In this document: positions 1-64,000 of the stretch, in pieces
Layout of the letters: every line of letters starts with the position of its first letter
Position numbering within the stretch: the stretch's first letter is position 1
Source of the DNA: Candidatus Nanoarchaeia archaeon
GTDB taxonomy: Archaea > Nanobdellota > Nanobdellia > SCGC-AAA011-G17 > JACPNG01
Direction: 5' to 3'
Assembly (NCBI GenBank): GCA_028714095.1
Contig: JAQTMY010000001.1
Location: 341,804 to 405,803, forward strand
DNA length: 64,000 bases
Position numbers and translations under genes: made by a program
The notes under the pieces: generated by a model
The model's input: only the letters and a program-made list of their open reading frames with translations
Told to the model about the DNA's origin: nothing
Databases searched by the model: none

Positions 1-728
1 AAGTATAAATTTAATATAGGAACAGAAATTTCTTTTATGTTTCCATGCTCATTGCATTTGAACATTCCGTTCTCAAAAGTTACTTTTTTCCTGCATTCAG
101 GGCATGCATCATAAAATCTTGGATCAAAGACCTGGACAATTGTTCCCTGTATCATCACATTCTGGCTTTCAGTTAAATCCTTAATCTTAACTAACTCCCC
201 TTTACTGAAGTCACTATTTGTTTCACCAACAACCACCCCAGAAGGATTTATTTCTATCTTAGAACTATTAGTTAAATGAACTTCTTTCCCAAAGCTGCTT
301 TCCTTGACATAAAATTCGTTAAATCTTAATATGTCTCCAGGATTTACCTTATCCATTATACTTATCTGGCTTGTGTCCCATATAACCAATCTACAGGTTT
401 CTGAATCGTCTCCAATAAGAAGATTCTGGACTTTTCCAAGAGTATTATTCCTGTTAAACTCCCTTACATCATACTTTGCAATGACTCTTGCATTTAATGT
501 TATTCCTCTGACTCCAGAAAACAAATTTTTGATTTTAAAATCTCTTTTTGACTGGTCAATTAATTTAATCCCTAATTCATTGGCAATGATATGGGCTGCC
601 CCCTCCTTGCTTATTAGATCAGATAATTTCTTTAGTCTGTCATTGACCTTAATTTCAATTTCCTGTTTTGTCAGTCCTTTTTCATCGATGATTCTTTGAA
701 CTATGTCTTCATAAGTCATACCAAACAT
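1..728 (-). CDS. rpa: Replication factor A (RPA)-like ssDNA-binding protein, 3' end outside window
   Basis: My translation from ATG at 728 stays open to the left edge (about 242 codons visible). The N-terminal helical segment (residues about 1-55, with an SKEGAAHIIANELG stretch) is typical of archaeal RPA. OB-fold-like segments follow (LNARVIAKYD, then LLIGDDSETCRLVIWD around residues 75-120). A CPEC...CNEH zinc-ribbon pair lies near residues 208-225. The family coats single-stranded DNA in replication and repair. A second in-frame ATG at 719 is possible, but an AGGGGGA ribosome-binding-like stretch at about 737-744 favours 728. A TATA-like element lies at 786-794. Family assignment is good; the C-terminal part is unseen. 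Confidence 0.85.
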   Translation of the reverse strand, partial: MFGMTYEDIVQRIIDEKGLTKQEIEIKVNDRLKKLSDLISKEGAAHIIANELGIKLIDQSKRDFKIKNLFSGVRGITLNARVIAKYDVREFNRNNTLGKVQNLLIGDDSETCRLVIWDTSQISIMDKVNPGDILRFNEFYVKESSFGKEVHLTNSSKIEINPSGVVVGETNSDFSKGELVKIKDLTESQNVMIQGTIVQVFDPRFYDACPECRKKVTFENGMFKCNEHGNIKEISVPILNLY

Positions 729-785
729 CTAGAACGTCCCCCTTTTATCCATAACTTTTTTCTAAAAGTTTTTTTGTTTTTAAAG

Positions 786-794
786 TTATATATA
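786..794 (-). promoter_or_regulatory. TATA-like element for the RPA gene
   Basis: Reading leftwards, a TATATATAA stretch sits about 60 bases upstream of the RPA start. That would give a short leader of roughly 30 bases carrying the G-rich ribosome binding site. It lies between the end of the surface-protein operon (804) and the RPA gene. Pattern-based only. Confidence 0.4.
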
Positions 795-803
795 CCAAAG
801 AAG

Positions 804-1697
804 TTATTTTTTTAAAGGATTTACTTTTATTGGTCCAAAGTGGCTTGAAAAAGTATATTTGTAGTTAAAAGAAACTGTTACATCAGTATCAAAGTCTGTC
901 TGCCCCTTTTCAAGGGTTGGGGCATTTCCTTCACAAGTTATCTTGTTTCCTTCAAGGTTTTTTGGAGAGACTATGAATTTAGAGGGGCATTCAATTGCAG
1001 AATTTCCAAACTCTAGGTTTATGTTATTTAATTCCCTGTCTCTTGTGATTAGATCTTTGCCCAAGTCAGCAAAATAAATTGTAAATATTACTTTTTGTGA
1101 TCCATCAACGCTTAATGGATAATTTCTTTCTATTCTTGAAATTCCTACAGGATATGTAGAATCATACCTGCTATTGGACCCAAGATTTTCTTTTTTATTA
1201 CAATAAGGTTCAACCCCTACACAGGTTGTATATTTGCTTTCAAACTTAACATCATAGGTTACATCAGCCCTTATGGTTATAGATTCCTGTGCATCAACTG
1301 CATTATATACGATACTCCCTAAATTAATTATCTTACAGTTTTTTCTGTCAATGCAGGGTTTTCCAAGCTCAGATTCTATTCCTTTTATCCCACTTAGATC
1401 ACTAATTTTTTTCTCTGTTTTTTTAAATCCGCCAAGTTCGCCTTCAACAAAATCTTGGAATACCATATCAACATTGGTTGATTCTGGCATGTTGTTTGTT
1501 AATTCAAAGATTAAAGGGACAGACTTTCCAGAACTTACCTCACTATAATCATTTAAAAAGTCTATTGCTTCTAGTTTAATTCCTCTTGAAGGGTTTGATG
1601 TACTATCTCCTGTGTCTTTATTTTGAGCATTTAATGTTGTACATCCAGCTAGAAAGATTAACCATAATGCAATGATTAGTTTAATATTTTTATACAT
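804..1697 (-). CDS. Secreted lipoprotein of unknown function
   Basis: 297 aa. The N-terminus is a lipoprotein signal peptide: MYKNIK, a hydrophobic stretch, then a LAGC lipobox at about residues 16-19. The remainder is polar and beta-rich, with scattered cysteines near residues 115-165 and no recognised domain. It is the last gene of the minus-strand operon that starts near 5832 and overlaps the preceding membrane protein by 8 bases, so the two are probably made together. Its beta-rich body resembles Ig-like surface proteins only in a general way. I do not recognise a family. Confidence 0.75.
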   Translation of the reverse strand: MYKNIKLIIALWLIFLAGCTTLNAQNKDTGDSTSNPSRGIKLEAIDFLNDYSEVSSGKSVPLIFELTNNMPESTNVDMVFQDFVEGELGGFKKTEKKISDLSGIKGIESELGKPCIDRKNCKIINLGSIVYNAVDAQESITIRADVTYDVKFESKYTTCVGVEPYCNKKENLGSNSRYDSTYPVGISRIERNYPLSVDGSQKVIFTIYFADLGKDLITRDRELNNINLEFGNSAIECPSKFIVSPKNLEGNKITCEGNAPTLEKGQTDFDTDVTVSFNYKYTFSSHFGPIKVNPLKK

Positions 1698-3072
1698 TCT
1701 TTTTTCTTACCTCTATTGTTTTGCTTTGCTCATAACCATACTTATAGTTAGCTATCGCCTTGATATAATTTTTTTCTAATGAGGCACTATCTTCTTTGAT
1801 ATTTACCCAGCATCCAAATGTCATGTCCCTAGCATCCCCATTTATTATGCAATCATCAAATTTCCATCTTTCTTCCCCTTTGGCTATCTGGTCTCTCACC
1901 TCTTTTATTAAACTATTATCTTCTTTTGATAAACATCCGCAGTCATTAGCTGATCCTTTATTGTCTGGCTCCATGTTCTTTGGGAATATCATCCTGAAAC
2001 TATTTATTTCTTTAATGCTTCCTTCATCGTCTGATTTAAACCTTACAAATAATTTTGCCTGGTTACTCTCCTTGGAAAATGGCTGAGTATTCGTCCCTAT
2101 TGCAATCGTCATTGGTCCTGAATCAAGTTTTCTTGTGGTTATTACCCCATTCCCAGCCCACAACCCAGAGGATAAAACCAAGGGTTTGATGTATTTTTCA
2201 GCATATTCTTCTCTCCCCCCTGATTTGGCTATTTCTTTAGTATCAATTGTATAAACAGCAAGGTCACTTTTAGCTATTCCTTCATAAGTGACATTTACAC
2301 TTACTGTTTTTCCTTCAATCTCATTATCAATATTATTTATCCCCCCGGGGAATGTGCAGCTGACACTTAGGAAATCATTAACTTTTCCTGCAGAATTTGG
2401 ATAAAATATCTGCCCTTTATTTTCTTCATTTACCCCAATAGGTTTATATTCAACCTTTCCGTTAAAGTCTTCTAGTTCACAGTTTACAACTAATTTTAAT
2501 TTATCCCCCTCAACTTCCATATTATTTATTTTAATAATAGCGTCTACAACAATTTTTTCTCCTTCAAAGAAATAAGCCCCTGCTGGTTCAATCTTATCGA
2601 TACTTATTCTTGCTGTAATATCTCCTTCTTTTTTTGCATCTGGATTTTGCCATGAACCAAAACTTTCCTCAGGATAAACTATCATCCCAAATACCTTGCT
2701 GAAAAATCCATAAACTGCAATTCCAAACTCGCTTTGTTTTAGATTTGTAACTCCTTGTTTTAATTTTGTTGGTAACCATCCGCTTAAGAATCCTGAAATT
2801 AAGAATATAAGGAGCAAAACAATAATTATTGTTTTCAGCCAGGGAAATCTTTTCTTTTCAGTTATTGTCTTTGGCCCTGATTGTTTTATAATTATTGGTT
2901 GGGGTTTTTCTCCACCAAATGCTCTTCTGAATGGATAGCTTACTGTCCTTCCAACCCCTTTTACTCTGTTCCAGTTAGAGGATTGTATATCTCTCTTACC
3001 TCTTTCTATATCAACTCTTGCTTTCTCATCCCTTATTTCCTCAGCGCTCTTTTTGCTAAACCATCCACTCAT
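1690..3072 (-). CDS. Single-span membrane protein with large external domain, unknown function
   Basis: 460 aa. A charged cytoplasmic N-terminus (about 75 residues, rich in K/R/E) is followed by one membrane segment at about residues 77-97 (TIIIVLLLIFLISGFLSGWL) and a long extracellular part. The external part has beta-rich segments (ISIDKIEPAGAYFFEGEKIV) and a CGCL..C..C cysteine group near residues 378-418. No family recognised. It overlaps the lipoprotein gene by 8 bases and lies 24 bases after a pilin-like gene, so it belongs to the same operon. It may be an assembly or anchoring component of the surface structure made by its neighbours (inference). Confidence 0.75.
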   Translation of the reverse strand: MSGWFSKKSAEEIRDEKARVDIERGKRDIQSSNWNRVKGVGRTVSYPFRRAFGGEKPQPIIIKQSGPKTITEKKRFPWLKTIIIVLLLIFLISGFLSGWLPTKLKQGVTNLKQSEFGIAVYGFFSKVFGMIVYPEESFGSWQNPDAKKEGDITARISIDKIEPAGAYFFEGEKIVVDAIIKINNMEVEGDKLKLVVNCELEDFNGKVEYKPIGVNEENKGQIFYPNSAGKVNDFLSVSCTFPGGINNIDNEIEGKTVSVNVTYEGIAKSDLAVYTIDTKEIAKSGGREEYAEKYIKPLVLSSGLWAGNGVITTRKLDSGPMTIAIGTNTQPFSKESNQAKLFVRFKSDDEGSIKEINSFRMIFPKNMEPDNKGSANDCGCLSKEDNSLIKEVRDQIAKGEERWKFDDCIINGDARDMTFGCWVNIKEDSASLEKNYIKAIANYKYGYEQSKTIEVRKKNV

Positions 3073-3096
3073 GTAAACCTCTTTTAAAGTTTGTTT

Positions 3097-3726
3097 TTAT
3101 TTATTTAAATCTATCTCTGTTTTTATTATTTCTCCATTGTTCCTGATATGAACAATAATTTTATCATCTTCTTTCTTAAGTGTTTCAAAATCATAGCTTA
3201 TATCAAAACAATTTTCCAGATTTGTATTTGTTTTAAGGCATTCTATTCTATATGACTTTTTGAATTTTTCATAATCAAAAAAATTAACAGGATATTCAAA
3301 GTTTAAACTCTTGCTGTAAACAATATTTCCCTCATCGCCTAAATAGGTCAGTTGCCCATCAATCCACCATATTCTGTAATTTACTTTTCCAATTAATTTT
3401 GAATCTTTTATTTCATAGCTATATCCTGTAGGCATATTATTTAGTTTTAGTCTTTTGGTAAATTTTTCCTTGAATTGGTTTATGAAATCATTTTCATCAG
3501 AATAATCATTTGAAATTTCCTCAACAGAGAGTCTTACGCTTGAATCCAGATAAAATAATTCTTTTTCAACTTCTTTGTATCCTTTAATCATCTCTAATGA
3601 TTTATCTCCTACCTCTTCTAACCCAGCCTTCTTTGCATTTAACAAGAATATTGCAGATAATAAAATAAGGATAATCCCCAGAGAAGCTAATGGCAGTAAC
3701 AATTCCACCCCTTTTTTATTAAACAT
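3097..3726 (-). CDS. Pilin-like (class III signal peptide-like) membrane-anchored protein
   Basis: 209 aa. The N-terminus MFNKKG-VELLLPLASLGIILILL matches the pattern of archaeal prepilins: a short basic leader ending in KKG, a glutamate a few residues later, then one hydrophobic helix. A polar, partly charged domain follows. Archaeal prepilin peptidases cut after such a glycine; cleavage here is inferred, not shown. It overlaps the upstream gene by 8 bases. No further domain recognised. Confidence 0.7.
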   Translation of the reverse strand: MFNKKGVELLLPLASLGIILILLSAIFLLNAKKAGLEEVGDKSLEMIKGYKEVEKELFYLDSSVRLSVEEISNDYSDENDFINQFKEKFTKRLKLNNMPTGYSYEIKDSKLIGKVNYRIWWIDGQLTYLGDEGNIVYSKSLNFEYPVNFFDYEKFKKSYRIECLKTNTNLENCFDISYDFETLKKEDDKIIVHIRNNGEIIKTEIDLNK

Positions 3727-4177
3727 TTAACTTGTCACCTCTTAATTCAAAGGTTATTTTTATTATCTTTCCCTCTCCAGGGTATTTTAATTCTGAACTT
3801 ATTCTGTCTAAGTATAAATTCCAGTCGAGGTTATCCTGAATTATAGTTTCATCATCTATTGAAATTTTCCACCCGCATTTAGATTCCCCGCAATAAGATT
3901 TAATCAGAGGATCTATTTTTTCTATGACCTTATCTTCATCCTCTTTGTTTTCAATAATATAATCTACCATCATTTTATCTTCTACTTTGGTATTCATTAA
4001 GTTTATAACAAATATCTCAAAATCCCTGTCAATGTCTTTAGCAATTATTTTTTCATCAATGTCCCCACCCTTCTTAAAACTTGAGCTTACATCGATTGCA
4101 AAGAAAGTTAAAACCAAAAGGAATGTAATGAATGCCAAAATGTCTTTTAATGGGAAAATTTCTCCTTTACTATTCAC
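3719..4177 (-). CDS. Small single-anchor surface protein with pilin-like N-terminus
   Basis: 152 aa, starting with GTG at 4177; the next methionine lies far inside the protein. The N-terminus MNSKGEIFPLKDILAF has a short leader, a KG pair with glutamate at +1, and then a hydrophobic segment to about residue 30, resembling pseudopilins. The remaining part is acidic, with one Cys pair near residues 95-101. The GTG lies inside the end of the previous gene (8-base overlap), implying translational coupling. Function unknown. Confidence 0.65.
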   Translation of the reverse strand: MNSKGEIFPLKDILAFITFLLVLTFFAIDVSSSFKKGGDIDEKIIAKDIDRDFEIFVINLMNTKVEDKMMVDYIIENKEDEDKVIEKIDPLIKSYCGESKCGWKISIDDETIIQDNLDWNLYLDRISSELKYPGEGKIIKITFELRGDKLNV

Positions 4178-4610
4178 TCATTATCACCCCTAAATCTAAA
4201 ATCTTGCCTTCTCCGTTGACCAAAACATATTTTCTCTCAAAGAAACAATTATCCTTGAGTTTGCAAAAGTTTAACTGGTCTTTGTATGCCAAGAGATCAT
4301 TTGAAATTTCTTTGCTGTCTATCTTTGCATAAACCAGATTGTCTGTTATCAAACATGAATTTAATCTTTCTTCATTGAAGTTGCTCATATTAATAACCCC
4401 TATATGAGCTCTATAATCCTCATAAGCAAAACAGTCTGAACTATAAAACAATCTTTTCATTAACAAGTCTGCCTGAAAACCATCAACCTTAATGTCCTGA
4501 TTTACAGCCATATGCAAGACCATAACAACAGAACCAATCATTATCCCCAGTACAACAAGTACAACTATCTGGTATGGAACCTTTTCCCCAAGTTCTGAAG
4601 AATCACTCAT
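4170..4610 (-). CDS. Small membrane-anchored protein, unknown function
   Basis: 146 aa. A short polar N-terminus (MSDSSELGEKVPYQ) precedes one hydrophobic segment at about residues 15-37, then a polar domain with four cysteines (roughly residues 55, 85, 115 and 121). Unlike its neighbours it lacks a KKG/KRG leader, though it occupies the same operon slot. Start ATG at 4610 overlaps the upstream stop in an ATGA arrangement. Probably a minor component of the same surface assembly (inference from context). Confidence 0.65.
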   Translation of the reverse strand: MSDSSELGEKVPYQIVVLVVLGIMIGSVVMVLHMAVNQDIKVDGFQADLLMKRLFYSSDCFAYEDYRAHIGVINMSNFNEERLNSCLITDNLVYAKIDSKEISNDLLAYKDQLNFCKLKDNCFFERKYVLVNGEGKILDLGVIMSE

Positions 4611-4933
4611 GAGCTCACCTCAAAATTTTCTTCGTTTTGCTTCCAGTTTAATTTCTTAGTTCCAGTAGAATAGTCAAACTTGAAGACTCCGGCCCTTACA
4701 TAGCCCCCCCCAATTGAGATATCGTCGCCTTTATTGATATTATAAACTAATTTTGAATCCCTGCACAGATATAATGTGTCCACCATTAGTGCAATATCTA
4801 TTGTTGCAGTCCTTCTTTCAATGTATCTTGAATTTTTAAAGGTTGAGACATAATATCCCAAGGCTCCAACTACAATAATTGCAATTAAAATAGAAAAGAC
4901 AGCAAATAACTGTAAATCTCCCCTTTTTTTCAT
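4607..4933 (-). CDS. Pilin-like small surface protein
   Basis: 108 aa. MKKRG-DLQLFAVFSILIAIIVVGALG: a basic leader ending in KRG, then one hydrophobic helix and a short beta-rich tail with a glycine cluster (SIGGGYVRAGVF near residue 73). The layout resembles archaeal type IV pseudopilins, although the conserved glutamate at +5 is replaced. It is joined by an ATGA overlap to the next gene. No family recognised beyond the N-terminus. Confidence 0.65.
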   Translation of the reverse strand: MKKRGDLQLFAVFSILIAIIVVGALGYYVSTFKNSRYIERRTATIDIALMVDTLYLCRDSKLVYNINKGDDISIGGGYVRAGVFKFDYSTGTKKLNWKQNEENFEVSS

Positions 4934-4969
4934 ATAATTCTTTAACTATTTTTATTTATATTAGTTTTG

Positions 4970-5434
4970 CTAAGCTAAACTGTAAACTTTGTTGCTTAAT
5001 TCTAATCTGTAACTTTTTACATTATCTGCTTCACTGACTAATACCCCTGAAAGCTGAAGGTTATTTCTTACAGTCTCGCATAAAATAAAATTGTTTGTTT
5101 CTTTGTTGTATAGGCATAGGCAGCTTGCTTCTTTGCATTTTTCATTCTCGCTTATGACTGATTCTGTAAACTCATTTGCCAAATCTCCCTTATTCTGGGC
5201 ATAGACAACATAATCTTCATTGAAGCTCAGGACTATGTTCTTTACCCCTCCTTCTTTCAGCTCATTTAAACTATTAACAAGTTCATTAAAACTCTTTACA
5301 GTCTGGCTGTCTGCAGAAGCTCCAGGCAAGGCTGTTTTATATAAATCAACCAAAAATTTTCCAACAACCAAGGTAATTATTATCCCAATAACAAGCATTA
5401 TCAGAAACTTTAAAGTTAAACCTCTCTTATTCAT
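4970..5434 (-). CDS. Pilin-like small surface protein with cysteine cluster
   Basis: 154 aa. MNKRG-LTLKFLIMLVIGIIITLVV, then a linker and a mainly helical/beta domain containing a CKEASCLCLY cysteine group near residues 102-110 and a further Cys near 121. The KRG leader and single helix resemble prepilins; glutamate at +5 is absent. It is the second gene of the operon, 41 bases after the first. Function unknown. Confidence 0.65.
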   Translation of the reverse strand: MNKRGLTLKFLIMLVIGIIITLVVGKFLVDLYKTALPGASADSQTVKSFNELVNSLNELKEGGVKNIVLSFNEDYVVYAQNKGDLANEFTESVISENEKCKEASCLCLYNKETNNFILCETVRNNLQLSGVLVSEADNVKSYRLELSNKVYSLA

Positions 5435-5475
5435 AAAATAAGAAAAGAGAGAAGAAATATTTAAGTGTTATTGTT

Positions 5476-5832
5476 CTAACAGGTTATTGCTTCTCCATTA
5501 ACCTTGCATTCTACATTGAGATCAATGCATTTTTTTGGTTTTGTTTCTCCTGATTTTGCAGCAATAACATCAAACGTTTTCTGGCAGAATGCGGACTTTG
5601 GGGCATCAGCTTTCTTCTCAATTGTGCCACAATAAGTATTGCATAGCTGCTTGGCTAGGTTTTCATCTGTTCCGGTTGTACCGCTAAAGAATATGCCTTT
5701 GGCTTTGTCTGTTACATTCTTGAACCCGTAAAGGAAGAAAACTACAACAATAACCAGAACTATTATCAGAATAATTCCTATTATAATAACATTAAGAGAA
5801 ACTTCTGCACCTTTTTTGTTAATCTCAGGCAT
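5476..5832 (-). CDS. Pilin-like small surface protein, first gene of the surface operon
   Basis: 118 aa. MPEINKKG-AEVSLNVIIIGIILIIVLVIVVVF fits the archaeal class III signal-peptide pattern: a basic leader ending in KKG, a nearby glutamate and a long hydrophobic helix. The short exposed domain has six cysteines spaced in pairs between about residues 68 and 118, suggesting disulfides. It has its own TATA-like element and a strong GAGGTGAT ribosome binding site, so it leads the operon and may be the most highly made subunit (inference). Confidence 0.7.
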   Translation of the reverse strand: MPEINKKGAEVSLNVIIIGIILIIVLVIVVVFFLYGFKNVTDKAKGIFFSGTTGTDENLAKQLCNTYCGTIEKKADAPKSAFCQKTFDVIAAKSGETKPKKCIDLNVECKVNGEAITC

Positions 5833-5835
5833 TAA

Positions 5836-5875
5836 ATCACCTCTTAGTTTATATTTGCATAAAATCTATTTAAAT
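5836..5875 (-). promoter_or_regulatory. Promoter and ribosome binding site of the pilin-like operon
   Basis: Reading leftwards, a TTTAAATA box at 5867-5874 is followed about 30 bases later by GAGGTGAT at 5836-5843 and ATG at 5832. The spacing fits an archaeal TATA-driven transcript with a short Shine-Dalgarno leader. Confidence 0.5.
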
Positions 5876-5882
5876 CTTTTGG

Positions 5883-7025
5883 TTAGTCAAAAGAAATGAG
5901 AATTTCATCAACTTTCTTCTTTGGTTTGTCATCCTTTGTTATTATGTCTTTAGCTCTTAACCTTGAAAGATAACTCCTTGTTGAGCTTTCCTTTAAGGAG
6001 CTTAATTTTACAATTTCCTCTACATTTCTTTCTCCATTGCATAGTTTGATTATTTCTAACTTTTGAGGATTTAAAAATGAAAGAATTTTTCTTAGGTCTT
6101 CCCTATTCTTGATATAATTAATCTTTCTTATCCCGGCTTCGCCAGCATCAAGTAGCTGAATCTTTATAATTTCTATCCATACATATAAATTCTCAGATAA
6201 GGTATTGATAATGTCTTTTTTGTTAAGATCTGGTAAAACCTCAAAGACATAGTTCAAAGGAACCTTCTCTATTTTAAAATCCTTTGAGATAAATATATCC
6301 TTGCCGATAAGTTCAGACAGGGCAGACAAGAGAAGCTTTATTTCACTCAAGCTTATTCCATTTGAATATGCCTTTTCAACCTCCCTCTCAACCTCATTCC
6401 TTGACATTCCAACAGAAATCCATCTTCCAGATTCATAATTAAGGATAGGAATCCTTGGAGCATAAATCTTTCTTGGATGGTCCAGAATTATGTTTTTTTC
6501 TGAGATTGTTTCCTCTACTTTGTTGATAATATATTTTAACTTGCTTCCAACATAATAATCTGTAATTTTATTTATTTTTAATTCCGGGAATAGTTTATTG
6601 ATATAAACTGCAATCAAATAATCTGCGATAGTAAATGTAATCTTATTAATAGTTATGCTCTGATAATTTGTATCTTTTTCCTCAAAGTTTTCAGCAAGAT
6701 ATTTTAATGATATTTTCCCAAGAATAGAATACAATAAGTTAAATGCTTCTTCATTCTTTGTCAACCTTGCAAATGCATCAGACAAATAAATTACCTTATA
6801 ATTAATTTTATGATAATCAAGTAAGGATTTTAATTTTTCAAGTAATATTTTGTAATCTTCTTTACTTAAATCAGTCCATGCCTGAAAAGGATAAAGGGTT
6901 TGGTCCCAGAAGCATAATATAAGTTTATCTCCTTCTTTTAGCTTGCTTATACTGTTATTCAGATGGAATAATCCAGGGTAATGTAAACTATTGCAGAACA
7001 TATTTAAGTATAATGTTTTTGGCAT
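5883..7025 (-). CDS. Orphan protein: possible HUP/TyrRS-like domain plus C-terminal winged helix
   Basis: 380 aa, not recognised with certainty. The first about 200 residues read like a Rossmann/HUP nucleotidyl-transfer fold: beta strand KTLYLNMFC, helix, then KLILCFWDQTLY. A later segment (APRIPILNYESGRWISVGMSRNEV) sits where TyrRS-like proteins carry a KMSKS loop, but the catalytic lysines are not conserved. The last about 60 residues (LEIIKLCNGERNVEEIVKLSSL...) form a helix-turn-helix of winged type. It could be a degenerate synthetase-like regulator. A TATA box at about 7047-7054 suggests a leaderless transcript. Function unknown. Confidence 0.55.
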   Translation of the reverse strand: MPKTLYLNMFCNSLHYPGLFHLNNSISKLKEGDKLILCFWDQTLYPFQAWTDLSKEDYKILLEKLKSLLDYHKINYKVIYLSDAFARLTKNEEAFNLLYSILGKISLKYLAENFEEKDTNYQSITINKITFTIADYLIAVYINKLFPELKINKITDYYVGSKLKYIINKVEETISEKNIILDHPRKIYAPRIPILNYESGRWISVGMSRNEVEREVEKAYSNGISLSEIKLLLSALSELIGKDIFISKDFKIEKVPLNYVFEVLPDLNKKDIINTLSENLYVWIEIIKIQLLDAGEAGIRKINYIKNREDLRKILSFLNPQKLEIIKLCNGERNVEEIVKLSSLKESSTRSYLSRLRAKDIITKDDKPKKKVDEILISFD

Positions 7026-7046
7026 CTTGATTAGACGCGCAAAAAA

Positions 7047-7101
7047 TATATAAATTTATGTTTTAGTCAAATGTCACTTGTCAAATGAGTAAAAACTTAA
7101 A
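7047..7101. promoter_or_regulatory. Divergent promoter region with direct repeat GTCAAATG
   Basis: Between the divergent genes at 7025 (minus) and 7205 (plus) there is a TATATAAA-like box near 7047-7054 for the minus gene and a CTTAAATA-like box near 7094-7101 for the plus gene. Between them the octamer GTCAAATG occurs twice (7066-7073 and 7080-7087), 14 bases apart. Its placement next to an Lrp-family gene suggests an operator, possibly autoregulatory (inference). Confidence 0.45.
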
Positions 7102-7160
7102 TATTCTAAAGCCTTTATAGTCTATAACACTCATAAAACAAGAGGGGATGAGAATAAAAA

Positions 7161-7204
7161 AAGAGGTGATTTGATGGGTTTATCAAAACCCCGGAGGATC
7201 GCCA
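7161..7204 (+). promoter_or_regulatory. Leader with hairpin and two ribosome binding sites before the Lrp gene
   Basis: AAGAGGTGAT (7161-7170) precedes an out-of-frame ATG at 7174 that opens a 46-codon frame ending at 7314 inside the Lrp gene. GGGTTT (7176-7181) can pair with AAACCC (7186-7191), placing a hairpin directly before the CGGAGG that serves the Lrp start at 7205. The layout could couple or limit Lrp translation. No experimental support. Confidence 0.35.
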
Positions 7205-7669
7205 ATGTTAAAGAAAAAAGAACTTTTAATTCTGTCAAGATTAAGACAAAACTCCAGAGAGAGTCTGACAAAAATGTCAAGGGCCACAAGAATTCCAGTA
7301 TCAACAATATATGATAGGTTGCAGGCATGCCAAAAATCAATAATACTGAAAAATACCAGTTTAATAAATTTCTCTAAACTTGGATTTAATGCAGTAGTAA
7401 ATATAATGTTAAAAGTGAACAGAGAAAAAAGGGACGAAGTCAAGGATTACTTGGAAAAACATAAATCAATTAATTCAATCTACAAAATCAACAATGGCTT
7501 TGATTATATGGTTGAGGGTATTTTTAAAAGTGTTAAACAGGTAGATGAATTTGTAGATAGTCTTGAAAGCAGGTTTCCAATTGAAAGCAGAGAAATTTAC
7601 TACGTTGTAGAAGACATAAAACGAGAATCTTTCCTTTCAAATGAAAATTCCTTAGAATTGGTCTTTTAA
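7205..7669 (+). CDS. Lrp/AsnC family transcriptional regulator
   Basis: 154 aa, the usual family length. An N-terminal helix-turn-helix (residues about 5-45, SRESLTKMSRATRIPVSTIYDRLQ) is followed by an RAM-like alpha/beta domain (GFNAVVNIMLKV..., then INNGFDYMVEGIFKSVKQVDEFVDSL). The family senses amino acids or related ligands and binds DNA as a dimer or octamer. CGGAGG lies 7 bases before ATG. It is divergent from the HUP/winged-helix orphan, with repeats between them. The ligand is unknown. Confidence 0.85.
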   Translation: MLKKKELLILSRLRQNSRESLTKMSRATRIPVSTIYDRLQACQKSIILKNTSLINFSKLGFNAVVNIMLKVNREKRDEVKDYLEKHKSINSIYKINNGFDYMVEGIFKSVKQVDEFVDSLESRFPIESREIYYVVEDIKRESFLSNENSLELVF

Positions 7670-7715
7670 ACAATCTAAGAATTAGTAATAATTTAACTAT
7701 CTGATTCTGTCTCAT

Positions 7716-8897
7716 TTATTCATATCTTAAAGCTTCAACAGGAACTAATTTAGAAGCTCTTATTGCAGGGATTATCCCTGAAATAACTCCTATAAGGAAA
7801 GAAAACATTAATGCAAAGAATATTAGAAGAGGACTTACAGTTATGCTTATCAAACCAAACCCTAATTGTGATGCAACAAATTCTACTGAATAAGCCATCA
7901 TCGACCCAAGAATAACTCCGAATATTCCACCAACTAAACCAATAGAACCAGATTCAATCAAAAACAATGATAGAATATTTTTATTTGTTGCACCTATTGC
8001 TTTCATCGTCCCAATTTCAGTAGTTCTCTCTAAAACGCTTGTAAACATGGAATTCATTATCCCAACCCCTCCAACAAGTAAAGAGATTGATGCAATTCCA
8101 ACTAAAATGATTTGTACTATTCCTAAAATAGAGTTAACCTGTTCCAGTAATTGTTTAGGGGTATAAATCTCAAATAGTTCATCATCTCTCGATCTTTTAA
8201 GATCTTTCTCAACTTTTTTGCCTAATTCCTCGAGATCAACTCCCTTTAAAGCATAAACAACGATTGCACTTACTCCTCTTGGTTCAGAAAAAGTTTCTCT
8301 TGCTTTTTCAAGAGGTATGTAAACATTACTATCTATGCTACCGGTTTTTTCAAAAATACAGATTATCTTAAAAGAATCACCTCCTATCTCCATTTTATTT
8401 CCCAACATTAATTCTTTCTTGAAAAAATCATTGGCAAAAGTATAGCCAACCATCACCACATTGGTTTCACCATCTTTAAAGGGTCTGCCTTTAGCACAAG
8501 TAACATCATAGCTTGCAAGACCTTTTTCACCCTGGTCAGAAGGGATAGAATAAATAGTACTAAATTTATCTTCATTATTATAACTGACTTTTATGGATTT
8601 AGCCAGCATCGGAGTTACATAGTCAACACCAACAACATTTTCACAAACCTTAACATCATCTTCTGTTAGAATATCTGATTTTTCTGGGGGGCCCATTAAC
8701 CCTTTTGGAACAATTCTTAAATTAGAGGTTCCTAATCTTGAAAATTGTTCCTCTACTCCAGATTGAAGACCCTGGCCTAAAGCAATTAATGAAATTATTG
8801 CAGCAATCCCGATTATAACTCCAATTACAGTTAACCAGGACCTTATTTTTTTATGTAAAATGTTCTTCCATATCAATGTTAGATAATCCCCGATCAT
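7716..8897 (-). CDS. MacB/FtsX-type ABC transporter permease
   Basis: 393 aa. N-terminal membrane helix (SWLTVIGVIIGIAAIISLIALG), a periplasmic-type domain of about 220 residues (MacB_PCD-like), then three C-terminal helices including the FtsX signature region (LLVGGVGIMNSMFTSVLERTTEIG and PAIRASKLVPVEAL at the end). Such permeases work with a MacB/LolD-type ATPase in mechanotransmission or export rather than classical import. The start ATG overlaps the stop of the paralogous permease upstream (ATGA). The substrate cannot be told from sequence. Confidence 0.9.
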   Translation of the reverse strand: MIGDYLTLIWKNILHKKIRSWLTVIGVIIGIAAIISLIALGQGLQSGVEEQFSRLGTSNLRIVPKGLMGPPEKSDILTEDDVKVCENVVGVDYVTPMLAKSIKVSYNNEDKFSTIYSIPSDQGEKGLASYDVTCAKGRPFKDGETNVVMVGYTFANDFFKKELMLGNKMEIGGDSFKIICIFEKTGSIDSNVYIPLEKARETFSEPRGVSAIVVYALKGVDLEELGKKVEKDLKRSRDDELFEIYTPKQLLEQVNSILGIVQIILVGIASISLLVGGVGIMNSMFTSVLERTTEIGTMKAIGATNKNILSLFLIESGSIGLVGGIFGVILGSMMAYSVEFVASQLGFGLISITVSPLLIFFALMFSFLIGVISGIIPAIRASKLVPVEALRYE

Positions 8898-10072
8898 TTT
8901 AATGCCTCTACTGGTTTTAATTTTACAGCTCTTCTTGCAGGAAGCCAGCTTGAAATTAATCCAATTCCAACAGAAAAGATTAAAACAAATAACAACATAG
9001 TTACATTAATCCTTATTGCCAAGATACTATATCCTGCTAATTCTGCAGCATATTTCACAAGATAAGCAATTAATGTTCCAAGTCCAATCCCGATTAAACC
9101 TCCAACTAACCCAAATAATGAACCCTCTATCAAAAAGATTGAGGATATTGCTTTATTGGTTGCTCCAACAGATTTCATAACTCCTATCTCTCTTGTTCTT
9201 TGCAATACAGCAGTATACATTGAGTTCATTATTCCAATCCCACCAACAAGTAAGGATATTGATGCAATTCCTCCAAGAATAACCTGAACAAGCATTAAAA
9301 TATCTCCAAACTGTTTTAATAATTGTTCGGGAGTTGAAACCATAAAACTTTCTTTTTCCTCTTTTTTCTTCTCTAATTTAGCTGTTACCTTATCAGCAAC
9401 AAGATCCATGTCATAACCAGGCTTTACCTTGGCTTGTATCATTGTTACTTCAGTAGTCTTATTGAATAAACTTCTTATATCTTCGATATTCATGTATATC
9501 TGAGAATCATCCTGGGGATTTCCTATCTCCCCCATAATACCAACTACTTTTATCTTTGTGTCTTTTATCTTTAGTTGATTATTTACATGAACTTCTTTAT
9601 CATAAAAATCTTTTGAAATCCTATAACCTATCATGACAGAATTTCTCTCATTTGGTTCAAGATATCTGCCCTCTTCAATTCCATATGCTGCTTCCTCCAT
9701 ACTCTTTTCAAAAGGTGCTGGATCAACTCCAAGAATATAGCTCATAAATCCTTTGTAATTTCCGTATTCAACAGTATCACTTACCATTATATATGGACTT
9801 ACCCATTCAATCTCTGGCAGACTCTCCATTAAATCTACATCCGCTTGGGTTAAATATTCAGATAATCCGGTGGCAGAATTGCTCATTATATATAATTTGT
9901 CAGAGCCCATCTGCTCAAACTGGATTTTGATTGCATTTTCCAAACCCTGAGATACAGAAATCAATGCTACAATGGAAGCAATACCAATTATAATTCCTAT
10001 AACAGTCAACCAAGACCTTAAGCTTCGATGTCTGATATTCTTGATAGCTAAAGTAAGATAATCTTTAATCAT
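8894..10072 (-). CDS. MacB/FtsX-type ABC transporter permease (paralogue)
   Basis: 392 aa when started at the ATG at 10072, which overlaps the upstream stop (ATGA) and aligns with the N-terminus of its neighbour; a longer frame to 10126 adds 18 unlikely residues. Same architecture as the adjacent permease: an N-terminal helix (SWLTVIGIIIGIASIVALISV), a soluble MacB_PCD-like middle and three C-terminal helices (LLVGGIGIMNSMYTAVLQRTREIG), ending in ARRAVKLKPVEALK. The pair likely forms a heterodimeric channel or lever with the ATPase encoded at 11436-12155. Confidence 0.9.
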   Translation of the reverse strand: MIKDYLTLAIKNIRHRSLRSWLTVIGIIIGIASIVALISVSQGLENAIKIQFEQMGSDKLYIMSNSATGLSEYLTQADVDLMESLPEIEWVSPYIMVSDTVEYGNYKGFMSYILGVDPAPFEKSMEEAAYGIEEGRYLEPNERNSVMIGYRISKDFYDKEVHVNNQLKIKDTKIKVVGIMGEIGNPQDDSQIYMNIEDIRSLFNKTTEVTMIQAKVKPGYDMDLVADKVTAKLEKKKEEKESFMVSTPEQLLKQFGDILMLVQVILGGIASISLLVGGIGIMNSMYTAVLQRTREIGVMKSVGATNKAISSIFLIEGSLFGLVGGLIGIGLGTLIAYLVKYAAELAGYSILAIRINVTMLLFVLIFSVGIGLISSWLPARRAVKLKPVEALK

Positions 10073-11439
10073 TGTGATTGAATAAATAATTTGATTCTTC
10101 TTGGGATTCTTTTGATGTAACTCCATCTTAATTTTGAGATTATATTTAATATTCCTTTGAGTAATTTTTTAAATGCAATTTTTACAGCCTTTCCTAAATC
10201 TTTAACTTCCCTCCAGGCTTTGTAGGTCCAGTAAACAAGCAGGATTATGATTATTATAAATATCAAAGACACAATGGAATTTCCACCGCCCCCATTTAAT
10301 CCATATGCCTTTAGTTCTGAATTAGAATAAATCCTTAATGGAATTTCCTTTATTTCAGAATAATCTTTGTTAAACCCATCTTTATATTTCAACTGAACTC
10401 TTAGGTTTATTTCCTTGCTTTTTTGAGCATTAACTGTAAACTGTCCAGACTCAAAATCATCTGCTTCCAGATTACCTAAATATGTTTTTGAATTTCCAAT
10501 AACTTCATACTCTTCAGAAGGTAAAATCTCCATTGTCATGTATTTTATTTCAGTAGGTCCGATATTGGATATAGACAAAACAACCTTTCCGGTTTTTCCT
10601 CTGATGAAATTATCTGATTCCTCTAAATTTAATTCATAGGATATTGGTTTTTGCACCAATAAACCAAACGAATCTGTTTTTGTATGATTTTCTCCTGATT
10701 CATCGAAAAATGTTAGTGTAAATGGAACTGAGTAAGCTTTTGACACCGCATCAGATGAAGGGATAACGTCAAAGAACAAGTAAGCTTTTTCTCCAGCCTT
10801 TAAAACAGGAATCTTTTTTTCTGTTGTTGAGCCTAGGGGAATAAATTCGCTTGGTAAAATTAAGTCTATATTAACCTCTTTCATAATAGAACTTTCCATG
10901 TTGCTTAATTCTATTACCACTCTGCCCTTAGCTCCCTGCTCAAGATATTCTGGATCAGAATATGCTTTGATGTCGATTATAGGAACTAAGGTTCTAATCT
11001 CAACAGGAACCCTTATGGTCTGGAATTCTTTTTTATTGCCTCTTGTATAAATCTTGAATTTTAAATCATAAGTCCCCTCAATCAAATCAGAATCAATCAT
11101 GATTCTCTCAAACTTGAATACAGCCTCTGCACCTTCAGGAATATCAGATATCGTAACAGGATTTTGTCCGTAAATCTTAAATGGTGCAGTCCCGGTAAAT
11201 TCAACTTCAACCTTGCCGGAATCACTTTCTCCAAGATTCTTAAGATTCAACCAGGCCTCAAAACTTTCTCCTGCAGTTAAGGGGTATGGTTCATATTTTA
11301 ATAATGTAGCTACGAAAGAAGCTTGGTCCTGGTTAATCTCATCGGTTTTATCAATATCAGAACCAGATAAAGTTACATTATATGCTAAAACAAAGTTTAG
11401 CGCTAAAACCAAAGCTAAAAAATAAATACCTCTTTTCAT
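10069..11439 (-). CDS. Secreted CARDB/S-layer-like protein with C-terminal anchor
   Basis: 456 aa. Signal peptide ([21 protein letters not shown]), then three or four beta-rich, Ig-like/CARDB-like repeats. Recurrent patterns are AGESFEAWLNLKNLG, GAKGRVVIELSNM and GKTGKVVLSISNIG. One membrane helix lies near residues 389-407 (SIVSLIFIIIIILLVYWTY), followed by a basic cytoplasmic tail. It sits between the ATPase and the permeases with ATGA overlaps on both sides, so it is likely a dedicated extracellular partner of this ABC system, for example in substrate capture or envelope contact (inference). Confidence 0.8.
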   Translation of the reverse strand: MKRGIYFLALVLALNFVLAYNVTLSGSDIDKTDEINQDQASFVATLLKYEPYPLTAGESFEAWLNLKNLGESDSGKVEVEFTGTAPFKIYGQNPVTISDIPEGAEAVFKFERIMIDSDLIEGTYDLKFKIYTRGNKKEFQTIRVPVEIRTLVPIIDIKAYSDPEYLEQGAKGRVVIELSNMESSIMKEVNIDLILPSEFIPLGSTTEKKIPVLKAGEKAYLFFDVIPSSDAVSKAYSVPFTLTFFDESGENHTKTDSFGLLVQKPISYELNLEESDNFIRGKTGKVVLSISNIGPTEIKYMTMEILPSEEYEVIGNSKTYLGNLEADDFESGQFTVNAQKSKEINLRVQLKYKDGFNKDYSEIKEIPLRIYSNSELKAYGLNGGGGNSIVSLIFIIIIILLVYWTYKAWREVKDLGKAVKIAFKKLLKGILNIISKLRWSYIKRIPRRIKLFIQSQ

Positions 11440-12155
11440 CTTACACTATCTAAATCTATTTTTTCTCCCTTTTTAAATTCTTTGATTATTGCACCATCTC
11501 TTAAATAACATACTCTATCACATATCTTAACTAAAGATTCGTCATGCGTAACAATAACGATTGTTTTTTTATCCTTCTGATTTAATTCTTTTAAAATCTT
11601 AATAACTTCCTGTCCTGTTTTAGAATCTAGATTTCCCGTTGGTTCATCAGCCAAAATAACTTCTGGGTTATTCACCAACGCTCTTGCTATTGCTACTCTC
11701 TGTCTTTCCCCTCCTGAAAGTTTTCCAGGAACGTGATCTAGTCTGTGATTCATGTCAAGCCTTGCTAAAATTTCCTTTGCTACCCTTTCTCTTTCTGGGT
11801 AGGGTTTGTTCTGGAACATCATTGGAAGCATAACATTCTGTAATGTAGTTAAACTGGGTATTAAATTAAATGTCTGGAAAATAAATCCTATCTTCCTCCC
11901 TCTTAGCTGTGCAAGTTGTGATTCTTGTAACGTAGAAATATCAATTCCGTCAAGAAAAATATGTCCTTTCGTTGGAGTATCCAGTGAACCAATCATATTC
12001 ATGGTTGTTGATTTTCCGCTTCCAGACTTTCCAAGAACCCCCAATAACTCACCATTTTTAATTTTAAGATTTAATCCTTTAAGGGCATTAACTTTAACTT
12101 CATCCATATCATAGATTTTCCACACATCCTTAAGTTCGATAACATTCCCTGTCAT
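11436..12155 (-). CDS. ABC transporter ATPase, MacB/LolD type
   Basis: 239 aa. Walker [10 protein letters not shown] near residue 42, Q-loop in [12 protein letters not shown], signature [15 protein letters not shown] near residue 144, Walker [14 protein letters not shown], and an H-loop in VTHDE. The [10 protein letters not shown] segment is typical of the MacB/LolD subgroup. It is the first gene of a four-gene operon followed by a CARDB-like surface protein and two FtsX-type permeases, all joined by 4-base overlaps. It should power the complex at the inner face of the membrane. Confidence 0.93.
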
Positions 12156-12236
12156 TTAATCCTCTTTTTTATAAAATTATTTTAGACACTTAAAAAGATT
12201 TCTGTATTGTTTATAATATATAAATCAAGACCAATT

Positions 12237-12416
12237 TCAGAAATAACCAGCCTCTTTCAGAGCCTCTTTCATTTCTATCCTAGATTCTGCAATCTTTTTT
12301 TCCAGTTTGTCCTTTTGAATCTGAGAAGCAATCGTATTTCTTTGTCTTATAAGATTTACTAGCTTTAATCCTAGCATAACTTTCTGTTCTTTGGAAAAAG
12401 GAGGTAAATTACCCAT
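12237..12416 (-). CDS. Small helical protein, unknown function
   Basis: 59 aa, ATG at 12416 to TGA at 12237. The sequence begins MGNLPPFSKEQKVMLGLK and is almost entirely charged helix (RQRNTIASQIQKDKLEKKIAESR), probably a short coiled coil. It follows sepF on the same strand by 11 bases and may be cotranscribed with it. No family recognised; coding is supported by the clean frame and operon position only. Confidence 0.5.
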   Translation of the reverse strand: MGNLPPFSKEQKVMLGLKLVNLIRQRNTIASQIQKDKLEKKIAESRIEMKEALKEAGYF

Positions 12417-12427
12417 TTTAGAATAAA

Positions 12428-12814
12428 TTATTCTTCCTCTATACTATTTACTTCCTGCCCCCTGTGTACCCTTGCAAATGAAGGAGTTACAACAACCCAA
12501 TCTTCACCAAATCCAGCAATGTCTCCATCAATAGCATCACAGGTTTTCTTTATCTTGTTTACTGCTCTTTTTAATTCAACAATGTCTTTATCTCTAAGTG
12601 GTCTGATGTTGATTAGAGCAACAGTATAACCATCCCTTAATGCATCTAGGGCAGGTTTGATATCATTAAACTCGGAAATTGTGAAAGGTCTCACAATTAT
12701 TTTGTTTTTTTGTATCTTTGCCTGAGAAGTATCTATCTCTAGATAGTCTTCATATCTTTCATTATCATAATCAGATGAACCCGATAAAAGGTCTTTAATT
12801 TTGGAAAATACCAT
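12428..12814 (-). CDS. sepF: SepF-like cell division protein
   Basis: 128 aa. A short acidic N-terminal stretch (MVFSKIKDLLSG...YEDYLEID) is followed by the SepF core: IIVRPFTISEFNDIKPALDALRDG, VALINIRPL, DIVELKRAVNKIKKTCDAIDG and GEDWVVVTP. Archaeal SepF anchors FtsZ to the membrane at the division site, usually through an N-terminal amphipathic helix, which MVFSKIKDLL could supply. The length is typical. FtsZ itself is not in the window. Confidence 0.88.
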   Translation of the reverse strand: MVFSKIKDLLSGSSDYDNERYEDYLEIDTSQAKIQKNKIIVRPFTISEFNDIKPALDALRDGYTVALINIRPLRDKDIVELKRAVNKIKKTCDAIDGDIAGFGEDWVVVTPSFARVHRGQEVNSIEEE

Positions 12815-12894
12815 CTTTTGTCAAACCTCTTTGTTACCTCTTTTTAATTAAGTTTTATATTTAAACATTTCTATTGGATAATATCCATATTTAT

Positions 12895-13131
12895 CTATTT
12901 AATGCTCTCCAGTATACTAACTACGTTCCATATCTGGGCTCTGGTGTAGCTTGAAATGTTTGGATCATCAGATATTTCATCTAACTCTTGCAAGGATTCA
13001 TTGACCTTTAAAGAATTCTCTTTTTCTTCTTTAAGAATTAAAACAGTATTTCTTATCTTGTTTCTTATGTTTTTTGGGACTGTATTATCATCGCAGATCT
13101 CATTTAGTAATTCTAATGCTTCTGGGATCAT
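12895..13131 (-). CDS. UPF0147 family protein
   Basis: 78 aa. All-helical, with two related halves (ALELLNEICDDNTVPKNIR and LQELDEISDDPNISSYTRA), the pattern of the small archaeal UPF0147 family. The function is not established. Its ATG overlaps the prefoldin beta stop by ATGA, linking it to the protein-folding and translation genes upstream (pfdB, rpoP, rpl37ae), a common archaeal arrangement. Confidence 0.82.
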   Translation of the reverse strand: MIPEALELLNEICDDNTVPKNIRNKIRNTVLILKEEKENSLKVNESLQELDEISDDPNISSYTRAQIWNVVSILESIK

Positions 13132-13451
13132 TTTAAGTTTTTGATAACCTCTTTTTGTTTTTCATGGAACTTCTCCTGAAGTTTTTCTTCCTGTTTCTCA
13201 ACAGTCTTGACTCTTAGCTCAACAAGTTCTTTTTTAGCCTTTAAATCTTTTACTAGGTTTGATTTGTCAGATTTAATCATAATATTTCCAACAATTTTAT
13301 AACAATCATCCTTTGCATCTTCCAATTCCTTCAATGCATTATCAATTTCTAGAAGCTGACTCTGAAAACTTTGTTTCTGAATAAGAATTGTGTTAAGATT
13401 CTGTCCCAAAATCTGTAACTCCTCTTTTTCTTTACTTTTTTCCTTTGACAT
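13128..13451 (-). CDS. pfdB: Prefoldin subunit beta
   Basis: 107 aa, the usual size for beta prefoldin. Two long coiled-coil helices (LQILGQNLNTILIQKQSFQS and KELVELRVKTVEKQEEKLQE) flank a short beta hairpin around DDCYKIVGNIMIKSDKSNLVK, which is the family signature. Prefoldin is a jellyfish-shaped hexamer holding unfolded proteins for the chaperonin. It is encoded four bases after rpoP and overlaps the UPF0147 gene. Confidence 0.9.
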   Translation of the reverse strand: MSKEKSKEKEELQILGQNLNTILIQKQSFQSQLLEIDNALKELEDAKDDCYKIVGNIMIKSDKSNLVKDLKAKKELVELRVKTVEKQEEKLQEKFHEKQKEVIKNLK

Positions 13452-13454
13452 TTT

Positions 13455-13613
13455 CTACCTAGCTTTAACTGTTGTAGCTACACTTCTCTCTTTAAATAAT
13501 ATTTTACTTCCACAATAAGGGCACCTTACTCTTTTTTTAACATAATCAGACTTGACAAGTTTACCGCAATCAAAACACTTGTAAGTTTTCTCCTCTTGTT
13601 TTTTTATTGTCAT
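13455..13613 (-). CDS. rpoP: DNA-directed RNA polymerase subunit P (Rpc10/Rpb12-like)
   Basis: 52 aa, ATG at 13613, TAG at 13455. It has a YKCFDCGK first zinc knuckle, a VRCPYCGS second knuckle, then the conserved ILFKERSVATTVKAR tail typical of RpoP. It is a small zinc-binding subunit of the archaeal polymerase assembly platform. It lies between L37Ae and prefoldin beta, its usual archaeal neighbours. Confidence 0.92.
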   Translation of the reverse strand: MTIKKQEEKTYKCFDCGKLVKSDYVKKRVRCPYCGSKILFKERSVATTVKAR

Positions 13614-13614
13614 T

Positions 13615-13824
13615 TTATGCTACCTCATAGGCATTGCCTGTAAACTTTGAATTGCATTTTTTGCAATGAAATATCCCAGCGGCTAATCTCTTAACCTGTT
13701 TTTTCTTGCAGTAAGGGCATGTTTGTTTCTGTTTTTGTCTCACTTCGATGTCTAAAACTCTTTTTCTGATCTTTCTCCCATACCTTACTCCAAATCTTCC
13801 TGTTGAGCCAACTTTCTTTGTCAT
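13615..13824 (-). CDS. rpl37ae: Large-subunit ribosomal protein L37Ae (eL43)
   Basis: 69 aa. The N-terminal basic GSTGRFGVRYGRKIRKRV motif and the zinc ribbon CPYCKKKQVKR...FHCKKCNSKF with AGNAYE-like ending (TGNAYEVA) are diagnostic. It binds 23S rRNA. The gene ends one base before the rpoP ATG; this pair is typical of archaea. It is a little shorter than the usual 80-90 residues. Confidence 0.93.
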   Translation of the reverse strand: MTKKVGSTGRFGVRYGRKIRKRVLDIEVRQKQKQTCPYCKKKQVKRLAAGIFHCKKCNSKFTGNAYEVA

Positions 13825-13871
13825 TTTAAAAATGGTTTTTGTTTAATTTAAAAAGGTTTCTGTTTAAAATC

Positions 13872-13946
13872 TGGGGCTGCCAGGATTCGAACCTGGGTCG
13901 AAAGGTCCCAAACCTTTAATGCTGGACCAGGCTACACCACAGCCCC
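13872..13946 (-). tRNA. tRNA-Pro (anticodon UGG)
   Basis: The minus strand folds into a cloverleaf. The seven-base-pair acceptor GGGGCUG/CAGCCCC carries discriminator A. The anticodon arm AAAGG-UUUGGGA-CCUUU gives anticodon UGG, and the T arm contains GGUUCGAAUCC. CCA is not encoded. Anticodon UGG reads CCN proline codons. Confidence 0.95.
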
Positions 13947-13968
13947 AACAAAGGTTTCAACAACAGAG

Positions 13969-13978
13969 TATTTATAAA
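13969..13978. promoter_or_regulatory. Shared TATA element between tRNA-Pro and pth2
   Basis: TATTTATAAA lies 25-30 bases from the 5' end of tRNA-Pro on one side and about 26 bases before the pth2 ATG at 14001 on the other. The near-palindromic box could serve both directions, giving a leaderless pth2 mRNA. Confidence 0.5.
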
Positions 13979-14000
13979 CCTTTTCTTACCTCAATTTTAT

Positions 14001-14339
14001 ATGAAACAAGCAATTCTTGTCAGGCAAGACCTTAAACTGAGTAAAGGCAAAATGTCTGCCCAGTGCAGCCACGCCTCTGTCGAAGCAGTCTTAAAGTCTT
14101 ATAAGGATAAGGTAATGACTTGGCAAAAAGAGGGCATGAAAAAAGTAATATTAAAGGTTAAAGATTTAGATGAACTACTAAAATATAACCAGCTTGCTAA
14201 AGATATCGGACTTAAAACAGCATTGATAAAAGATGCAGGCAGAACAGAAATTGAACCAGGAACAATAACCTGTGTAGGAGTAGGCCCAGATGAAGATACT
14301 AAAATCGATTCTATCACAAAAACCCTTAAACTTATTTGA
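14001..14339 (+). CDS. pth2: Peptidyl-tRNA hydrolase 2
   Basis: 112 aa. It shows the Pth2 signatures QAILVRQDLKLSKGKMSAQCSHAS (nucleotide-like pocket with K, Q and H), then KVILKVKDLDEL and IKDAGRTEIEPGTITCVGVGP. The enzyme recycles tRNA from peptidyl-tRNA released by stalled ribosomes. The length is standard for archaea. A TATA box 26 bases upstream and the absence of a ribosome binding site suggest leaderless translation. Confidence 0.95.
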   Translation: MKQAILVRQDLKLSKGKMSAQCSHASVEAVLKSYKDKVMTWQKEGMKKVILKVKDLDELLKYNQLAKDIGLKTALIKDAGRTEIEPGTITCVGVGPDEDTKIDSITKTLKLI

Positions 14340-14823
14340 AGAAAATTTTCTATCTACAGAAAAAAGAAACATTGCATCGGTTTATCGTAGTGTAAAAGAT
14401 TTTATTGAGAAAAATCAATCAGATCTTAGTAAATATAAAATAATTGCAACATTTCCTGTTAGGGTTGCTGCTCCTCGTATAAACTTCAGTAACGTAAACC
14501 TCAGCGACAATGATTATGATGTTGGTTTTGATGTAATGAATAAAAAAATAATGTTTTATATTTCCCATTCATTAGGAGATCATATTAAAATGGATGGACT
14601 TTATGCCCCAAAACAAGAATCTTATTTTTTATCCTTAATTCATGAGTGTGCAGAAGGAACTTATTTATCTAAGATTCCTGTTGCAGAACTAGGGAGAAAA
14701 TCTGGATTAGAGTCTCATGATTTTGCCAAAAAAATTGTAATAAAATCTTTAGATATTTTAATATATCAGACCAATGCTGACTTCTTTATAGAAAAAAGAA
14801 ACCAACTCTTAAGGTCTTATTAA
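14290..14823 (+). CDS. Uncharacterised protein overlapping pth2
   Basis: 177 aa from ATG at 14290, which lies 50 bases inside pth2 in another frame. No later in-frame ATG precedes the conserved-looking core, so an overlap is the simplest reading, though a non-ATG start nearer 14340 is possible. Mixed alpha/beta, no membrane segment. Features include RVAAPRINFSNVNLSDNDYDV and LIHECAEGTYLSKIPVAELG; the HECAE could bind metal but matches no protease motif that I know. Function unknown. Confidence 0.55.
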   Translation: MKILKSILSQKPLNLFEENFLSTEKRNIASVYRSVKDFIEKNQSDLSKYKIIATFPVRVAAPRINFSNVNLSDNDYDVGFDVMNKKIMFYISHSLGDHIKMDGLYAPKQESYFLSLIHECAEGTYLSKIPVAELGRKSGLESHDFAKKIVIKSLDILIYQTNADFFIEKRNQLLRSY

Positions 14824-14885
14824 TTTATTACTCTAAAGTAACTAAAAAAGAAAGATTTATAAATAAGTTTTTCCTTGTTTTAGCG

Positions 14886-15293
14886 ATGGAAACTAGATTA
14901 TATTCAGACCCAAATAAGCTCTTGGATGAGATTCCTTTAGAGGGTTTTGACTTTCCTTATCAAATCGTTTTAGGGAATAAATCTTATTCGAATCATCATA
15001 ACCAGGCTTTTAATATTCAAATCTTACTTGAAGTATATAAAAAAATTGATCAAAAAATAACCCTTATCCAAAAATGTGATACAAATCTCAGTTGCGGGTA
15101 TAGAGATTCAGATTACCAGGCTTATAAAGATGGAAAACCCATTCAAGATTTAATTCAAAGAATTGAAAATGAGTTTGATCAAGGATTACCAAGACCCCTT
15201 CACAAAGGGAACCAAGTTCAGTATATTCTAAAAGGAAGGAAAGACTTACATATAAGATCTACCGCCCCAGGAGATCAGGTACCTTTAATTTAG
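14886..15293 (+). CDS. Uncharacterised soluble protein
   Basis: 135 aa, no membrane segment or signal peptide. It contains PLEGFDFPYQIVLGNKSYSN near the start and a charged C-terminal half. A TATA-like TTTATAAATA around 14859-14868 precedes ATG 14886 by about 20-25 bases, suggesting its own leaderless transcript. I do not recognise a family. Confidence 0.5.
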   Translation: METRLYSDPNKLLDEIPLEGFDFPYQIVLGNKSYSNHHNQAFNIQILLEVYKKIDQKITLIQKCDTNLSCGYRDSDYQAYKDGKPIQDLIQRIENEFDQGLPRPLHKGNQVQYILKGRKDLHIRSTAPGDQVPLI

Positions 15294-15305
15294 TTCATAG
15301 AAACC

Positions 15306-15313
15306 TTTATAAA
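15306..15313 (+). promoter_or_regulatory. TATA box of the 5S rRNA gene
   Basis: TTTATAAA ends about 20 bases before the estimated 5' end of the 5S rRNA (15334), matching archaeal stable-RNA promoter spacing. Confidence 0.55.
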
Positions 15314-15333
15314 CATAATTTCTACCTAAAATC

Positions 15334-15447
15334 CCGGACGGCCATAGCGGTTTGGTCCCACCCGATCTCATTTCGAACTCGGAAGTTAAACAAGCCCACG
15401 TTCCAAGTGATACTGTCGTAAGACGGGAAGCTTGGTTCGCTGTCCAC
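15334..15447 (+). rRNA. rrf: 5S ribosomal RNA
   Basis: It contains the conserved 5S segments GGACGGCCAUAGCGG, CCCGAUCUCAUUUCGAACUC, GGAAGUUAAACAAGCCCACG and a GAUACUG stretch. GGACGGC near the 5' end pairs with GCUGUCC at the 3' end to close helix I. It stands alone, without 16S or 23S genes nearby, as in many archaea with dispersed rRNA genes. Ends are estimated to within a few bases. Confidence 0.93.
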
Positions 15448-15496
15448 CTTATATTTTCTGCAAATATTTAAAAGATAATAAAGATTAGTTTTTACC

Positions 15497-15820
15497 ATGC
15501 AAAAAAACAACAATCTGAGAAAAAAAGAAAAAGACAGGGAAATAGCCCTGGAAAGAATTGAAAGTTTGTTTAATCAGGCTAAAGAAGTTTTTAAAAAAGA
15601 TTCAAGTTTGTCTGATAGATATGTTAAGATTGCAAATAAGATTGCCATGAAGACCAAGACAAAAATTCCCGCTAAATTTAAAAGAAATTTCTGCAAACAT
15701 TGTTTGTCCTATCTTAAACCAGGGATAAACTGCAGGATAAGGACTAAAAATAAAAACTTAATTTATTACTGTATGAACTGCAAGAAATATACAAAGTTTG
15801 GGCTAAAAAAACCTAAATGA
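15497..15820 (+). CDS. rnp4: RNase P protein component 4 (Rpp21/Rpr2 family)
   Basis: 107 aa. A helical N-terminus rich in K/E (EIALERIESLFNQAKEVF...SDRYVKIANKIAMKTKTKIP) and a zinc ribbon with CKHCLSYLKPGINCRIR and YYCMNCKKYTKF are diagnostic of archaeal Rnp4. This subunit helps RNase P mature the 5' ends of tRNAs. It follows the 5S rRNA and converges with the metalloprotease-like gene (18-base overlap). Confidence 0.93.
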   Translation: MQKNNNLRKKEKDREIALERIESLFNQAKEVFKKDSSLSDRYVKIANKIAMKTKTKIPAKFKRNFCKHCLSYLKPGINCRIRTKNKNLIYYCMNCKKYTKFGLKKPK

Positions 15821-16234
15821 ATATTTTCTTGGTTTAAAATTTTCTTTGACAATTATTGGCCATTCTTCCTTAATAAACTCTTTTTCTTTTCTTAGCATCT
15901 CCCCAAAACCCCTTTTTACCAATTCCTTGTCAACAATGTTTCCCTGGTGAGGATATCTGAATCTTTTTTCATAAGGAGAATTAAACCCATGCATATAATG
16001 TATTAGTTCATGGGCAATCGTTAAGTCTATAATATAATCAGGGATTGCTTCATTCTTGAAAAAACCATTTATTACAATTTCTGTATCCTTGTTTCTTAAT
16101 AACTTGATATGACCAAACTTGTTTTTCCAGTTTCCCTTGAATCTTATGACTACGTTGTTTTTTCTTTCTAGTTCTGGAAACAAGAATTTCCATATCTGGT
16201 CTAGACGTTCTGCTAGAAATGAATTATCCCTCAT
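15803..16234 (-). CDS. Putative SprT-like zinc metallopeptidase
   Basis: 143 aa. It carries a zinc-protease motif, HELIHYMHG, at about residue 73, preceded by a helix (YIIDLTIAHELIHY) and followed by HQGNIVDKELVKRGFG. This fits a minigluzincin or SprT-like fold rather than a large protease. The substrate is unknown and no signal peptide is present, so it is cytoplasmic. Assignment rests on the HExxH motif. Confidence 0.6.
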   Translation of the reverse strand: MRDNSFLAERLDQIWKFLFPELERKNNVVIRFKGNWKNKFGHIKLLRNKDTEIVINGFFKNEAIPDYIIDLTIAHELIHYMHGFNSPYEKRFRYPHQGNIVDKELVKRGFGEMLRKEKEFIKEEWPIIVKENFKPRKYSFRFF

Positions 16235-16259
16235 AAACTTAAAGAAAAAGAAATGGTTT

Positions 16260-16454
16260 TTAAGCTTTCTTAAATTTCATTACAGTATCTATTAAATCAA
16301 TATTACTGATGAATTCAGATCTGCAGCACATTCTTTCCAACCCTAAATCATCCAAAACTTTTTTCTTGTCTTCTGTTTTAGATCTTTCTACAAATTCTTC
16401 CCATAAATGGGCTATGGGTTTTCCGCATGATTTGCATCTTATTGGTATTAACAT
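16260..16454 (-). CDS. rpoN: DNA-directed RNA polymerase subunit N (Rpb10-like)
   Basis: 64 aa. MLIPIRCKSCGKPIAHLWEEF and LGLERMCCRSEF are the two zinc-binding halves of RpoN (CxxCG...CC). It is part of the polymerase assembly platform together with RpoD and RpoP. It follows rps9, as in most archaea. Confidence 0.96.
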   Translation of the reverse strand: MLIPIRCKSCGKPIAHLWEEFVERSKTEDKKKVLDDLGLERMCCRSEFISNIDLIDTVMKFKKA

Positions 16455-16463
16455 TTTATATCC

Positions 16464-16874
16464 TCATCTATAAGACTTCTGCCTTTTTGCTCTAGCCTTG
16501 GAATCGTTGGGTTTGCACATTTCTTTGTGTCTTACATCAGCAACTAAAAGATGTCTGTCATAATCTAATAATTTTTTCTTTAACTCCAGATTTTTTCCAG
16601 AGTATTCTAACAATCCTCTTGCAATTGCTAATCTTGAAGCTTCTGTTTGGCTTTGGAACCCTCCGCCATTGACCTTGACACTAATGTCAACCTTATTTCC
16701 AATATCCCCGGCAAGTATTAATGGTTCTCTTATCTTCATCTGAGAAAATTTGTCTGTCATACAATCTAATAGTTGATGATTAATTCTTATAATTCCTTTT
16801 CCAGGTTTGATAGTAGCTCTTGCTATTGAAGTTTTTCTTTTTCCAGAGGTATGAATTATTTTTTTATCTATCAT
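16464..16874 (-). CDS. rps9: Small-subunit ribosomal protein S9
   Basis: 136 aa. TSGKRKTSIARATIKPGKG at the start, VNGGGFQSQTEASRLAIARGL in the middle and the basic C-terminal tail ending ARAKRQKSYR, which reaches the decoding centre, are all S9 hallmarks. It lies one base after the L13 stop. Confidence 0.97.
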   Translation of the reverse strand: MIDKKIIHTSGKRKTSIARATIKPGKGIIRINHQLLDCMTDKFSQMKIREPLILAGDIGNKVDISVKVNGGGFQSQTEASRLAIARGLLEYSGKNLELKKKLLDYDRHLLVADVRHKEMCKPNDSKARAKRQKSYR

Positions 16875-16875
16875 T

Positions 16876-17280
16876 TTATATTAAGGATGAAATTTCTTTT
16901 AAGGACATATATCCTACAACCCCTCCCTTTAATTTTGCTTCTGCAAGCATCTCCATTTTCTTATCCTTAAGTTCTAATGGAATTCCATTATAGCATTTAA
17001 TTCTGTTAAGTGCTTTTAAACCTTTTTCCTGTTTGTATGGTAACATCCCTCTTATTGTTCTTTTAATAATTAGGTTAGGTCTTCTTGGAAAATAAGGTCC
17101 ATAAAGAGGATCTCCTCTTGCTCTCTTTGCATGATATTGATTTAAAAGATCTTTTTTCCTTCCGGTAATAACCGCATTTTCTGAATTTACTATAATTATT
17201 TCCTCTCCCTTTAATGCTCTCTTGGCTACAACAGCAGCTAATCTTCCAAGTATCAACTTATTTGCATCAATTACGATCAT
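16876..17280 (-). CDS. rpl13: Large-subunit ribosomal protein L13
   Basis: 134 aa. IDANKLILGRLAAVVAKRAL, NSENAVITGRK and GPYFPRRPNLIIKRTIRGMLPY are L13 signature segments. It starts by ATGA overlap with the L18e stop and is followed by S9, the normal archaeal order. Confidence 0.97.
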   Translation of the reverse strand: MIVIDANKLILGRLAAVVAKRALKGEEIIIVNSENAVITGRKKDLLNQYHAKRARGDPLYGPYFPRRPNLIIKRTIRGMLPYKQEKGLKALNRIKCYNGIPLELKDKKMEMLAEAKLKGGVVGYMSLKEISSLI

Positions 17281-17633
17281 CTGAATATCCTCACTTTTTT
17301 GCCTTTTGGATTTTCTTTCATTAATTGTCTTATTGTTAAAGCTTTTCCTTTTATTTTGTGTTTAGCCTTATCTGAAAATGAATATGCCACTACATCAATT
17401 TTTTTTGTTGTTTCTCCCTCAGATAACACTTTTCCAGGGACTAAGGCTATCTCTCCGTCTTTGCAATATCTTTCAATTTTATACAAATTAACTTTAGCCC
17501 TTCTTCTTGTTGATTTCTCCAGATCTTTAGCTATTCTTTTCCATAGATTCACCTTCTCTTTGTTAGCTAAGATTTTTAAATCTGTAATTAGATTAGCTAA
17601 ATGTACGTTTGTAGGTCCTGTTCTTCTTGTCAT
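17277..17633 (-). CDS. rpl18e: Large-subunit ribosomal protein L18e
   Basis: 118 aa. RRTGPTNVHLANLITDLKIL, RRRAKVNLYKIERYCKDG, VPGKVLSEGETTKKIDVVAY and KALTIRQLMKENPKGKKVRI match archaeal L18e throughout. It begins after the tRNA-Leu gene that separates it from rpoD and overlaps L13 by four bases. Confidence 0.96.
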   Translation of the reverse strand: MTRRTGPTNVHLANLITDLKILANKEKVNLWKRIAKDLEKSTRRRAKVNLYKIERYCKDGEIALVPGKVLSEGETTKKIDVVAYSFSDKAKHKIKGKALTIRQLMKENPKGKKVRIFR

Positions 17634-17682
17634 TTTAATGATAGTAGAAATGGAAAAGTTTCATTTAAAAAGGTTTTGGTTA

Positions 17683-17766
17683 TGCGGGTGACAGGGTTCG
17701 AACCTGCGCAAGCACTAAGCTAATGGAGCCTTAATCCATCCCGTTTGACCGCTCCGGCACACCCGC
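17683..17766 (-). tRNA. tRNA-Leu (class II), apparent anticodon AAG
   Basis: Minus-strand cloverleaf: acceptor GCGGGUG/CACCCGC with discriminator A, D stem CCG/CGG, a long variable arm of about 15 bases and T arm GCAGG-UUCGAAC-CCUGU. The five-base-pair anticodon stem AUGGA/UCCAU encloses UUAAGGC, which places AAG at positions 34-36. A34 is unusual in archaea; shifting the loop to give UAA breaks the stem. It lies between rpoD and rpl18e. Confidence 0.88.
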
Positions 17767-17821
17767 GTGAATCAAATTAATATAGCTTTATTTAACTAGT
17801 TTTTTATTTAAAAAACAAAAT

Positions 17822-18607
17822 TTATTTTAGGTCTTTAACTTTGGAGTTGAATTCGTCTAATTTTTTATTTAATTCCTTCATTGCCTCTTCAATCATTTCC
17901 TGAGATTTAAGTTGGCCCCATGGTTCAACAAAAACAATAAAATCTTTTTTGCTTCCTTCTACGCTTATAACGTCCTTTCCTAAAGATTCAACACAAGCCA
18001 TACATAAATCACATTTTTCCAATTCCTCTACGTTTAGTTTTTTATTTGCCACTCTGAAAACATTTCTTGGGCATACCTTAACAGCGTCTGTTGCTACAGT
18101 AGGTTTTAGAATTTCAATCTTTGGATAAGCATTATAATAAACTAATCCAGGAATAAACTTAGCATGGTCTTTTCCTTTTCCTAATATTAATTTACATTGA
18201 ACATTGACTTCTTGTCCATCTCCCAATTTTACAATAAGTGTTTTTGGATAAACGGCCTTAATTTTTGGATCTTTAAATTTTAAGTCTTCAGCATAAACAT
18301 TTCCAGGTCCAATCTTTTTTAAGGTTGCATATGTCTCACATTGAGCACAACCCTTTCCCTTGCATTTACATTCTCCAGGAAGATTATAACTCTTTAAATC
18401 TGTTTTTATAACAACTAACCCTAATCTTAATGCAAGCATTTCATCATATAAAGCAGAAGTATTCTGTATAAACTTGACTTCTTCAACAGCCATTGTTGGA
18501 ACCTCTTCCATGATAAGTCTTCTTACAGTATTAACATAAGCTGCTTCCGTATCTTTAATAAGAAAACTAATTTTCTCCTTATTCTTGTCAATAAGTTTAA
18601 GATTCAT
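17822..18607 (-). CDS. rpoD: DNA-directed RNA polymerase subunit D (Rpb3-like)
   Basis: 261 aa. The alpha/Rpb3 motif [22 protein letters not shown] near residue 24 is followed by a cysteine-rich loop ([11 protein letters not shown] near residues 79-89). A ferredoxin-like region comes later, with VCPRNVF and [12 protein letters not shown]. Four cysteines there could still hold one Fe-S cluster. The subunit nucleates polymerase assembly with L, N and P. ATGA overlap with S11. Confidence 0.96.
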
Positions 18608-19044
18608 ACTCTCCTCCCTCTTCTAAGGTGTTTTTTTCTGCAAGTATCATGGGGGGTTGCTGTTACATCTTCGATTGAACCAATTCTTAATCCTGCTCTT
18701 GATAAGGCTCTAACAGCGGCCTGTGCTCCAGGTCCAGGACTGTTTGGACCATTATGGCCTCCGGGAGCTCTTACTCTTACATGCAAGGCATTAATCCCTT
18801 TTTCCTTTATTTCTTCAGCTATTTTTTTAGCTGCAGCCATAGCAGCAGTTGGACTTGATTCAAGTCTATGGACTTTAACCATCATCCCCCCCGAAGCTTT
18901 TGATAATGTTTCGCTTCCAGTAATATCAGTAACATGAATTATGGTATTATTATAGGAAGAATATATATGTGCAATTCCCCATCTCAACTTTTCCCTATAT
19001 TCCCTGTGGGGTCTATTCTGTTCCTTTTCCACTTTCTTCTCCAT
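18604..19044 (-). CDS. rps11: Small-subunit ribosomal protein S11
   Basis: 146 aa. [45 protein letters not shown] and [21 protein letters not shown] are unmistakable S11 segments. Its start lies 32 bases inside the end of rps4 and its stop overlaps rpoD by ATGA, in the conserved S13-S4-S11-RpoD operon. Confidence 0.97.
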
Positions 19045-19636
19045 CTTCTATCTCCTTTATTTCTTCAGCTTTTTTAGGCTTTTCTTTTTTCTCTATCTTT
19101 GTTTGTGTTTTTACTTCTGGTTTTTTAATAATTCTTTCAGGATGTTCCTCGCTATTAAATCCTGATTTTGGATTGAAACTTATTTTATTTTCGTCTTGTA
19201 TTGTAACTACGAATGCAGGAGTTGTTACTTTTTGTCCATCCACCATTATATGCCCGTGGACTATCATCTGCCTTGCTTGATCAACGCTTCTTGACAACCC
19301 CTTTTTATATACTAATGTTTGTAATCTTCTTTCTAAAAAATCTTTAACATCTAATCCTAAAACATCATCAAGGGTTGCATCCCCCCTTAATAAATTACAT
19401 TTAACTAATCTTTTGATTAATTGTTCCTGTTCTTTCATTGATTGCTCGTTCCTTATAGCTACAAGTCTTTTAGCTTGTGCTTTATACCTATTTAATTCAG
19501 AAACAGCCTTCCATATCTCATTTTTTCTCTTTAAGCCATAAATTTTACATAACTCCTTTTCAGCCTCAATCCTTTCCTTTTGCCAGGGATGTGGAGGAGT
19601 TTGATATTTTTTAGTTGCTTTTTTTGGATCTCCCAT
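19013..19636 (-). CDS. rps4: Small-subunit ribosomal protein S4
   Basis: 207 aa. N-terminal [20 protein letters not shown], the S4 RNA-binding domain [36 protein letters not shown], and an added C-terminal lysine/glutamate-rich tail (about residues 165-207) likely to be disordered. It organises the 5' domain of 16S rRNA. It lies two bases after S13 and overlaps S11 by 32 bases. Confidence 0.96.
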
Positions 19637-19638
19637 TT

Positions 19639-20127
19639 TTACTTACCTTTCTTTCCTCCTTTAGCTTTCTTTACAACACCCACAGTTTTACCTTTACCCT
19701 TGCCTTTATTAAAGTGAGTTTTAGTTCTCTGACCTCTTACAGGAAGTCCGAATCCATGTCTTACTCCTCTGTAAGATCTTATCATCCTCAATCTTTTAAT
19801 ATCATTCTCTTTAACAAACTGAATATCAGTAGAATTAAGATGTTTATCTTCCCCGGTGTCAAAATCTTTCCTTCTGTTTAACATCCAGATAGGCAGGTCA
19901 TACTTCAATGGATTTTTGATTACATCCTCAATCTTGCTTAATTCTTCTTTTGATAGTTCTCCAATTTTTCTCTTTCTGTCTAAGTTTAAAATTATGCATA
20001 TAGCATTAGAAAATGAAAAGTCAATCCCTTTTACTCCCCTCAACCCGCTGTATATGGATTTATTACCATTTAAGTCTGAGTTGCAGATTCTTACTAACTG
20101 CTTAATTTCCTGTTTTGTTTCCGGCAT
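19639..20127 (-). CDS. rps13: Small-subunit ribosomal protein S13
   Basis: 162 aa. LVRICNSDLNGNKSIYSGL, VKGIDFSFSNAICIILNLD, and RSYRGVRHGFGLPVRGQRTK with a basic glycine/lysine tail are S13 features; the protein contacts the head of 30S and tRNA. It opens the S13-S4-S11-RpoD run. Confidence 0.97.
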   Translation of the reverse strand: MPETKQEIKQLVRICNSDLNGNKSIYSGLRGVKGIDFSFSNAICIILNLDRKRKIGELSKEELSKIEDVIKNPLKYDLPIWMLNRRKDFDTGEDKHLNSTDIQFVKENDIKRLRMIRSYRGVRHGFGLPVRGQRTKTHFNKGKGKGKTVGVVKKAKGGKKGK

Positions 20128-20191
20128 TATTTAGTTTCTCCTTTCGAAAATGAAATCTTTGATTTTTATTCATTTAAAAAGCTTACTACTT

Positions 20192-20749
20192 CTAATTTCC
20201 CACAAAAAGCTTGTACTTATCTTCATTATTTATCTCAACCATAATCCTTTTTATAATTGTATCTCTTGGGTCTGGCAATAATCTTACTCTCTTTTTAATA
20301 TCCTCAAAATTTTCAAATGGCCCCTCTTTCCTTGCCTCAAGTATTTCCCACATATGTTTTTTTCCAATCCCTGGCAATAATTCTATTTGGTGCCTCCTCA
20401 TGTTTATTGGCCCTGCTTTATTGAAGAATTCAACAAATTTTTGTTCTTTATCATCAACCAATTCTATCAAGATGTTATTTAATTCCAGCTTTGCTGTCTG
20501 AGTTAATTTTTCAGTTTCAATCCTTCCAATTACATGATGTATCTTGTCTCTTTTGCCCTCTCCGATATAAACAGTTTCTCCAATTTTTAGTTCAATCTCT
20601 TTTTTTGGGATTAATTCTAGAAGAACAAAATGATCTTTACCTATAGCTTGGGCTATTGCTGACTTCCTGAAACTTGGTTTGTTGTCGAATGGATATCCAT
20701 TTGGAAGGAAGTCTAATACTATTGCATTTTCTTCTTTTGCTGGGTTCAT
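20192..20749 (-). CDS. DUF655 family protein (predicted RNA-binding, HhH domain)
   Basis: 185 aa. A beta-rich N-terminal domain with AIVLDFLPNGYPFDNKPSFR and an OB-like middle (GETVYIGEGKRDKIHHVIGRI) is followed by a helix-hairpin-helix-like part (MRRHQIELLPGIGKKHMWEILEARKEGPF). This matches the archaeal DUF655 family, whose genes sit after L21e and RpoF as here. A nucleic-acid-binding role is likely; the specific function is not established. Confidence 0.88.
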   Translation of the reverse strand: MNPAKEENAIVLDFLPNGYPFDNKPSFRKSAIAQAIGKDHFVLLELIPKKEIELKIGETVYIGEGKRDKIHHVIGRIETEKLTQTAKLELNNILIELVDDKEQKFVEFFNKAGPINMRRHQIELLPGIGKKHMWEILEARKEGPFENFEDIKKRVRLLPDPRDTIIKRIMVEINNEDKYKLFVGN

Positions 20750-20766
20750 TTTTAAACCAAAACATT

Positions 20767-21105
20767 TTATATAATTACTTGTAATATCTTTTCCAAGTCT
20801 TCATTCTTTATTGTTATGTTCTCTCCCACAAAAAGGATTTTTAGACCATCCATGTCTTGTGGCATTATGTCAACGATTTTAACTATGTGTCTCTCTTTTA
20901 GTCTAGGAATATTAAGCTCTTTAATTTTTTGTTTTAACCCGTCCACCTTCTTTAATTCTTGACTTTTTGTAAATGTACTTAGGTATTCCTTTGTTTTAAT
21001 AGCTCTGAAATTTAGTTCTTTGTCCCTTTTTTCAACCTGGGCTAGTTTTTCCCTAATTTCTACAAGGGTTAGTGGTATTTCTTCAATAACTTCTATTCCT
21101 GGCAT
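20767..21105 (-). CDS. rpoF: DNA-directed RNA polymerase subunit F (Rpb4-like)
   Basis: 112 aa. It begins with EEIPLTLVEIREKLAQVEKR and contains KTKEYLSTFTKSQELKKVDGLK, the Rpb4/RpoF helical pattern, ending in an HRDC-like region (IVKIVDIMPQDMDGLKILF). RpoF pairs with RpoE to form the polymerase stalk. It lies one base after L21e. Confidence 0.92.
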   Translation of the reverse strand: MPGIEVIEEIPLTLVEIREKLAQVEKRDKELNFRAIKTKEYLSTFTKSQELKKVDGLKQKIKELNIPRLKERHIVKIVDIMPQDMDGLKILFVGENITIKNEDLEKILQVII

Positions 21106-21106
21106 C

Positions 21107-21400
21107 TTATTGCACCCTCTTTAAATGGACTGGATGTATCAAAATCTCTTTTTGTTTGTTTCCATCCTTTATCATTACATTATAACACCCACCTTTCTTC
21201 CCTCTTATTATTCCAGATTTTCCATGGAATCTTGGGAAGTACATCCCTTTTTGGTAAGCTGGGTCTGCTTTCAAGTATACTTTGTCTCCTTCTTTGAATT
21301 CTTGAAGGAATTTTCTTAAAACTATTCTGCCTTTTTCAGCTTTTTTCTTCTGTAATTTGTATCTTGTTTTTCTTCTAAACCCACCGATTCTCTGTGCCAT
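21107..21400 (-). CDS. rpl21e: Large-subunit ribosomal protein L21e
   Basis: 97 aa. RIGGFRRKTRYKLQKKKAEKG at the start, GDKVYLKADPAYQKGMYFPRFHGKSG and LIHPVHLKRVQ at the end are L21e features. It opens the L21e-RpoF-DUF655 operon, the conserved archaeal order. Confidence 0.96.
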   Translation of the reverse strand: MAQRIGGFRRKTRYKLQKKKAEKGRIVLRKFLQEFKEGDKVYLKADPAYQKGMYFPRFHGKSGIIRGKKGGCYNVMIKDGNKQKEILIHPVHLKRVQ

Positions 21401-21456
21401 TTTTTAAGACTCCTTGTTAAAAAGAACTGGTAGTTAGGGGTTTATAAAGGTTTTTA

Positions 21457-21744
21457 TTATTTATGAACCATTTCTGTTATTTGGCTTAGGACCTTATCCA
21501 TAGCAAAGAAAAGATTGTAGTCTGTTGTTTCAGCATGATGGTTTTGGCCTTCAATAATAACATTGGCTTTTATCTCAAAATTTGAGTTATGCACACCTTT
21601 AAGGGTTAGAGAAAGCTCCTGAAAGGGGCTTGTTTCAGCTATTTTTTTAGCATAGGTTCCGACCATCTTTTTTACTACTATAAGCTTTGCTGGTTCCAAT
21701 TCCTTAAAACCTGCTAATTTTATATTTCCGCCTAATTCTATCAT
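21457..21744 (-). CDS. HPF/RaiA-like ribosome-associated protein (probable)
   Basis: 95 aa. The beta-alpha-beta-beta-beta-alpha layout with IKLAGFKELEPAKLIVVKKMVG, LSLTLKGVHNSNFEIKANVIIEG and ATTDYNLFFAMDKVLSQI resembles small archaeal hibernation-promoting-factor-like proteins, which bind the 30S subunit under stress. It sits directly upstream of ribosomal and polymerase genes. The assignment is from pattern similarity. Confidence 0.6.
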   Translation of the reverse strand: MIELGGNIKLAGFKELEPAKLIVVKKMVGTYAKKIAETSPFQELSLTLKGVHNSNFEIKANVIIEGQNHHAETTDYNLFFAMDKVLSQITEMVHK

Positions 21745-21850
21745 TTTATTTTTAAATAAATTAATCCTAAATATATATCTTTCTATTTTGAAATGGACAC
21801 TAAATGAGCAAAAATTTTAAAAGTTTGAATTGATTAATTTATTTGTTTAA

Positions 21851-21966
21851 TCCAGCCAACTCGTTAAGAGTAATTTAATTGTAAGTTTCCTTATGGGGAA
21901 CCTTTTCAAAAATTCTGTTTTCTAAGGAATAGGCTGGAATGGTATCAATTTTTAAATTATGGAGGT
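21851..21966 (+). promoter_or_regulatory. Candidate structured leader RNA before the 106-aa gene
   Basis: TCCAGCC (21851-21857) pairs with GGCTGGA (21932-21938), closing a branched element that holds ACTC/GAGT (21859-21862 with 21868-21871) and GTTTCC/GGGAAC (21885-21890 with 21896-21901). TTCCTTA (21887-21893) can instead pair with TAAGGAA (about 21923-21929), giving a mutually exclusive fold. AACCT near 21899-21903 is complementary to AGGTT in the ribosome binding site. It looks like a switchable leader; no known riboswitch class recognised. Confidence 0.4.
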
Positions 21967-21971
21967 TTATC

Positions 21972-22292
21972 ATGGACGTAGTTAAGGAACAAAATATAAG
22001 GGAAAAAGTGGAGGTGTATTTTAAGAAAAAGAGTGAAGATGATCTATTTGAAATTCATCTAATCTTAGCTAAAGAAATACCATCACTGGTTAAACAATTG
22101 CCTTTCCTTAAGTTACCTCGTCTCCCAATCAACCCAGAATATGGGGAAGACCCAGAAGGTCTAAGAGAAAAAGTAGTCCAAGCGCATATACAGATACTAA
22201 AAGCCATCCAGGAGTTACCTGGTCCCGCTATTCCAAGTGTCACGCGGCAATTGTCTAAGAAACCTTTACGGTATTTCCTTAAGCTTCTCTAA
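21972..22292 (+). CDS. Small uncharacterised protein with structured leader
   Basis: 106 aa from ATG at 21972, preceded by GGAGGT; an 11-residue upstream extension is possible but lacks a ribosome binding site. The sequence is mostly helical (REKVEVYFKKKSEDDLFEIH) with a proline-rich middle (FLKLPRLPINPEYGEDPEGL) and a basic end. No membrane segment or known domain. It is preceded by a branched leader and followed by a strong hairpin, so it is an independently regulated gene. Function unknown. Confidence 0.6.
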   Translation: MDVVKEQNIREKVEVYFKKKSEDDLFEIHLILAKEIPSLVKQLPFLKLPRLPINPEYGEDPEGLREKVVQAHIQILKAIQELPGPAIPSVTRQLSKKPLRYFLKLL

Positions 22293-22312
22293 ATATTTTT
22301 AAAAACTATTAT

Positions 22313-22334
22313 AACCCCTCTCTGGAGGGGTTTT
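22313..22334. terminator. Hairpin between convergent genes
   Basis: AACCCCTC and GAGGGGTT form a perfect eight-base-pair stem with loop TCTG, followed by TTTT. It lies between the 106-aa gene and the convergent elp3 gene and could end transcription from both sides. Confidence 0.6.
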
Positions 22335-22361
22335 CTAATATAAATTAGGTATATATAAGTA

Positions 22362-24032
22362 TTATAATTTCTTAACCATGTAGGGCCCTTCCCTTTTGTA
22401 TCCTAATTTTTTGTAATATTCCCTAACACCAATCCCGGAGATTATAACCATTTTCTTTTTATTGTTTAACTTAGCAATTTTTTCCGCTTCTTTAAGTAAT
22501 TTTTTACCATAACCTTTATGTTGCATGGATTTTCTAGATTTTTTTCCTATCTGAGCTATTGGAGAAAATATATGAAGTTCCCTTACCAATGCAGCTTCTT
22601 TAGTTATCTCTTTTCTTAAAAATTCAGAAGGAAGTCTTAATCTCAAGAATCCGATTAAATTATCTTTTGAATCAATAACCGATATAAAATATTCAATACC
22701 GTATGAAGCCATATATTCTATAATCCTCAGATGGGTCTTTCCAGGAATTTTATTTTTTATTTCTCTGCATCTTATACATTTACATTTAATATTTTTGTTT
22801 ATAAGTTCTTTCTCAACATATTGTCTTAAATTTGTTTTATCAGGCCCTGCCTCAGTGACATAGGTAGGGATATCTCTTTGTATCCTCATAATCCTAACAT
22901 ACTCAGGAACAAACCTTTTAAATTCAGAAATAATTTCAATTGCTTCCTCTGTTGTTAAGGCCTTATACTTTTTATTTTTGTACCATTCATATAATTTAGT
23001 TCCTTTTAGCACCAAGCAAGGATATATTTTTAACATGTCTGGCTGAAATCTTGAATCTATAAACAATTTTTTTAATCCTCCCAGGTCTTTTTTTCTATCT
23101 ACTGTTGGAAGGCCAATCATATAATGAAAATTGATTTTAAAGCCCAAATCTTTAAGAATTTTTATTGCCTCAACAGAATCCTTGACTGAATGACCTCTTT
23201 CTATTTTATTTAATACAGAATCATAAACAGACTGAACCCCTAATTCTACTCTTGTTGCTCCTAATCTTAACATCTGATTTGCATGTTTTAATTTAGAATA
23301 GTCAGGTCTTGTTTCGATTGTTAATCCAACACACCTTATTTTTGATTTTTCATTTATACCTTGTTCTTTTTCAAGAGTTGATTTTTTCTTTAGTTTTCTT
23401 ATCTTATTCTTTATTCTTTCTATTCTTTTTTTATCATGAATGTCAGAAGGCATTTCAAAGAATTTTTTTAATTTTTTTAAGTCTATGCTTTCTCCCTTGA
23501 AAAATAATCTTGAAAAGTCGTTCATGGCCTTTAAAGCACAAATAACAAAATCATCCTGATATTTTTTATCTAAGGATATAAATGTCCCACCCATTATTAT
23601 TAATTCAACTTTGTCAGGTATATGGCCTAAAACAACATACTGCTCAAGCCTGTTAAATACCTGCAGATAAGGATCATACCCATTTCTTATTGCTCTTAAC
23701 GTAGCAGGTTCTTTTCCAGTATAACTTTGGGGTACATTGCCAAAAAAAGAGTTTATTCCTCCAGGGCATATTGCACATTTACCATGAGGGCATTTAAAGG
23801 GTTTGGTCATTATTGCAATTGGTGCAACACCCGAAATAGTTCTTGTGGGTTTTGTGATTAAATTTAAGTTTCCTATTTGTTTATCAGGAAGATGTAAAAA
23901 GATGTCAATTATTGAAGGTAATTCTTTTATTTTATATTTTTTCCCAATGGTTTTTCTAAGATTTAAGATAGTCTTCAAATCTAATTTCTTCCCAACTATC
24001 TTTTTGTTTAATTCATTATAAAACTCTTTCAT
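22362..24032 (-). CDS. elp3: Elp3: tRNA U34 carboxymethyl-forming radical SAM/acetyltransferase
   Basis: About 556 aa. Cluster motif CPHGKCAICPGG near residue 82 binds the radical SAM Fe-S cluster. ETRPDYSK and RLGATRVELGVQSVYDSVLN are typical Elp3 segments. The last about 120 residues form a GNAT acetyltransferase domain (GYGKKLLKEAEKIAK, YYKKLGYKREG). It modifies wobble uridines of tRNAs (first step of cm5U34-type modification). The ATG at 24032 is preferred over a TTG at 24050 because a TATA box sits 26 bases upstream, suggesting a leaderless mRNA. Full length for archaea. Confidence 0.94.
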   Translation of the reverse strand: MKEFYNELNKKIVGKKLDLKTILNLRKTIGKKYKIKELPSIIDIFLHLPDKQIGNLNLITKPTRTISGVAPIAIMTKPFKCPHGKCAICPGGINSFFGNVPQSYTGKEPATLRAIRNGYDPYLQVFNRLEQYVVLGHIPDKVELIIMGGTFISLDKKYQDDFVICALKAMNDFSRLFFKGESIDLKKLKKFFEMPSDIHDKKRIERIKNKIRKLKKKSTLEKEQGINEKSKIRCVGLTIETRPDYSKLKHANQMLRLGATRVELGVQSVYDSVLNKIERGHSVKDSVEAIKILKDLGFKINFHYMIGLPTVDRKKDLGGLKKLFIDSRFQPDMLKIYPCLVLKGTKLYEWYKNKKYKALTTEEAIEIISEFKRFVPEYVRIMRIQRDIPTYVTEAGPDKTNLRQYVEKELINKNIKCKCIRCREIKNKIPGKTHLRIIEYMASYGIEYFISVIDSKDNLIGFLRLRLPSEFLRKEITKEAALVRELHIFSPIAQIGKKSRKSMQHKGYGKKLLKEAEKIAKLNNKKKMVIISGIGVREYYKKLGYKREGPYMVKKL

Positions 24033-24053
24033 ATAGTTTAGAGCAAGCAAAGC

Positions 24054-24063
24054 TTTATATATA
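24054..24063 (-). promoter_or_regulatory. TATA box of elp3
   Basis: TATATATAAA on the minus strand is centred about 26 bases before the ATG at 24032, consistent with a leaderless transcript. The divergent RDD gene starts at 24085 and may share the AT-rich region. Confidence 0.55.
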
Positions 24064-24084
24064 TTTTTAGAGCAATAAGCCTCT

Positions 24085-24537
24085 ATGAAACTGAAGAAAA
24101 ATGAGCTAAATTTTATGTTTAAACCAAAAAAGAAAATTCTTACTAGAAGATCTTTTGCTTACATCCTGGACATTCTTATTGTAGATATGTTTATTGTGTT
24201 TCCTTTCAAATCTTTTTTAGAGGACTATAATTATATTATTAATTTTAACTTTGATTTTAAGTTCATAGTCTTGGTTTTAGTGGTTGCCTTGCTTACTTTA
24301 TCTTATTTTGCAGTCTTTGAATATTATTTTAATCAAACTATTGGAAAATTAATCTTGGGGATTAAAACTATTTCAAGAAAAGGAAGGCTAACTTTTACAC
24401 AGGCCTTAAACAGGAATGTTTCAAAAATATCTACTTTACTTTTAATTTTGGATTGCTTATACTTATTAAAAAAAACAAATCAGAGGTACTCAGATAAATT
24501 AGCTCATACAATGGTGGTGGACAAAGATGAGTTCTAA
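24085..24537 (+). CDS. RDD family membrane protein
   Basis: 150 aa. The RDD signature appears as TRRSFAYILDILIVDMF, then TIGKLILGIKTISRKG, with three hydrophobic segments (about residues 27-45, 58-80 and 120-140). RDD proteins are small membrane proteins often linked to ion or osmolyte exchange; this one's role is unknown. It overlaps sppA by 11 bases, so they are coexpressed. ATG at 24115 is an alternative start. Confidence 0.8.
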   Translation: MKLKKNELNFMFKPKKKILTRRSFAYILDILIVDMFIVFPFKSFLEDYNYIINFNFDFKFIVLVLVVALLTLSYFAVFEYYFNQTIGKLILGIKTISRKGRLTFTQALNRNVSKISTLLLILDCLYLLKKTNQRYSDKLAHTMVVDKDEF

Positions 24538-25429
24538 AATAATAAAAATGTTGTTTGTTTTAGTGGTCTTTTTTCTGGTTTCATATGGCTTATCTTCCTT
24601 ACTAAAATCTGAACCGATTCTTGAAAATAAGATTGTTATGATCCCTGTCCAAGGAACTATTGCAACAGGAACCGATTTATTCAATCAAGAAATTGCAGAC
24701 CCAAGTTTAATTACAGATTTTATTAAACAGGCAAATGAGCAGGAAAATGTAAAAGCAATCATCCTAGAAATTAATAGTCCTGGGGGTACAGTAGTTGCTT
24801 CCCAGGAGATTGCAAGGGCTGTAAGGCAATCCAAAAAGCCCGTTGTTGCTTATATCCGAGAAGTTGGAGCTTCAGGTGCTTACTGGGTTGCAAGTGCATC
24901 TGACAAAATTGTTGCAGAACCCTTATCAATTACAGGAAGCATAGGAGTTTATTCTGGTTATCTAGAATTTTCAGGTTTATTTGAAAAATATGGAGTAACC
25001 TATGTTGATCTTAAATCAGGTGAGTATAAAGACACAGGAACTCCCTTTAAGGAGCTTAGTTCAGATGAAAGAAAAATACTCGAGAACAAGCTAAAGATAA
25101 TTCATTCTATTTTTATCTCAGAAGTTTCCAATAACAGAAATATTCCCATTAATGTGACTAAACAGCTTAGTACTGGAATTTATTATTTAGGGATAGAAGC
25201 TAAGGAATTTGGTCTTGTTGACTACCTTGGAGATGAGGAAAAAGCAATAAGCGTAGCTAAAGAACTGGCAAATATTACAGATGCTTCTTTAGTTAGATAT
25301 AAACAAAAAAGCAGTTTCTTTGATCTTTTTAATAAGTTGACGATGAGTACTTCTTATAATATTGGGAGGGGGATAGCTTCTGAACTGGATTTTAAGGCTA
25401 AAGAAAGCTATTTGAGTATAAGAACATAA
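24527..25429 (+). CDS. sppA: Signal peptide peptidase SppA (family S49)
   Basis: 300 aa, short-form SppA. An N-terminal membrane helix (residues about 5-26) is followed by the S49 core: INSPGGTVVAS, EVGASGAYWVAS with the nucleophile serine near residue 116, and GEYKDTGTPF with the catalytic lysine near 168. It degrades leftover signal peptides or membrane fragments on the outer face. It is cotranscribed with the RDD protein gene. Confidence 0.93.
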   Translation: MSSKIIKMLFVLVVFFLVSYGLSSLLKSEPILENKIVMIPVQGTIATGTDLFNQEIADPSLITDFIKQANEQENVKAIILEINSPGGTVVASQEIARAVRQSKKPVVAYIREVGASGAYWVASASDKIVAEPLSITGSIGVYSGYLEFSGLFEKYGVTYVDLKSGEYKDTGTPFKELSSDERKILENKLKIIHSIFISEVSNNRNIPINVTKQLSTGIYYLGIEAKEFGLVDYLGDEEKAISVAKELANITDASLVRYKQKSSFFDLFNKLTMSTSYNIGRGIASELDFKAKESYLSIRT

Positions 25430-25526
25430 ATCACTTATAAGTTACAATTATTGATTAAATTTATAAACTCAGAAAAAACTTATTTTTTGTAACTTTAAAG
25501 TAATTTAAAATCAAAACAATGTGGTG

Positions 25527-25572
25527 TTTTCCTAATCACTTCTATTTCCAGAATTCTGGAGATATAGGAAAA
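25527..25572. promoter_or_regulatory. Nested inverted repeats upstream of membrane protein gene
   Basis: A perfect 14-base palindrome TCCAGAATTCTGGA (25547-25560) lies inside a wider inverted repeat TTTTCCTA (25527-25534) / TAGGAAAA (25565-25572). It sits just before the ribosome binding site of the gene at 25596. It could be an operator or a leader hairpin; given the Orc1/Cdc6 gene close by, an initiator site is also possible. Confidence 0.4.
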
Positions 25573-25595
25573 CCCATAAAACCCCGGAGGTTATT

Positions 25596-26030
25596 ATGTC
25601 TGATAAATTAACTAACGAAATTAAGGATTATGCTACCCATCTCCCCTATTCTATTGTGGCGATTATTTTCGCATTGGTTGTCCTATTCTTGATACACACA
25701 ATAATTGCAGTAATAGACCAAAGAGTGTTGAGTTTTGATTCCATCTACACCGGTATAATCATATTCTTCTTTATCTTTGTTGTTGCTGCAATCCCTCTAA
25801 AAAATTCAATGAGATTTTCAAGAACCTTAAAAAACGCGTTTATAATCCAGGACTACCAAAACCCGCCACAGATATTAACTATGGAAGAAGCAGAATTTCT
25901 TGTTAATACATCTGATTTTGAGAATTACAAGGGGATTAGAAATTACTTCCTAAGAATTAAAACTCCAAAAGGGAACCCAGCAGTCTATGTTCTCAGCAGC
26001 AAGAAAAAATGTTACGAACGGGTCAAATAA
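25596..26030 (+). CDS. Two-span membrane protein, unknown function
   Basis: 144 aa. Two hydrophobic helices (about residues 18-40 SIVAIIFALVVLFLIHTIIAV and 49-68 YTGIIIFFFIFVVAAIPL), then a soluble basic C-terminal domain (FLRIKTPKGNPAVYVLSSKKK). CGGAGG lies five bases before ATG. It has its own upstream inverted repeats and downstream terminator, thus a single-gene unit next to cdc6. No family recognised. Confidence 0.65.
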   Translation: MSDKLTNEIKDYATHLPYSIVAIIFALVVLFLIHTIIAVIDQRVLSFDSIYTGIIIFFFIFVVAAIPLKNSMRFSRTLKNAFIIQDYQNPPQILTMEEAEFLVNTSDFENYKGIRNYFLRIKTPKGNPAVYVLSSKKKCYERVK

Positions 26031-26053
26031 AGAACAAATATTTTAGGAGGATT

Positions 26054-26085
26054 GGGTCAGGATCTTCCTGACCCCCTTTTTTCTC
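26054..26085 (+). terminator. Hairpin-plus-T terminator
   Basis: GGGTCAGGA and TCCTGACCC form a nine-base-pair stem with a TCT loop, followed by CCTTTTTT. It lies 24 bases after the membrane-protein stop. Confidence 0.75.
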
Positions 26086-26157
26086 TAATAATATATACAT
26101 ATATAATAGCTCTCTAACATAGAAAACAATAAAAATCAAGATTAAACTCTTTAGGTT

Positions 26158-27219
26158 ATGGGTTTGTTTGATGAAGTTCTGAAAGATACAGAATCATTGT
26201 TCTTAAACGAAGTTATGTTGGATTTTTCCTATCAACCTAAATTAGTAAGACACAGGGAAGAACATCAAAAGTATATTGCCTCCTGCCTCTTACCTTTACT
26301 CCAAAAAAGAAATGGCAAAAATCTTTTAATTTCCGGCCCCCCCGGAGTTGGAAAAACAGTATGTTGCAAGCATGTTATCGAAGAACTGAAAGAGTATGAA
26401 GATGAGATATTTATTATTTATGTAAACTGCTGGAAGAAAGATACAAGCTATAAACTAGCATTGGAAATTTGTTCAATCTTGGGTTATAAGTGGATCCATA
26501 ATAAAAGGACTGACGAGTTATTTAATGAAATCAAAGACATAGTAAATAAAAAAAGTCTAGTAATTATCCTTGATGAGGTTGATAAATTGCAGGATTTTCA
26601 GTTACTTTATTTCCTTGTAGAGGAAATCTACAGAAAAAGTATGTTGTTAATTACCAATGAAAAAGACTGGGCAAGTGAACTAGAAGATAGATTAAAATCC
26701 AGGTTAATATTGGATAACCTTGACTTTGAACCCTATACCTTAGAACAGACAAGGGATATTTTGGAAGAAAGAAAAAAATATGCTTTTGTTAAAAATGTTT
26801 TCGATGAAAGTGCTTTTAATCTTCTTGTTGATAAAACCTACGAATTAAAAGACATAAGAATCGGTTTATTTTTATTAAGGGAAGCAGGAAACTTTGCAGA
26901 AAGAAAAGCTCTAAGGAAGATAACTATTGAACATGCTCAAATTGCTATTTCCCAGCTAAAGGATTATCAAAAAAGAAATATACTTAATATGGAAGAGGAA
27001 GAAAAAGAAATTATTGAGTTAGTTAAGAAAAATCCAGATAAAAATGCCCAAGATTTGCTTAATATTTATAGGAAAGAAATAAGCCTAAGAACATTACAAA
27101 GGAAACTGGAGGACTTATCCAAAAGCGGGATTATCCTTAAAAAAGAGGCTATCTCGGCTCAAGGAGCCAAAACTTTCATTTTCAGTTACGGAACAATAAA
27201 AAGACTTGATGAGTTCTAA
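26158..27219 (+). CDS. cdc6: Orc1/Cdc6 family replication initiator
   Basis: 353 aa. AAA+ core with Walker A GPPGVGKT at residues 60-67, Walker B LVIILDEVDKL near 135, a sensor-like ITNEKDW and the lid segment RLILDNLDFEPYTLEQTRDIL. The C-terminal winged helix (residues about 275-345, ALRKITIEHAQIAISQLK...NAQDLLNIY) should bind origin DNA. It is shorter than many Orc1 proteins (about 400 aa). Initiator genes often lie beside an origin in archaea; inverted repeats upstream may be relevant (inference). No ribosome binding site is evident. Confidence 0.85.
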   Translation: MGLFDEVLKDTESLFLNEVMLDFSYQPKLVRHREEHQKYIASCLLPLLQKRNGKNLLISGPPGVGKTVCCKHVIEELKEYEDEIFIIYVNCWKKDTSYKLALEICSILGYKWIHNKRTDELFNEIKDIVNKKSLVIILDEVDKLQDFQLLYFLVEEIYRKSMLLITNEKDWASELEDRLKSRLILDNLDFEPYTLEQTRDILEERKKYAFVKNVFDESAFNLLVDKTYELKDIRIGLFLLREAGNFAERKALRKITIEHAQIAISQLKDYQKRNILNMEEEEKEIIELVKKNPDKNAQDLLNIYRKEISLRTLQRKLEDLSKSGIILKKEAISAQGAKTFIFSYGTIKRLDEF

Positions 27220-27306
27220 TATATTCTCTATTATATAAATCCCTGACAACCCCGGATGAGTCTTATAAATCAATTTTCATTAAATTCTTTTTGTGGAGGT
27301 GATATT

Positions 27307-27411
27307 ATGAATAATAATTATATGTCCCAAATCCAGGAACTCTTCAGCCACCAACTCAGGAACCTACCAATAAGGAGGATAGAACAAAATGATAGAAACA
27401 AAAAAAGGTAA
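27307..27411 (+). CDS. Small ORF with strong ribosome binding site
   Basis: 34 codons (MNNNYMSQIQELFSHQ...). GGAGGTGATATT directly precedes ATG 27307 and a TATA-like CTTATAAATC lies near 27263-27272. It overlaps the next small gene by 23 bases in another frame. No family recognised. The ribosome binding site and promoter are the only support. Confidence 0.4.
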   Translation: MNNNYMSQIQELFSHQLRNLPIRRIEQNDRNKKR

Positions 27412-27517
27412 TATTTACTTGAGGAACCATAGGGAAGAAATGCTTGAAAACGATGAAATATCTCCAGAGGAGGAAGGCTTCATGAATGGTTATGAAGACT
27501 TTTCTTTATTTTTTTAA
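27389..27517 (+). CDS. Small acidic protein, unknown function
   Basis: 42 aa beginning MIETKKGNIYLRNHREEMLE, with an acidic ISPEEEGFMNGYED segment. AAGGAGG lies 9 bases before ATG 27389. It overlaps the preceding micro-ORF in a second frame, suggesting translational coupling. Function unknown; coding is plausible from the ribosome binding site and amino-acid composition. Confidence 0.5.
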   Translation: MIETKKGNIYLRNHREEMLENDEISPEEEGFMNGYEDFSLFF

Positions 27518-27522
27518 TTTTC

Positions 27523-28611
27523 TTACTCCTTTCTAAGGTGAACTATTTGGGTAGGGAATGGAATTTCTATCTTATTTTTATTTAATGTTTTATAAATTTG
27601 TTCAGTTAAATCAATCTGGGTATCATAGGCTTCTTCATAGTTTGCAACCCACCCTCTTGCAACGAAATTTAATGAAAAATCCCCCATAGATTCAAATATA
27701 ACATCTGGAATCGGATCTTTAATAATTTTTGGATGTTTTTTAATAACTTCTAAGATTATTTTTTTTATTTTATCTGTATCACTTCCATAAGAAACAGAAA
27801 ATTTAACTTTAATCCTTTGTTTTGAGTCTGGTTTAACATAATTGTAAAATTTAACATTTGCTAGTTGTGAGTTTGGGATTATAATTGTTTGATGATCGTA
27901 GGTTCTTAACTGCGTGCTCCTTAACCCAACATCCTGAATCACTCCCAGTTCTCCAGTTTCAAGTTGAATCTTATCTCCCACTTTCAATGATTGGTCTAAT
28001 ATTAGTGAAATTCCCCCAAAAATATTTTTTAAACTATCTTGCAAAGCAAATCCCAAAATTAATCCAGCAATTCCGGCTCCCGCAAGTATACTGGTTATGT
28101 CAATCCCCCAAAGACTTAATATTGCTACAATCCCAATTATGATAACAATTACTCTTATTGTTTTCTTAAACAAGGGAATCAAATCATCATCGATTGAAGA
28201 AGCGGTTCTCTTGGCCCATCTATACCCCCAAATATCAATAAATATTCCTAATACTCTTGCAGCCAATACCGCTGTAATAAAGATTGTAACACTCATTATA
28301 ATTTTTATGAAAATACTTTCTAGGTTTTCATTTATCTGAAGAGTTCTTATTGCAATTGAAAAACCAATCAAGTAAAATATATTTGTTAAGGGTTCTCTTG
28401 TTTTTTCAACAAAAAGATCATCATATTTTGTTTTTGTTTTTTTAACAACGCCAGACATAATTTTATTGTATACAAACACCAGTACATTTGAAATAATAAA
28501 TGTAGCTAGCAAAACTGCAAGAAAGGCTATATACTTGCTTCCTGCAAGAAATTTATAGATAGGATTCTCTAATACAATCGAGGTTAGGCCATGAATAATA
28601 TTAATAATCAT
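27523..28611 (-). CDS. mscS: MscS family mechanosensitive channel
   Basis: 362 aa. Four or five membrane helices (about residues 24-45, 75-95, 98-120, 155-175 and 176-195) precede the MscS pore helix and beta domain: ILAGAGIAGLILGFALQDSLKNIFGGI, LRTYDHQTIIIPNSQLAN, then the C-terminal alpha/beta domain (YGSDTDKIKKIILEVIKKHP). It releases solutes on hypo-osmotic shock. It converges with the small-ORF pair. Confidence 0.92.
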   Translation of the reverse strand: MIINIIHGLTSIVLENPIYKFLAGSKYIAFLAVLLATFIISNVLVFVYNKIMSGVVKKTKTKYDDLFVEKTREPLTNIFYLIGFSIAIRTLQINENLESIFIKIIMSVTIFITAVLAARVLGIFIDIWGYRWAKRTASSIDDDLIPLFKKTIRVIVIIIGIVAILSLWGIDITSILAGAGIAGLILGFALQDSLKNIFGGISLILDQSLKVGDKIQLETGELGVIQDVGLRSTQLRTYDHQTIIIPNSQLANVKFYNYVKPDSKQRIKVKFSVSYGSDTDKIKKIILEVIKKHPKIIKDPIPDVIFESMGDFSLNFVARGWVANYEEAYDTQIDLTEQIYKTLNKNKIEIPFPTQIVHLRKE

Positions 28612-28721
28612 AGCCCTATCCTAAGAATTCCAGTATAAAAATATTTCTAATTTGGTTTTATTGTCCAGCTTTATCTATAATCTTAATTAAAAATAAAAAA
28701 CAAAAAAAGAATCCCTAACAT

Positions 28722-28862
28722 TTATCTCTTTCTTTTAACTTTTCTCTTTACTCTTCGCTTAGTTGTTGTTTTTCTTTTAACTGTCTTTTTCTTAACAACT
28801 CTTCTCTTTTTCTTTGGAGCTGCTTTTCTTTTAACAACTCTTTTTCTTCTTTTAACAACCAC
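28722..28862 (-). CDS. Lys/Arg-rich small protein
   Basis: 46 aa from a GTG at 28862 (GAGAGG eight bases upstream) to TAA at 28722. Nearly all residues are K, R, V or T in repeats such as VVKRKAAPKKKRR and TVKRKTTTKRR. Such a composition suits DNA or RNA binding, like histone-H1-type tails. The start codon is uncertain (TTG at 28865 is an alternative). No family recognised. Confidence 0.55.
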   Translation of the reverse strand: MVVKRRKRVVKRKAAPKKKRRVVKKKTVKRKTTTKRRVKRKVKRKR

Positions 28863-28932
28863 AACAATCACCTCTCTTTTTTATGGATAAATATTTATTA
28901 TATTTAATAACAATAATAATTTAAAAATGTTT

Positions 28933-29682
28933 CTATAAATGAAAAATTCTCTGATAATTCATAAAAATTATTTTTTGGGTCTCATCTTCAGTTAAATTTT
29001 TTATTTTAGCAATCTCTGAGATTGTATAAGCAATATTTTTTGGTTCATTCCTCGTCCCTTTAATGGGGGATAAGTAAGGGGCATCTGTCTCAGTTAGCAT
29101 CTGTTTTAACTGAATATTATCGACGAGAGTTTTGAAATGATTAGAAAAGATGATGTTGCAGGGTATTGAAAAATTAAAACCCAAGTCCGAAGCTTTCTTA
29201 ACTATCTTCATGTTCCCGGAGAAACAATGCAGAACAACATTTTTGATTTTTGAACTCTCTAAAATATCTACTACATCCTGTTCCGCCTTTCTTGAATGAA
29301 CAATGATTGGTAACTTCAATGATTCTGTTAATGAAATTATTTCCTCAAAGTTTTTCTTTTGTGTAATCTTATCATTACTCTCCTGGTAATCCAAACCAAC
29401 CTCTCCGATTCCTATAATTTTATCTTTGTTTTTCCTAATAAACTCAAAACAGGACTGAATTTGTTTTCCATTTAACCTTAATAAGTCTATAGGATATAAT
29501 CCCAGCGAGGCTTCAACGATGTCATATTTCTTGGACAATTCAAGAGCTTTTTCATTAGTCTCCTGATTGACTCCTGCAGTAATTATTTTTAAAACTCCCG
29601 CCCTTTTAGATTCTTCTATAACTTTGTCTCGGTCATTATTGAAATCTTTAAAATCCAGATGGCAATGAACATCAACTAACAT
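28933..29682 (-). CDS. tatD: TatD family metal-dependent hydrolase
   Basis: 249 aa. HCH near residue 6 (VDVHCHLDF), GEVGLDY near 93, IVHSRKAEQD near 127, LHCFSG near 151 and TETDAPYLSP near 200 supply the metal ligands of TatD, a 3'-exonuclease/DNase. Length is normal. It lies 38 bases after the M50 protease stop on the same strand. Confidence 0.93.
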   Translation of the reverse strand: MLVDVHCHLDFKDFNNDRDKVIEESKRAGVLKIITAGVNQETNEKALELSKKYDIVEASLGLYPIDLLRLNGKQIQSCFEFIRKNKDKIIGIGEVGLDYQESNDKITQKKNFEEIISLTESLKLPIIVHSRKAEQDVVDILESSKIKNVVLHCFSGNMKIVKKASDLGFNFSIPCNIIFSNHFKTLVDNIQLKQMLTETDAPYLSPIKGTRNEPKNIAYTISEIAKIKNLTEDETQKIIFMNYQRIFHL

Positions 29683-29720
29683 AGCTTTATTATTTTATCT
29701 TTGTTTAAATCTTTTTTGTA

Positions 29721-30869
29721 TTACATTATCAGCAAAGCAAGAGGTTTTATTAGAAATACAAGAAGTTTATAAATCCATGGCAACAAATTAATTATGATTA
29801 ATAATAAACAAACCGAACTAAATCCTAACCAAATCTTTCTTGATAGTTTTTCTTTCTTTGTTACTCCCAATAACGCAGTATAAAGCATCTTTCCTCCGTC
29901 AACAGGACCTAAGGGTAATAAATTAAATAATCCAACTCCTACGCTGGCAACAAACAACCAGTAGAATAACATTCTTATCCAAACCAAAAATCCTTTGAAA
30001 AAACTTGAATGTGTGGGATAAATCATGTCAACAGTTAATCCTAAATAACCCACAGCAGGATCTTTAGGACTCTCAGCCGAAGTAATTAAATATTCATTCT
30101 CATTAGTTTTGATTTTAACTTCTTGATTTGGTTTCAGTTCATTTAGAGAGTCTCTAAAATCAGAAGTATATTCAATCTTATTGCCATTAATTTCCAGTAT
30201 TTGTTCTCCATTTTCAAATCCAGCATAGTATGCTGGAGAGTTTTCTGTTATTGCAACAGTCTGAACCCCACTAAAAACAAGAAGATTAAAGATTAATAAA
30301 AATATTATTCCAGTTATAATATTCATGAAGGGGCCAGCAGCATATACCGATAGTTGTGCTTTCTTTGAGCTTTTGGAAAGTTGTTTTTCATCAGGTTCCA
30401 CAAATGCAGCAAGAATAGGACCTAAAAATGCAAACCCCGAGGATTTAACCTTAATATTATATAACCTTGAAACAAATCCATGGGAAAATTCATGAATCAC
30501 TGCTAATATTAATATTGCAACAATCCAGTGCCAGAATGATAATGAAGGCATCCCTGGAATATTTACTCCAGGAAAGATTGGGGCTAGGGCCGGTTGAGCT
30601 CCAGGATTTAATATAAGGTTTAAGGTCCCCTTGAATAACATATAAAAGATTAATCCCATGCCAAGAAAACTGATTAAAAATCCAAATAAAAAAATAAATT
30701 TCTGTAACCTCGGAGCTATCTTGGATATTTTATCCATTAACTTTAGCCCGATTTTTGTTTTGTATAGAACAAATATTTTATTTTCGATGTCAAACCTGTC
30801 TTTGTTTTTTATAAAATAGAGAAATATAAAACCGTAAAAGAGTATAGCAAATAAGAGATCATAGTTCAT
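29721..30869 (-). CDS. Site-2 type membrane zinc protease (M50) with PDZ domain
   Basis: 382 aa. AVIHEFSHGF near residue 124 gives the HExxH zinc site within a membrane helix; LPLGPVDGGKM near 317 supplies the third ligand. A PDZ-like insertion (SPAYYAGFENGEQILEINGNKI) lies between. Six or more membrane segments. Such enzymes cut transmembrane regulators or signal peptides inside the membrane. It follows rpl40e directly. Confidence 0.9.
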   Translation of the reverse strand: MNYDLLFAILFYGFIFLYFIKNKDRFDIENKIFVLYKTKIGLKLMDKISKIAPRLQKFIFLFGFLISFLGMGLIFYMLFKGTLNLILNPGAQPALAPIFPGVNIPGMPSLSFWHWIVAILILAVIHEFSHGFVSRLYNIKVKSSGFAFLGPILAAFVEPDEKQLSKSSKKAQLSVYAAGPFMNIITGIIFLLIFNLLVFSGVQTVAITENSPAYYAGFENGEQILEINGNKIEYTSDFRDSLNELKPNQEVKIKTNENEYLITSAESPKDPAVGYLGLTVDMIYPTHSSFFKGFLVWIRMLFYWLFVASVGVGLFNLLPLGPVDGGKMLYTALLGVTKKEKLSRKIWLGFSSVCLLLIIINLLPWIYKLLVFLIKPLALLIM

Positions 30870-30871
30870 GT

Positions 30872-31042
30872 TTAAACCTTTTTACCTTTTCTTACAGGTC
30901 TTAATGCATCTCCCTTGCATTTCCTGCAGCTGACTTTTTTCTTTAAAACTTTCGCCATAGTAGTTCTTATTTTACTTTTGCATCTCCTGCAAACAAATAC
31001 ATTTGTTGAATGTCTTCTTACTGATTCTTCAAATTTTACCAT
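30872..31042 (-). CDS. rpl40e: Large-subunit ribosomal protein L40e
   Basis: 56 aa, ATG at 31042 to TAA at 30872. A zinc ribbon with FVCRRCKSK and VSCRKCKGDALRPV plus basic ends matches archaeal L40e, which is encoded as a free protein rather than a ubiquitin fusion. It starts just after the aIF5A stop (31044) and ends two bases before the M50 ATG. Confidence 0.88.
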   Translation of the reverse strand: MVKFEESVRRHSTNVFVCRRCKSKIRTTMAKVLKKKVSCRKCKGDALRPVRKGKKV

Positions 31043-31043
31043 T

Positions 31044-31451
31044 TTACTTTATTTGTTTCATAACCTTTGATCCGGTTACAACCCAATAAACAACCTGAAT
31101 ACCTTCTTTTACCTGTCCCTGAAGTTCTTCTGGTATTTCTAGGTCAAAAGTTTCATAACTTTCTATGTCCATGACATTGGCTTTGTTTCCTGATATTGAT
31201 AATAACTGGGCGGTCTTTTTTTCAATTATTGGGGTTTTTATTGCATCATGTCCTGGTACAACCAAAATTAATTTTTTATCATCCAGTATGCTGCTGGCTT
31301 CTATCCTGCATTTAGCATGGCCGTGTTTTCCAGTCTTTGAAATATCTATTTTTGTTACTTTGCATGCGATACCATTTAAGATTGCAAATCTTCCAGGTTT
31401 AAGGGAAGTTGCTAATACCTCTCTGGTATCACCCTCAATATCCTCTGCCAT
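31044..31451 (-). CDS. eif5A: Translation initiation factor aIF5A
   Basis: 135 aa. SLKPGRFAILNG, then the hypusine loop SKTGKHGHAK (the modified lysine is near residue 40), followed by the OB-fold domain (LSISGNKANVMDIESYETFDL). The factor helps ribosomes pass difficult peptide sequences and terminate. A hypusine-forming enzyme is not in the window. Length is typical. Confidence 0.96.
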   Translation of the reverse strand: MAEDIEGDTREVLATSLKPGRFAILNGIACKVTKIDISKTGKHGHAKCRIEASSILDDKKLILVVPGHDAIKTPIIEKKTAQLLSISGNKANVMDIESYETFDLEIPEELQGQVKEGIQVVYWVVTGSKVMKQIK

Positions 31452-31568
31452 AGAGATGATTTGATTTTGGAATCTTTATAAATTTATCGGATGAGCAAAC
31501 CCTCACCAAAAACTCCTTTCTATCTAAAGTATATAAATCTTTAAAAAACAAAAGAGTATTTTTTTAGC

Positions 31569-32639
31569 ATGAAACCCGAAGATTTTTATAAGGAGAAGGG
31601 GGGTTCTTTTGAAGCAGTTTGTCCTATAACATCTAGATATGTTAAAGGAAAGACCATTAGGGGGAATAGACCAAAAACAATTTCTAAGTCAAGGCCCCTT
31701 CCTGAAACGTGTGATGAACTCTTTTGTCCGGGAAATGAATTTAAACAATCTCCGGAAATCTTAAGAATTGATGGCAAAAAAATAAAATCTTTTTTGATGC
31801 CTAATGAAATGGATTCTTCTTGGGATGCAAGGGTTTTTTCAAATCTTTACAATGGAGATTTAAATCCAAGAATTACGGGATTAAGTAATGAATGGAAGAA
31901 TAAATATCTGGAGACCGAAGAAGGAAAAAAACATATAAGGGACTTAAAATCAAAACTTAATCCAATCCCTAACGATAATTATTTTTTTGATTTATCTTGT
32001 GTTGTTATTACAAGTAGATATTGTCCTTATGAAACTGGAAATTCAAACTCAGAATATTTAAGATTAGAGTTGTTGGCTGCTCTTGAAACAAGGAAGATTG
32101 CCCATGAAGAAGGATTTAGATACGGATCTATCTTTAAGAATAATGGTGCAATGGGGGGCCAAACCCAGCCCCACAGTCATTCTCAACTTTTTAATTATAA
32201 ACAATCCTCTGAACTTGGGAATCTTGACAAACACAAAAAAATTTTTGGTAAATATCCTGAAGTCTTAATGAATGTGGGTCATAAATTAGCAGAGGATTGT
32301 GGATGGATTGTTTATGAAGATAAAAACATATCCATTTTTACAGTTCCATGGGAGGAATATCCTGGACTGTGGGCAATAAGCTTAGAGAATAAAGATACTT
32401 TTGATGAAATAAATTTAAATGGGTTTGTTGCACCATTTTATGATTTGTTGACAAAATTAATTAGTAATGGACTTGGAGATTTTAATTTTATGCTTTTTGA
32501 TTCTTTTGATACTAGTTATATCCAGCCCCATGCAAAGATAGTCTTAAGAGGGACTAAGACCAGGGGGGCTTATAATATTTTATTGGGGGGAGAAAATCAT
32601 CCATTCACACCAAAAAGTTTAGCTGATAAACTAAAATGA
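31569..32639 (+). CDS. Galactose-1-phosphate uridylyltransferase-like (GalT/HIT) enzyme
   Basis: 356 aa. The GalT-type histidine motif appears as NNGAMGGQTQPHSHSQLF near residue 195, and a second HIT-like segment DTSYIQPHAKIVLRG near residue 315. N-terminal CPITSRYVKG and CPGNE carry cysteines as in zinc-binding GalT. It transfers UMP (or NMP) between sugar phosphates. It overlaps the galU-like gene by 4 bases, so both likely make UDP-sugars. The exact sugar is unknown. Confidence 0.78.
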   Translation: MKPEDFYKEKGGSFEAVCPITSRYVKGKTIRGNRPKTISKSRPLPETCDELFCPGNEFKQSPEILRIDGKKIKSFLMPNEMDSSWDARVFSNLYNGDLNPRITGLSNEWKNKYLETEEGKKHIRDLKSKLNPIPNDNYFFDLSCVVITSRYCPYETGNSNSEYLRLELLAALETRKIAHEEGFRYGSIFKNNGAMGGQTQPHSHSQLFNYKQSSELGNLDKHKKIFGKYPEVLMNVGHKLAEDCGWIVYEDKNISIFTVPWEEYPGLWAISLENKDTFDEINLNGFVAPFYDLLTKLISNGLGDFNFMLFDSFDTSYIQPHAKIVLRGTKTRGAYNILLGGENHPFTPKSLADKLK

Positions 32640-33406
32640 AAGCTGTAATAGTTGCTGCAGGATTAGGAAAAAGACTTTTGCCAATTACAAAAATAATTCC
32701 AAAAGAGATGCTCCCATTAAATAATAAACCCATTTTACAACATGTAATTGAAGAGATTAAGGAATCAGGTATTAATGAAATAATTATTGTAATTAATAGG
32801 AAAAAAGACATTATAAGAGAATACTTTAATCCAGAACTGTCTAAGGATTCAGAAGAATTAAATAAATTATTAAGAGACCTAAATATTAATTATATCTATC
32901 AGAACGAACAAGAAGGATTAGGTCATGCAGTTCTTCAGGTTAAGGATTTGATTGATGAACCCTTCGCACTTCTCTTAGGAGATGCAGTATTCCTGTCAAA
33001 AACTCCATGCCTTAAACAATTATTAGATGCTTTTGGAAAAACAGGAAAATCTATTATTAATATAGAAAGAATCCCAAAAGAGATAATCCAAAAGAGGGGG
33101 ATTGCAGAAGGCTTTTTCATAAATGATAATTTTTTAAGAATAGTTAATTTAATTGAAAAACCCGCTAATTCAGATTCAAATATGGCCATATCTGCAAGGT
33201 ATATTTTAACTCCATCAATATTCTATTATCTTGAACAGACTGAAAAAGGTCATAGTGGGGAGATACAGCTTACAGATGCAATTTCTAAACTGTCAAAGTC
33301 TGAAGAAGTCTATGGTTATTTATCTGATGCTGTAAGACTTGATATTGGGGATAGGGACAGTTATCTTAATGCAATAATTGCTTTTTCAAAAGATAGAAAA
33401 GTTTAA
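32636..33406 (+). CDS. galU: Sugar-1-phosphate nucleotidyltransferase (GalU-like)
   Basis: 256 aa. AVIVAAGLGKRLLPITKIIPKEMLPLNNKPIL at the N-terminus is the nucleotide-binding signature (GxGxR...P). LGDAVFL near residue 114 and EIQLTDAISKL near 215 complete the fold. UTP plus glucose-1-phosphate to UDP-glucose is the likely reaction. It follows the GalT-like gene with an ATGA overlap. Confidence 0.88.
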   Translation: MKAVIVAAGLGKRLLPITKIIPKEMLPLNNKPILQHVIEEIKESGINEIIIVINRKKDIIREYFNPELSKDSEELNKLLRDLNINYIYQNEQEGLGHAVLQVKDLIDEPFALLLGDAVFLSKTPCLKQLLDAFGKTGKSIINIERIPKEIIQKRGIAEGFFINDNFLRIVNLIEKPANSDSNMAISARYILTPSIFYYLEQTEKGHSGEIQLTDAISKLSKSEEVYGYLSDAVRLDIGDRDSYLNAIIAFSKDRKV

Positions 33407-33469
33407 ATAGCCAGAATTTGCAGATTTTCTATTATTAAGAAATGTTAGCTTCGTGCTAGAATCTTGAAA

Positions 33470-34006
33470 ATGGGATATTTAAAATACGTTCAAAAACTGT
33501 ATCAAGAATCTACAGCTATAAAACCCTTGCTTAGGGAAAGACTTATTGCTTGGAGAAAAGGAAAGGCTGTAGTAAGAGTTTCTAGACCAACAAGAATTGA
33601 CAGGGCGAGAGCTCTAGGTTATAAGGCTAAACAGGGTTATATTATTGTTAGGGTTAGACTTGCCAGAGGAGGAAGAAAAAGAGAAAGATTAAAGGCAGGT
33701 AGAAGATCAAAAGCTCAAAGAAGAAAAAAGATTGTTGATAAAAATTATCAATGGGTTGCTGAGGAAAGAGCAAACAGGCACTATGTTAATTGCGAAGTCC
33801 TAGGTTCATATAAGGTATTGGAAGATGGATTACATTCCTGGTATGAAGTTATTCTTGCTGACAGAGTACAAGTAAGCAGATATGATGGTATGGACTGGTT
33901 AGCATTTGATCAGGGGAGGGTTTACAGGGGTAAAACTTCTGCAGGCCAGAAATCAAGAGGATTAATCAGGAAAGGTAGAGGCTCAGAAAAAGTAAAGCTT
34001 ACCTAA
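33470..34006 (+). CDS. rpl15e: Large-subunit ribosomal protein L15e
   Basis: 178 aa from ATG at 33470 (two residues shorter than a TTG start at 33464). MGYLKYVQKLYQE, RPTRIDRARALGYKAKQGYI, RKRERLKAGRRSKAQRR and ANRHYVNCEVLGSY are L15e segments. A TTTAAATA-like box near 33400-33410 precedes it. It binds 23S rRNA. Confidence 0.96.
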   Translation: MGYLKYVQKLYQESTAIKPLLRERLIAWRKGKAVVRVSRPTRIDRARALGYKAKQGYIIVRVRLARGGRKRERLKAGRRSKAQRRKKIVDKNYQWVAEERANRHYVNCEVLGSYKVLEDGLHSWYEVILADRVQVSRYDGMDWLAFDQGRVYRGKTSAGQKSRGLIRKGRGSEKVKLT

Positions 34007-34061
34007 TTCTTGTTTTTGTTTATACAAAAATTTAATAATAATATAATTAATAGGTTTATCT

Positions 34062-34409
34062 ATGGAAAATTATCTAAAAGAATACCAGGAGTTATGCAGG
34101 CTGACAGCAAAAAAGTTTGATACTCCAGAAAAAGAAATTTTAACATGGGGTTTGGGTATTGCTGGTGAAGCAGGCGATGTCGCGTCCTGTATCAAAAAAA
34201 CATTTGCTCACGACAATGATCAAAGAGAAGGAATAAAGGAAAACATTGGTGATGCATTGTGGTATGCAGCAATGATATGTAATTTCTTTGGCTGGGATTT
34301 GCAGGAAGTTTTGCAAGAAAATTTAAATAAACTAAAACAAAGATACCCAGATGGATTCACGATAGACAGTGCAAAAAGAAATAACAGCAGGATAGACTGG
34401 AGTAAATAA
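34062..34409 (+). CDS. MazG-like nucleotide pyrophosphohydrolase
   Basis: 115 aa. LTWGLGIAGEAGDVASCIKK and ENIGDALWYAAMICNFFGW contain the Glu/Asp metal-binding pattern of the MazG fold (ExxE..., ExxD). Such enzymes remove non-standard NTPs or lower (p)ppGpp-type alarms. Standalone gene, ATG after TTTATC; no strong ribosome binding site. Confidence 0.9.
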   Translation: MENYLKEYQELCRLTAKKFDTPEKEILTWGLGIAGEAGDVASCIKKTFAHDNDQREGIKENIGDALWYAAMICNFFGWDLQEVLQENLNKLKQRYPDGFTIDSAKRNNSRIDWSK

Positions 34410-34527
34410 GAATATCTTTTTGACCCTAAGCATGACTTTTCTATTTTTAGCTAGAAACAGAATCTAAATTTAAATAGAAAACTTTTTAATTATAGATACT
34501 AGTTCTTATAACATAAAAAGAGGTAAA

Positions 34528-36012
34528 ATGAAAAAACTAATCTATATTCTTACATTTCTCTTAGTACTAGGTTTTGTTTTTGCTGAAGATATAACCTATA
34601 CGACAATACCTTCAATTGAAATGGATGAAGATGAGGATTATGTTATTGATCTGGAAGATTATTTTGCTCCTGCAGTTGTTCTTAGCTATGAAATTGTTGA
34701 TCTTTCTTCTAATGATATAAACATGACCATTGATGATGACACTGCAGAACTTACTATAACTCCTGAAGCAGATTGGTATGGAACCTTTACATTTAGTATT
34801 AAAGCAACATGGAGTGAACAGAGTAAAACCCTTACACCAGATGCAATCTCAGTTACAGTAAACGAAGTTGCAGATATACCAGAACTAAAAGAAGATATTC
34901 CTGATCAAAAAATAGAGTCAGGTGAAAATGTAACAATAGACCTTTCAAAATATTTCAAGCATGGGGATGGAAAAACAATGGTTTTTTCTCTCGATTCTAA
35001 TATGTCAAATATAAATGCTTATTTCAAGGACTCTAAGGTTACTTTTGTTCCGGATTTAGATTGGTATGGAAATGAATCTGCTTCCATAGTTGCTAAAGAT
35101 TCAAGTGGTAATGAAGGTCTTAGTAATAATTTTATTATTGAAGTAGTTTTAGGAGACCGGCCTCCAGTAATAAATAGTTATACCCCAACATCATCCCAGG
35201 TTAGTTTGAAGGTTGGGGAAAGTATGATGTTTTCAATTACTGCTTCAGATGAAAATAATGATATCTTAAATTACCAATGGTATTTTGATAATGTTCCTTT
35301 ATCAGGACAGAACTCTACATCTTATACCTATCAGGCTTCAGATCCAGGGCATTATTCAATTGCTGCTGCGGTAACAGATTCTGTTTATTCAAAAAAACAG
35401 GAATGGACAGTAACAATAACAAGTGAAGATTCAGGGGAGGAAGTTATTCAGGCAGAGTCTCAATGCGGGAATAATATAATTGAAACAGGTGAAAACTGCG
35501 GAACCTGTCCTGCAGATGCTTCCTGCAAGGAAGGGTTTATATGTCAGGACCATAAATGCATTCTTGAAAAAAAATCAAATGCCTCACTTATAATAATTTT
35601 GATAATTATTGTTTTGTTTGTTATAGGGATAATAGCTTTCATCTACACAAAAAGAAAGCGCAAAAAATATGGATTTTCTGAGCCAGTAATTAAAGAAAAG
35701 TTAGAAGAAGATTCCAAGTTTAAGGTTGGGAGAGATGTCCTTAAGGAAAAACCCATTGAAGAGGAAAAACCAAAACTCAAAACCCAGACAATAAAAGAAA
35801 TTGAAATGCCTGATATTTATCCTCAAAAAACAATAAATCCTGACATCGACCTAAAAGAACCAGTAAAAACAGTAGACCTTGTTATGCTGAAAAGTTACAT
35901 CAGGGATAATCTTAACAAGGGATTTTCTAAGGATCAGGTAAGAAAGAAGCTTGAAGCTAAAGGCTGGTCTAAAGAAAAGATTGATAAAGCCTTTGCTGAG
36001 TATAAATATTGA
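34528..36012 (+). CDS. Large secreted surface protein with Ig-like repeats and cytoplasmic tail
   Basis: 494 aa. Signal peptide (residues 1-20, LTFLLVLGFVFAE), then cadherin/PKD-like beta domains with duplicated segments (PEADWYGTFTFSIKA and VPDLDWYGNESASIVAKD). A cysteine-rich module NNIIETGENCGTCPADASCK lies near 315-345. One membrane helix (SLIIILIIIVLFVIGIIAFIY) is near 353-373. A cytoplasmic tail ends in a helical domain (LKSYIRDNLNKGFSKDQVRKKLEAKGW). Likely adhesion or envelope function. Its stop overlaps the next ATG. Confidence 0.75.
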   Translation: MKKLIYILTFLLVLGFVFAEDITYTTIPSIEMDEDEDYVIDLEDYFAPAVVLSYEIVDLSSNDINMTIDDDTAELTITPEADWYGTFTFSIKATWSEQSKTLTPDAISVTVNEVADIPELKEDIPDQKIESGENVTIDLSKYFKHGDGKTMVFSLDSNMSNINAYFKDSKVTFVPDLDWYGNESASIVAKDSSGNEGLSNNFIIEVVLGDRPPVINSYTPTSSQVSLKVGESMMFSITASDENNDILNYQWYFDNVPLSGQNSTSYTYQASDPGHYSIAAAVTDSVYSKKQEWTVTITSEDSGEEVIQAESQCGNNIIETGENCGTCPADASCKEGFICQDHKCILEKKSNASLIIILIIIVLFVIGIIAFIYTKRKRKKYGFSEPVIKEKLEEDSKFKVGRDVLKEKPIEEEKPKLKTQTIKEIEMPDIYPQKTINPDIDLKEPVKTVDLVMLKSYIRDNLNKGFSKDQVRKKLEAKGWSKEKIDKAFAEYKY

Positions 36013-37043
36013 TGATAACTGAAAAAGAAATCAATGAAATAAGGACTTTATTAAAAAAATCCCGCAGTCCTTTATTTTTGTATGATGATGATCCCGATGG
36101 TCTAAGCTCATTTTTATTGCTAAGAAAATGGTTGGGTAGAGGGAAAGGCATTGTTGTTAAAAGTTCTCCTACTTTAGATACAAAATACATAAAAAAGGTT
36201 GAAGAATTGAAACCAGACCGGGTTTTTGTCTTGGATAAGCCAATTATTGCCCAGGAATTTGTGGATGAAGCAAGGGTTCCTGTAGTCTGGATAGATCATC
36301 ATGATTTAGTTAATGTTGAAGGGGTAAAATACTTTAACCCAAAAATAAATAATAAGGAGGATTACAGGCCAACAAGTTACTGGTGTTCCATTGTTTCAGA
36401 TAACCATGACTGGATTGCAGCCGCAGGTATTATTGGGGATTGGCACATTCCTGACAATCTTGATGAGTTAATTGAAAAATATCCTGATTTATTTTTCAAG
36501 ACAAAAAACCCAGGGGACCTATTATTTAATTCAGAGTTTGGGATATTAATTAAAATATTTTCATTTGCATTAAAAGGAACAACAACTCAAATAAGAAATA
36601 ATGTTGCAATACTGCTTAAAACAGAATCTCCCTATGAAATTCTTAATAAATTAACTCCTGCAGGAAAATATCTCTACAAGCATTTTGAGAGAGTAAACAA
36701 GGAATATTCTGAATTACTGGAAAAGGCAGTCAAGAAATATGATCCAAAAACAAACTCTTTGATATTTACATACCCATCAACAAGAAGCAGCCATACTGGT
36801 GCACTATCAAATGAACTCATCTATAAATTCCCAGATACTTTATTGGTTATCGGGAGGATTAAAGGAGATGAAGTAAGAATAAGTTTAAGGCATTCTTCAA
36901 AAGTAATACCTCCTGTATTAGAAAAAGCATTGGAAGGATTGGAAGGTTATGGCGGAGGCCATCTGCATGCATGCGGTGCAAACATTAAAGAAGCAGATTT
37001 CAAGGAGTTTGTAGACAGGTTAAAAAGACTTATTCAAAAATAA
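36012..37043 (+). CDS. DHH family phosphoesterase (RecJ/GAN-like)
   Basis: 343 aa from ATG at 36012 (TGATG overlap with the upstream stop). LYDDDPDGLSS near residue 25 and VVWIDHHD near 97 bind metal; the C-terminal DHHA1 part ends with GGGHLHACGANIK. Family members are exonucleases or nanoRNases; in archaea some associate with the replisome (GAN). Cytoplasmic. Cotranscribed with a surface-protein gene, which is probably incidental. Confidence 0.88.
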   Translation: MITEKEINEIRTLLKKSRSPLFLYDDDPDGLSSFLLLRKWLGRGKGIVVKSSPTLDTKYIKKVEELKPDRVFVLDKPIIAQEFVDEARVPVVWIDHHDLVNVEGVKYFNPKINNKEDYRPTSYWCSIVSDNHDWIAAAGIIGDWHIPDNLDELIEKYPDLFFKTKNPGDLLFNSEFGILIKIFSFALKGTTTQIRNNVAILLKTESPYEILNKLTPAGKYLYKHFERVNKEYSELLEKAVKKYDPKTNSLIFTYPSTRSSHTGALSNELIYKFPDTLLVIGRIKGDEVRISLRHSSKVIPPVLEKALEGLEGYGGGHLHACGANIKEADFKEFVDRLKRLIQK

Positions 37044-37641
37044 TTCTCGCATCAACAATTTTTACTTCGTTTTCATTTGCAATCAATGGATTAATGTCCA
37101 GTTCCTTAATATTCTGGTTTTTTGCTGCAATTTCAGAAACCTTGACTAGGATATTGCTTAACTGTTTGAAGTTTATTGGTTTTTCTCCCCTCGTTCCTTT
37201 CAAAATTTCATAAGCTTTAGTTTCTTCAATCATTTTTGTTGCATCTTCTTTTGTTATTGGACAGACCCTGAATGAAATGTCCTTGAATACCTCTACAAAT
37301 ATTCCCCCCAAACCAAACATAATTACGTGGCCGAATGTAGGGTCCTTGATTATTCCTATGATTAATTGCTTACCTGAAATATATTCCTGAACCAAGACCT
37401 GTTTGGATTTGTTTTTTAGTCTTTCAAATTCCTGATTAAAGAATGGCTGTGTGACATTAATTGAAACTCCATCTTCATCAGTTTTGTGTAATTTTCCGGT
37501 TATCTTCAAAACAACAGGAAATTTTATTTTTTTAATAAACTCCAGTGCCTCCTGTTTTGTTGAAACTATTTTTCTGTTTGCAATCTGTAATCCATTCTCC
37601 TCAAGAAAATCTTCAGCTTCTTTTTCCATTAGAATTTTCAT
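37030..37641 (-). CDS. ATP-grasp (acyl-CoA synthetase, ADP-forming, beta-type) subunit
   Basis: 203 aa. FPVVLKITGKLHKTDEDGVSINV, VLVQEYISGKQLIIGIIKDPTFGHVIMFGLGGIFVE and ELDINPLI match ATP-grasp_5, the beta part of ADP-forming acetyl-CoA synthetase, which makes ATP from acyl-CoA. No alpha subunit is present nearby. An alternative start is an internal ATG at 37628. It converges with the DHH gene (14-base overlap). Confidence 0.82.
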   Translation of the reverse strand: MKILMEKEAEDFLEENGLQIANRKIVSTKQEALEFIKKIKFPVVLKITGKLHKTDEDGVSINVTQPFFNQEFERLKNKSKQVLVQEYISGKQLIIGIIKDPTFGHVIMFGLGGIFVEVFKDISFRVCPITKEDATKMIEETKAYEILKGTRGEKPINFKQLSNILVKVSEIAAKNQNIKELDINPLIANENEVKIVDARIIFE

Positions 37642-37672
37642 AGAATTTCAGATGGAATAACTATATATAAAA

Positions 37673-38683
37673 TTATTCTTTTCCCATCCTTTTGATATAT
37701 TGTTTGATATTAATTTTCATATCTTCTTTTAGTTTACTGTCCAAATTTAAATTATCAATTTCCTTATCCCAGTTAATCTCTGGCATTTTTGTTAATGTAC
37801 CGGTGAATTCTCTCCCAGATTTTTTAATTTGTTTTTCAATGTCTCTTGCTGCCTCAGTGTTAAACTTTTTTGTAGCAGGAAATTTAGTTAGTGCATTTAC
37901 ACCTGCCTTCATCAATAAATAAATCTCATCTTTATTTGCTTCTTTTCCAGAAGCCCTGTTATATGTAGTTCCAGCAATTATCTGTAATTTAGGAAAATTA
38001 ATTCTTGTTTTGGCTATCCACCAGACATAATCCTCAGTTGAAGGCCCTTTTACATAAGGAGTCCCTTTAACAGGTTTTAATGCATAGAATGTAATCCTGT
38101 CTAGTCTGTGTTTTTTTATGAATTCTTTTAATTTATCAAAATCCTCTCTTTTTTCTCCTAAACCAATAACTATTGTTATGCTTTTCTTAAGATCCTTGGA
38201 ATAGGAAAACATCTCTTCATAAGGTTCTATGTTTTTATCAGGGCATACTTTATTATGTAAATCTTTATTTACAGTTTCTATTGAACTTACAACCCCTTTG
38301 ATATAAGGTTTAAACTTTTTTAAATCCTCTTCCTTGATTGCACCCAAGTTTAGCCATATCTTTTCCCCATAAACCTCAGAGACTAATTTAGTTATGTTAA
38401 CTAAATCCTCGGTTTCATAGATTCCATATCCTCCGGTCAGGAACTCAACCTTCCAATTTAATTTTTTTGATATCAATGCTTCTATTAGAATTGAGGATAA
38501 CGACCTTCTTGCATTTTTTTCATCATGAATTCTTGACTTTTGGGTGGATCTATAACAAAACTTGCAGGTCCCTAACTTACAATACCAGCTGAGAAAAATA
38601 CACCTGCCAAACCAAACCTTATTTTCATGGTTTTCTAAATAGATTTTATTTGATTTTTCAAGCAGTTCTTTCAGGTTTTCCAT
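37673..38683 (-). CDS. Radical SAM protein, biotin synthase-related
   Basis: 336 aa. The cluster region is FLSWYCKLGTCKFCYRSTQKSRI with spacing CX4CX2C near residue 34, slightly wider than CX3CX2C. GGYGIYE-like and IWLNLGAI segments fit a TIM-barrel radical SAM fold. It resembles COG2516-type biotin synthase-like proteins of unknown reaction. A helical C-terminal part ends RMGKE. It lies 32 bases before the ATP-grasp gene. Confidence 0.75.
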   Translation of the reverse strand: MENLKELLEKSNKIYLENHENKVWFGRCIFLSWYCKLGTCKFCYRSTQKSRIHDEKNARRSLSSILIEALISKKLNWKVEFLTGGYGIYETEDLVNITKLVSEVYGEKIWLNLGAIKEEDLKKFKPYIKGVVSSIETVNKDLHNKVCPDKNIEPYEEMFSYSKDLKKSITIVIGLGEKREDFDKLKEFIKKHRLDRITFYALKPVKGTPYVKGPSTEDYVWWIAKTRINFPKLQIIAGTTYNRASGKEANKDEIYLLMKAGVNALTKFPATKKFNTEAARDIEKQIKKSGREFTGTLTKMPEINWDKEIDNLNLDSKLKEDMKINIKQYIKRMGKE

Positions 38684-38773
38684 AACTTATAATTGACAAA
38701 AAGGTTTATAAACCTTGTTTGTAGTCTTAAATTCATTAAATTAGTTCTAAAAAAAGAGTCGTGAAAAGAAATT

Positions 38774-38791
38774 AAGAGAGGCAACTCTCTT
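38774..38791 (+). promoter_or_regulatory. Leader hairpin of the tiny-membrane-protein operon
   Basis: AAGAGAG and CTCTCTT form a seven-base-pair stem with a GCAA tetraloop, 28 bases before ATG 38820 and before GGAGG. It is a stable GNRA-type hairpin with no T-run behind it, thus more likely a leader structure than a terminator. Confidence 0.45.
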
Positions 38792-38819
38792 CAAAAAATT
38801 AGAAATGGAGGAAAACCTT

Positions 38820-38966
38820 ATGATGTATGTTTTTCCGAGAGATTTTCTCAGACTTATTAGATATCTCTTTAAGTCTAGGGAACTAAGGGGGTTAGGGATT
38901 TTTCTTCTGGTATTCTGCTTGTTTATTGTCCTAATGTGTGTTTTCTTTATCATTCAAGGAGTATGA
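38820..38966 (+). CDS. Tiny membrane protein 1 of operon
   Basis: 48 aa, ATG at 38820 (GGAGG eight bases upstream; an in-frame ATG at 38805 overlaps that site). A basic N-terminus (DFLRLIRYLFKSRELR) is followed by one membrane helix (GIFLLVFCLFIVLMCVFFII). The stop overlaps the next ATG by four bases. No family recognised. Confidence 0.55.
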   Translation: MMYVFPRDFLRLIRYLFKSRELRGLGIFLLVFCLFIVLMCVFFIIQGV

Positions 38967-39106
38967 CTATGACTGTGGTTATAAAAGAAACTAAAGACGG
39001 TTATTATTGTGATAATACCGTTCGAAACAAAGTACTAAGGGGGATTGCAATTCTATGCGGAATAATCTGCCTGGGCTTTGCAGTTTTGTGTATCCTTAAC
39101 TGTTAA
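38963..39106 (+). CDS. Tiny membrane protein 2 of operon
   Basis: 47 aa, ATG at 38963 in an ATGA overlap with the previous gene. The first half is polar with KETKDGYYCDNTVRNK; the second half is a hydrophobic helix with several cysteines (GIAILCGIICLGFAVLCILNC). Function unknown. An alternative start is the in-frame ATG at 38969. Confidence 0.5.
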   Translation: MTMTVVIKETKDGYYCDNTVRNKVLRGIAILCGIICLGFAVLCILNC

Positions 39107-39120
39107 GGGAGGGTAAGAAA

Positions 39121-39531
39121 ATGGATACGCTAATTCTTGTTGTGATTGGTGTAATCTTTCTATACTTCTTTTTGGAGATGCTGAATAGGCTTATAATAGT
39201 GAGTTATGCTATAAGAGTTCTGCCTAAAATATCACCTTCAATTGAACAGTGCTGGGAGATTTTTGATAAGAACTGGGAAGCTTGGATATTCAACAAGAAA
39301 AAAATCTATACCTTGTACAGATTTACACTTGAAAAAATAGAAGATGAATTCAAGGACGAAGTTCCTTATCTTCTCTCTGAGCTAGTTGTTGTATATGTGT
39401 TGCTTCTTTGGATAAAGAGGAAGTGTAAGTTTGATTCAGCTCAAACAAAGAAAATTAGTCTTATTCTGGCAGAGATAATAAAAGAAGAAAAGAAAGAAGC
39501 AGCCAAACGAATAAATCTTTGGCCATTCTGA
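39121..39531 (+). CDS. Membrane-anchored protein 3 of operon
   Basis: 136 aa. One N-terminal hydrophobic helix (LILVVIGVIFLYFFLEML), then a mainly helical cytosolic part with YAIRVLPKISPSIEQCWEIF and a lysine-rich end. GGGAGG lies seven to ten bases before ATG. It is the last gene before a strong terminator. Function unknown. Confidence 0.6.
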   Translation: MDTLILVVIGVIFLYFFLEMLNRLIIVSYAIRVLPKISPSIEQCWEIFDKNWEAWIFNKKKIYTLYRFTLEKIEDEFKDEVPYLLSELVVVYVLLLWIKRKCKFDSAQTKKISLILAEIIKEEKKEAAKRINLWPF

Positions 39532-39557
39532 CTTGGACTACCACCAAGTCATTTTTT
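39530..39557 (+). terminator. Hairpin-plus-T terminator
   Basis: GACTTGG and CCAAGTC form a seven-base-pair stem followed by ATTTTTT, just after the last gene of the tiny-membrane-protein operon. Confidence 0.65.
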
Positions 39558-39579
39558 GAAGATAATGTATATATAAGTA

Positions 39580-39921
39580 TTAGTCTAATATTCCTAATTC
39601 AACCGCATGTCTTTTTAGTCTTGTAATCTTAAGAAAATCAGATTTTGTTAGCTCTTTTTTAATAACTTTATACTCACTTTTAATAGGGTCTCTTTGCATA
39701 TACCCAAAATTAATCAGCTCTCTTCTTATCAAAGCAAAATCTTCAAAATATTTCTTAATAATATCATTAACTTTGTCTTCAGAATAATTTTTTTCATTAA
39801 ACTCTTCCATAATTCTTTTCAAAATTATTTGTTTTAATGCATCATTCTTTGGGAGATTTTGATTCTTAACGCATTTTTCAAAAAATTTAGATTCATCGAG
39901 GTTGAATTTAATTTCTTCCAT
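39580..39921 (-). CDS. DUF2087 domain protein
   Basis: 113 aa from ATG at 39921, two bases into the space after the ProRS stop; an upstream extension to 39966 would overlap proS. IMEEFNEKNYSEDKVNDIIKKYFEDFALIRRELINFGYMQRD is the DUF2087 pattern, a small helical domain often fused to helix-turn-helix regulators. Here it stands alone and is likely cotranscribed with proS. Role unknown. Confidence 0.75.
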   Translation of the reverse strand: MEEIKFNLDESKFFEKCVKNQNLPKNDALKQIILKRIMEEFNEKNYSEDKVNDIIKKYFEDFALIRRELINFGYMQRDPIKSEYKVIKKELTKSDFLKITRLKRHAVELGILD

Positions 39922-39922
39922 C

Positions 39923-41290
39923 TCAGTAGCTTTTGGCAATATAGGTTGCTTCACCCTTTTCACCACAATGAATACATTTTTTAGTAGATGGTTTTAAAGT
40001 CATCCCAATAATCTCTTTGGAAGTTTTGTTTTTTATCCAGCCTCCGCATTCTTCTCCACCACACCATCCAATTAATGCGATGCTAGCTTTTTTAGCCTCT
40101 TCAAAAGTATCACATTCTTTAATTCTAGAATTAAGTTCTTTATGGTTTTCTTCTTGTAATTTTTTTTGTAATCTTTCTAATCCAATTTCAATTTCTTTTT
40201 TAAGATCCTTTAATGATACCTTGTTCTTGATTCCATCACGCCATACTACCTGGCAGATTTTTTCATCAAGTTCTTTTGGTCCAATTTCAATTCTTGCAGG
40301 TATCCCTCTTTTTTCAGAATTAAATCTAACCTCCCCCAATTCTCCACTGTCATTAACATTTACATATTCAAGATGTTCTTCAGATAATCCTGTGGTTATC
40401 TCAATCTCTTCTTTTAATTTGATGTAGATTATCTGAGCTTTTATTGGGGCAACTTTTGGAGGGATTACAATCCCTTTTTCATCAGAATGATTTGCTAAAA
40501 TTGCAGATAAGAACCTTTCTCCATTCCCTGTACAAGTCTGCCAAACAAAATCTTTTTTCTGGTCTTGGTAAGTATATGTAATATTAAATGCTTTTGCATA
40601 GGCCTGTCCAAGATTGTTGCAGCTTCCATTTTCTATAACTCCATCATTCATAAGAGTATAAAATTCGACTGCACCTACACTTCCAGGAAAACAATCAGCT
40701 TTTGGTTTTCTTACTTTTAGATAAGCTATTGCAGATAAATTAAATAAATGTTCATTCATCTTTATTGCAAGATTTATTTCTTCTTCAGCTTCTTTAGCTG
40801 AACTATGACATGTGTGAATTTCATACCATGGGCCAATCTCAACGTCTCTTACCAGACTTTTTGTAGATTTAGTTTCATTCCTGTAAGACATAACTGTTTG
40901 ATAAATTCTTAATGGAAGATCTCTATGGCTTCTAATCCATTTGCTAAAAACCGGATACATTGCTGGCTCTCCGGTTGGCCTTATAAAAATTCTTTTCTCT
41001 TTGTCATAATACCCTAAAACATAGAAGGCTTGTTCCTTAAATGAATCCCACCAACTTTTATTTTTTGCTGCATATTCAACTGGCACAAAAAGAGGAAAAT
41101 AAACCTCCTTGATATTATTTTTTTTAAATAAGATCTCCCAATTTGATTTAATATTTTTCATAATTGAAAACCCATAAGGTTTCCAGACAAAAAATCCCTT
41201 GACATCATATCTTATATCAACAATATCTCCTTCTTGGATAATCTTATTCCACCAGGTTGCATAATCCAAAGTTTTATTTTTAATTATCAT
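39923..41290 (-). CDS. proS: Prolyl-tRNA synthetase (archaeal type)
   Basis: 455 aa. Class II motifs are present: IFIRPTGEPAMYPVFSKWIRSHRDLPLRIYQ (motif 2 region), RDVEIGPWYEIHTCH and GNGERFLSAILA (motif 3 region). The anticodon-binding domain and a C-terminal zinc-like part (IGWCGGEECGGWIK ... KKCIHCGEKG) follow. RPTGE replaces the usual RPTSE, and the EIxxFxEAHT-type segment is altered. Full length for archaeal ProRS. Confidence 0.93.
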   Translation of the reverse strand: MIIKNKTLDYATWWNKIIQEGDIVDIRYDVKGFFVWKPYGFSIMKNIKSNWEILFKKNNIKEVYFPLFVPVEYAAKNKSWWDSFKEQAFYVLGYYDKEKRIFIRPTGEPAMYPVFSKWIRSHRDLPLRIYQTVMSYRNETKSTKSLVRDVEIGPWYEIHTCHSSAKEAEEEINLAIKMNEHLFNLSAIAYLKVRKPKADCFPGSVGAVEFYTLMNDGVIENGSCNNLGQAYAKAFNITYTYQDQKKDFVWQTCTGNGERFLSAILANHSDEKGIVIPPKVAPIKAQIIYIKLKEEIEITTGLSEEHLEYVNVNDSGELGEVRFNSEKRGIPARIEIGPKELDEKICQVVWRDGIKNKVSLKDLKKEIEIGLERLQKKLQEENHKELNSRIKECDTFEEAKKASIALIGWCGGEECGGWIKNKTSKEIIGMTLKPSTKKCIHCGEKGEATYIAKSY

Positions 41291-41343
41291 ATTTTTTAAT
41301 TAGATTCTTTATATAAATAGGTTTCTGATTTATATAATTTTTA

Positions 41344-41415
41344 TGAGCCTAGGAGGAATCGAACCCCCATCAACCGGGCCGAAACCGGTTACACTATCCG
41401 TTATGCTATAGGCCC
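41344..41415 (-). tRNA. tRNA-Arg (anticodon UCG)
   Basis: Minus-strand cloverleaf with acceptor GGGCCUA/UAGGCUC (one G-U pair), anticodon arm ACCGG-UUUCGGC-CCGGU giving UCG, and T arm with GGUUCGAUUCC. CCA not encoded. It reads CGN codons. It lies between proS and the amino-acid permease gene. Confidence 0.95.
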
Positions 41416-41488
41416 AATATTATTAATTATCTATTCTTTTAAACCTTTTCACTAAACTTTAAATACTTAATTGTAATTTCAAATACAA

Positions 41489-42589
41489 ATGAAACATAGT
41501 TATGTTCTTGAAGGCACTGCCACGATGGTTGGAACTATCATTGGTGCCGGAGTTTTGGGATTGCCCTATGTTATCTCCAAGGTTGGGGTTTTGGTTGGAA
41601 TTATTCAGATTCTTATTATGGGGCTAATAATTTTAGCTTCAAACTTATTATTCACCAAGGTTGTTTTGAACACAGAAGGAAACCACCAGTTAACAGGCTA
41701 TGCTAAAATCTATTTGGGAAAAATTGGAATGTTACTCATGGGTGCTTCAATGATATTTGTTAATTATGGGGCATTGGTTGCTTACATTTTCGGCATTGGT
41801 GAATCATTAAGTGCAATACTTGGAGGAAACCCCCTCTATTACTCTTTATTATTCTTCATCCCATTTTCCTTTTTGGTATACAAGGGATTGGATGTTATTC
41901 GTAGATGGGAAGTTTACTTGAATATTATTTTTCTGATTGTTGCAGGAGTAATATGTTTTTCAATAATCCCTAGGATAAGCATTGAAAATCTTGCCTATAC
42001 AAATCTTAATTATTTATTCTTTCCTTATGGAGTAATATTATTTGCCTTACTTGGCGCAATTGCAATCCCAGAAGTAAAGGAGGAAGTCAGGAAAAATAAG
42101 GAATATCTTACTAAAGCAGTAATCCTAGGAACTTTAATTCCTGTTATTTTTTATGTTATTTTTAGTTTAACAGTGATAGGCGTAACTGGGCAAGGGACTA
42201 CTGAAATAGGAACAATAGGATTAGGAGAAAAAGTTGGTCCATGGATGATTGGCATGGGAAACTTATTTGCCATGTTTGCAATGGCTACATCATTTTTAAC
42301 AATTGGATTAGGAATGAGACAGATGTTTAATTATGATTATAATTTTAGAAAATTCTATGCCTGGAGCTTAGCCTGCTTAGTCCCCTTAGTTTTATTTTTA
42401 ATTGTTAGAAATTATGCCGGTTTTAAGGATATTATTGGTTTTGTTGGAACTATTGGAGGGGGGGTTGAAGGTATCCTCATCATCCTGATGAGCTTAAAAA
42501 TAAAAGAGCTGCAAAAATGGTATCATAAAATCTTAGGGATAATAATTATATTGGTATTTGTTTTCGGTATGTTTACTTTAATCAGTTAG
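41489..42589 (+). CDS. Amino acid permease (aromatic/SLC38-like family)
   Basis: 366 aa, about eleven membrane helices. The N-terminal ATMVGTIIGAGVLGLPYVISKVG carries the GxGxxGLP motif of amino-acid/polyamine and Trp/Tyr permeases. The specific substrate is unknown, but for an organism likely dependent on uptake this is an obvious import route. ATG lies close to the AT-rich upstream region shared with tRNA-Arg. Confidence 0.85.
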   Translation: MKHSYVLEGTATMVGTIIGAGVLGLPYVISKVGVLVGIIQILIMGLIILASNLLFTKVVLNTEGNHQLTGYAKIYLGKIGMLLMGASMIFVNYGALVAYIFGIGESLSAILGGNPLYYSLLFFIPFSFLVYKGLDVIRRWEVYLNIIFLIVAGVICFSIIPRISIENLAYTNLNYLFFPYGVILFALLGAIAIPEVKEEVRKNKEYLTKAVILGTLIPVIFYVIFSLTVIGVTGQGTTEIGTIGLGEKVGPWMIGMGNLFAMFAMATSFLTIGLGMRQMFNYDYNFRKFYAWSLACLVPLVLFLIVRNYAGFKDIIGFVGTIGGGVEGILIILMSLKIKELQKWYHKILGIIIILVFVFGMFTLIS

Positions 42590-42629
42590 ATTTATATATT
42601 GTTGAGAACCTTTTTTAAACGGTGATATC

Positions 42630-43700
42630 ATGGATCCAAGAAATGAGAAAATTGCAAATATCCTAGTTGATTATTCTGTTAAAGTCAAAAAAGGTGAAAC
42701 CGTTCAGATAACAGGTTCAGAAAGTGCCAAGGATTTATTGATGGAACTTTATAAAAAAGTATTGGAAAAAGGAGCTTATCCAATATTAGATGTTAATTTT
42801 GAAGGAACTTCTTATCTTTATTATAAAACTGCCTCAGAGGAGCAGTTAAAAAAATTCCCAGATATTGCAATGTTCAAGGCTAAAAAAGCAGATGCTTATA
42901 TTAGTGTTTGGGGGGATCTAAATACAAGGGAATTAAGTAATATTGATTCTAAAAAAATAGCTTTACGAAGAAAAATAGTAAAACCTATTTCAGATGTAAT
43001 TCATAACAAAGACAGGTGGGTTATTTTTGATTATCCAACAAATGCTCTGGCAATGGAAGCAGATATGTCTTTGAAAGAATTTGAGGATTTTGTTTATAAA
43101 GCTTGTATAATTGATTATAGTAAAATGAAAAAAGGCCAGGAAAAACTAAAACAGCTGATTGATCATGGTAATAAAGTGAGAATTATTGGGGAGGAAACAG
43201 ATATTGAATTGAGTATCAAAGGAAGACTAGGTATTAATAATCCGGGAGTCTTTAACGTTCCTGATGGTGAAGTATTTACCTCTCCTGTTGAAAATTCTGC
43301 AAATGGATACATATTTTATACCTTCCCAGGAATTTATATGGGCAAGGAGGTTAGTGGAATAAGATTAAAATTTGAAAAAGGAAAAGTTGTTAAGGCAACA
43401 GCAGAAAAAAATGAAGACCTTCTTAAGAATTTAATAAAAATGGATGCTGGATCTTCAAGATTAGGGGAATTAGGTATTGGAACAAATTATAACATTGATA
43501 AATTTATTAAAAATATATTGTTTGATGAAAAAATAGGTGGAACAATACATCTGGCTTTAGGCCACGGATTTAAGGAAGCAGGTGGAAAAAACAAGTCTGC
43601 CTTGCATTGGGATATGATAAAGGATCTAAGAAAAAGAGGGGAGATTTTAATTGACGATAAATTAATCCAGAGAAATGGGAAATTTACCTTTAAATTTTAA
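42630..43700 (+). CDS. Aminopeptidase, M29 family
   Basis: 356 aa. MDPRNEKIANILVDYSVKVKKGE opens the M29 thermophilic aminopeptidase domain; further features are FDYPTNALAMEADMS, GRLGINNPGVFNVPDGEVFTSPVEN and GTIHLALGHGFKEAGGKNKSALHWDMIKDLR with metal-binding E/H/D residues. It releases N-terminal amino acids from cytosolic peptides. GGTGATATC precedes ATG. Confidence 0.92.
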   Translation: MDPRNEKIANILVDYSVKVKKGETVQITGSESAKDLLMELYKKVLEKGAYPILDVNFEGTSYLYYKTASEEQLKKFPDIAMFKAKKADAYISVWGDLNTRELSNIDSKKIALRRKIVKPISDVIHNKDRWVIFDYPTNALAMEADMSLKEFEDFVYKACIIDYSKMKKGQEKLKQLIDHGNKVRIIGEETDIELSIKGRLGINNPGVFNVPDGEVFTSPVENSANGYIFYTFPGIYMGKEVSGIRLKFEKGKVVKATAEKNEDLLKNLIKMDAGSSRLGELGIGTNYNIDKFIKNILFDEKIGGTIHLALGHGFKEAGGKNKSALHWDMIKDLRKRGEILIDDKLIQRNGKFTFKF

Positions 43701-43703
43701 GAT

Positions 43704-44915
43704 ATGGAAAGAGTAAATGTTAATGGAATATCTGTAATCTTAGATAAGGTCCAAGGTAATTCTGTTGTTGTTCTTGCAAGGATTAAGGTAGGCTCAATTT
43801 ATGAAAATGAAAAAATTGCAGGCATTTCTCATTTTACAGAGCACATGGTATTTGAAGGAACAAAGAAAAGATCATCCACGGAAATCAGCAACGCAATTGA
43901 AAAACTTGGGGGGGAAATAAATGCTTTTACCGATTATGGAAAAACAGTTTTTTATGTCAAGATAGCTAAAAAACATATTGAGAATGCTTTAGATATTCTC
44001 TCAGACATTGTAAAAAACCCAGTGTTTGAAAAAAAATCATTTGAAAAGGAAAAAAGAGTTGTTGTTGATGAAGTCAACATGGTCTTTGATGACCCAAAGA
44101 TGTACCAGTGGTGGTTTATGCTGAGAAATCTTTTTGACAAGAACCCTGTAAGAAATCCAATCTACGGAAAGAAAGAAGTTATTTTAAATATGTCCAGAAA
44201 TACATTGCTTGACTTTTATAATAAATATTATACAAAACAAAATCTGGAAATTATTGTTGTAGGGAATTTTAATAAAAATAATACTGTTCATTTAATTAAA
44301 AGATATTTCAAGGATGTTAAATCAGGGAAAGAATCAAAGAGAGATAATATTCTTGAAAAACCACTTAAGAAACAAAGGATGAATTCTGAAAAAAGAAAAA
44401 TAAACCAGAGTTACATGATGGTCGGTTTCAGAACAGTTCCAAGAAAAGATAAAGATTCTTATGTTTTTGATGTGATAAATGCAATCTTATGCAGGGGGCA
44501 GTCCTCAAAGTTGTTTGAAGAGATAAGAACAAAAAGAGGCTTGGCCTATGTCCTTGGTTCCTATCTCGAGGCCGGTACAGATTATGGTTTTCTCGGAATC
44601 TATGTTGCCTCTAATCTAAAAAATCTTGATAAAATAAAGGAAATAATCTTCAATGAAATTGAAAAATTAAAGAACATATCTGATGAGGACCTTAAGAAGG
44701 CAAAAGACTATCAGGAAGGGACTTATTTGCTGGAGATGGAGGAAAAAGAGAAAAGAGGGACTATAATTGCCAGCTGGAGCCTGTCAGATTCTCTTGAAGA
44801 ATTAAGGAAATATATAAGTTATATAAAAAAAGTTAATAGTAAGGACATCAGGAGAGTATTAAGTAAATATATGAACAAGGAAAATTCTGCTATCATAACT
44901 ATAAAACAGGCTTAA
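43704..44915 (+). CDS. M16 family zinc protease (pitrilysin/processing type)
   Basis: 403 aa, one M16 N-domain plus an M16_C half. HFTEHMVFEGT near residue 46 is the HxxEH motif, and EVNMVFDDP holds the downstream ligand glutamate near 128. IRTKRGLAYVLGSYLEAGTDYG is the C-domain signature. No signal peptide, so cytosolic. It starts three bases after the M29 gene stop. Confidence 0.92.
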   Translation: MERVNVNGISVILDKVQGNSVVVLARIKVGSIYENEKIAGISHFTEHMVFEGTKKRSSTEISNAIEKLGGEINAFTDYGKTVFYVKIAKKHIENALDILSDIVKNPVFEKKSFEKEKRVVVDEVNMVFDDPKMYQWWFMLRNLFDKNPVRNPIYGKKEVILNMSRNTLLDFYNKYYTKQNLEIIVVGNFNKNNTVHLIKRYFKDVKSGKESKRDNILEKPLKKQRMNSEKRKINQSYMMVGFRTVPRKDKDSYVFDVINAILCRGQSSKLFEEIRTKRGLAYVLGSYLEAGTDYGFLGIYVASNLKNLDKIKEIIFNEIEKLKNISDEDLKKAKDYQEGTYLLEMEEKEKRGTIIASWSLSDSLEELRKYISYIKKVNSKDIRRVLSKYMNKENSAIITIKQA

Positions 44916-44975
44916 TCGGGTATATATATTCTATTGACATAATTTTTATAAAAGACTTTTTCACTAGAAGAACAT

Positions 44976-45203
44976 ATGAATACAGTTGTAAAAATAATAA
45001 TTGCTGTTATCGTAATAATCCTTTTCGTTATAATTATTAAAAAATTAAGAAAGAGCTCAGCTAGGTATTATAAGAAAGCAACAAAGCTCCATAAAAAAGG
45101 TGAGAAATACCATCTCTTGGGAGATCAGGAGTTAGCTGAGGAATATTACCAAGATGCTGATTACTACAGGAGTAAGGCAAGGGAGTTAGAAAATGTGGTA
45201 TGA
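44976..45203 (+). CDS. Small membrane protein with TPR-like tail
   Basis: 75 aa. One membrane helix (VKIIIAVIVIILFVIIIKKL) followed by a charged helical pair (RYYKKATKLHKKGEKYHLLG and ELAEEYYQDADYYRSKARELE) resembling a single TPR hairpin. It overlaps the next ATPase gene by 11 bases and may tether it to the membrane (inference). Confidence 0.6.
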   Translation: MNTVVKIIIAVIVIILFVIIIKKLRKSSARYYKKATKLHKKGEKYHLLGDQELAEEYYQDADYYRSKARELENVV

Positions 45204-46038
45204 AACTTTTGGTTTTGATGAAAATCCATTTGAGGATAATCCTAATATAAGAATGATTGGCTATGATGATGTTATTGACGAATCATTATATAATGTTCAC
45301 GCTGGAAACATAATCTTCCTTGAAGGAAAGGAAGGAAGCGGAAAAACCGCTGTTTTAAGAAGAGTAATTGATAAATTTAGAGGCAAAGGCAAAGTAGTTT
45401 ATCTAAAATGCTCAGAGATAAAAGACCTTAATGTTGAGGAAGTTTTAGTTAAAAGATATGGTTTTATCAAAAGAATATTCAGCAAGACTCCAAAAGACAT
45501 GATTTTATTGTTTGATGACATAGAGGAATTGTCAAGGAAAAACACAGAAAGGATAAAATACTTTTATGACCAGAATTACATAAGAAGCATCATTTTTACA
45601 GGCATTAATTATAAAAGATTAAACTTTAGCGATAGTCTTAAGGACAGGATAACAAAGGTAATTAAGATTCCGGAATTGGATGATAATGACGCAGTTGAGA
45701 TCGTTGAGGAAAGGTTAGAGGGAAAGGATATTATCCCTGAGGAGTTTATCAAGGAAGCATATAAAAGATCAAATAAAAACCTTAAGGCTTTCCTTAAGAC
45801 ATGCGAGGACCTTGTTAAGTATGCTGTTGAAGACAAGTCTGACAAGGTTACAAGAGATCATGTAAAAGTTATCTTTGAAGGTGAAAGGATTGTAAAGGAG
45901 AAAGATACTTTAAAGGAAGACAAAAAACCAAAAAAAGAACAGAAACCTAAAAAAGAACCTGATCAAAAACCTCCTGTCAAGGAGTCAACAGAAGACATAA
46001 AGATTATATATGAAGACATAGCGGAGAAATATTACTAA
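45193..46038 (+). CDS. AAA ATPase, ExeA-like, tandem copy 1
   Basis: 281 aa. WYETFGFDENPFEDNPN at the N-terminus resembles ExeA/GspA-type ATPases. Walker A GKEGSGKT is near residue 46, Walker B ILLFDDIEEL near 98, and a helical lid follows (IPEEFIKEAYKRSNKNLKAFLKT). After a lysine/proline-rich linker (about residues 235-266), the tail ends in SVTEDIK-like acidic residues and EDIAEKYY. Related to the next gene. Probably part of a membrane-linked machine (inference). Confidence 0.75.
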   Translation: MWYETFGFDENPFEDNPNIRMIGYDDVIDESLYNVHAGNIIFLEGKEGSGKTAVLRRVIDKFRGKGKVVYLKCSEIKDLNVEEVLVKRYGFIKRIFSKTPKDMILLFDDIEELSRKNTERIKYFYDQNYIRSIIFTGINYKRLNFSDSLKDRITKVIKIPELDDNDAVEIVEERLEGKDIIPEEFIKEAYKRSNKNLKAFLKTCEDLVKYAVEDKSDKVTRDHVKVIFEGERIVKEKDTLKEDKKPKKEQKPKKEPDQKPPVKESTEDIKIIYEDIAEKYY

Positions 46039-46039
46039 A

Positions 46040-46735
46040 ATGGAAATTTGGTTTAGAGAACTAGGATTTTGGAGCAACCCATTCAGCATAAAGCCAAGTG
46101 CTTTTGATGATGAGATTTATGGGTATGATGTTGATTTGATTTTAACTAAAATTGAAAACGGTTCTGCATTATTCATAGAAGGAGATTATGGTAAAGGTAA
46201 AACCTCAATATTAAAAAAAATAATCCAGAGATTCGGCGGGGAGAACAAATTGATTTATTATTCCTGCAACAGGACAGAATCTGCTATTGACTTGGATAAA
46301 TTAATCAAGGGAAGGACATTTTTTACAAAATTATTTGGGAAGATGGATAATGATTTAATATTCTTATTAGATGAAGCCCAGGACTTGACTGAGACAGATG
46401 CCAGATTAATCAAGAGTTACTTTGGCAATTACTTTAAGTCTGTTGTCTTTGTAAGTTCAGATCCAAAAGTTGTCAAGATAGATGGCTTGAAAGAAATGAT
46501 TGGTGAGAATATTATAAAACTTGGAAAACTGGATGAAAACGTTGCCATCGATATAGTAAGAAAAAGAATCGGCAACATTGATATTCTAAGCAATGAGGTT
46601 ATCAAGGAAATCTTCAAGAAATCTGACTTTAATCCAAGACATTTATTGCAGAATTGCGAGAAAGTATGTAAACTGGCTGTCAGAAGAGGAGATCTAAAAA
46701 TAACCAAGGAACATCTTAAAGAAGTTTTTGGATAA
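46040..46735 (+). CDS. AAA ATPase, ExeA-like, tandem copy 2
   Basis: 231 aa. It aligns with the preceding gene: IWFRELGFWSNPFSIKPS, Walker A EGDYGKGKT near residue 47, Walker B IFLLDEAQDL near 108, and helical C-terminus (EVIKEIFKKSDFNPRHLLQNC). It lacks the lysine-rich tail of copy 1. It starts one base after copy 1 and ends 4 bases before glnA. A duplicated pair could form a hetero-oligomer. Confidence 0.75.
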   Translation: MEIWFRELGFWSNPFSIKPSAFDDEIYGYDVDLILTKIENGSALFIEGDYGKGKTSILKKIIQRFGGENKLIYYSCNRTESAIDLDKLIKGRTFFTKLFGKMDNDLIFLLDEAQDLTETDARLIKSYFGNYFKSVVFVSSDPKVVKIDGLKEMIGENIIKLGKLDENVAIDIVRKRIGNIDILSNEVIKEIFKKSDFNPRHLLQNCEKVCKLAVRRGDLKITKEHLKEVFG

Positions 46736-46739
46736 ATAA

Positions 46740-48050
46740 ATGTATCAAACTTTTGAAGAAGTAAAAGAGATAATTGAAAAAGAGGGGGTAAGTTCTATTG
46801 AATTACAATTCTCAGATATTCATGGCAGAGATAAGATTGTAGAGGTTCCTTCTAATAAAATTAAAAATTTGATTGAAGGCGGTTGTTGGTTTGATGGGAG
46901 TTCTGTAGAAGGATACGGGCGAATTATGGAAAGTGATAAAAGACTTAAACCTATACTAAACACTTTTGCTATCCTGCCCTGGAGAAATAATCATATAGAA
47001 AAAGTAGGAAGATTTATCTGTGAGATATATAATCCAGACGGTTCTAGGTACGAGGGGGATCCAAGATATATCTTAGAAAAAGTTGTTAAAGAGGCTAGAG
47101 CAAAAGGTTTTATTTATAATGTTGGTCCAGAACCTGAATTTTTTATATTAAATCAGGATTTTAATCCTCACGATCAGGCAGGTTATTTTGATTCTGATAG
47201 GGACTTAGGCAAAGAAATCAGGATGGAAATTGTCAGAGCTTTAAAATCATTCAATATTGAATTTGAGGCAAGCCACCACGAAGTTTCTAAAGGGCAACAT
47301 GAAATTGATTTTGAATATTCAGATGCCTTAACAACTGCAGATAATATAATGACTTTTAAAAGAGTTGTAAGATCTGTTGTTAAAAGCAAGGCTTTGATTG
47401 CCACATTTATGCCAAAACCATTTATAGACAAAAACGGAAACGGGATGCACGTTCATCAGAGTTTATTTAATTTCGAGGGAAAAAATTTATTCTTTGATCA
47501 AAATGATAAGTATCACCTTTCAGGATTGGCATATAATTTTATGGCAGGGCAAATAGATCATATAAGAGCAATAACTGCTCTGGCAAATTCGACTGTAAAT
47601 TCCTACAAAAGACTTATTCCAGGATATGAAGCTCCTACAAGAATTGCATGGGGGCAAAGAAATAGGTCTGCTTTGATAAGGGTCCCAGATTATACTCCTG
47701 GAAAAGAAGATTCTGTAAGATTTGAATTAAGAAGTCCTGATCCAATGTGCAATCCTTATTTAGTTTTTGCAGTTATGTTAAAAGCAGGACTGGATGGTAT
47801 TGAGAAGAATCTAACTCCCCCGCCGCCGGTAGAAGGCAGTTTATATGAATTAAATGAAGAAGAATTACTGAGAAGAAATATCGAAGTTCTTCCAAAATCC
47901 CTAAGAAGGGCTATTGAAGATTTGGAGAAAGATTATATAATCGACAGAGTACTAGGATCATTATTAGAAGATTATTCTTTTACAAAAAGAAAAGATTATA
48001 GAAATTATCATGAACAAATAACAGAATGGGAGAAGAAAGTTTATCTTTAA
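46740..48050 (+). CDS. glnA: Glutamine synthetase, type I
   Basis: 436 aa. CWFDGSSVEGYG, GPEPEFFIL, the glutamate loop NKNGNGMHVHQSL, KRLIPGYEAPTRIAWGQRNRSALIRVP and the metal-site FELRSPDPMCNPYL are type I hallmarks. It makes glutamine from glutamate, ammonia and ATP. It sits four bases after the ATPase pair, so they may be cotranscribed. Length is short-form (no adenylylation loop noted). Confidence 0.95.
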   Translation: MYQTFEEVKEIIEKEGVSSIELQFSDIHGRDKIVEVPSNKIKNLIEGGCWFDGSSVEGYGRIMESDKRLKPILNTFAILPWRNNHIEKVGRFICEIYNPDGSRYEGDPRYILEKVVKEARAKGFIYNVGPEPEFFILNQDFNPHDQAGYFDSDRDLGKEIRMEIVRALKSFNIEFEASHHEVSKGQHEIDFEYSDALTTADNIMTFKRVVRSVVKSKALIATFMPKPFIDKNGNGMHVHQSLFNFEGKNLFFDQNDKYHLSGLAYNFMAGQIDHIRAITALANSTVNSYKRLIPGYEAPTRIAWGQRNRSALIRVPDYTPGKEDSVRFELRSPDPMCNPYLVFAVMLKAGLDGIEKNLTPPPPVEGSLYELNEEELLRRNIEVLPKSLRRAIEDLEKDYIIDRVLGSLLEDYSFTKRKDYRNYHEQITEWEKKVYL

Positions 48051-48089
48051 TTTTTCTATTTTTAGTTAGAAATCTTTTTATATTTAGTA

Positions 48090-48377
48090 ATGCCTGTTCT
48101 TGCTATGACTATCATAGCATTACTCGCAACAATCTTCGGGGTAGCTTCTGGATTTGCAAATATACCTCAGGCAATAAAAATCTTTAAGAGAAAATCTGCA
48201 AAAGATATCTCAATTATGACTTATTCAATTGTTTTCATAGGCGCTGTAATCTGGACTCTGTACGGAATTGAAATAAATAACTATCCTGTCCTGATTTCAA
48301 ACGCATTCGGAATAATAACTGTTGGGGCCGTCGTAGTTGGCTGGTTTGTTTACGGAAGAGAAACTAGAATTAACTAA
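48090..48377 (+). CDS. SemiSWEET-like sugar transporter (PQ-loop)
   Basis: 95 aa, three membrane helices. GVASGFANIPQAIKIFKRKSAKDISIMTYSI carries the PQ-loop signature IPQ, typical of bacterial/archaeal SemiSWEET, which pair to form a sugar pore. ATG 48090 lacks an obvious ribosome binding site. The sugar is unknown. Confidence 0.85.
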   Translation: MPVLAMTIIALLATIFGVASGFANIPQAIKIFKRKSAKDISIMTYSIVFIGAVIWTLYGIEINNYPVLISNAFGIITVGAVVVGWFVYGRETRIN

Positions 48378-48391
48378 TCAGATATAATATC

Positions 48392-49600
48392 TTATCTCCT
48401 TCTTCTCTCAAACTGTCTTTCTCTTCCAAAGTTTCTATTCCCAGATCTCCCCCATCTATTTCCTCTTGACTCAGGAGCTTTAACAAAAACCCTTTCAAAT
48501 CTAGGAACTTGAACCTTTTCAATCTTAAGTGAAGAATCCTCGTTTATTTTTCTAAAATTATCATAATCTCTATCAGACAAAAGAGTTATGGCTTTTCCGT
48601 CTTTACCAGCCCTGGCAGTTCTTCCAATTCTATGAATATAGTCTATGCTCGTCTTAGGAGAATCATAGTTATAAACATGAGAGACATTTTTGATATCCAA
48701 CCCTCTTGCAGCAACATCGGTGCAGACTAAAATAAACTTCTCGCTTTTATGAAAGTGTTCAAGAACTCTTTTTCTTTGGTTTTGGTTTAAATCCCCATGT
48801 AAGGTCAGTGCGTCAAACCCGGAATTCTTTAAATTATTCCCGATAAAATCTGCAGTCCTCTTTGTATTGCAGAAAACCATTACAAGTTTTGAATTTTCTT
48901 CTACAAGAAGATGCACCAAAAGAGAAAACTTCTCCTTGGTTGGAATATCATAATAAACCTGTCTTAGTTTTGATGGGTCAACATAAGATACAGCAGAAAC
49001 AGCTACAGGATTGATTGTATATCTCTTTGCTATCTTTGCTATCTCACCAGATATTGTTGCAGAGAATAATAATGTCTGCCTGTTCCTTGAACAATGGTTG
49101 ATTATTTCTGTAACATCATCTATAAATCCCATGTCCAGCATCCTGTCTGCCTCATCCAAAACCAAAATTTTGATTCTTGAAAGATTGATTGTTCTTCTGG
49201 ATATATGGTCTAGAATTCTTCCAGGAGTTCCTACAACAACATCTGCTCTTTCCAAATCCCTTGTTTGTGGGAGTAATGAAACCCCGCCATAAATTGTGAT
49301 TATTTTTAGAGGAATGTACTTTGAGAAAATCCTGATAAATCTTGAGTCCTGCTCTGCAAGTTCTCTTGTTGGAGTTAATATTAATACTTGTAATCCTTCT
49401 CCGGTTTTTATTTTTTCAAGGATCGGGGCTCCGAAAGCCAGGGTTTTTCCAGAACCTGTTGCACTCTCTGCCACAACATCTTTTCCAGCTAGAGCTAAGG
49501 GAATTACCTTTTCCTGAATCTCAGTAGGTTCATCAAAACCGACTTCTTCAATAATTTTAAGTAAATTATTGTTTAATCCTAGTTCTTTAAACGTTTTCAT
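48392..49600 (-). CDS. DEAD-box RNA helicase
   Basis: 402 aa. Motifs: Q motif EPTEIQEKVIPLAL, AESATGSGKT (I), PTRELAEQ (Ia), VLDEADRML (II), LFSATIS (III), VCTDVAARGLDI (V) and HRIGRTARAGK (VI). A short RG-rich C-terminal tail (ESRGNRWGRSGNRNFGRERQF) aids RNA binding. It remodels rRNA or mRNA, often at low temperature. Confidence 0.95.
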   Translation of the reverse strand: MKTFKELGLNNNLLKIIEEVGFDEPTEIQEKVIPLALAGKDVVAESATGSGKTLAFGAPILEKIKTGEGLQVLILTPTRELAEQDSRFIRIFSKYIPLKIITIYGGVSLLPQTRDLERADVVVGTPGRILDHISRRTINLSRIKILVLDEADRMLDMGFIDDVTEIINHCSRNRQTLLFSATISGEIAKIAKRYTINPVAVSAVSYVDPSKLRQVYYDIPTKEKFSLLVHLLVEENSKLVMVFCNTKRTADFIGNNLKNSGFDALTLHGDLNQNQRKRVLEHFHKSEKFILVCTDVAARGLDIKNVSHVYNYDSPKTSIDYIHRIGRTARAGKDGKAITLLSDRDYDNFRKINEDSSLKIEKVQVPRFERVFVKAPESRGNRWGRSGNRNFGRERQFERRRR

Positions 49601-49661
49601 ACTAATAAAATGAAAAATAATGTCCTTTTAAACTTATGCTAAAGAGAATTTAGTATTTAAT

Positions 49662-50954
49662 TTAAGGTTTAAATCTTGCAGGCGTTCTTGGGAAGGCAAT
49701 TGCATCTTTGATGTTATCCAACCCGCAGATCCATTTCACCAGTCTTTCAACACCCATTCCGAATCCGCCGTGAGGAACACTACCATATTTTCTTGTATCC
49801 AAATAATACTTGTAGTTTTCTGGATCTTCTCCAAGAGCTTTTAAGGATTTTTTAAGCTCCTCAATGTTTTCATCTCTAATACTCCCGCCAATAATCTCTC
49901 CCATTTTTTCAGGACCAATCAAATCAAAACATAAAGCCGTTTTTGGATTTTTTGGATCTCTCGGTTTGTAGAAAGCCATTATGTCTTTAGGATAATTTGT
50001 TACAAATGCAGGAACATCGTTTTCTTTCATAAACTCTTCTTCTTCAGTAGTCCTTAGGTCTTTGCCCCAGGGAATTTTCATTCCTTTCTTACTTAAATCT
50101 TTCAATACATCATCATAACTAATCCTGATAAATGGTTTTTTTACAACAGGTTCTAATTTTTTAATATCTCTCCCCAATAATTTCAATTCTTCCTTGTTTT
50201 TCTCCAACACTCTTTTGAAACAGTGTTTTATCAATCCTTCTCCGAGGTCCATTAGTTCATTTAAATTAATCCATGGAGCTTCAACTTCTGCATGCCAGTA
50301 TTCTGTTAGATGCCTGCTCGTGTTTGATTTTTCTGCCCTGAATGAAGGGGCAATACAATAAATTTTTTCCAAAGCAAAAATTGCAGATTCTGCATACAAC
50401 TGCCAGGTCTGGCAAAGATAAGCTTTTTCTTTATAATAATTTATTTCAAACAAAGTTGGACCTTCTTCTGCTCCTCCAGGAATTATAATTGGAGACTGGA
50501 ATTCATAATAACCCAAATCTCTGAAGTATTCATGAATAGCGCCAAAAACAGTTGACCTTATTTTCATTATTGAAATCATCTTTCTTGATCTTAACCATAA
50601 GTGCCTGTTGTCAGCCAAAAACTCAACACTTTGGTCTTTATTTATTGGGAATGGTTCAGCATAATGAACTATGTTTAAACTTGAAACTTCAATCTCATAT
50701 CCGGTTGGGGCTCTTTTATCTTCTTTTATTGTTCCTTCCAATTCTACAGAGCTTTCAATTAATATTTTATCAGCACCATCCCATATTTTTTTATCTACTT
50801 TGTCCTTTTTTATAACAGTCTGGATAATATTTGATGAATCTCTTATAACCAGGAAAATAAACTGGTTTGATTTTCTTTCTCTGTAAACCCAGCCTCTTAT
50901 AGCTACCTTTCCAGATTTCTTGTTTATTGCTTCCTGTATTGATTGAAATTTCAT
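49662..50954 (-). CDS. asnS: Asparaginyl-tRNA synthetase
   Basis: 430 aa. OB-fold anticodon domain (AIRGWVYRERKSNQFIFLVIRD) and class II core. The GGAEEGPTLF loop, PSFRAEKSNTSRHLTEYWHAEVE (motif 2) and GGFGMGVERLVKWICGL (motif 3) with AIAFPRTPARFKP end are AsnRS-specific. With AspRS encoded downstream in the same direction, charging of Asn is direct. Confidence 0.94.
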   Translation of the reverse strand: MKFQSIQEAINKKSGKVAIRGWVYRERKSNQFIFLVIRDSSNIIQTVIKKDKVDKKIWDGADKILIESSVELEGTIKEDKRAPTGYEIEVSSLNIVHYAEPFPINKDQSVEFLADNRHLWLRSRKMISIMKIRSTVFGAIHEYFRDLGYYEFQSPIIIPGGAEEGPTLFEINYYKEKAYLCQTWQLYAESAIFALEKIYCIAPSFRAEKSNTSRHLTEYWHAEVEAPWINLNELMDLGEGLIKHCFKRVLEKNKEELKLLGRDIKKLEPVVKKPFIRISYDDVLKDLSKKGMKIPWGKDLRTTEEEEFMKENDVPAFVTNYPKDIMAFYKPRDPKNPKTALCFDLIGPEKMGEIIGGSIRDENIEELKKSLKALGEDPENYKYYLDTRKYGSVPHGGFGMGVERLVKWICGLDNIKDAIAFPRTPARFKP

Positions 50955-50995
50955 ATTTTTAATCCAGTGTCTAAATATAAAAAGGTTGCGAATGA

Positions 50996-51457
50996 TTAAC
51001 TAGAAAACTCAACTGGTTTTTTATCCATAATCTTGGTGAAATCCTTCGCCTTCATTTTTATTGATTTTACATGAGAACCAGCCGAAAATACAATCTCTTC
51101 ATTTTCTATTACAGACCTATCTAAATAATAATCTAAATTAAACAAAACCGGAAAAGGGGGAACGCTCCCAACCTTGCAATAAGTTATTTTCTCAACCTCT
51201 TCAGGCGTTGCAAATCTTAATGAATCTGAATTAGTTAATTCCCTTAAAAGTTTAGAACTAATCTTCTTCTCAGCAGATAAAATTGCCATAATGAATTTAT
51301 CTTTAATTTTTAATACCATAGCTTTAGTTCCCATCCTTAAACTAGAGCCTCTTATCTTGGAAGCATCTTCAGAAGTGAAAGCAGGAGAATGTTCAATAAC
51401 CTCAAACTCAAAACCTCTTTTTTCTAATAAATCTACAATTTCTTTAAAGATATTCAT
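50996..51457 (-). CDS. YbaK/ProX-type aminoacyl-tRNA deacylase
   Basis: 153 aa. EVIEHSPAFTSEDASKIRG, MGTKAMVLKIKDKFIMAIL and VGSVPPFPVLFNLDYYLDRSV belong to the YbaK/INS domain, which removes wrongly attached amino acids from tRNA. The substrate (Ala- or Cys-tRNAPro among others) cannot be told here. It lies between the AspRS and AsnRS genes, two bases from the AspRS stop side. Confidence 0.85.
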   Translation of the reverse strand: MNIFKEIVDLLEKRGFEFEVIEHSPAFTSEDASKIRGSSLRMGTKAMVLKIKDKFIMAILSAEKKISSKLLRELTNSDSLRFATPEEVEKITYCKVGSVPPFPVLFNLDYYLDRSVIENEEIVFSAGSHVKSIKMKAKDFTKIMDKKPVEFSS

Positions 51458-51458
51458 T

Positions 51459-52754
51459 TTAAGGATTTAATCTTTCAGGATCTCTTGGAAGCAAAACAGT
51501 TTCCTTGACATTGGCAATTTTTAGTAGTCTTTGAGTCATCCTGTCTAACCCCAATCCAGTTCCTCCATGAGGAGGACATCCATACTTGAAAATTTCTTTG
51601 TAAACATTATCTAATTTAATTCCTTTTTCCTTTGCCTGTTTTTCAATAATTTCCAGTCTATGCTCTCTTTGTGCCCCTGTAGCAATCTCCACCCCGTTCC
51701 ATAATAAGTCAAATGATTTTGTTCCTCTTGGATCATCCACTGGTTTCATATGATAAAATGGCCTTTTAGCCCAGGGATAGTTGCATACAAATACAAATTC
51801 AGATCCTTTTTTGTTAAAGTAATCTCCAAGGATTGTTTCTGCTTCTGCATCCAAATCATCATCTTCTTTCAGGATTTTTTTATTTTGTTTTAGAATTTCT
51901 TTTGCCTCATCCATATTAATTCTAACCATCTTTTTAGGAATGGTTAATTTAACATCAAGTAATTTTAATTCTTCCTTACAATTTTTGTTTACTTCCTGAA
52001 TAATAAACTGGAATAATTTTTCAATAACATCAATGACATCCTGTTCGCTCTCAATAAATCCCATTTCCATATCTATGCCTGTGAATTCTGTCAGATGTCT
52101 TGTTGTATGGGATTTCTCAGCCCTGAATACAGGGGCAATCTCATAAACTCTTTCAAAACCAGCAATAACCCCTAACTGTTTATATACCTGTGGACTTTGT
52201 GCAAGATAAGCAGGTCTTCCAAAATAATCAACAACAAATAATTCTGCTCCAGACTCAACACCCATCCCCGTTAATTTCGGAGTGTTAATGTTTATGAAAC
52301 CCTCCTTGTCAAAAAAATCCACTGCAGCCTTGAATATTTTTGATCTTATTGTAAAAATCGCATTAATCTTTGGGTTTCTTGTATCTAAGTATCTATGATC
52401 TAATCTTTTATCCAATCCTGTTGTCCCGCCGAAAATATCAACAGGCAGGGGGGTATAAGCCAAACTCGAGATTTCAAGTTCATTTATTATTAATTCAGGC
52501 TCTCCTGATTTTTGTTTGCTTTCCTGAACATCACCATTAACAATGATTACAGATTCATTTGTCAAATCTTTTATCAGGTCAAAATTCTTAAAGTCTTTTT
52601 TTGCAATTAACTGTATTTTTCCAGTCCTGTCTCTCAAAGTTATAAATGCCAATGAATTTCCCATTAATTTTACTTTTTCAACCCATCCTGCAGCAACAAC
52701 GTTCTTTTGTGTTTTCTTTAACAACTCATTTATTGGTTTTCTTTTCTCTAGCAT
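51459..52754 (-). CDS. aspS: Aspartyl-tRNA synthetase (archaeal type)
   Basis: 431 aa. An N-terminal OB fold (VVAAGWVEKVKLMGNSLAFITLRDRTG) and the class II core with TPKLTGMGVESGAELFVV, PVFRAEKSHTTRHLTEFTGID and GTGLGLDRMTQRLL match archaeal AspRS. Whether it discriminates against tRNA-Asn is not clear; the residue after GWV is E, not the W or H usually noted. It overlaps the translin gene by 7 bases. Confidence 0.95.
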   Translation of the reverse strand: MLEKRKPINELLKKTQKNVVAAGWVEKVKLMGNSLAFITLRDRTGKIQLIAKKDFKNFDLIKDLTNESVIIVNGDVQESKQKSGEPELIINELEISSLAYTPLPVDIFGGTTGLDKRLDHRYLDTRNPKINAIFTIRSKIFKAAVDFFDKEGFININTPKLTGMGVESGAELFVVDYFGRPAYLAQSPQVYKQLGVIAGFERVYEIAPVFRAEKSHTTRHLTEFTGIDMEMGFIESEQDVIDVIEKLFQFIIQEVNKNCKEELKLLDVKLTIPKKMVRINMDEAKEILKQNKKILKEDDDLDAEAETILGDYFNKKGSEFVFVCNYPWAKRPFYHMKPVDDPRGTKSFDLLWNGVEIATGAQREHRLEIIEKQAKEKGIKLDNVYKEIFKYGCPPHGGTGLGLDRMTQRLLKIANVKETVLLPRDPERLNP

Positions 52755-53299
52755 TTTTTCATCCTGACATCATACATGACTTCCTCTAGTTTCTTAAGAT
52801 TGTATTTTATTGAGTCAAATTTTTTCCTTAACTCCCCGTTTCTTAGGTTAAAGGTCAAAAATTCTGTATAAATGTCATCTACCAGGTTTTTAATGTTTTC
52901 TGCTTCACTATACTTATTTTTAATTACAAGGTTGATGGCTTTTCTTACTAATTCCCCTGTTAGATCAGACAAGCCAAGCAAATAAGATTCTGTATCTATC
53001 CTTAATTCTCTTCTTGTAACTAGTTTGTTGTCTTTCATTATATGATAAAAAGTAAGGGCTTCTACATATTCCTGTCTTGCAACAAAAGCAATCCCCTCGT
53101 TGTCATTAAGTTTTGAAATTAAACTTTTTATTTTGGAAATATATTCCTTGCATTCATTTAATTCGTCTCTCTGTATCAGATTTATTATCTGTTTTGACAG
53201 TTTTATTATATCTCTTGACATAACTATTGTTTTTTCCCTTTCATTCTCTAATCTCACCAAATCATTCCGGATGTTTGAAAATTCTTTCTTGTTAATCAT
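52748..53299 (-). CDS. Translin family protein
   Basis: 183 aa from ATG at 53299 (an upstream start at 53323 adds eight residues). All-helical: NDLVRLENEREKTIVMSRDI, EYVEALTFYHI, LSDLTGELVRKAINLVIKNK and LRNGELRKKFDSIKYNLKKLEEV match archaeal translin, an RNA/DNA-binding octamer. It overlaps aspS at the 3' end. Confidence 0.85.
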   Translation of the reverse strand: MINKKEFSNIRNDLVRLENEREKTIVMSRDIIKLSKQIINLIQRDELNECKEYISKIKSLISKLNDNEGIAFVARQEYVEALTFYHIMKDNKLVTRRELRIDTESYLLGLSDLTGELVRKAINLVIKNKYSEAENIKNLVDDIYTEFLTFNLRNGELRKKFDSIKYNLKKLEEVMYDVRMKKC

Positions 53300-53410
53300 A
53301 ACATAATAAAATAGACATAACATTTATATAGATTTCTAAATATATTACTTCTTTCATAAATGTTTTTAAACTAATTTTATCAACTACAACTATATTGGGG
53401 AGGTTAAAAG

Positions 53411-53605
53411 ATGGGTGATACTTTATTAAGTCTAGTTAAGATAGTTGTTGGAATCATTTTTATTGCCCTGCCAATCTTTGCATTAATCTTTAATTTTTAT
53501 GGATTGTGGGATGCAGTTTGGATTTTAATTAAAGCTGGAGTGGTATTAGGAATAGTTGCCGTTGGTATAATTTTCCTTATTTTAGGTTTTATGGAATTAA
53601 AATAA
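53411..53605 (+). CDS. Small two-span membrane protein
   Basis: 64 aa. Two hydrophobic helices (IVVGIIFIALPIFALIFNF and AGVVLGIVAVGIIFLILGF) with almost no soluble part. GGGGAGG lies eight bases before ATG. It starts a short plus-strand unit with the tiny gene at 53621 and the M50-like protease at 53722. Function unknown. Confidence 0.65.
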   Translation: MGDTLLSLVKIVVGIIFIALPIFALIFNFYGLWDAVWILIKAGVVLGIVAVGIIFLILGFMELK

Positions 53606-53620
53606 AGAAGAGGTGTCAGT

Positions 53621-53719
53621 TTGTCTGCAAAAAAGAGGATAAAGAATATAAACAGGTTTAACTTTGATGAAGACTATCTAGAAGAAGATCTTGATGAAGG
53701 TCTTTATATAGCAGGCTAA
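53621..53719 (+). CDS. Tiny ORF with TTG start
   Basis: 32 codons from TTG at 53621 (AGAGGTG nine bases upstream) to TAA at 53717-53719, two bases before the protease ATG. The product is acidic (NFDEDYLEEDLDEGLYIAG). The frame is clean, but the unusual start makes this tentative. Confidence 0.35.
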   Translation: MSAKKRIKNINRFNFDEDYLEEDLDEGLYIAG

Positions 53720-53721
53720 AC

Positions 53722-54276
53722 ATGACCCTATTTGCAATTTCTGAACTAATCGGAATAGTTGTATTAACAATTTACTTAGGTTATATTTTCTCAGGAACTT
53801 TGGCTAAAGGAAAGAAGTTTGATAAAACAGATTTTAAGTTTTCAATAATGGTTGCAGCCCCTGCAGTTATTCTCCATGAGTTTGCCCATAAATTTACAGC
53901 CATGGCTTTTGGTTTGCCTGCAGTATTTCATGTTTTTTATGAGGATATATTCACTTTAATGCTGGCCGGAGTTAGTATTGTTCTTAAGGCAATTGGAAGT
54001 CCTTTTATTTTTCTTATTCCTGGTTTTGTTTCAATACCAAATGTAAGTGATCCATTGCAGTATGGCCTTATTGCTTTCGCAGGACCATTCATAAATTTGT
54101 TATTATGGGTTGGTTCGTCTGTATATCTTAAACATGCAAAAAAACTTACAAGGAAAAAGATGATATTTCTTTATATAACTAAAAGAGTAAATATGATATT
54201 ATTCATATTTAATATGTTGCCCTTTGCACCATTAGATGGGGAAAAAGTATTTAGTGCTTTATTTTCTCTTTTTTGA
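53722..54276 (+). CDS. M50-type intramembrane zinc protease, short form
   Basis: 184 aa. ILHEFAHKFTAMAFGLP near residue 51 gives HExxH, and NMLPFAPLDGEKVFSAL near 164 supplies the ligand Asp. Four to five membrane helices and no PDZ domain, unlike the larger S2P at 29721. It likely cleaves a membrane-anchored substrate. It converges with tfe (18-base overlap). Confidence 0.85.
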   Translation: MTLFAISELIGIVVLTIYLGYIFSGTLAKGKKFDKTDFKFSIMVAAPAVILHEFAHKFTAMAFGLPAVFHVFYEDIFTLMLAGVSIVLKAIGSPFIFLIPGFVSIPNVSDPLQYGLIAFAGPFINLLLWVGSSVYLKHAKKLTRKKMIFLYITKRVNMILFIFNMLPFAPLDGEKVFSALFSLF

Positions 54277-54918
54277 TCTGATATTCTTAGAAATTTTCCT
54301 TATTATCCTTTTTTTCTTTTTAGCAATCGGCTTAATTATCTTTTTTGCTTTCTTTATCTTCTGTTTTATTTTAGTTACTTTTTTAACAGTCCTTTTAACT
54401 TTAATCTCTGGTTCTGGAGTGTTAAGCTCCTCCTCAAGTTCTTTTATTTGTTGGTTTAATGAATATATATACTTTTGATTATCTAACTGTACTAATTTTG
54501 TTCCGCATTCCTTACAAACAAAATCATGCTCCATCGCATCAGCATAGTCCATTCTTAAACACCCCTCTGGACATACAAAAAAAGTTCCACCTGTTTCGGT
54601 GTGAATTTTATTTTTTAATTTTTCTAATTTTTTTCTTCTCAAATCTTTTATTAGGGTTTTTGCCTCGTTTTCATCAAAAGTCCAGTAATAAATATACCAA
54701 CCCTTGCTTTTGTCTTTTTTTCTTGTGTAATGGACTAAATTATATTCATTAATCCTGTACAGCATATTCCTTACCTGATTAACTCCCAATTTTAGTTTCT
54801 CAGCTAGTTTAAACTCGCTTATATTTTTCTTGCCTTTAAGAAAAAGAACTAAAGGGATTACATCTGGTCCGGCAATCTCTTTGATTAATTCTTGTATGTG
54901 TTCTTCGGTTATCTTCAT
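54259..54918 (-). CDS. tfe: Transcription factor E (TFIIE-alpha-like)
   Basis: 219 aa. N-terminal winged helix (LKGKKNISEFKLAEKLKLGVNQVRNMLYRI), then a zinc ribbon with FFVCPEGCLRMDYADAMEHDFVCKECG. The family helps open promoter DNA during initiation. The C-terminal about 50 residues are almost entirely K/R/I (after VKRTVKK), an unusually basic tail. Length without it is standard. Confidence 0.92.
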   Translation of the reverse strand: MKITEEHIQELIKEIAGPDVIPLVLFLKGKKNISEFKLAEKLKLGVNQVRNMLYRINEYNLVHYTRKKDKSKGWYIYYWTFDENEAKTLIKDLRRKKLEKLKNKIHTETGGTFFVCPEGCLRMDYADAMEHDFVCKECGTKLVQLDNQKYIYSLNQQIKELEEELNTPEPEIKVKRTVKKVTKIKQKIKKAKKIIKPIAKKKKRIIRKISKNIRSKKRK

Positions 54919-55136
54919 TATGCCTCCAAAGGAATAACAGTTTAAATGTAAAATTTAGTTTAAAAGTTTTTTGTTTTTTAAATTTGATGCCAAAAAACCA
55001 AAAAATAACTCTAAAGTGTATTTCGAAAACTATTTAATCTAAAATAACTCATATTTTATCTATTACTATTTTGTAATGATACAAAAACCTTTAATAAGAG
55101 GTTAAAGTTTATTAATTCAATAGAGGTGATAATTCA

Positions 55137-55619
55137 ATGGGTCTATTCAGCAAGAAGAAACCAAAGAACGCTTTAAAAGACGAACAAAGTAGTGCTAGAT
55201 TTCCAGATATTCCAACTGATGATGATTTCAGTTATGATTCTCCGAATTTTGACAAGGATGCGAAGGACATAAAACAAGGAGTAAACTCCGGGATGTTTGA
55301 TGATTTTGATATTCCTATAAGAAAACCTAAAGCATTCGACGAGGAAAAGACTTTTGGCCCACAGATGCCTTCTATGGATGCCGATGTTAAAAGAGCAATC
55401 AAGGAAGAAAGGCCTGTCTTCATAAAACTTGACAAATACAAAAATGTAATAAAATCAATAAATGAAATGAAGAAAAAGATTGAGGAAACTCAGGAAATAA
55501 TTTCCAAACTTGATCAGGCAAAAAAAGAGGAAGATGAACAGCTGCAAAAATGGCATAGTGACCTTGAAGCTCTGAAAGAAAGACTTTTGTCTATTGACTC
55601 TACCTTATTCGAGGAATAA
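55137..55619 (+). CDS. Acidic coiled-coil protein, unknown function (pair member 1)
   Basis: 160 aa. A basic N-terminus (MGLFSKKKPKNALK), then an acidic, probably disordered stretch (residues about 25-95, with DIPTDDDFSYDSPNFD) and a C-terminal coiled coil (INEMKKKIEETQEIISKLDQ). GAGGTGAT lies before ATG. It is followed by a second coiled-coil gene two bases later. No family recognised. Confidence 0.7.
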   Translation: MGLFSKKKPKNALKDEQSSARFPDIPTDDDFSYDSPNFDKDAKDIKQGVNSGMFDDFDIPIRKPKAFDEEKTFGPQMPSMDADVKRAIKEERPVFIKLDKYKNVIKSINEMKKKIEETQEIISKLDQAKKEEDEQLQKWHSDLEALKERLLSIDSTLFEE

Positions 55620-55621
55620 TT

Positions 55622-56026
55622 ATGACGCAAGATACCAAATATGTCAGAATTCCAAGCCCTGTAAATTCTAGGAAGACTCTTTTAGGTGGGGCAATAGATA
55701 TTATACAATTTCTTAAGGATTATGAAAAATTATTGCAGATAAGAAAAGAAAAAGCTGTTTATATTAATCAATGCAAGAGAAACTTTATTGATCTAAAAAA
55801 AGAATTCCTTGAATTAAACAAGCTTCCAAAGATTGATATTGCTGAATTGGAAAAACACGAGCAGCACGTAGACATAAAACAGGTAATTGATATCAAGAAG
55901 TTAAAGAAGAAAGCAGAATCCTTCAAAGACAAGGATATACTAAAAGAACCTAAGAAAAATCAGAAAACATCAGATAAATTGCAGTCTGATCTGGATTTGT
56001 TAAAGGCTAAATTAGCTAGTTTATAA
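55622..56026 (+). CDS. Coiled-coil protein, unknown function (pair member 2)
   Basis: 134 aa. N-terminus VRIPSPVNSRKTLLGGAIDIIQFLKDYEKLL, then heptad-rich basic/acidic helix (KRNFIDLKKEFLELNKLPKI) and a lysine-rich linker before a final helix. ATG follows two bases after the first coiled-coil gene, so the two probably form a complex. Converges with guaB. Confidence 0.7.
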   Translation: MTQDTKYVRIPSPVNSRKTLLGGAIDIIQFLKDYEKLLQIRKEKAVYINQCKRNFIDLKKEFLELNKLPKIDIAELEKHEQHVDIKQVIDIKKLKKKAESFKDKDILKEPKKNQKTSDKLQSDLDLLKAKLASL

Positions 56027-57520
56027 TTATTTTGGGGCATAATTTGATTGCTCTTTTGTCATAAGAACTCCGTGTATATGACTTTCTCTATATCCTGCAT
56101 TGGTCATTCTTATAAATTCAGCTTGTTCCTCATGAAGAGTTTTAATGTCTTTTGCACCAACATAACCCATACCATGTTTTACTCCTCCGATAAGATCATT
56201 AACCATCTCATCAACAGTCTTAGACAGGGGAACATTGCTTTCAATTCCTTCAGAAACCGATTTTCCACTTACGCGGTATCTCTCCTTACTCCCATCCATA
56301 TTCATAGCTCTCTCAGAGCCCATTCCATAATATTCTTTAAAGATTTTTCCATCCCTTATTACCCTCTCTCCAGCAGATTCTTGGGTTTGGGCAAATAACC
56401 CACCCATCATAACACTTGAAGCTCCTGCAGCTAAAGCCTTTGTAATATCTCCTGAATATTCAATCCCACCATCCCCAATCACTGGAATATCATACTTTTC
56501 AGCAATTTTACTGACATAATATATTGCACTTAATTGAGGGAACCCTGCTCCAGTAACAATTCTGGTTGTGCAAATCCCTGAGGGTCCAATCCCAACTTTT
56601 AAGGCATCTGCTCCAGCTTTAATTAGATCTTTAGCGCCTTCTTCACTAATTAAATTACCAGCGACAACATCAAACTTATAATCTCTAAAAGTTCTTTTAA
56701 GTTCTCTGACAGTCTCAATAACATTTTTGGTATGACCATGAGCAGTCCCAACAACCAACACATCACAACCCCTGTTTAATAATGCTTCAGCTCTTTTATA
56801 ATCATGAATTCCTACATTCGCCCCGACAATTAGTCTTCCTTTTTCATCTAGGTTATACATAGGGTTTTTATTTTCTATTATTGATCTTACTTCATCCCAA
56901 CTGTAAAGTCCATTTAATTCTCCATTTCTATTAATCAAGACTAACTTAGAAATACGATTTTTACCCATAAAATTATAGGCTTCATTTAAATCTAAACTTC
57001 CTTCATGTTTTAAAATATCTTTATTCATATGGTTTTTAACTAAATCTGAATCTTTATGTGGAAAACGGACTTCATGTCTCCCTAATAATCCAACAACTTT
57101 ATTTTCATTATCTAAAACAACTAATGAAGAAAATCTGTCTTTGAAACGTTTGATTATTTCCTTATAATCTCCTATGGTTTGATTCTCGTTTATTGTTACA
57201 GGATTATCTATTTTAGCATTAAATGCATATTTAACTTCATCAACAAAACCTAATTGTTTTTCTAAATCTGGACATTTCCAGATAAAACCAATTCCTCCTT
57301 TCTTTGCAAGTTCTCTTGCTAAAGTGCCTTCTGTAACAGTACTCATGTCAGCACTAATCACTGGAATATTTAATTTTGTATTTCTTGAAACTCTTGTCTC
57401 AAGATTGACTTCGCTTGGGAGAATATCGCTTTTTTTAGGAACAAGCAATACATCTCCAAATGTTATCCCTAAATGATTTTTTTTTGTGTACTCAAAGAAT
57501 TTTTTTATATGTTTATTCAT
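56027..57520 (-). CDS. guaB: IMP dehydrogenase
   Basis: 497 aa. TIM-barrel start with [14 protein letters not shown], a CBS pair (residues about 105-225), and the catalytic loop [20 protein letters not shown] with Cys near residue 317. The flap GMGSERAMN and C-terminal [15 protein letters not shown] are as in other IMPDHs. It oxidises IMP to XMP in GMP synthesis. Confidence 0.95.
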
Positions 57521-57629
57521 AGAAAATCTATTTAAAGATTATTTATAAAGATTTATGTGGTATTTTTTAACTTTCATTCTAAATAGAAACTTTTATATAT
57601 TCTGTTTTAATATTAGGATTTAGTAAAAG

Positions 57630-58433
57630 ATGACAAAAGTTATAGGTGTTATTTCAATAAAGGGAGGCGTAGGAAAGACTTCTACAGTAATTTCTTTAGG
57701 TGCTTCTTTAGCCAAGGATTTCAATCAAAGAGTCTTGATAGTTGATGCTAACTTCTCTGCTCCAAATTTAGGACATCATTTAGGTTTAATTGAACCAGAA
57801 AAAACAATACAGGATGTAATTTCTGACAAGGCAGACATAAAGGATGTAATCCATGAGCATGAAGAGTCTGGTTTGCATATAATCCCTGCTGCAATGATAG
57901 CAAGAAAAGTCCAGGATCCTTTTGCATTAAAAAAGAAATTAAACTCAATAAAGAAGTATTATGATTATATCTTGATTGATTCAAGTCCAGCTTTAAATGA
58001 AGAAATTGTTTCAGCCATGACTGCATCAGATGAATTGTTTGTTGTTACAACTCCAGATCATCCAACTTTAAGCTGTACATTAAAAGCAATCAAGGTTGCC
58101 CAGCAGAAAAATGTTCCTATTACCGGCATAATTCTGAATAAAGTAAGGAATAAAACCTATGAATTAAGTGTTGATGAAATAGAAAAAGCTGCAGGAATTC
58201 CTGTTATTGCTTCTATAAAAGAGCATCATTATGCTGTAGAAGCAGTGGCTCATCAAAGTCCAATAACAACCTTTAGGGAGAAAAGCCCAATTTCTATTGA
58301 ATATAAAAAATTAGCTGCAGCAATGACAGGCCAGCATTACATGGATCCAAGATTCCATGCAAGAGTCGTTGATTCATTCAGAAAAACCCAGCCTAAAGAA
58401 GTAATAAACAGGCACGTTTTGTATTATTCTTAA
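57630..58433 (+). CDS. MinD/ParA-type ATPase
   Basis: 267 aa. Deviant Walker A ISIKGGVGKTSTVISLG near residue 7, DANFSAPNLGHHLG and YDYILIDSSPAL near 110, TTPDHPTL near 139. This is a P-loop of the MinD/ParA/Mrp class that drives spatial positioning of DNA or protein complexes. A C-terminal extension (after MTGQHYMDPRFHARVV) could carry a membrane or partner contact. Function specific to this organism is unknown. It has its own promoter-like AT-rich upstream region. Confidence 0.87.
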   Translation: MTKVIGVISIKGGVGKTSTVISLGASLAKDFNQRVLIVDANFSAPNLGHHLGLIEPEKTIQDVISDKADIKDVIHEHEESGLHIIPAAMIARKVQDPFALKKKLNSIKKYYDYILIDSSPALNEEIVSAMTASDELFVVTTPDHPTLSCTLKAIKVAQQKNVPITGIILNKVRNKTYELSVDEIEKAAGIPVIASIKEHHYAVEAVAHQSPITTFREKSPISIEYKKLAAAMTGQHYMDPRFHARVVDSFRKTQPKEVINRHVLYYS

Positions 58434-58648
58434 ATTTGTCCTTGTAGATGGGAAATCCAAAATATAACCAGGAGAATTAGTAATAAGAATACGGATGGTA
58501 AAAAAGTTATAATAATTATTCTTGCCAACGAACACCCTTCTACTTTATTTAATAAAATTTGTTTTAATTCATGATAAGGATCTGCAAAAATAACAACAAT
58601 CCATCCACCAATTATTGCAATAATAAGCTCCGCTAACAATATATTCAT
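58430..58648 (-). CDS. Small two-span membrane protein
   Basis: 72 aa. Two hydrophobic helices (ELIIAIIGGWIVVIF and IIITFLPSVFLLLILLVIFWI) separated by a short polar loop. It converges with the MinD/ParA gene (4-base overlap). No family recognised; coding rests on the clean hydrophobic pattern and an available ATG. Confidence 0.5.
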   Translation of the reverse strand: MNILLAELIIAIIGGWIVVIFADPYHELKQILLNKVEGCSLARIIIITFLPSVFLLLILLVIFWISHLQGQI

Positions 58649-58713
58649 AATTAAGGATCCTCTTCAAGAACTTAAAAAAATTTTGGTTGGAGGAAATATC
58701 TGTAAGTTTATAT

Positions 58714-60492
58714 TTATTCCAGTATAGCTTTAATCCTTCTTATCCCAGAAGCAGAACTCTTTTCTTTAACAATCTTAAATCTGCCAATCTCTTTAGTATT
58801 TGTAACATGAGGCCCAGCACAAACCTCTTTTGAAAAGTTTCCAATAGAATAAGTTGAAACTTCCTCTCCGTATTTATCCCTGAAAAATGCCAGGAATCCT
58901 TCTTTCTGTGCATCCTTGAATTTTTTAGTTTCTTTTTTTACAGGCAGACATTCTTTTATTTTTTTGTTTATAATGTCTTCAACTTTTTTCTTCTCCTCTT
59001 CAGTTAAAGCTCTGTTAAACATAAAGTCAAATCTTATTCTTTCAGGCGTTAAATCAGAACCTGCCTGTCTTACATCTTTCCCCAAAACCTCTCTTAAAGC
59101 CTGATGTAATAAATGTGTTGCAGTATGATGTCTGGCTACTTTTTCACCAAAATCACCAACACCGCCAAACTTCTTTTCAACACCGGCTCTTGATTTTTCC
59201 TGGTGTTTCTTGAATAATTCTTCAAATTCTTCTTCATCAACGTCTAATTTTTCTTTTGAAGCCAGTTCCTTTGTTATTTCAACTGGAAATCCGTAAGTAT
59301 CATATAATTGGAAAATTTCTTTTGTAGGAAGTCTTTTTGATTTTTTATTTTTTGTCTCTCTTATTAATTTTTCAATTTCTATAAATCCCTTGTCTAATGA
59401 CCTCTGGAATTTATCTTTCTCTTCTGTAATAACTCCAATAATTTCTCCTTTGTTTTTTCCTAATTCCTTGTATCTCCCTTCGTATTTATCAATGATGAAC
59501 TCAACTAAATCTATTATTTCATCACCTTTGCCTCCAAGCAAATTAAGATAGCTTATCGACTTTCTTAGAATTCTTCTTAAAATATATCCCTGTTCTACAT
59601 TGGAAGGCCTTACTCCATCACAAATTAAAAATACAGAGCCTCTCAGATGGTCTGCAACTATTCTTTCAAATCTCAAATTTTGTTTTGTATTTTTATAATT
59701 AATTTTTCTGATATGATTGATTATATCATTAAATAAGTCTGTCTCAAAGATATTTTCTTTTTTCTGCAAGATCATTGTTATTCTCTCTAAACCCATCCCT
59801 GTATCAATGTTCTTGGAAGGTAACCTTACATATTCTTTTTTCTCTGTAAATTCGTATTCCATAAATACCAGATTCCAGACCTCTATGAATCTTCCGCAAT
59901 CGCAGTTAGGGCCGCATTTTTTTCCTTTTACGCATGCTTTCTTTGTTAAGTCATAATGCAGTTCAGAGCAAGGCCCGCAAGGCCCAGTCGTTCCTGGAGG
60001 CCCCCAGAAATTTTCCTTGGTTCCAAATCTGAATATTCTTTCTTCAGGGATTCCATAATGTTTCCATAACTCTATTGCTTCCAAATCCCCTGGAATGTTC
60101 TCATTGCCCTTGAAGACAGTAACCCATATTCTTTTCTTGTCCAATCCTAACTCTCCAGCTAAAAAATCCAGGGCATAACCAATCGCTTCTTTCTTAAAAT
60201 AATCCCCGACTGAAAAATTCCCAAGCATCTCAAAGAAAGTTAAATGTGTTTCATCTCCAACATCATCTATGTCAGATGTCCTAAAACACTTTTGCACAGA
60301 AGTCAATGTTCTTGATTTAAAATCTTTTTCTGCGCTTATTTCTCCTTTGAAATACAAGATAAACTGCTGCATCCCTGCTGTTGTCAATAAAACCGTTTTG
60401 TCTAAAGGTAATAAAGAAGAAGATTCTATCTTTTTATGTTTGTTTTTTTCAAAGAATCTTACAAATTTATTTGCTATTTCCTCTCCCTTCAT
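58714..60492 (-). CDS. alaS: Alanyl-tRNA synthetase, short bacterial (CPR)-like form
   Basis: 592 aa, against about 900 usually. The N-terminus (LTTAGMQQFILYFKGEISAE, TSVQKCFRTSDIDDVGDETH, TFFEMLGNFSVGDYF) is of bacterial type, not the archaeal type with its extra N-terminal domain. The core includes FGTKENFWGPPGTTGPCGPCSEL and a CxxxxKCGPNCDCGRF cysteine loop. The editing domain (HHTATHLLHQALREVLG and VCAGPHVTNTKEIG) ends the protein, so the C-terminal DHHA1/C-Ala domain is absent. Such short AlaRS are known from CPR bacteria; horizontal transfer is likely (inference). Confidence 0.92.
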   Translation of the reverse strand: MKGEEIANKFVRFFEKNKHKKIESSSLLPLDKTVLLTTAGMQQFILYFKGEISAEKDFKSRTLTSVQKCFRTSDIDDVGDETHLTFFEMLGNFSVGDYFKKEAIGYALDFLAGELGLDKKRIWVTVFKGNENIPGDLEAIELWKHYGIPEERIFRFGTKENFWGPPGTTGPCGPCSELHYDLTKKACVKGKKCGPNCDCGRFIEVWNLVFMEYEFTEKKEYVRLPSKNIDTGMGLERITMILQKKENIFETDLFNDIINHIRKINYKNTKQNLRFERIVADHLRGSVFLICDGVRPSNVEQGYILRRILRKSISYLNLLGGKGDEIIDLVEFIIDKYEGRYKELGKNKGEIIGVITEEKDKFQRSLDKGFIEIEKLIRETKNKKSKRLPTKEIFQLYDTYGFPVEITKELASKEKLDVDEEEFEELFKKHQEKSRAGVEKKFGGVGDFGEKVARHHTATHLLHQALREVLGKDVRQAGSDLTPERIRFDFMFNRALTEEEKKKVEDIINKKIKECLPVKKETKKFKDAQKEGFLAFFRDKYGEEVSTYSIGNFSKEVCAGPHVTNTKEIGRFKIVKEKSSASGIRRIKAILE

Positions 60493-60524
60493 AGGTATTT
60501 TATTTTAAAGTTAATTTATATAGT

Positions 60525-60974
60525 TTATGGGCGTACAAGAATATGTTCATTTCCATATCTTAAAATATCATCTCCTACTTCTAGGAATTTTACATAGTCT
60601 GAAAGAGGTGTAGCCAAATATTTCATGCCTTCAGGAGGTTGATATGCAACAGTTCTTGTACAGATTATTTCATCTGGGTTATTTAGGCTTTTAATAAAAT
60701 CTAATGCTTTTGAACTTCTAGGAAAATTACAAGTTAGATCTACAACTTCTAATTCAACTTTAACATCCAAAATAAGTTTATTATTATCTGAAATTCCCAA
60801 TGAACAATATCTAAAAAAATTTAAATCATGGCTTTGTACGATTAATTCTTCTCCAAGAGCATATACCTTGCCTCCGTCCTCTATCTCGGAGATTTTTTCA
60901 AGTCCAAACCTAACTATCTCTGATTCTATCTCATTAATACCCTTAGAAAATCCTAATACTATTGCAATTGACAT
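60525..60974 (-). CDS. Uncharacterised soluble protein
   Basis: 149 aa. Alternating strands and helices (MSIAIVLGFSKGINEIESEI..., EDGGKVYALGEELIVQSHDL) with no membrane segment. A FPRSSKALDFIKSLNNPDEI stretch and TRTVAYQPPEGMKYLATPL near the end. No family recognised. It lies upstream of alaS on the same strand, 33 bases away. Confidence 0.5.
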   Translation of the reverse strand: MSIAIVLGFSKGINEIESEIVRFGLEKISEIEDGGKVYALGEELIVQSHDLNFFRYCSLGISDNNKLILDVKVELEVVDLTCNFPRSSKALDFIKSLNNPDEIICTRTVAYQPPEGMKYLATPLSDYVKFLEVGDDILRYGNEHILVRP

Positions 60975-61022
60975 ACTAAGACGAGAGAGTTCTTATTTAT
61001 AAATTTTACTACTTATTAGTTA

Positions 61023-61301
61023 TTAACTAAATTTACCCATGCAATCACTATATCCTTCATTATCTTCAAACCTGCAATAACCATTATTACATAGACAAGA
61101 AGTGTATTTTAGGCAGTTATACTCTGGTTTGAACTCACAGGTTGTTATTATGCCAGAAGCCTCTTCAGATTTGACGCATAGCTGGCTAGAACATCCAGCA
61201 ACAGAACAGTCATCATTAACGATACATTGGTTTCCAGGAGTTTCAATAGGTTTAGAGCAGGAAACTAAAAGAATTAAAAATAAAAAAATTAATCTTTTCA
61301 T
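61023..61301 (-). CDS. Small cysteine-rich lipoprotein
   Basis: 92 aa. Signal peptide with lipobox (LILLVSCSKP, Cys near residue 15), then about ten further cysteines in a compact domain (CIVNDDCSVAGCSSQLC, CLKYTSCLCNNGYC), consistent with a disulfide-rich surface knob. It is the last gene of the three-gene operon with 4-base overlap. Function unknown. Confidence 0.7.
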   Translation of the reverse strand: MKRLIFLFLILLVSCSKPIETPGNQCIVNDDCSVAGCSSQLCVKSEEASGIITTCEFKPEYNCLKYTSCLCNNGYCRFEDNEGYSDCMGKFS

Positions 61302-62575
61302 TCTGCAGCTCCTGAAACCATATCTTTAACCATCCCCCCATAATAGATAGGACCAGGATTTTGTTTCAATGAAAAGATTATTATCATTGCAATTACCACC
61401 AAGATTAAGGTAAAACCAATAGTTGCAATTACTGTCCATATCCCTTCTTTAACACCATATTTCATTCCTATGAACACTGCCGGAACAACCCATATTACTA
61501 AACTTAAAATTACAGTTAATGTTATGACTAAGATTCCAACTAACGAACTGTATTGATAATATAAATTATTTCTTACAAAGTCATATAATACCTTAGCCAA
61601 GAACCACAATCCTCCTAATACAATTGTTGAAACCAATGAAGTTCCAATAATTCTTAGTGCAGGGCTTGTTTGTTTCTTTAATCCTTTCTGGATTAATAAT
61701 ACAGCTCCAGCAATTACTATTAAAGTTATTATTATCCCTAGGAGAATAGACCCTTTATGCAGGTTAATCCAAGAACTAGAATATTTTCCTGAAACCTTGA
61801 ATGATTCCCATGGGTCTAAATTTGAAGTGGTTTCCAATCTCTTTCCGTTATAACCAATATTATTAGAGAATCTGTATAGCTCATCACTTTGAGCGCCAGA
61901 ACCAACTGCAAAACTTGCTGCTTTTTCATAAGAGACATCTAAATATTGTGTTTCTGAATTTGTATTAGACATTTTTAAATCATCAACAACATCTACAGCT
62001 ACAGAAACAGATTTTGAGTCATAAGGTATTTTTAATGTTTCAAAATTAAATTTATAAATTCCCAATGAATTTTTAACATAATCTTCAGATTTGTAATATA
62101 AGATTACACTTCCTGATTCCTGTGACTTCAATGGCTTGCTTAATGTTATGGTATATTTTACTGAATCAGATAATTTATCTTCACTATACTTTAGACTGTA
62201 ATAGTATGGAGGATAAACCTGATACTCATACCAGTTGTTGCATTGTTTTTTAAATTCCTCACAGAAACCATTTGCATCTGATTTAAAGCAGACATCTTCC
62301 CAATAAGAACATTTCTTTTCCTTTACATAATATTCCTGTAAAACAGATATTATTCTATGATTTGTTCCAGAAAGTTCTATTACAACTTCATTTATGTCTT
62401 CTTCTGCTGAATTATAATAGGTTATCTTTGCTGCTACTGCTGCCTCTCCTTCTTTGTCAAAGATTACACTATAACTCTGGTCCTGGCCAAAGCCTTCTGA
62501 ATCCGGAGCAGGCATTATAGCTAATACACTTGGTATTATTAAAATTGCTAATAATATCGCCAATATCTTTTTCAT
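61298..62575 (-). CDS. Membrane protein with secreted N-terminal domain and four C-terminal spans
   Basis: 425 aa. Signal peptide (LAILLAILIIPSVLAIM), then an about 250-residue beta-rich exterior domain with repeated tyrosines and a cysteine cluster (KKCSYWEDVCFKSDANGFC). Four C-terminal helices follow (about residues 280-300, 311-335, 345-368 and 375-400). It sits between a membrane-tethered winged-helix regulator and a lipoprotein gene with ATGA overlaps on both sides. Unknown function; envelope sensing or transport is possible (inference). Confidence 0.7.
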   Translation of the reverse strand: MKKILAILLAILIIPSVLAIMPAPDSEGFGQDQSYSVIFDKEGEAAVAAKITYYNSAEEDINEVVIELSGTNHRIISVLQEYYVKEKKCSYWEDVCFKSDANGFCEEFKKQCNNWYEYQVYPPYYYSLKYSEDKLSDSVKYTITLSKPLKSQESGSVILYYKSEDYVKNSLGIYKFNFETLKIPYDSKSVSVAVDVVDDLKMSNTNSETQYLDVSYEKAASFAVGSGAQSDELYRFSNNIGYNGKRLETTSNLDPWESFKVSGKYSSSWINLHKGSILLGIIITLIVIAGAVLLIQKGLKKQTSPALRIIGTSLVSTIVLGGLWFLAKVLYDFVRNNLYYQYSSLVGILVITLTVILSLVIWVVPAVFIGMKYGVKEGIWTVIATIGFTLILVVIAMIIIFSLKQNPGPIYYGGMVKDMVSGAAE

Positions 62576-63138
62576 TTTCTAGACCTCCATGTCTTTATCA
62601 AAAAGAATACTAATAGGGCAAAAACCGCCCCAATAAAAAACCATGAAGCAGGATTTAATAAATTTCCCTGCGCATAACTTGTTTGCATATCTCTTGCAAA
62701 ATCCATGCTTTCTGCAGCATACATTAGTTTTTCCTGAACAACAGGAATATTTTGATATGTCTTGGTGTAAATGTAAAGCAACAATGATCCTACACCGCTT
62801 ATTAATATTGCAGGTAAGAATTCCTTTAATGTAGTCATTGTTTTGTTTTTTGGAGCAATAACAATTGTTTTATTTGAAATTTTATATATATTTATTTTGT
62901 TTCCCTTGCCGCTCCATATAAAATCCTTGACTTCAATTAAGTTTGATTTCAATAATGCCTTTATATTGTAATTTACAGTTGAAGCAGGCATTTTTAGTTC
63001 TTTTACCAAATCGGTCTCTGAAGCGTTTTTTTCAGATAAATAATCCAGAATTTTTCTTGAGGTTTTATTTGAGATTATGTTGGCTAGCTCTTCAGCCTTC
63101 TTGTCATCCAATGAAACCATTATGTATTTGTCTGTCAT
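62572..63138 (-). CDS. Membrane-bound ArsR/winged-helix regulator
   Basis: 188 aa. A winged helix in the first about 90 residues (SNKTSRKILDYLSEKNASETDLV, ASTVNYNIKALLKSNLIE) is followed by two membrane helices (FLPAILISGVGSLLLYIY near 108-126 and FFIGAVFALLVFFLI near 168-183). This layout suits a membrane-tethered transcription factor responding to envelope state. It leads the operon with the 425-aa protein and the lipoprotein. Confidence 0.75.
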   Translation of the reverse strand: MTDKYIMVSLDDKKAEELANIISNKTSRKILDYLSEKNASETDLVKELKMPASTVNYNIKALLKSNLIEVKDFIWSGKGNKINIYKISNKTIVIAPKNKTMTTLKEFLPAILISGVGSLLLYIYTKTYQNIPVVQEKLMYAAESMDFARDMQTSYAQGNLLNPASWFFIGAVFALLVFFLIKTWRSRK

Positions 63139-63197
63139 AAGAAAATAAGTAGATTTCTAGTATTTAAAGGATTTTATAGGTTCAAGTTAACTTGAAG

Positions 63198-64000
63198 TTA
63201 TTCAATCAAAATAGCAATCTTGCCAGGATAGGCCTGCTTAGCCTTTTCTTCTTTAGAACTCTCAGCTTTTATGATTTCAACTTTAGCCTTAAACAATTTC
63301 TCTAATTCTTCTTTATTATCATTAACTAATTTTAATTCTGTTTTCTGATCCAAAACTACATTATTAAAGTTATTTGGATTTTTTACAAATAATTGAGAGA
63401 TTTTAGCTATCTCTTTTTCATGTCCTTTGACCATTATCTTTCCAATTATTTCTTTCATGTTTCTTGATTCCATTTTGGCTAATTTTTTATAAATTTCATA
63501 TTTCCAGGACTCAGAAACAAATATTTTGATTAAACTAGGTTCTTTTCCAACCAATCTTATAACAGTACTAATATCATGCTTGATATTCTCAATGAAAGTA
63601 TCTTCAAATTCATACTCAGGTTTTATTTTTTTCTCGTCGTATTTAGGCCATTCAGATATTGATATAAAACTTTTATTCCCTATCTTTTCCCATAATTCCT
63701 CAACTATGTGCGGGGCAAATGGACTTAATATTTTAAGGAACCCTTCAATAATCTCCTTATTGATTTCTTTTTCTTTGTTTATTGCTTCAAGGAGTTGTCT
63801 AAGTCTTATAACCGCCAAATTATATTTGAAATTTTCAATGTCTTTATTGATTTCTTTTATCGTACTATTAAGCTTAGATTCAATCTTCTCATTTTTAATT
63901 TTTGAAAATTTAATATTATTAAAGTAATCGATTAATTTAATCATAAACCTATAAGTTCCCTGTATCCCTTTCTCGCTCCAGACAACGTCCTTTTCCTGAG
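63198..64000 (-). CDS. leuS: Leucyl-tRNA synthetase, 3' part (5' end outside window)
   Basis: The frame is open past 63944 to the right edge, with no stop; upstream codons read KDVVWSEKGIQGTYRFM before the internal Met. ILSPFAPHIVEELWEKIGNKSF and ISEWP belong to the LeuRS anticodon-binding domain, followed by a C-terminal domain (IVKGHEKEIAKISQ-like) ending PGKIAILIE. Its class I catalytic part lies outside the window. Stop at 63198. Confidence 0.93.
   Translation of the reverse strand, partial: QEKDVVWSEKGIQGTYRFMIKLIDYFNNIKFSKIKNEKIESKLNSTIKEINKDIENFKYNLAVIRLRQLLEAINKEKEINKEIIEGFLKILSPFAPHIVEELWEKIGNKSFISISEWPKYDEKKIKPEYEFEDTFIENIKHDISTVIRLVGKEPSLIKIFVSESWKYEIYKKLAKMESRNMKEIIGKIMVKGHEKEIAKISQLFVKNPNNFNNVVLDQKTELKLVNDNKEELEKLFKAKVEIIKAESSKEEKAKQAYPGKIAILIE

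Follow-up and report, generated by a model that had tools for sequence, protein, structure and literature searches.

An eight-gene run of pilin-like and anchored surface proteins in a Candidatus Nanoarchaeia archaeon: probable part of a divergent archaeal type IV pilus found across the class

Introduction

The type IV pili of archaea, as described by Makarova, Koonin and Albers (2016, PMC4858521), combine a secretion ATPase, a membrane platform and an A24 peptidase with several pilins that carry class III leaders and with extra surface proteins, and their pilin loci may stand apart from the genes for ATPase and platform. These features recur in the system described below, the platform as a probable one. 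In DPANN archaea, the type IV pilus islands presented by Makarova, Wolf and Koonin (2019, PMC6393860, Fig. 2A) appear to be of the same kind: they hold uncharacterised pilins, and signal-peptide proteins with no detectable relatives lie beside FliI/TadC-like genes. Very short major pilins, of a size that we also encountered, are known from Tad and Epd-like systems (Denise et al. 2019, PMC6668835). Among small host-dependent cells, Saccharibacteria likewise possess conserved type IV pili, one of which contributes to host binding (PMC12206443). For the cultured archaeon Nanobdella, a second appendage type and an attachment organelle have been reported without a molecular identity (PMC11104419).

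Here we followed up a run of pilin-like genes in a window of 64,000 nucleotides, that is, the whole stretch of DNA analysed (C1:341804-405803), from an archaeal genome of 853 kb in two contigs. An earlier note, made from the letters of this window, had proposed either an apparatus lacking recognised assembly genes or a set of pilins served by machinery encoded elsewhere.

Results

The operon and its proteins

Eight consecutive minus-strand genes at 804-5832 were confirmed as a real operon. Its features, in the direction of transcription, are as follows (window positions).

5833..5882, minus strand: region upstream of g1; its TATA-like element CCAAAAGATTTAAATA is conserved across three genomes
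5476..5832, minus strand: g1, pilin-like protein of 118 aa, leader MPEINKKG followed by a helix
5435..5475, minus strand: g1-g2 gap; contains a T-rich tract and a TATA-like element that is conserved
4970..5434, minus strand: g2, pilin-like protein of 154 aa, leader MNKRG
4934..4969, minus strand: g2-g3 gap with the conserved TATA-like element CAAAACTAATATAAATA
4607..4933, minus strand: g3, pilin-like protein of 108 aa, leader MKKRG
4170..4610, minus strand: g4, pilin-like protein of 146 aa without a class III motif
3719..4177, minus strand: g5, pilin-like protein of 152 aa, GTG start, leader MNSKG
3097..3726, minus strand: g6, pilin-like protein of 209 aa, leader MFNKKG
1690..3072, minus strand: g7, single-span protein of 460 aa, TM 82-100
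804..1697, minus strand: g8, lipoprotein of 297 aa, lipobox LAGC
3..728, minus strand: RPA-like single-strand DNA binding protein, truncated by the window end; it follows the pilin operon in relatives

In line with the earlier note, each of g1-g6 has one N-terminal helix, g7 spans the membrane once and g8 is a lipoprotein. According to its predicted topology, g7 has a basic cytoplasmic N-terminus, and four invariant cysteines lie in its large outer domain. The same note had the run end with these two proteins; both are indeed present, and the run nevertheless continues into the RPA-like gene, which starts 75 bases past g8 and in many relatives directly past g6. Overlaps of 4 or 8 bases, claimed for the operon as a whole, were found at four of the seven junctions (g3/g4, g4/g5, g5/g6 and g7/g8), the remaining three being gaps of 41, 36 and 24 bases. 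The idea of one shared promoter is doubtful: three TATA-like elements are conserved across three genomes of the genus, and since they precede g1, g2 and g3, a single promoter should not be assumed.

Searches of all eight proteins against Pfam and NCBIfam returned chance matches only, in agreement with the reported lack of known domains. The cysteine clusters were borne out as well, with conserved cysteines in g1 (C64, C68, C83, C109 and C118), g2 (C100, C105, C107 and C119) and g4 (C60, C86, C116 and C122). A structural model of g7, built from two sequences, was unusable (pLDDT 40.9), and a sequence search of the PDB with the g7 profile gave no meaningful relatives.

Prepilin-like leaders

Leaders were scored by a prepilin pattern written for this analysis. 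The [KR]G leaders attributed to the small proteins are present in five of the six (g1, g2, g3, g5 and g6) and absent from g4, which begins MSDSSELGEK. Among homologues, prepilin-like leaders occur in 57-90% of the members of the g1, g2, g3, g5 and g6 families; g4 homologues have a [KR]G-type leader in 15 cases out of 36, and g4 alone does not rise above the control. Over g1-g6 together, the pattern was matched by 170/230 homologues as against 6/26 other single-span control proteins, an enrichment with a Fisher p of 5e-7 that is too small because the homologues are non-independent. Thus ordinary signal anchors, raised by the earlier note as the outcome that would speak against pilins, describe g4 only, and the other five families are prepilin-like. 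The model of g4 (pLDDT 87.6) consists of helices at 7-36 and 42-56 followed by four strands; compared with the PDB by Foldseek, it had no match below E 0.2. This protein is at the same time the best phylogenetic marker of the operon: its profile was found in 72/103 genomes of the order, at one place per genome, and in 191/281 genomes overall, with a signal that fades with distance.

Gene order in relatives

We then considered the neighbourhoods of the best 80 of 223 relatives obtained with the platform alignment (the platform protein is described below), annotated using profiles derived from the closest relatives. By title, these 80 were Woesearchaeota, Nanoarchaeota, Nanoarchaeia or unassigned archaea, plus one 'bacterium' bin. 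At least four of g1-g6 were present in 33 loci, in all 33 on the same strand and in 32 strictly colinear, the one exception having an extra gene scored g5 ahead of g1. In most of the 33, a T2SSE ATPase and a platform protein of 710-760 aa lie directly upstream of g1-g6. Loci among the best 80 in which g1-g6 were not seen may have been cut by contig ends or may hold pilins too divergent for detection. Loss of the order in relatives, which would have spoken against the earlier note, is clearly not what we observed. Five genomes outside the window's own family have ATPase and platform first, then one or two pilin-like genes, g1 to g6 in order and finally the RPA-like gene, and L101, a locus of that family, has ATPase, platform and g1-g8 in one run. 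The run is opened by g1 in 37 named loci.

Individual members vary more than their order. Homologues of g2 and g6 reach 568 and 518 aa, respectively, and g7 was matched in 16 of 60 related genomes, own included. In several other families, g7, a second lipoprotein and a pilin-like protein of ~390-430 aa are located near the A24 peptidase. An origin from a mobile element or virus was dropped, since the run is present in a single copy and its synteny holds from family to family.

Assembly machinery elsewhere in the genome

Within the window, as had been reported, no pilus ATPase, T2SSF protein or close A24 peptidase relative was located. In the genome as a whole, a T2SSE ATPase, an orthologous platform and an A24 peptidase are present. 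The system lies in four pieces.

C1:201.6-206.1 kb: platform and ATPase
C1:251.6-255.3 kb: a 6-TM protein, two mini-pilins (37 aa and 53 aa) and two large pilin-like proteins (387 aa and 529 aa)
C1:323.5-330.6 kb: second lipoprotein, pilin-like protein of 432 aa, A24 prepilin peptidase
C1:342.6-347.6 kb: the window operon, g1-g8

The ATPase (C1:203.8-206.1 kb) scores above the cut-off for T2SSE and has an invariant Walker A motif, and its homologues carry the T2SSE domain too. It also matches the models for FlaI and TadA with nearly equal scores, neither of which reaches the family cut-off (for FlaI, 118.6 bits where 550 are required). The platform orthologue (C1:201.6-203.8 kb) adjoins the ATPase, as its counterparts do in 65/79 loci, and is 50% identical to a relative's copy; over 60 sequences of the family, identity to the own copy is 45-58%. 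It is one protein of 710-760 aa with about nine membrane spans. A trace of T2SSF in this family is weak (12/60 members, best E 7e-4, below the cut-off), hhalign against the genome's own TadC-like proteins, used as single-sequence templates, found nothing, and a PDB sequence search with the platform profile gave no meaningful relatives. From its position beside the ATPase, its topology and the weak T2SSF match, we infer that the platform is probably of the TadC/FlaJ type. The A24 peptidase (C1:329.7-330.6 kb) matches PF01478 above the cut-off (E 5e-10), contains DxxTKEVP and GGAD motifs, and lies ~12 kb from the operon, just outside the window.

Three products of the second piece (the 6-TM protein, the mini-pilin of 53 aa and the protein of 387 aa) correspond to genes that stand between platform and g1 in L101. 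Thus one ancestral run has been split in the window's own lineage; in the two closest relatives (L094 and L095), g1 is likewise missing after the platform. In other families, too, homologues of the second lipoprotein and of the 432 aa protein stand at the peptidase locus. Assembly genes are therefore missing only locally, because the window ends where it does and the chromosome has been split once. Of the two proposals in the earlier note, the second, pilins with machinery encoded elsewhere, is the one supported, and relatives have g1-g6 contiguous with ATPase and platform.

Mini-pilins

Two further families of mini-pilins, of 45-61 aa, comprise little beyond a leader and a helix, the head being almost absent. 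In many relatives their genes sit between g1 and g2, and also before g1; overall, mini-pilins span 36-61 aa. The g1-g2 position in other families holds such a gene, of 58-61 aa, and the ~190-base g1-g2 gap of those families was rejected as a regulatory element because it contains this small pilin gene.

Distribution

The platform was found in 364/378 sampled genomes of the class and in 187/190 near-complete ones. Pfam T2SSF, at the same E threshold, was found in 103/116 near-complete genomes; it mainly sees a second system, in the window's own genome at C2:11.8-13.8 kb for example, and barely sees the platform. Genomes of 0.5-1.5 Mb retain few dispensable genes, yet the platform is nearly universal in the class, and commoner than matches to Pfam T2SSF.

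Discussion

We propose that g1-g6 are some of the pilins, and g7 and g8 the anchors on the outer face, of a divergent archaeal type IV pilus shared across the class, with ATPase, platform, mini-pilins and peptidase elsewhere on the contig, most likely for attachment to other cells; we give this reading a probability of about 0.82. The assignment to a pilus is well supported, the gene order, the co-occurrence of the parts, the catalytic motifs and the leaders all having been observed directly. Against it count g4, with neither a class III motif nor a significant PDB match, and the weakness of T2SSF in the platform. The biological role is a matter of what we infer from relatives: adhesion to other cells is probably the default reading, by analogy with the lifestyle of cultured relatives and with the Saccharibacteria precedent (PMC12206443).

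In the assembly that we envisage, the A24 peptidase would cut off the short basic leaders, and the T2SSE ATPase would act on the large platform so that helices are pushed from the membrane into a thin filament. That filament would probably be made mainly of the helix-only mini-pilins or of g1, a candidate larger filament pilin with conserved cysteines. A division of labour would leave g2-g6 as cysteine-containing minor or tip pilins, and g7, g8 and the second lipoprotein may hold the filament base at the membrane or surface layer.

The neighbouring genes raise another function, a DNA-uptake pilus in which the pilin set and the adjoining RPA and RadA serve natural transformation or nucleic-acid scavenging. 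The rpa gene directly follows the pilin run, radA lies within ~3.2 kb past rpa in 13/15 named loci with enough downstream sequence, and in eleven more distant loci rpa is convergent beside the platform. Because this neighbourhood is conserved, uptake retains some small chance, although RPA and RadA are housekeeping genes whose linkage may be inherited order, and ComEC (PF03772) was found in 0/40 genomes of relatives, own included; competent archaea, too, lack ComEC (PMC10133366). Similarly tentative, and in our estimate rather unlikely, is a broader version of the attachment pilus: a contact machine of host-dependent archaea, present across the class and nearly essential, which would be either a mini-pilin filament or the genes behind an appendage or attachment tube that cultured relatives show and that has yet to be linked to genes. 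In view of the adjoining RPA and RadA, such a machine might take up nucleic acid as well.

A T2SS-like pseudopilus, with short pilins as a piston for protein export or for protein transfer into a partner cell, would accommodate the several pilins of differing length and the two anchored outer proteins, and near-universal conservation suggests a vital exchange function. We regard it as improbable, since the neighbours included neither a secretin nor a T2SS-specific component and described archaeal pili fit the same parts list (PMC4858521). For an archaellum, a rotary swimming filament, speaks the FlaI match of the ATPase; that match is far under the cut-off with TadA nearly as good, no FlaH, FlaF, FlaG or FlaC/D/E was recognised among the proteins scanned at the locus, and we consider this reading very improbable. 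That unrelated signal-anchored surface proteins are co-transcribed here by chance is hardly credible: KKG-plus-helix starts do occur in 6/26 control membrane proteins and g4 lacks the motif, but the order conserved beside assembly ATPase and platform in many families contradicts it, and cysteines and leaders are conserved.

Since most proteins of the attachment pilus proposed here are unannotated, surveys built on known families can miss the system. The present work gives an ATPase/platform pair of DPANN archaea its cognate pilins as an ordered list, and this list makes the question of the second appendage and the attachment organelle of Nanobdella testable, provided that the same genes occur there.

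Compared with described systems, the locus is of a known kind, with near precedents in PMC4858521 and PMC6393860. It differs from the archaeal pili of PMC4858521 in pilin families without a Pfam or NCBIfam match and in a platform below the T2SSF cut-off. From the DPANN islands it is set apart, as far as the text of PMC6393860 considered here goes, by the ordered families, the class-wide count, the mini-pilins and the split, which are not described there. Tad/Flp and Epd-like pili (PMC6668835) have two platform genes and TadZ, in contrast to the single platform of fused length found here. The pili of Saccharibacteria (PMC12206443) are bacterial and offer an analogy of lifestyle only.

Genes adjoining the pilin operon

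Directly upstream of g1, the first pilin-like gene of the operon, lies a gene for a 380 aa protein (window 5883-7025) that has weak winged-helix matches at its C-terminus; among relatives it was seen next to the operon only in the closest one (L025). Downstream of the operon, many families carry genes for an RPA-like protein, a conserved small protein and RadA, an arrangement found in 13 of 15 loci that come from genomes with organism names and extend far enough downstream. In the window's own genome this region occupies C1:339.3-342.5 kb, with the RPA-like gene at window 3-728; in distant families RPA adjoins the platform gene in convergent orientation. Two families of unannotated mini-pilins (36-61 aa), composed of leader and helix only, also adjoin the operon:

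L105:14476-14658, mini-pilin
L111:3733-3873, mini-pilin
L101:15485-15762, mini-pilin coding region
Own genome C1:252215-252328, mini-pilin
Own genome C1:253463-253624, mini-pilin

Putative platform, ATPase and a second pilus locus

The putative platform protein (L090:5583-7844) and its homologues, membrane proteins of 710-760 aa that are near-universal in the class, escape Pfam T2SSF, and this family is a candidate for a new profile. Divergent from the ATPase, the own genome encodes two small coiled-coil-like proteins (C1:206.2-207.2 kb; L090:10160-11241), and a small ORF similar to them adjoins the ATPase in L075. The own genome holds another type IV pilus locus (C2:10544-19626; L006), which encodes two T2SSF proteins alongside an ATPase resembling FlaI; the ISPLIATVLL helices of its pilins are of the common archaeal type.
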